Shown here: positions 1 through 11,210 of the stretch, piece by piece
Layout: every line of letters begins with the position of its first letter
Position numbering within the stretch: the first letter of the stretch is position 1
Source of the DNA: Nitrospinae bacterium RIFCSPLOWO2_12_FULL_45_22
GTDB taxonomy: Bacteria; 2-12-FULL-45-22
DNA length: 11,210 nt
Assembly (NCBI GenBank): GCA_001803565.1
Contig: MHDQ01000040.1
Location: forward strand, 3,895-15,104
Reading direction: 5' to 3'
Made by a program: the position numbers and the translations under genes
The notes under the pieces: generated by a model
The model's input: the letters and a program-made list of their open reading frames with translations, nothing else
What the model was told of the DNA's origin: nothing
Database searches by the model: none

Positions 1-1092
1 ATAATCGTACGGCCGATCTACTGATTTAACTGAAGCCAGATAATATTCCGGGTGAAAACCGCTCCTTTTAACCAGCTCGCGGGCTTCGCTATAAAGCTTT
101 TCACTCTTCTCCAGCCCTAAATCCGGTGGGATCTGTTCCGCCTTAAACAACTTACGGCACAGGAAGCGACGGCTTAAGTCAGATACGATTTCGTCCGGGT
201 CTTTGGCCCATTGCTTGATATGATACCATAAGGTTGAATCATCCAGTTCTAAATATTCCCTGGCAGATATAGGTTCTCCCATTAACCATTTACGTACCGT
301 GGCATCACAATAACCCAACTTATTACTCCGCTCTCTGGCCCGGAGTAAAATTCTCTCCAGATGAGTCTTAGCTGCCCAGTTCTTGCGGTGGTGATAAACC
401 TGGATAAACATAGAGTAACGCGCAAATAGATAGTCTTCCACGGGATTCTTCCCCTTTTCATCACTTACCAGTATCTGATCATGCTCTTCATCTATCTCTA
501 AAGAGATAAGAACCCTTTGTAGATCGAAGCGGCCATATTCTGTACCGGTCAAATAGCTGTCCCGTAAAAGATAATCGAACCGGTCGCAATCCAGTTGGCT
601 GGAGATGAGATGGCAGATATATTGTGGCCGGAATTCTTTTTTTATGACTTGAGAAACCTGCTCAGGCAGGTCTTTTTGATACTTAGCTAAGATATAGTTT
701 ATTGCAGTGTCTTCTGTCAGTATCCGGATGGTCCAATCTTCGTGGTCATATCCTATTATATCTTCCGTGGCATGGCTGAAAGGACCGTGACCGATATCGT
801 GCAGCAAGGCAGCACATAAAGCCGCAGTCCGATAAGATGTTACTCGGGGACAGGTCTCCTGTAAATAACTCAGTAGTTGCCGGGTGATATGTAAGACCCC
901 TAAAGAATGAGTAAACCGGGAACCTTCTGCCCCATGAAAGGTAAAGAAGGCTAAGCCCAGTTGTTTGATATGCCTGAGTCTCTGAAATTCTGGGGTATCA
1001 ATCAGCTCTATTAGCACCCTCTCTTCTTCCTTAGTCCTGTTAAGGACTATACCGCCATGAATAGGGTCAAGATAGATCCGTTTGTCCCTCAT
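1..1092 (-). CDS. HD-domain phosphohydrolase (dGTPase/SAMHD1-like), 3' end outside window
   Basis: 364 codons are open from the ATG at 1092 to the left edge, with no stop; the C-terminus is missing. The protein starts MRDKRIYLDPIHGGI, typical of the SAMHD1-like bacterial family (usually around 400-450 residues). Metal-binding HD residues are visible: His62 in SRFTHSLG (58-65), His98-Asp99 in LLHDIGHGPFSHA (96-108) and Asp168 in SQLDCDRFDYLLRDS (165-179). RLRHIKQLG (38-46) is also characteristic. Members hydrolyse deoxynucleoside triphosphates to nucleoside and triphosphate, though some bacterial homologues act on other nucleotides, so the substrate is not certain. It lies 11 nt after the racemase gene and is translationally coupled to it. 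I derived the translation directly from the reverse complement. The family is secure; the link with its neighbours is unknown. Confidence 0.92.
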   Translation of the reverse strand, partial: MRDKRIYLDPIHGGIVLNRTKEEERVLIELIDTPEFQRLRHIKQLGLAFFTFHGAEGSRFTHSLGVLHITRQLLSYLQETCPRVTSYRTAALCAALLHDIGHGPFSHATEDIIGYDHEDWTIRILTEDTAINYILAKYQKDLPEQVSQVIKKEFRPQYICHLISSQLDCDRFDYLLRDSYLTGTEYGRFDLQRVLISLEIDEEHDQILVSDEKGKNPVEDYLFARYSMFIQVYHHRKNWAAKTHLERILLRARERSNKLGYCDATVRKWLMGEPISAREYLELDDSTLWYHIKQWAKDPDEIVSDLSRRFLCRKLFKAEQIPPDLGLEKSEKLYSEARELVKRSGFHPEYYLASVKSVDRPYDY

Positions 1093-1098
1093 TGATTG

Positions 1099-1105
1099 CT
1101 CCCTC
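1099..1105 (-). promoter_or_regulatory. Ribosome binding site of the HD-domain gene overlapping the racemase stop
   Basis: TGAGGGAG combines the racemase stop (1106-1104) with a GAGGGAG site placed 6 nt before the ATG at 1092. This fixes the HD-domain gene start and implies translational coupling. Confidence 0.7.
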
Positions 1106-1910
1106 AGAAAGGCTTTAAGCCAAACATGCTCCTTACTCTTTTTATGTCTTTCTCCCGGGGCATGGCATAGATGCCAGCGCGGCTGATAGCTGGCCAACCT
1201 AACCTGTCCTTGAGGTCAACTATTGCCTCTGCCGCCTTAAGGCCGATAACGACACAATCGAGCAACTGGGCGCCATTTTCATCCACCATAGTCACACCAG
1301 ACATGGTACAATGGGGTGCCAGCCCTGCACAGCCAACAATTACTACTTCAGCACCATCAGCCACGCAACCCCTGGCCTTGTCCAGGATGTCAGATACTAT
1401 CAGGTAGGGTTCCTGAAAACCCTTGGTAAAGACGTCTCGGTTAGCCATAGAGATGGTCCTCACGGGATGGGTTATAGCCCTTTCCTGCAGCCCTTGCAAC
1501 TTAATCATAACCTCCAGGTTAGTGGCTACCTTATTATCATTAGCGGTAACCACAGCAAAGCGATGTCCCAACATACAGGCCAGGAGCATGGAGGCTTCAC
1601 CAATACCTATAACAGGTATATTTACTACCTCGCGGGCTTCCCGTACACCAGGGTCTTCAAAGCAGCCTACCAGGGCCGCATCAAACCCCTCTTTCTCGGC
1701 TTCCATAATCTTCTCGATGATCTCCTTTTTATTTAACAGGTCAAAATAAGCCGATGAAGAGACTGCCAGACTCTCCAGGCCCGGCTCTACTGACTTGAAG
1801 GATACCTCGGTCCCGGGCCTCAATACCTTAGGGAACAACTGCCTGACTAGATCATAATAAGGTTGAGAAATTCTCTCTACCGTGATGTTAACAAAACATA
1901 TCTTAACCAT
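1104..1910 (-). CDS. Asp/Glu/hydantoin racemase family protein
   Basis: 268 residues, cytoplasmic, two-lobed aspartate/glutamate racemase superfamily. The two catalytic cysteines expected for cofactor-independent racemisation are visible: Cys83 in VGCFEDPGV (81-89) and Cys194 in IVGCAGLAP (191-199). The segment NIPVIGIGEASM (97-108) closely matches the hydantoin racemase branch, which also favours the FEDPG pattern. Such enzymes invert the alpha-carbon of amino acids or hydantoins; some superfamily members are maleate isomerases or decarboxylases, so the substrate cannot be named. It starts with a strong AAAGGAG site at 6 nt. Its TGA is part of the ribosome site of the following HD-domain gene, so the two are probably translated together. 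There is no hydantoinase or peptidoglycan gene nearby to give a pathway, and no sign of a role in chemosensing. Confidence 0.87.
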   Translation of the reverse strand: MVKICFVNITVERISQPYYDLVRQLFPKVLRPGTEVSFKSVEPGLESLAVSSSAYFDLLNKKEIIEKIMEAEKEGFDAALVGCFEDPGVREAREVVNIPVIGIGEASMLLACMLGHRFAVVTANDNKVATNLEVMIKLQGLQERAITHPVRTISMANRDVFTKGFQEPYLIVSDILDKARGCVADGAEVVIVGCAGLAPHCTMSGVTMVDENGAQLLDCVVIGLKAAEAIVDLKDRLGWPAISRAGIYAMPREKDIKRVRSMFGLKPF

Positions 1911-1989
1911 ATCAATCTCCTTTTTTTCATGCCTTCTCTTTAATTGTACACCATTCCCTGCGCTCGTCGTTCTGAACAGTTACACTCAA
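1911..1989 (-). other. 79-nt spacer between the signalling operon and the racemase gene
   Basis: The spacer contains an AAAGGAG ribosome site (1917-1923), 6 nt before the racemase ATG. A TACAAT hexamer on the minus strand at 1944-1949 resembles a -10 element, but no TTGACA-like box lies 16-18 nt upstream, so a promoter is only possible. An odd-centred palindrome, GTTCTGAAC, lies at 1969-1977. No terminator is seen, so read-through from cheR is plausible. Confidence 0.4.
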
Positions 1990-3504
1990 TCACCCCTTAG
2001 CAAGGGGCTTCAGATTTTGCTGGCATATATATAATATTTGTCTCAATTCTGTTTTACTATAAACAGAATTAAGGACATTTTTCTCCTGACCCATACCATG
2101 AGTGAATACAGTTAGGGCATTCTTATACTCCTTGGCGGCGTTGACTTTGTTCCCATTAGCCAGATAGAGTTCTCCCAGATAATAATGGGCTAAAGCCAAA
2201 TTTGGTTGAAGATAAATGGCCTTCTTAAACTCCATTAAAGCCTTATCTGTTTCTTCCTTATCTTTATAAATCAATCCTGACAGGAGATGGCCTTCGACGG
2301 ATAATGGATCAGCTTCTAACAAATCATGACATATACTCAAGGCATCTTCAAGCTTGCCTAAACAAATATATACATAGCTCAACAAGACAGACGCTTCAGT
2401 ATAGTTTGTATTATCGTTTAAGATAAGATTTAATATCTCCTTAGCCTTTTCATATTCTCCTCCTCCTATATGCCTTAGGCTTGCACTTATGGGGTCTTCT
2501 TCCCTTACTGGGTCTGTTTTAGTGCATTCACGAGAAATAGGTTTTGGCGAAGGGGGGGGAATTTTTGGTAGAGGTGTAGTCAGCAAGATTTTCCCTAGGT
2601 GCTTTCTGTCCACTCTTTCTCCTGATTCCGCGGGATGCTTCTCTTTGATATAATAAAAAACATTTTCTTTCTCCTGGAGTTGAAATGCGTGAGATAGGTG
2701 GAAAAGGGATTCTGCAGCACCGGTAAAAAGATATCCTTTCTCAGCTAAGCATTGGTAGAGGTTATGAAGTACTTTTCTAGCGGAATCGGGTCTAAAATAA
2801 ATAATCACATTTTTGCACAAGATAATATCATGCCCTCGCATATCCTCTATCGGGAAAGGATCATTGACTAAATTAAGCAAAGAAAAGTTGACCATATTCT
2901 TAACTTCTTCATGAAGGTGATAGTTGCCTCCCGAGAGGGTAAAATATTTCTCTAAATATCTTCTTTCTGTGTTCCTGAAGGAATTTTTCCCGTATATGCC
3001 CTCTTTTGCTTTTTTTAGCGCTTTGGTACTTACATCTGTCGCCAATATTTCTAGTTTAAAGTCCATTAGCAGTTCTTTCAGTTCCAATAAGGTCATAGCT
3101 ATAGAATAAGGTTCCTCGCCCGTAGAACAACCGGCAGACCATATCTTTAATACCCTCTTAAGTCTTGAACCAATCTTTTTCTGGATTATTTCCGGGATAA
3201 TATTTGTCTTTATAAAATCAAATTGCCAGGGGTCCCTGAAGAAATATGTTTCATGGACAGTAATGGTATTTAGTAGCTCCTGGAATTCTTCCTCACCACC
3301 GTTTGTAAGGAGGCAATTATAGTATTCCTTAAATCCGGTGAAATTCCTCTGGGCAATACGAATACTTACATTGCTCCTCAGAGAATCCCACAAAGACCTT
3401 TCCAGATGGATCCCACTTCGGTTTTCAATAAGGTCTTGCAAAAGAAAAAAATCTTCCAGGGATAACTCGATAGCAGAATTGGTTGATGCGTTAGTTACTA
3501 TCAT
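1990..3504 (-). CDS. cheR: CheR-type receptor methyltransferase with C-terminal TPR repeats (WspC/FrzF type)
   Basis: 504 residues from the chosen start. The N-terminal CheR helical domain (about 14-85) leads into the S-adenosylmethionine-dependent methyltransferase fold: TVHETYFFRDP (82-92), SAM-binding IWSAGCSTGEEPYS (121-134), ILATDVS (153-159), the CKNVIIYF strand (230-237) and TGAAESL near 261-267. A Pro-rich linker (about 309-322) joins it to about three TPR-like helical pairs (about 345-470). It methylates receptor glutamates and opposes CheB. The TPR part may position the enzyme at a receptor that lacks a pentapeptide tether, as proposed for WspC- and FrzF-like proteins; that is inference. 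The linker is encoded over a C8 run. It overlaps the cyclase gene by 14 nt. Placing cheR last differs from the Wsp order. The last codons form a short hairpin. Confidence 0.95.
   Translation of the reverse strand: MIVTNASTNSAIELSLEDFFLLQDLIENRSGIHLERSLWDSLRSNVSIRIAQRNFTGFKEYYNCLLTNGGEEEFQELLNTITVHETYFFRDPWQFDFIKTNIIPEIIQKKIGSRLKRVLKIWSAGCSTGEEPYSIAMTLLELKELLMDFKLEILATDVSTKALKKAKEGIYGKNSFRNTERRYLEKYFTLSGGNYHLHEEVKNMVNFSLLNLVNDPFPIEDMRGHDIILCKNVIIYFRPDSARKVLHNLYQCLAEKGYLFTGAAESLFHLSHAFQLQEKENVFYYIKEKHPAESGERVDRKHLGKILLTTPLPKIPPPSPKPISRECTKTDPVREEDPISASLRHIGGGEYEKAKEILNLILNDNTNYTEASVLLSYVYICLGKLEDALSICHDLLEADPLSVEGHLLSGLIYKDKEETDKALMEFKKAIYLQPNLALAHYYLGELYLANGNKVNAAKEYKNALTVFTHGMGQEKNVLNSVYSKTELRQILYICQQNLKPLAKG
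1993..2007 (-). other. Small hairpin at the 3' end of cheR
   Basis: On the transcribed strand CCCCTT-GCT-AAGGGG forms a 6-bp stem with a 3-nt loop, ending just before the TGA at 1992-1990. No T-run follows (TGATTGAGTG), so it does not qualify as an intrinsic terminator. It could slow ribosomes or protect the mRNA end, or be chance in Leu-Ala-Lys-Gly codons. Confidence 0.35.
2552..2559 (-). repeat. C8 homopolymer in the CheR linker
   Basis: Eight consecutive C on the coding strand encode the Pro-Pro-Pro of the linker between the methyltransferase domain and the TPR region. It is the longest G/C homopolymer I see in the window. A one-base change would leave the catalytic domain intact and remove the TPR part. 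As written, the frame is intact. Confidence 0.6.
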
Positions 3505-4984
3505 CCTTTTTCTCCATAAGGCAGACCCTGTTCCTACCAAGACTTTTTGCCTGGTACATGGCTTTATCAGCAAAGAAAATGAGCTCTCCCAGGGAGGGCT
3601 CTTCCCCTCCCGAGGACCATGATATACCTATGCTTACAGTTATCTTCAGGGATTGATTTTGGAGTATAAATTGGTGGTCCTCGATCTGCTTTCTTATCCG
3701 CTCGCAAAGGATTTTTGCACCATTAATAGGGGTTTCTACTAACAGGAGGGAAAATTCTTCCCCCCCAAAGCGGGCTAATAAGTCGGTCGTGCGGCATTCT
3801 TCTTGAATAATTCTGGCTATCTCTCTCAGGACAAAATCTCCTGCCATATGGCCATAAGTATCATTGATCTTTTTAAAATGATCAATATCCATGATTGCCA
3901 AAGAAAATATGGTTTTATATCTGATAGCCCTATAATATTCCCGGTTCAATACCTCAAAGAAGTGTCTCCTATTATATAACCCAGTTAAATCATCGGTAAT
4001 AGCTAAACCCCTTAACCTCTCAAATAAAAAGCCATCCTCTAAAACGATAAAAGCCTGTCTAGAAATTCGCTTTAATCTCTCCAGCTCTTCTGTATTCTCC
4101 ATAACTATGGGGGACAAACAGAAGGTAAATAACCCAGGTATCTTTCCTCCCTCTTCTCTAGGGATATGGAACAGTCTCTGGGCGAGATCTCTTATTAAAC
4201 ATTCTTCTTCTATTATCAGCTCTCTGTTATCATCTCGGACAATTATTTGCAAATTTTCGCTTTCTGAGCCGGTCTCCCCCGCCCGACCCCCAGCAAATAT
4301 TTTGAGACTCTCGCCTTTGATCTTACCCAGATCGAACCGTCCTACCTTAGAATTGACTTTAAGATAGCTGTGACATTCTTTTCTATCTCCCATAATTAGG
4401 GCAGCTACGGGGAAACTAATAAATGACTCATAGAGTTTAAATAAGGCATTTACGGTCTCAAGAAGGTTGTCATTAGAAAGGGAAAGCTGTCCGATTTGGT
4501 TCGATATGGTGGCTTCATAAAGGCTCTTATCTAATAGCTCATTTATCCTGTATAAGATTTCCCACATATCAGGAGGTTTTAGCTTTTGTACCAATTCACC
4601 TGAGCCAGCGTATTGTGGTCTAAACCTCAAGAGAACCTCTATCGTCCCTAGTAAATCTGTATGCCACATATCTTTAAGGATGTATTTATCGGCCCCGGTT
4701 TGTAAGCCCCAAAATTTATCTGCCGGTTGGTCTCTTGAGGTGAAAAGAATAATCGGGATACGAGAGGTAGACCTCTCGTTCTTCAGGTAGCGGCAGGTCT
4801 GATAACCATTCATATTAGGCATCATTATATCCAGGATAATAAGGTCTGGGTGTTCGGTGAAGGTTTTTTCTACCGCCTCTACACCATTTAATGCCGTTAC
4901 AATCTGATATCCAGCATCTCTTAAATAAGCCCCTATCATATCCAGGATGGTGGGGCTGTCATCCGTAATAAGAATTTTTGCCAT
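3491..4984 (-). CDS. Response regulator diguanylate cyclase, REC - GAF-like - GGDEF
   Basis: 497 residues, cytoplasmic. A receiver occupies about 1-120, with Asp8/Asp9, phospho-acceptor Asp52 in LDIMMP, Thr82 and Lys104. A middle region of about 155-325 has the look of a GAF domain: a leading helix, a hydrophobic core strand near FPVAALIMG, and an ending RQAFIVLEDGFLFERL. The GGDEF domain (about 326-492) starts with TDDLTGLYNRRHF, has LAIMDIDHFKKIND, and the active motif RFGGEEF (405-411). An RxxD inhibitory site (R398-D401) sits five residues before GGEEF. It should therefore make c-di-GMP from two GTP and be product-inhibited. It is the evident output of the CheA-REC pathway, as WspR is, but WspR lacks the middle domain and is about 150 residues shorter. 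Its end overlaps the cheR start by 14 nt. Function is secure; the GAF assignment is moderate. Confidence 0.94.
   Translation of the reverse strand: MAKILITDDSPTILDMIGAYLRDAGYQIVTALNGVEAVEKTFTEHPDLIILDIMMPNMNGYQTCRYLKNERSTSRIPIILFTSRDQPADKFWGLQTGADKYILKDMWHTDLLGTIEVLLRFRPQYAGSGELVQKLKPPDMWEILYRINELLDKSLYEATISNQIGQLSLSNDNLLETVNALFKLYESFISFPVAALIMGDRKECHSYLKVNSKVGRFDLGKIKGESLKIFAGGRAGETGSESENLQIIVRDDNRELIIEEECLIRDLAQRLFHIPREEGGKIPGLFTFCLSPIVMENTEELERLKRISRQAFIVLEDGFLFERLRGLAITDDLTGLYNRRHFFEVLNREYYRAIRYKTIFSLAIMDIDHFKKINDTYGHMAGDFVLREIARIIQEECRTTDLLARFGGEEFSLLLVETPINGAKILCERIRKQIEDHQFILQNQSLKITVSIGISWSSGGEEPSLGELIFFADKAMYQAKSLGRNRVCLMEKKDDSN
3512..3515 (-). promoter_or_regulatory. Ribosome binding site that sets the CheR start at 3504
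   Basis: GGAG with a 7-nt spacer precedes the ATG at 3504. An in-frame ATG at 3573 would add 23 residues that only shadow the conserved end of the GGDEF domain. The downstream ATG gives a 14-nt overlap, consistent with coupled translation. Confidence 0.7.
3760..3766 (-). repeat. G7 homopolymer within the GGEEF catalytic motif codons
   Basis: Seven G in a row on the coding strand encode the two glycines and the first base of the first glutamate of the cyclase active motif. A one-base slip here would destroy the cyclase. Similar G7 runs occur in cheB (5343-5349) and cheA (7492-7498). Frequent GGG codons may explain all of them. Confidence 0.5.
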
Positions 4985-4985
4985 C

Positions 4986-5573
4986 CTATGTCTTACTCCC
5001 TAAACTCAATAATCTATCTATTATGCCCTGGATGGATAAGACCTCATCTGCTGCTCCTATATCTATAGCCACCTTAGGCATACCGAATATAGTACAACTA
5101 CCCTCATCCTGTACCAGGGTAATCCCGTCCCCCTCCTTAATGGCCCTAAGCCCTCTAGCCCCGTCCTCTCCCATACCGGTTAACAAGACCCCTATAGCCC
5201 GTGTGCCATAAACTTCTGCCACGGATTCCATGAGGAAATCAATAGAAGGGCGGTGTCCTTTGAAAACGGGGGCAGAAAGAAGTCTTATCTGGCCCTTTTT
5301 ATTTACTATGGTGTGGTATTTATCAGGGGCCAGGAAGGCCCTCCCCCCCTCCACCCGATCCCCTGTCTGGGCAAGCTTCACTTCTATCAAAGAAGTTTTA
5401 TTGAGCCCCTCTGCTAATTTCTCAACAAAGCCTTCAGCAATATGCTGGACAATTATTATACCCAGAGGGAATTGGCTGGGGAGGAAAGATAAAATCTCCC
5501 TGATGACCTTAGGGCCGCCAGCCGAGGCCCCTATAGCAATGATTTCATAGTTATTATTCCCCTTTTTCTTCAT
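4986..5573 (-). CDS. cheB: CheB-type protein-glutamate methylesterase, catalytic domain only
   Basis: 195 residues forming a single CheB catalytic domain that removes methyl groups from, and may deamidate, receptor Glu/Gln residues. The triad is intact: Ser17 in IGASAGG (14-20), His44 in VQHI (42-45) and Asp137 in TGMGEDGAR (132-140); spacing agrees with enteric CheB. The N-terminal receiver of usual CheB and WspF (full length around 340-350 residues) is absent. An in-frame TGA two codons before the ATG rules out an extended N-terminus here. It follows cheA after a 53-nt gap, the longest within the operon, and has no good Shine-Dalgarno site, so it may be made at a low level. A one-base gap separates it from the cyclase gene. 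It likely opposes the CheR encoded downstream. Without a receiver, feedback from CheA must act some other way or not at all. Confidence 0.95.
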   Translation of the reverse strand: MKKKGNNNYEIIAIGASAGGPKVIREILSFLPSQFPLGIIIVQHIAEGFVEKLAEGLNKTSLIEVKLAQTGDRVEGGRAFLAPDKYHTIVNKKGQIRLLSAPVFKGHRPSIDFLMESVAEVYGTRAIGVLLTGMGEDGARGLRAIKEGDGITLVQDEGSCTIFGMPKVAIDIGAADEVLSIQGIIDRLLSLGSKT

Positions 5574-5626
5574 CTGTCATATCAATTATTCCCAATTATG
5601 CGTGAATTGTAGCCGTAACCTTTGGC
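5574..5626 (-). other. 53-nt cheA-cheB spacer without a clear ribosome binding site
   Basis: This is the only intergenic gap over 25 nt inside the signalling operon. The bases just upstream of the cheB ATG (TTGATATGACAG) have no GGAG-like match at normal spacing; the nearest is GGGA some 17 nt away. A TACAAT hexamer occurs in the spacer but has no convincing -35 partner, so I do not call a promoter. No stable hairpin or T-run is evident. Confidence 0.4.
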
Positions 5627-7735
5627 TTATCGCTTCGCTAACTTTTCAATGATAGCGAGGAATTCTCCTTGATCAAAGCTACTCTTTAGCATATAGGCAT
5701 CAGCCCCTACCTCTAATCCCCTCAACCTATCTTCTCTTTTCTCTTTCGTGGTTACTATAATGATGGGAATTTCTTTATGTCGGTCATCTTTTCGCACGGC
5801 AGCTACTAATTCGAACCCATTCATTCGGGGCATCTCAATATCAGTAATGATAAGATCAAAGTCCTGTTCTTTAAGCTTTTCCAGGGCCTCAAGACCATCT
5901 CTGGCCGTTTCTACTTTATAACCAGCCATTTGTAATATATTCTTTTCTAAATCCCGAACGATTAAGGAGTCTTCGGCTAACAGTAAAGACAATGGCCCTT
6001 TCTTCGTCTCCTCTATTTTCCCCCTCTCTAGGGGAATTCCCTTACGCAACCCTTGAATAATAGCCTCAACAATGGCTGTTACATTCAGAGCTAAGGCCAC
6101 CCCACCATTGCTCAAGCCAGCAACCCCACTGATCTCCCGTGTAGCTCTAAAATATCTCCCTAGCTTTTTGATTACTATATCTTTTTCTTCTAAGACTTTA
6201 TCTGCCAAAATGCCCACCCGCTGCTCTCCATGTTTAATAATTAAGGCATAGTATTTCTGCCCATCCCCCTGGACGGTAGGCAACTGGAGTAAGCCAGTCA
6301 ATTTTGCCGCCGGGATAGTTTTGCCATGGAAGGAGATAACATCTCTGTTTTCTAAGCTCATGACCTTATTGGGATCAAGATAAACTACCTCTTCAATAAA
6401 GCTCAAAGGAATAGCAAAGGTAGAGTCCCCGGAAGTAAACAATAAGGACGGTATTAGGGCCAGATAAAAAGGGAGGTTCAGTAGGCATCTGGTCCCATTT
6501 CCTCTTTCAGTGGTCAGGGTTACGGTTCCATTCAGCTTCTCCACGGTTCCTCTAACTATATCCAGACCTATTCCCCGCCCTGAAACCTCGGTAATAATTG
6601 ATTGGGTAGTGAAGCCAGGGTTAAAAATAAACCTCAACAATTCCCCCTCCGGGAGGGAGGCAGCCTCTTCTTGGGACAAGAAGCCTTTTTTGACTATCTC
6701 GTCCTGGATTTTAGGAAAATCTATTCCCTGGCCATCATCCTCTATCTCTATTGATATCCGATTCCCTTTTTGGGAGGCACACACCCTTAGTTTCCCTTTA
6801 GGGGGTTTACCCAGGAGTCTTCGTTGCTCAGGATGCTCAATCCCATGGTCTATGGCATTTCTAACAAGATGTATGAGGGGGGCGTCAATTTGATTAATAA
6901 TCCTTTGATCAATAGCTATCTCTCCCCCTTCTATTACCAGCTCAACTTCCTTACCCAATTCCTGGGAAAGGTCCCTAACTGCCCTGGGTAAACCATCAAA
7001 GACATGGGCAAGGGGGATTAAGGAGATAGCTAATACTTCTTCCTGAAGCTGATGGATCAATCTATCACCTAATACCACTTCTTCACTATAATTTTCTAAA
7101 AATTTTTTATAACTTGTCCTCAATTCTTGTGGTAATCCTTGAAATATTGGTGATAATAAGTTACTCAACTGATGGTACCTCTCCTCTTCCCGCATTATCC
7201 AATACCTTAACTCGCTAGATATCTTAGATAATTGCTCAATTATACTGGCATTTATGCGTACCGTTTCTAGATCAGAGATTTGGAGATAATGGTAGGTGGA
7301 AGTAGGGGTCATCTCATTGGGTGGTAAGGCTGGCTGCATTTTCTCTGCTGAAATCGCCGATTCGAGGCTGGCACAGAGATCAGATGGATCAAGGGTTTCC
7401 TTGCCGTCCTGTGCTATAACTTCTACCATTCGGGAAAGTAAATCTATACTTTGATAAAGTATATTCATTCCTTGAGGGTTCAAGCCTTCCTCCCCCCCTT
7501 TTTCTTTATCCAACATAGCTTCTATCGAATGGGCAAGGGTGCTAATATTTTTTAGCCCCAGCATATTAGCTGAACCTTTAATAGTATGAACCTCCCTCAA
7601 AACCCCTTGTAATATATCTCTATTCCCCTTCTCTGCCTCTAAAGAGATGAAGTCATGTTCTACTCTTCTGAGGCGTTCTCTAGTCTCTTCTACAAATTTC
7701 TTTATAAAAGGGGTGCGATCAAAATCTTTAGCCAT
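5627..7735 (-). CDS. cheA: Hybrid chemosensory histidine kinase CheA with C-terminal receiver (WspE/FrzE type)
   Basis: 702 residues from the chosen start. Domains in order: Hpt (about 5-120) with phospho-accepting His50 in [12 protein letters not shown]; a short Pro-rich linker (130-150) with no recognisable P2 CheY-docking domain; dimerisation P3 (about 155-255); HATPase P4 (about 256-420) with N box [12 protein letters not shown] (289-300), DDGQGID (333-339) and GRGIGLDIV (387-395); CheW-like P5 (about 421-565); and a receiver (about 583-702) with Glu588/Asp589, phospho-acceptor Asp632 in TDIEMP, and Lys684. It is a cytoplasmic kinase held at the receptor array by CheW. Fused CheA-receivers are typical of Wsp, Frz and Pil/Chp-like systems rather than flagellar ones. 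The likely target is the receiver of the diguanylate cyclase two genes downstream. All catalytic motifs are present. It overlaps the receptor gene by 8 nt (ATGGCTAA). Confidence 0.96.
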
Positions 7736-9470
7736 CTCCTTTTTCCTTACTAATCTTGAACAATTTAGACATCCTTCCTTCAAATCCCTCGGTCATTTTG
7801 TTTAAATCAGCCGCAGCATTTTCCGATTGCTTCATACTAGAGGCCATTTCGTTTACTACTTTAGAGATTTCTCGCATGGTAACCGCTACTTGCTCACTGG
7901 CAATTTTTTGTTGCTGGGTAACCGAGGTAATCTGCTTAGTGGCATCAACCATGGTCTCAATAGTGTTCGCAATAGTATATAAATGACTCTCCACTTTTTT
8001 TACCAGAATAACCCCTTCCTCTACTTCTCTAACTTCTTGTTCAGTGGCCAGGACCGAGGCATTAGTGGCTCCTTGTATATCTGTGATTATACCTTGTATT
8101 TCATCCGTAGAACCTCGAACCCTCTCAGCTAGCCTCCTTACCTCTGTGGCAACCACAGAAAATCTCTTGCCGTACTCGCCAGCGCTAGCTGCCTCTATAA
8201 CAGCATTTAGGGCCAGGAGATGGGTTTGATCGGCAATCTCCCTAATCATCTCTACAATACTGCCAACCCGTTGGGACCTCTCACTCAGGGAGAGGGTCTT
8301 ACGGCCTAATTCATCGGCCTTATCCTTGATCCTGCTCATAGCCTCGGTCATCTGTGCGACAATTTCTGCGCTGGCCTGAACATTGTTACTGTTTTCCCAG
8401 GCTATTTTTTCTACGGTGGTTGCGTTCTCAGCAATCTGTTGCGCAGTTTTGCTTAGCTCTTCAGTAGTAGCAGTGATTTCACTGATGGAGGTAGCCTGCT
8501 CAACCGAACCGCTGGCTTGTTCCTCTATGGCAGATAGTATCTGAGACGTGGCTGATCTAATCGTCAAAATGGCCCTTTGAACCCCTTCAATAAGCTGCCG
8601 AAGATTTATCACCATATTATTAAAAGAATCGGCTAGATCGCCTTTGATATTGACTTCTTTAGTCAAGTCTCCCTGGGCAATCTCCTGGGCCTGCTGAGCC
8701 AAAAGCCGTAGATTCTCTGCCATCTCATTAAAGCTCCTGCCCAGGTCTCCAATCTCATCCTTGCTATTAGTAGTGATAGCTTCGCCCAGATCCCCCTCAG
8801 CTATCCGTTTAGAGGCATTAATTACCGAATTGATGGGCCGGACAATGATATGGGCCAGATAAAAAGTGATAAGCAAGATACCCGGATAGAATAACCCAAA
8901 ACCACCAAAAAGGAGCTTCCAGACATAAGCTGTTGTGCCTTCAGCCTCCCTCTGGAGTTCCTTTACTTTTTGGCCAACAGCCTCGTTCAGCTTATTACTA
9001 TACTCTGTGAGGGAAGTGCCCAAGTGAAAATTAATTTCTTTAATCAGTTCTACTGATCTGGGATCATCCAAAAGGGCACGTAAAGCAAATAGCTCTTCTG
9101 CGCTTTGTTTGATTTGGAGAGATAATTCTTTTATCTGGGCAAGGGAATCTTTTCCTCCTTGGGTGAGCACTATCTTATTTTTTATTAAATGGTTCAAGCT
9201 TGTATTCAAAACTTGAGAAACTTCATTGAAATCATTTAAATATTCTCCTTTTCCGGTAATAAGAAAATAGTTGGGTAGCAGCATTATCCTGGACAAGTCT
9301 ACCCGTATTTTACTAACTTCCTGTTGATACTCAGCCAATAACACCAATTTCTCAATAGATTCTGAATAGCGAGATATACCATATTTAGCGATGCTAAGAA
9401 CAACTATGACTATTATGGTCAATGCTACTATGCCTGCCAATGCTATTTTTTTCTGTAGATTAAATCTCAT
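7728..9470 (-). CDS. Methyl-accepting chemotaxis protein (membrane chemoreceptor) with tandem HAMP
   Basis: A 580-residue receptor. A basic N-terminus leads into TM1 (about 9-28). A mostly helical outer sensor region (about 30-183) resembles four-helix-bundle ligand or surface sensors. TM2 spans about 186-210. HAMP 1 (about 208-260, with IAEGDLG) is followed by a second HAMP-like unit (about 261-310, with IAQGDLT). The long signalling coiled coil ends near 560. Candidate methylation sites fit the small-x-x-Glu/Gln-Glu/Gln pattern around E317/Q318 and E337/E338. The hairpin tip is clear ([14 protein letters not shown], 411-424) but carries several changes at otherwise near-invariant positions (see findings). 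There is no C-terminal NWETF-type tether for CheR/CheB; the C-terminus is basic. By analogy with WspA, it controls the CheA-REC encoded next door. Its end overlaps the cheA start by 8 nt. The ligand is unknown. Confidence 0.95.
7744..7749 (-). promoter_or_regulatory. Ribosome binding site that sets the CheA start at 7735
   Basis: TAAGGA lies 8 nt upstream of the ATG at 7735, inside the last codons of the receptor gene. A second GGAG abuts the ATG directly and is too close to serve. The site supports the start giving protein [10 protein letters not shown]... over an in-frame ATG 48 nt further upstream, whose extra residues would only overlap the receptor gene. Confidence 0.7.
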
Positions 9471-9479
9471 TTTATTGAC

Positions 9480-9485
9480 CCTCCT
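9480..9485 (-). promoter_or_regulatory. Strong ribosome binding site for the chemoreceptor gene
   Basis: A perfect AGGAGG lies 9 nt upstream of the receptor ATG at 9470 and one base after the TGA of the second CheW (9487-9489). It is the strongest Shine-Dalgarno site in the operon. It confirms the receptor start and suggests the receptor is made at a higher rate than its neighbours. Confidence 0.8.
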
Positions 9486-9486
9486 C

Positions 9487-10029
9487 TCATAATCTTTTAG
9501 GTATTAAGTTAGGCTCTAGCTGATCAGCCTTCGTTGATAGTTGAGTCCAGTTAATTAAATTCTTATCCCTTATTCCCGGCAAATTATTGGTTTCTATTAA
9601 GAGCAGGGGCCTATCAGAGATTAACCCCAGTCCCCAGATATATGTCAAGGGGAGAAGCCGTCTGATACGCTGAGGGAGGGGGTAGAGCTCTCGGGGAGAT
9701 AAACTATAGAATTCCTCAACTTCATCTACTATTATCCCTATGGGTCCGTCATCTGACTTTACTACGATTATGGTAGCCCTTCCCTCTGTCTCTCTTTTCT
9801 GGTCAGCCAACCCCAATATCTCGTTAAAGCCTATCAGCGGGAATTCTACTTTATCCCTGGTTAATGTTGTTATAACCTCAGCCACATTATTTCTGACTTT
9901 AAAAACTTCCTCTGGGGCATACCTGTGTACGCGTAGAATTTGCTTCAATTCCACTCCGAAGCAGGCTTTTCCCGCTTTAAAGGCAAGAATATCTACTTTA
10001 TATTCTTTATCTCTCAGTGAACCTGGCAT
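9487..10029 (-). CDS. cheW: Divergent CheW-like adaptor protein, second copy
   Basis: A 180-residue protein recognisable as CheW-like but much more divergent than its neighbour. The first beta segments ([17 protein letters not shown], 12-28) and the region [14 protein letters not shown] (97-110) match the family pattern. The central block that normally carries NLRG is replaced by [16 protein letters not shown] (53-68). Residues 120-150 ([16 protein letters not shown]...PLLLIE) fit the last strands of the fold, and a polar tail of about 30 residues follows. The likely role is linking the receptor to CheA-REC, as WspB/WspD do in Pseudomonas. The ATG follows the previous gene's TGA after one base and has no clear Shine-Dalgarno site, so translation probably depends on re-initiation. 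The stop lies one base before the receptor gene's AGGAGG. The family call is fairly secure; specialisation is inferred. Confidence 0.82.
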
Positions 10030-10030
10030 G

Positions 10031-10534
10031 TCATTCTAAAAGTAGCAATTTTTCTAAATCCAAGATTCCTAAGAGCACCTCTCCTATCTGAATCTGACCC
10101 GTTACATATCCTTTCTGCTTTCCCTCGGATTGTAGGAAGTAGGGCTCTATTTTTTCGTGCATGATCTCTACAATATCCTGGACAGTCTCTATTACCAAAC
10201 CCACTGGCTCGTCGTCAGTCCTGGGTATGAGAAGCCGGCTCTTTTCAGTAAAGGTCGTTTTATCCAAACCAATGAGGGGCTTAATATCTATTACAGACAA
10301 TATTTCTCCGCTATGGTGGGCTACCCCCAGGATATAATCGGGAGTTCCAGGGACGGGTGTAATCGTAGGTATTTTAGTTATCTCCCGTAGCTGAGATAGG
10401 GGGACACCATACCACTCTTTTCCTAGACAAAAAGTCAAAAGAGATAATGTGTCATCTGATTGGTCCTGGTCAGATTCCTCCCGTTGTCTTCTACCCATCT
10501 CCATTAATACTTCTTTTTCTTCTTCTAATAGCAT
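10031..10534 (-). CDS. cheW: CheW-like adaptor protein, first copy
   Basis: A 167-residue soluble scaffold protein of the CheW family, which couples chemoreceptors to CheA. After a charged, probably disordered N-terminus (about 1-28) comes the CheW fold: LLTFCLGKEWYGVPL at 32-46, then the block around 67-90 that includes ILGV and VIDIKPLIGL, then VGLVIETVQDI at 111-121. Where most CheWs read NLRGE in the middle block, this one reads AHHSGE (72-77), so the conserved Arg is missing. The ATG has an AGAGG site 7 nt upstream. ATGs at codons 11 and 13 are possible but have poorer ribosome sites. Its TGA is separated from the ATG of the second CheW by one base, which suggests translational coupling. 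By analogy with Wsp, the two CheW copies may play different roles. Confidence 0.92.
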   Translation of the reverse strand: MLLEEEKEVLMEMGRRQREESDQDQSDDTLSLLTFCLGKEWYGVPLSQLREITKIPTITPVPGTPDYILGVAHHSGEILSVIDIKPLIGLDKTTFTEKSRLLIPRTDDEPVGLVIETVQDIVEIMHEKIEPYFLQSEGKQKGYVTGQIQIGEVLLGILDLEKLLLLE

Positions 10535-10555
10535 CTCTTTGCCTCTGGTTATGAA

Positions 10556-11210
10556 TTAATGTTTGATAACACTTAAGCTTTTTTTAAACTCGAGGGCCTC
10601 TTCTATGGTCTGGCGTAATTTTGCCATTTCAAAAGGCTTACCTATTAAAAGGTCTACCCCTTTCTCTTTTGCCTTGTTAATATCTATTTCCGGTTGCCAG
10701 CCAGTAATCATTATTAGCGGGGTATCAGGGGCAAGGCCTTTGATAGCCTCCGCTATTTGCCAGCCCGATATGCCCGGCATACCGAGATCTGTAAGGACCA
10801 TATCGAACCTTTGGGAAGGAAGGCGCACCTTTAGGCTATCTTCAAAAATCTTTAGCCCTTCTTTGGCATTTGAGGCAGTGGTTATACGGTGTCCCAGGAA
10901 AGTCGCCATTTCATAAAGGACTTCTAACACCAGCTCTTCATCATCAATAGCCAGGATATTTGCCCCTTTAATCTCTTTTATTTCCGGTATAACATCTTCC
11001 TTAACCCTAATTTCTCGTGCCACAGGTAACTTTATGACAAAAGTTGTCCCTTTCCCCTCTTCAGACTTAACATCTATAACCCCGCCGTGGCGGGTAATTA
11101 TCCCATAAGACACGCTCAGCCCTATTCCTGTGCTTTTACTCCCCTTGGTGGTAAAGAAGGGATTGAATATTTTATCCCTGACCTTTTTACTCATCCCTAT
11201 GCCAGTATCT
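10556..11210 (-). CDS. Hybrid histidine kinase, C-terminal part (ATPase end plus receiver domain), 5' end outside window
   Basis: Partial gene: the frame is open to the right edge, and the visible 217 complete codons are the C-terminus. They begin inside a GHKL/HATPase domain at the G1 box (DTGIGM, visible residues 1-6), then FNPFFTTK (15-22) and the G2 box STGIGL (26-31), followed by the usual GGV...GKGTTF end. A receiver domain occupies about 83-205, with acidic pair Asp89/Asp90, phospho-acceptor Asp141 in LTDLGMP, Thr169 and Lys191 in GKPF. By family knowledge, the kinase autophosphorylates a His upstream of the window and passes phosphate to the fused receiver or to a partner. The sensor and His regions cannot be seen. 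It stops 21 nt before the first CheW gene, so the two are very likely co-transcribed and this kinase may feed the chemosensory pathway; that link is inference. The family call is firm; the signal is unknown. Confidence 0.93.
   Translation of the reverse strand, partial: DTGIGMSKKVRDKIFNPFFTTKGSKSTGIGLSVSYGIITRHGGVIDVKSEEGKGTTFVIKLPVAREIRVKEDVIPEIKEIKGANILAIDDEELVLEVLYEMATFLGHRITTASNAKEGLKIFEDSLKVRLPSQRFDMVLTDLGMPGISGWQIAEAIKGLAPDTPLIMITGWQPEIDINKAKEKGVDLLIGKPFEMAKLRQTIEEALEFKKSLSVIKH

Follow-up and report, generated by a model that had tools for sequence, protein, structure and literature searches.

A chemosensory operon with a predicted c-di-GMP output, Wsp-like but of a separate lineage, in a Nitrospinae bacterium

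Described systems

The mechanistic model for chemosensory control of c-di-GMP is built on the Wsp system of a few proteobacteria. Wsp is defined by the synteny of wspA-F and is restricted to beta- and gammaproteobacteria (PMC8552884); its canonical gene order, MCP-CheW-CheR-CheW-CheA-CheB, is seen in the reference loci L164-L166 and L105, just as an initial annotation of the DNA analyzed here had given it. A Wsp-like operon with an altered order, cluster 2 of Halomonas titanicae, was described in 2018 (PMC5907407), and REC-GGDEF outputs in clusters with a CheR-TPR protein have been known since 2012 (PMC3447774), so neither the reordering nor the cyclase output is new.

Here we describe a che operon of the Nitrospinae bacterium RIFCSPLOWO2_12_FULL_45_22, carried by a stretch of 11,210 nucleotides that is referred to as a whole as the window. 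The Wsp systems of Pseudomonas and Burkholderiales share with it an MCP of equal hairpin length, two CheW proteins, a P2-less CheA-REC, CheB, CheR-TPR and a REC-GGDEF output, all in one operon, but the window differs in its gene order, its receiver-less CheB, its GAF-bearing cyclase of another family, and proteins that lie outside the Wsp clade. Cluster 2 of H. titanicae likewise consists of reordered Wsp-like parts, including CheA-REC, CheR-TPR, a canonical and an unusual CheW, and a diguanylate cyclase output (PMC5907407), but it has its own order (M-B-R-A-Y-cyclase-W-W), a cyclase with an Hpt domain and two receivers, a CheY-like gene, and a CheB with a receiver. A Halomonas record labelled as a plasmid (L104) carries an operon of the cluster 2 type in which, as in the window, one CheW is canonical and the other divergent (12294-13260); this 1.8-Mb 'plasmid' may be chromosomal. 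Actinobacterial operons (L023, L024 and L155-L160) share the gene order, the REC-GAF-GGDEF family, CheA-REC and CheR-TPR with the window, but have a single CheW, a REC-CheB and a different receptor sensor domain, and a clade joining them to the window is not established (AU p 0.12-0.14). The Frz system of Myxococcus shares the CheA-REC kinase, a CheR with TPRs and non-flagellar use, but it acts on gliding and pili polarity, lacks a diguanylate cyclase and has a cytoplasmic receptor. Two features appear to be new within the surveyed literature: a conserved lineage of W-M-A-B-cyclase-R order whose output is a REC-GAF-GGDEF protein, and its version with a receiver-less CheB in the phylum of the window.

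Gene content and organization

The operon occupies window positions 1990-10534 on the minus strand. Its seven genes, all identified by Pfam at the coordinates below, are ordered 5' to 3' as CheW, divergent CheW, MCP, CheA-REC, receiver-less CheB, REC-GAF-GGDEF and CheR-TPR, and are preceded by part of a hybrid histidine kinase gene.

10556..11209, minus strand: hybrid histidine kinase, 3' part (end of HATPase, and REC; Pfam)
10031..10534, minus strand: CheW1, canonical coupling protein (PF01584, 8.7e-33)
9487..10029, minus strand: CheW2, divergent coupling protein (PF01584, 2.8e-11)
7728..9470, minus strand: MCP chemoreceptor (Pfam, 2e-37; alignment with WspA, Tar and relatives; hydropathy)
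5627..7735, minus strand: CheA-REC, 703 codons including the stop, counted from the ATG (Pfam Hpt, HATPase and CheW, with REC at 1.7e-26; motifs)
4986..5573, minus strand: CheB, methylesterase domain alone (PF01339, 1.1e-59; motifs)
3491..4984, minus strand: REC-GAF-GGDEF diguanylate cyclase (Pfam GGDEF, 3.9e-45, and REC, 1.7e-25; GAF through family members)
1990..3504, minus strand: CheR-TPR methyltransferase (PF01739, 1.2e-52, and TPR families)

The initial annotation had recognized a full set of Wsp-like parts in one tight operon, and this is borne out by the seven genes and their spacing. The gaps from the hybrid kinase through to cheR are 21, 1, 16, -8, 53, 1 and -14 bases; within the che operon the tightest junction is the 14-base overlap and the widest the 53-base gap. 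Translation of cheA likely starts at the ATG at 7735, rather than the TTG at 7783, and overlaps the MCP termination codon, and that of cheR likely starts at the ATG at 3504, rather than the TTG at 3573, 14 bases inside the cyclase gene. None of the operon proteins scores above the cut-off of an NCBIfam equivalog.

Catalytic motifs are intact in every enzyme of the operon that was checked for them. CheA has the Hpt histidine (His50), the N, G1, F and G2 boxes, the dimerization, ATPase and CheW domains, and a C-terminal receiver (Asp632); no P2 domain was detected by Pfam. In CheB the GASAGG, QH and TGMGEDG motifs are all intact and the receiver is absent, as the initial annotation had it, and CheR contains its SAM-binding motifs. 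The MCP has two transmembrane segments by hydropathy and a HAMP domain with a possible second HAMP; its helical sensor region has no Pfam match and no C-terminal pentapeptide is apparent. Both helices of its cytoplasmic hairpin are longer than those of Tar and match the length of WspA (40H), an assignment made by hairpin length in an alignment with WspA, Tar and relatives. A search with CheW2 shows a similar divergent CheW adjoining a canonical one in L042, L038 and L104.

The cyclase receiver contains Asp52, Thr82 and Lys104, and the GGDEF domain has a GGEEF active site and an RxxD I-site. Between the two domains, the only parts of the window protein that match Pfam, is a spacer of about 200 residues. 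A GAF match is present in 18 of 19 aligned family members (the window protein and 18 relatives; best 3.7e-10), the exception being the window copy, but an insert profile built without the window protein recovers it at 1e-15. An AlphaFold model of the insert from four sequences is poor (mean pLDDT 43), and the GAF assignment rests on the profiles, by which the insert is GAF-like, in agreement with the earlier description.

In full, the hybrid kinase has a GAF-PAS-PAS-HisKA-HATPase-REC arrangement of at least 801 aa and extends beyond the window. Because it is on the same strand and ends 21 bases upstream of cheW1, it may be the first gene of an operon that is longer than described here; no kinase lies upstream of the che operon in the relatives L023 and L155. 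Downstream and on the same strand are a gene of the Asp/Glu/hydantoin racemase family, 79 bases after cheR, and one for an HD-domain protein (window 1104-1910 and 1-1197), both probably unrelated to signalling.

Host genome

The host genome is a draft of 3.67 Mb, 85% complete, from a phylum represented by two genomes in the collection. There are no flagellar genes or free CheY in the window or in its 16.9-kb contig, and to that extent the initial annotation was right; elsewhere in the genome, however, both are present. A flagellar cluster with flhA, flhF, flhG, a sigma factor and flgD/E/F/G/A/H/I/J-like ORFs (functions read from the sequences) and a second, canonical che locus (C189) with CheR, CheY, CheA and REC-CheB lie on contigs other than that of the operon, which rules out an organism without flagella.

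Receiver matches are numerous across the genome, where receiver-bearing proteins are common, and over 130 residues the receiver of the cyclase shares 41% identity with a stand-alone one from the second che locus. Contig C29 (1486-2535) encodes a further REC-GGDEF protein, whose 349 aa correspond to the length of a two-domain, WspR-like protein. With this protein, a CheA besides that of the operon and several CheY-like proteins in the same host, cross-talk is possible, and the C29 protein is a possible partner of the operon CheA.

On contig C307 (1099-11755), a glycosyltransferase of cellulose-synthase-like type that carries two PilZ domains is encoded ahead of a 1627-aa TPR frame, a GH8 enzyme and a membrane protein of the sulfatase family. 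This Bcs-like polysaccharide operon is probably responsive to c-di-GMP, and is a plausible candidate effector of the c-di-GMP made under control of the che operon. Another possible effector, a small PilZ protein elsewhere that matches the PilZ domain only in Pfam, adjoins a GAF-HD protein whose N-terminal end is cut at the locus edge and resembles a receiver remnant.

Relatives and gene order

Of the 80 loci obtained by scanning genome contigs, two, titled Thermoleophilia, have the W-M-A-B-cyclase-R order together with the cyclase architecture of the window. An iterated insert profile added no members from the first loci, but a phylum-wide search did: among 396 genomes of the phylum of Thermoleophilia there are seven strong matches to the insert, all in B-cyclase-R order and one of them in L023's own genome. 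With the rest of each operon read from extended DNA, the W-M-A-B-cyclase-R order is found in eight loci of this one phylum sample (L023, L024 and L155-L160), of which L160 is partial, its contig starting within the MCP gene. Six genes placed in random order would give this agreement once in 720 times. The eight relatives have a single CheW and a REC-CheB, whereas the window has a second CheW and a CheB without the receiver. FlhA is absent from all eight genomes, with positive controls. Since the order recurs in eight genomes that all lack FlhA, the W-M-A-B-cyclase-R layout is a conserved lineage, and the comparison of gene order that had been proposed earlier thus yields a layout kept in eight loci.

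About 25 further genomes of the same phylum sample carry REC-GAF-GGDEF proteins. No che genes were found within about 1 kb of the cyclase gene in any of the 13 that were mapped, nor, in the three checked further, within 10 kb on either side or up to the contig end. These che-less proteins (L118-L130 and L161-L163) fall into a supported group of their own next to the cyclases encoded in the operons, and the che cassette may have recruited a free REC-GAF-GGDEF regulator. The other genome of the taxonomic order to which the window belongs contains a different cluster, with CheR-TPR, CheW-CheW, MCP, CheA-REC, REC-CheB and a kinase.

Phylogenetic placement

In the CheA tree there is good support for both the Wsp references and the actinobacterial set as groups, and in a concatenated tree of CheA, CheB, CheR and MCP for the flagellar systems as well; in both trees the Wsp clade (100) leaves out the window. 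The concatenated tree puts the window on the ACF/non-flagellar side at SH-aLRT 100, where its long branch joins no partner with support, and the host C189 system among the flagellar ones. A reduced tree places the window beside Wsp, as a weakly supported sister at SH-aLRT 87. The AU test rejects neither a grouping with the flagellar systems (p 0.28) nor one with the actinobacterial group (p 0.12-0.14), and no grouping of the window with the Wsp, actinobacterial or flagellar set is either established or rejected. Placement in the ACF class by tree, which had been put forward as a check, is thus suggestive at most. In the cyclase tree the window protein joins the actinobacterial REC-GAF-GGDEF family at SH-aLRT 99, with WspR outside at 100. 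The initial suggestion of a distinct lineage is supported.

Profiles of the CheA groups score the window protein at 286-337 bits with every group, as compared to 364-573 for left-out members with their own group; its flagellar (336.5) and Halomonas-type (336.8) scores are about equal, and with the Wsp profile it reaches 289 against 548 for a left-out Wsp member. Among the sets compared, the best BLAST score is in the actinobacterial group for four of six proteins (CheW1, MCP, the cyclase and CheR), that for CheA is with the cluster-2-type locus L104, and that for CheB is with the CheB of the host's own flagellar locus. Judged by sequence comparison, the window CheA belongs to no sampled group and is a long-branch lineage.

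A P2-less CheA with a receiver is concentrated in classes F3, F5, ACF and Tfp, and so is not unique to ACF (PMC10782961), a CheR-TPR with a multidomain response regulator in the cluster is an ACF marker (PMC3447774), and the ACF class pairs with 40H receptors (PMC10746217). The window has a CheA-REC without P2, a CheR-TPR, a multidomain regulator and a receptor of 40H length; linked CheY or flagellar genes, which mark a flagellar class, are absent from the operon, and the same-order relatives lack FlhA. This architecture fits the ACF class, and a non-flagellar class is sustained on these grounds.

Proposed function

We favor, with a probability of roughly 0.78, the interpretation that this is a self-contained chemosensory operon of ACF architecture with a c-di-GMP output, predicted to work like Wsp but belonging to a separate lineage whose order is shared with the actinobacterial group. 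The only output dedicated to it is a diguanylate cyclase whose catalytic and inhibitory sites are both intact, and the predicted output is most likely c-di-GMP rather than swimming. The initial annotation had drawn the same conclusion from the lack of flagellar genes, an argument that fails because a flagellar cluster and a further che system are present in the host; the improved argument holds because the eight same-order relatives all lack FlhA.

A true Wsp system that was acquired horizontally and later reordered would have the identical parts list and a receptor hairpin of WspA length, and could account for the position beside the Wsp clade in the reduced tree. It is nonetheless strongly disfavored and highly improbable. 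The synteny, the clade membership and the WspR-type REC-GGDEF output that characterize Wsp were each tested, and the window departs from all three: its order differs, a Wsp clade with 100% support excludes it, and its cyclase contains a GAF domain and is split from WspR by a 100% branch. The CheB lacks a receiver, the CheA falls far short of a genuine member on the Wsp profile, and Wsp has been reported solely from beta- and gammaproteobacteria (PMC8552884). A description as a rearranged Wsp system is therefore not supported.

Alternatively the pathway could mainly modulate swimming, either by an effect of c-di-GMP on the flagellum or by phosphate cross-talk between it and the host CheY system, and the flagellar cluster, the CheY-like proteins of the second che locus, the similarity of the cyclase receiver to the stand-alone one there, and the small PilZ protein are in keeping with this. 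We consider it unlikely, although the most probable of the alternatives, as operons of the same order occur in eight genomes without FlhA, the operon encodes a dedicated output of its own, and the small PilZ protein, with a PilZ domain alone, gives no support for a YcgR-type brake. The position of the hybrid histidine kinase gene just upstream of cheW1, and the GAF/PAS sensors and receiver of its product, raise the further scenario that this kinase rather than the receptor is the main input, with the che proteins forming a phosphorelay with it; yet such a kinase is missing upstream in L023 and L155, receiver-bearing proteins are common in the host, and this is the least probable of the scenarios considered.

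Under the favored interpretation of a self-contained operon with c-di-GMP output, a receptor signal would alter autophosphorylation of CheA-REC, and phosphate would pass from CheA His50 to Asp52 of the cyclase receiver, switching on c-di-GMP synthesis within limits set by inhibition at the RxxD site. The receiver of CheA would compete for phosphate and serve as a sink, like the receiver of FrzE, which is an inhibitor or sink (PMC4546325), and the GAF domain of the cyclase could provide a second, cytoplasmic input. CheR-TPR would methylate the receptor, and the receiver-less CheB would demethylate it without phosphorylation feedback; we infer this independence because the CheB of E. coli is activated by deletion of its receiver, although less than by phosphorylation (PMC8609364). 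The end effect could plausibly be the production of polysaccharide, activated by c-di-GMP.

A broader scenario, for and against which we see the balance as about even, is that the order W-(W)-M-A-B-cyclase-R marks a Wsp-independent type of c-di-GMP pathway, found in at least two phyla and mostly in flagellum-less bacteria, in which a REC-GAF-GGDEF protein joins phosphorylation and cytoplasmic ligand inputs, and that in the window lineage the methylesterase has lost phosphorylation control, giving adaptation without the usual feedback. With a lineage apart from Wsp that has a cyclase family of its own and occurs both in a poorly sampled phylum and in actinobacterial relatives that lack flagella, the coupling of che arrays to diguanylate cyclases is broader than Wsp, and it was probably assembled on more than one occasion. 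The window CheB, which has lost its receiver naturally, also offers a system for asking whether adaptation needs phosphorylation feedback.

Outputs of related clusters

Output swapping is common in such che clusters (L038, L039 and L042). In L038 (12488-14599) a REC-GAF segment homologous to the N-terminus of the window cyclase is fused to a histidine kinase in place of GGDEF, in a CheW-CheW-CheB-CheR-CheA cluster. A similar che core in L039 (11368-13608) and in L042 (12460-14706), both from Nitrospinota, ends in a REC-GAF-PAS protein whose sequence reads as including a class III nucleotidyl-cyclase-like domain, which suggests chemosensory control of another cyclic nucleotide.
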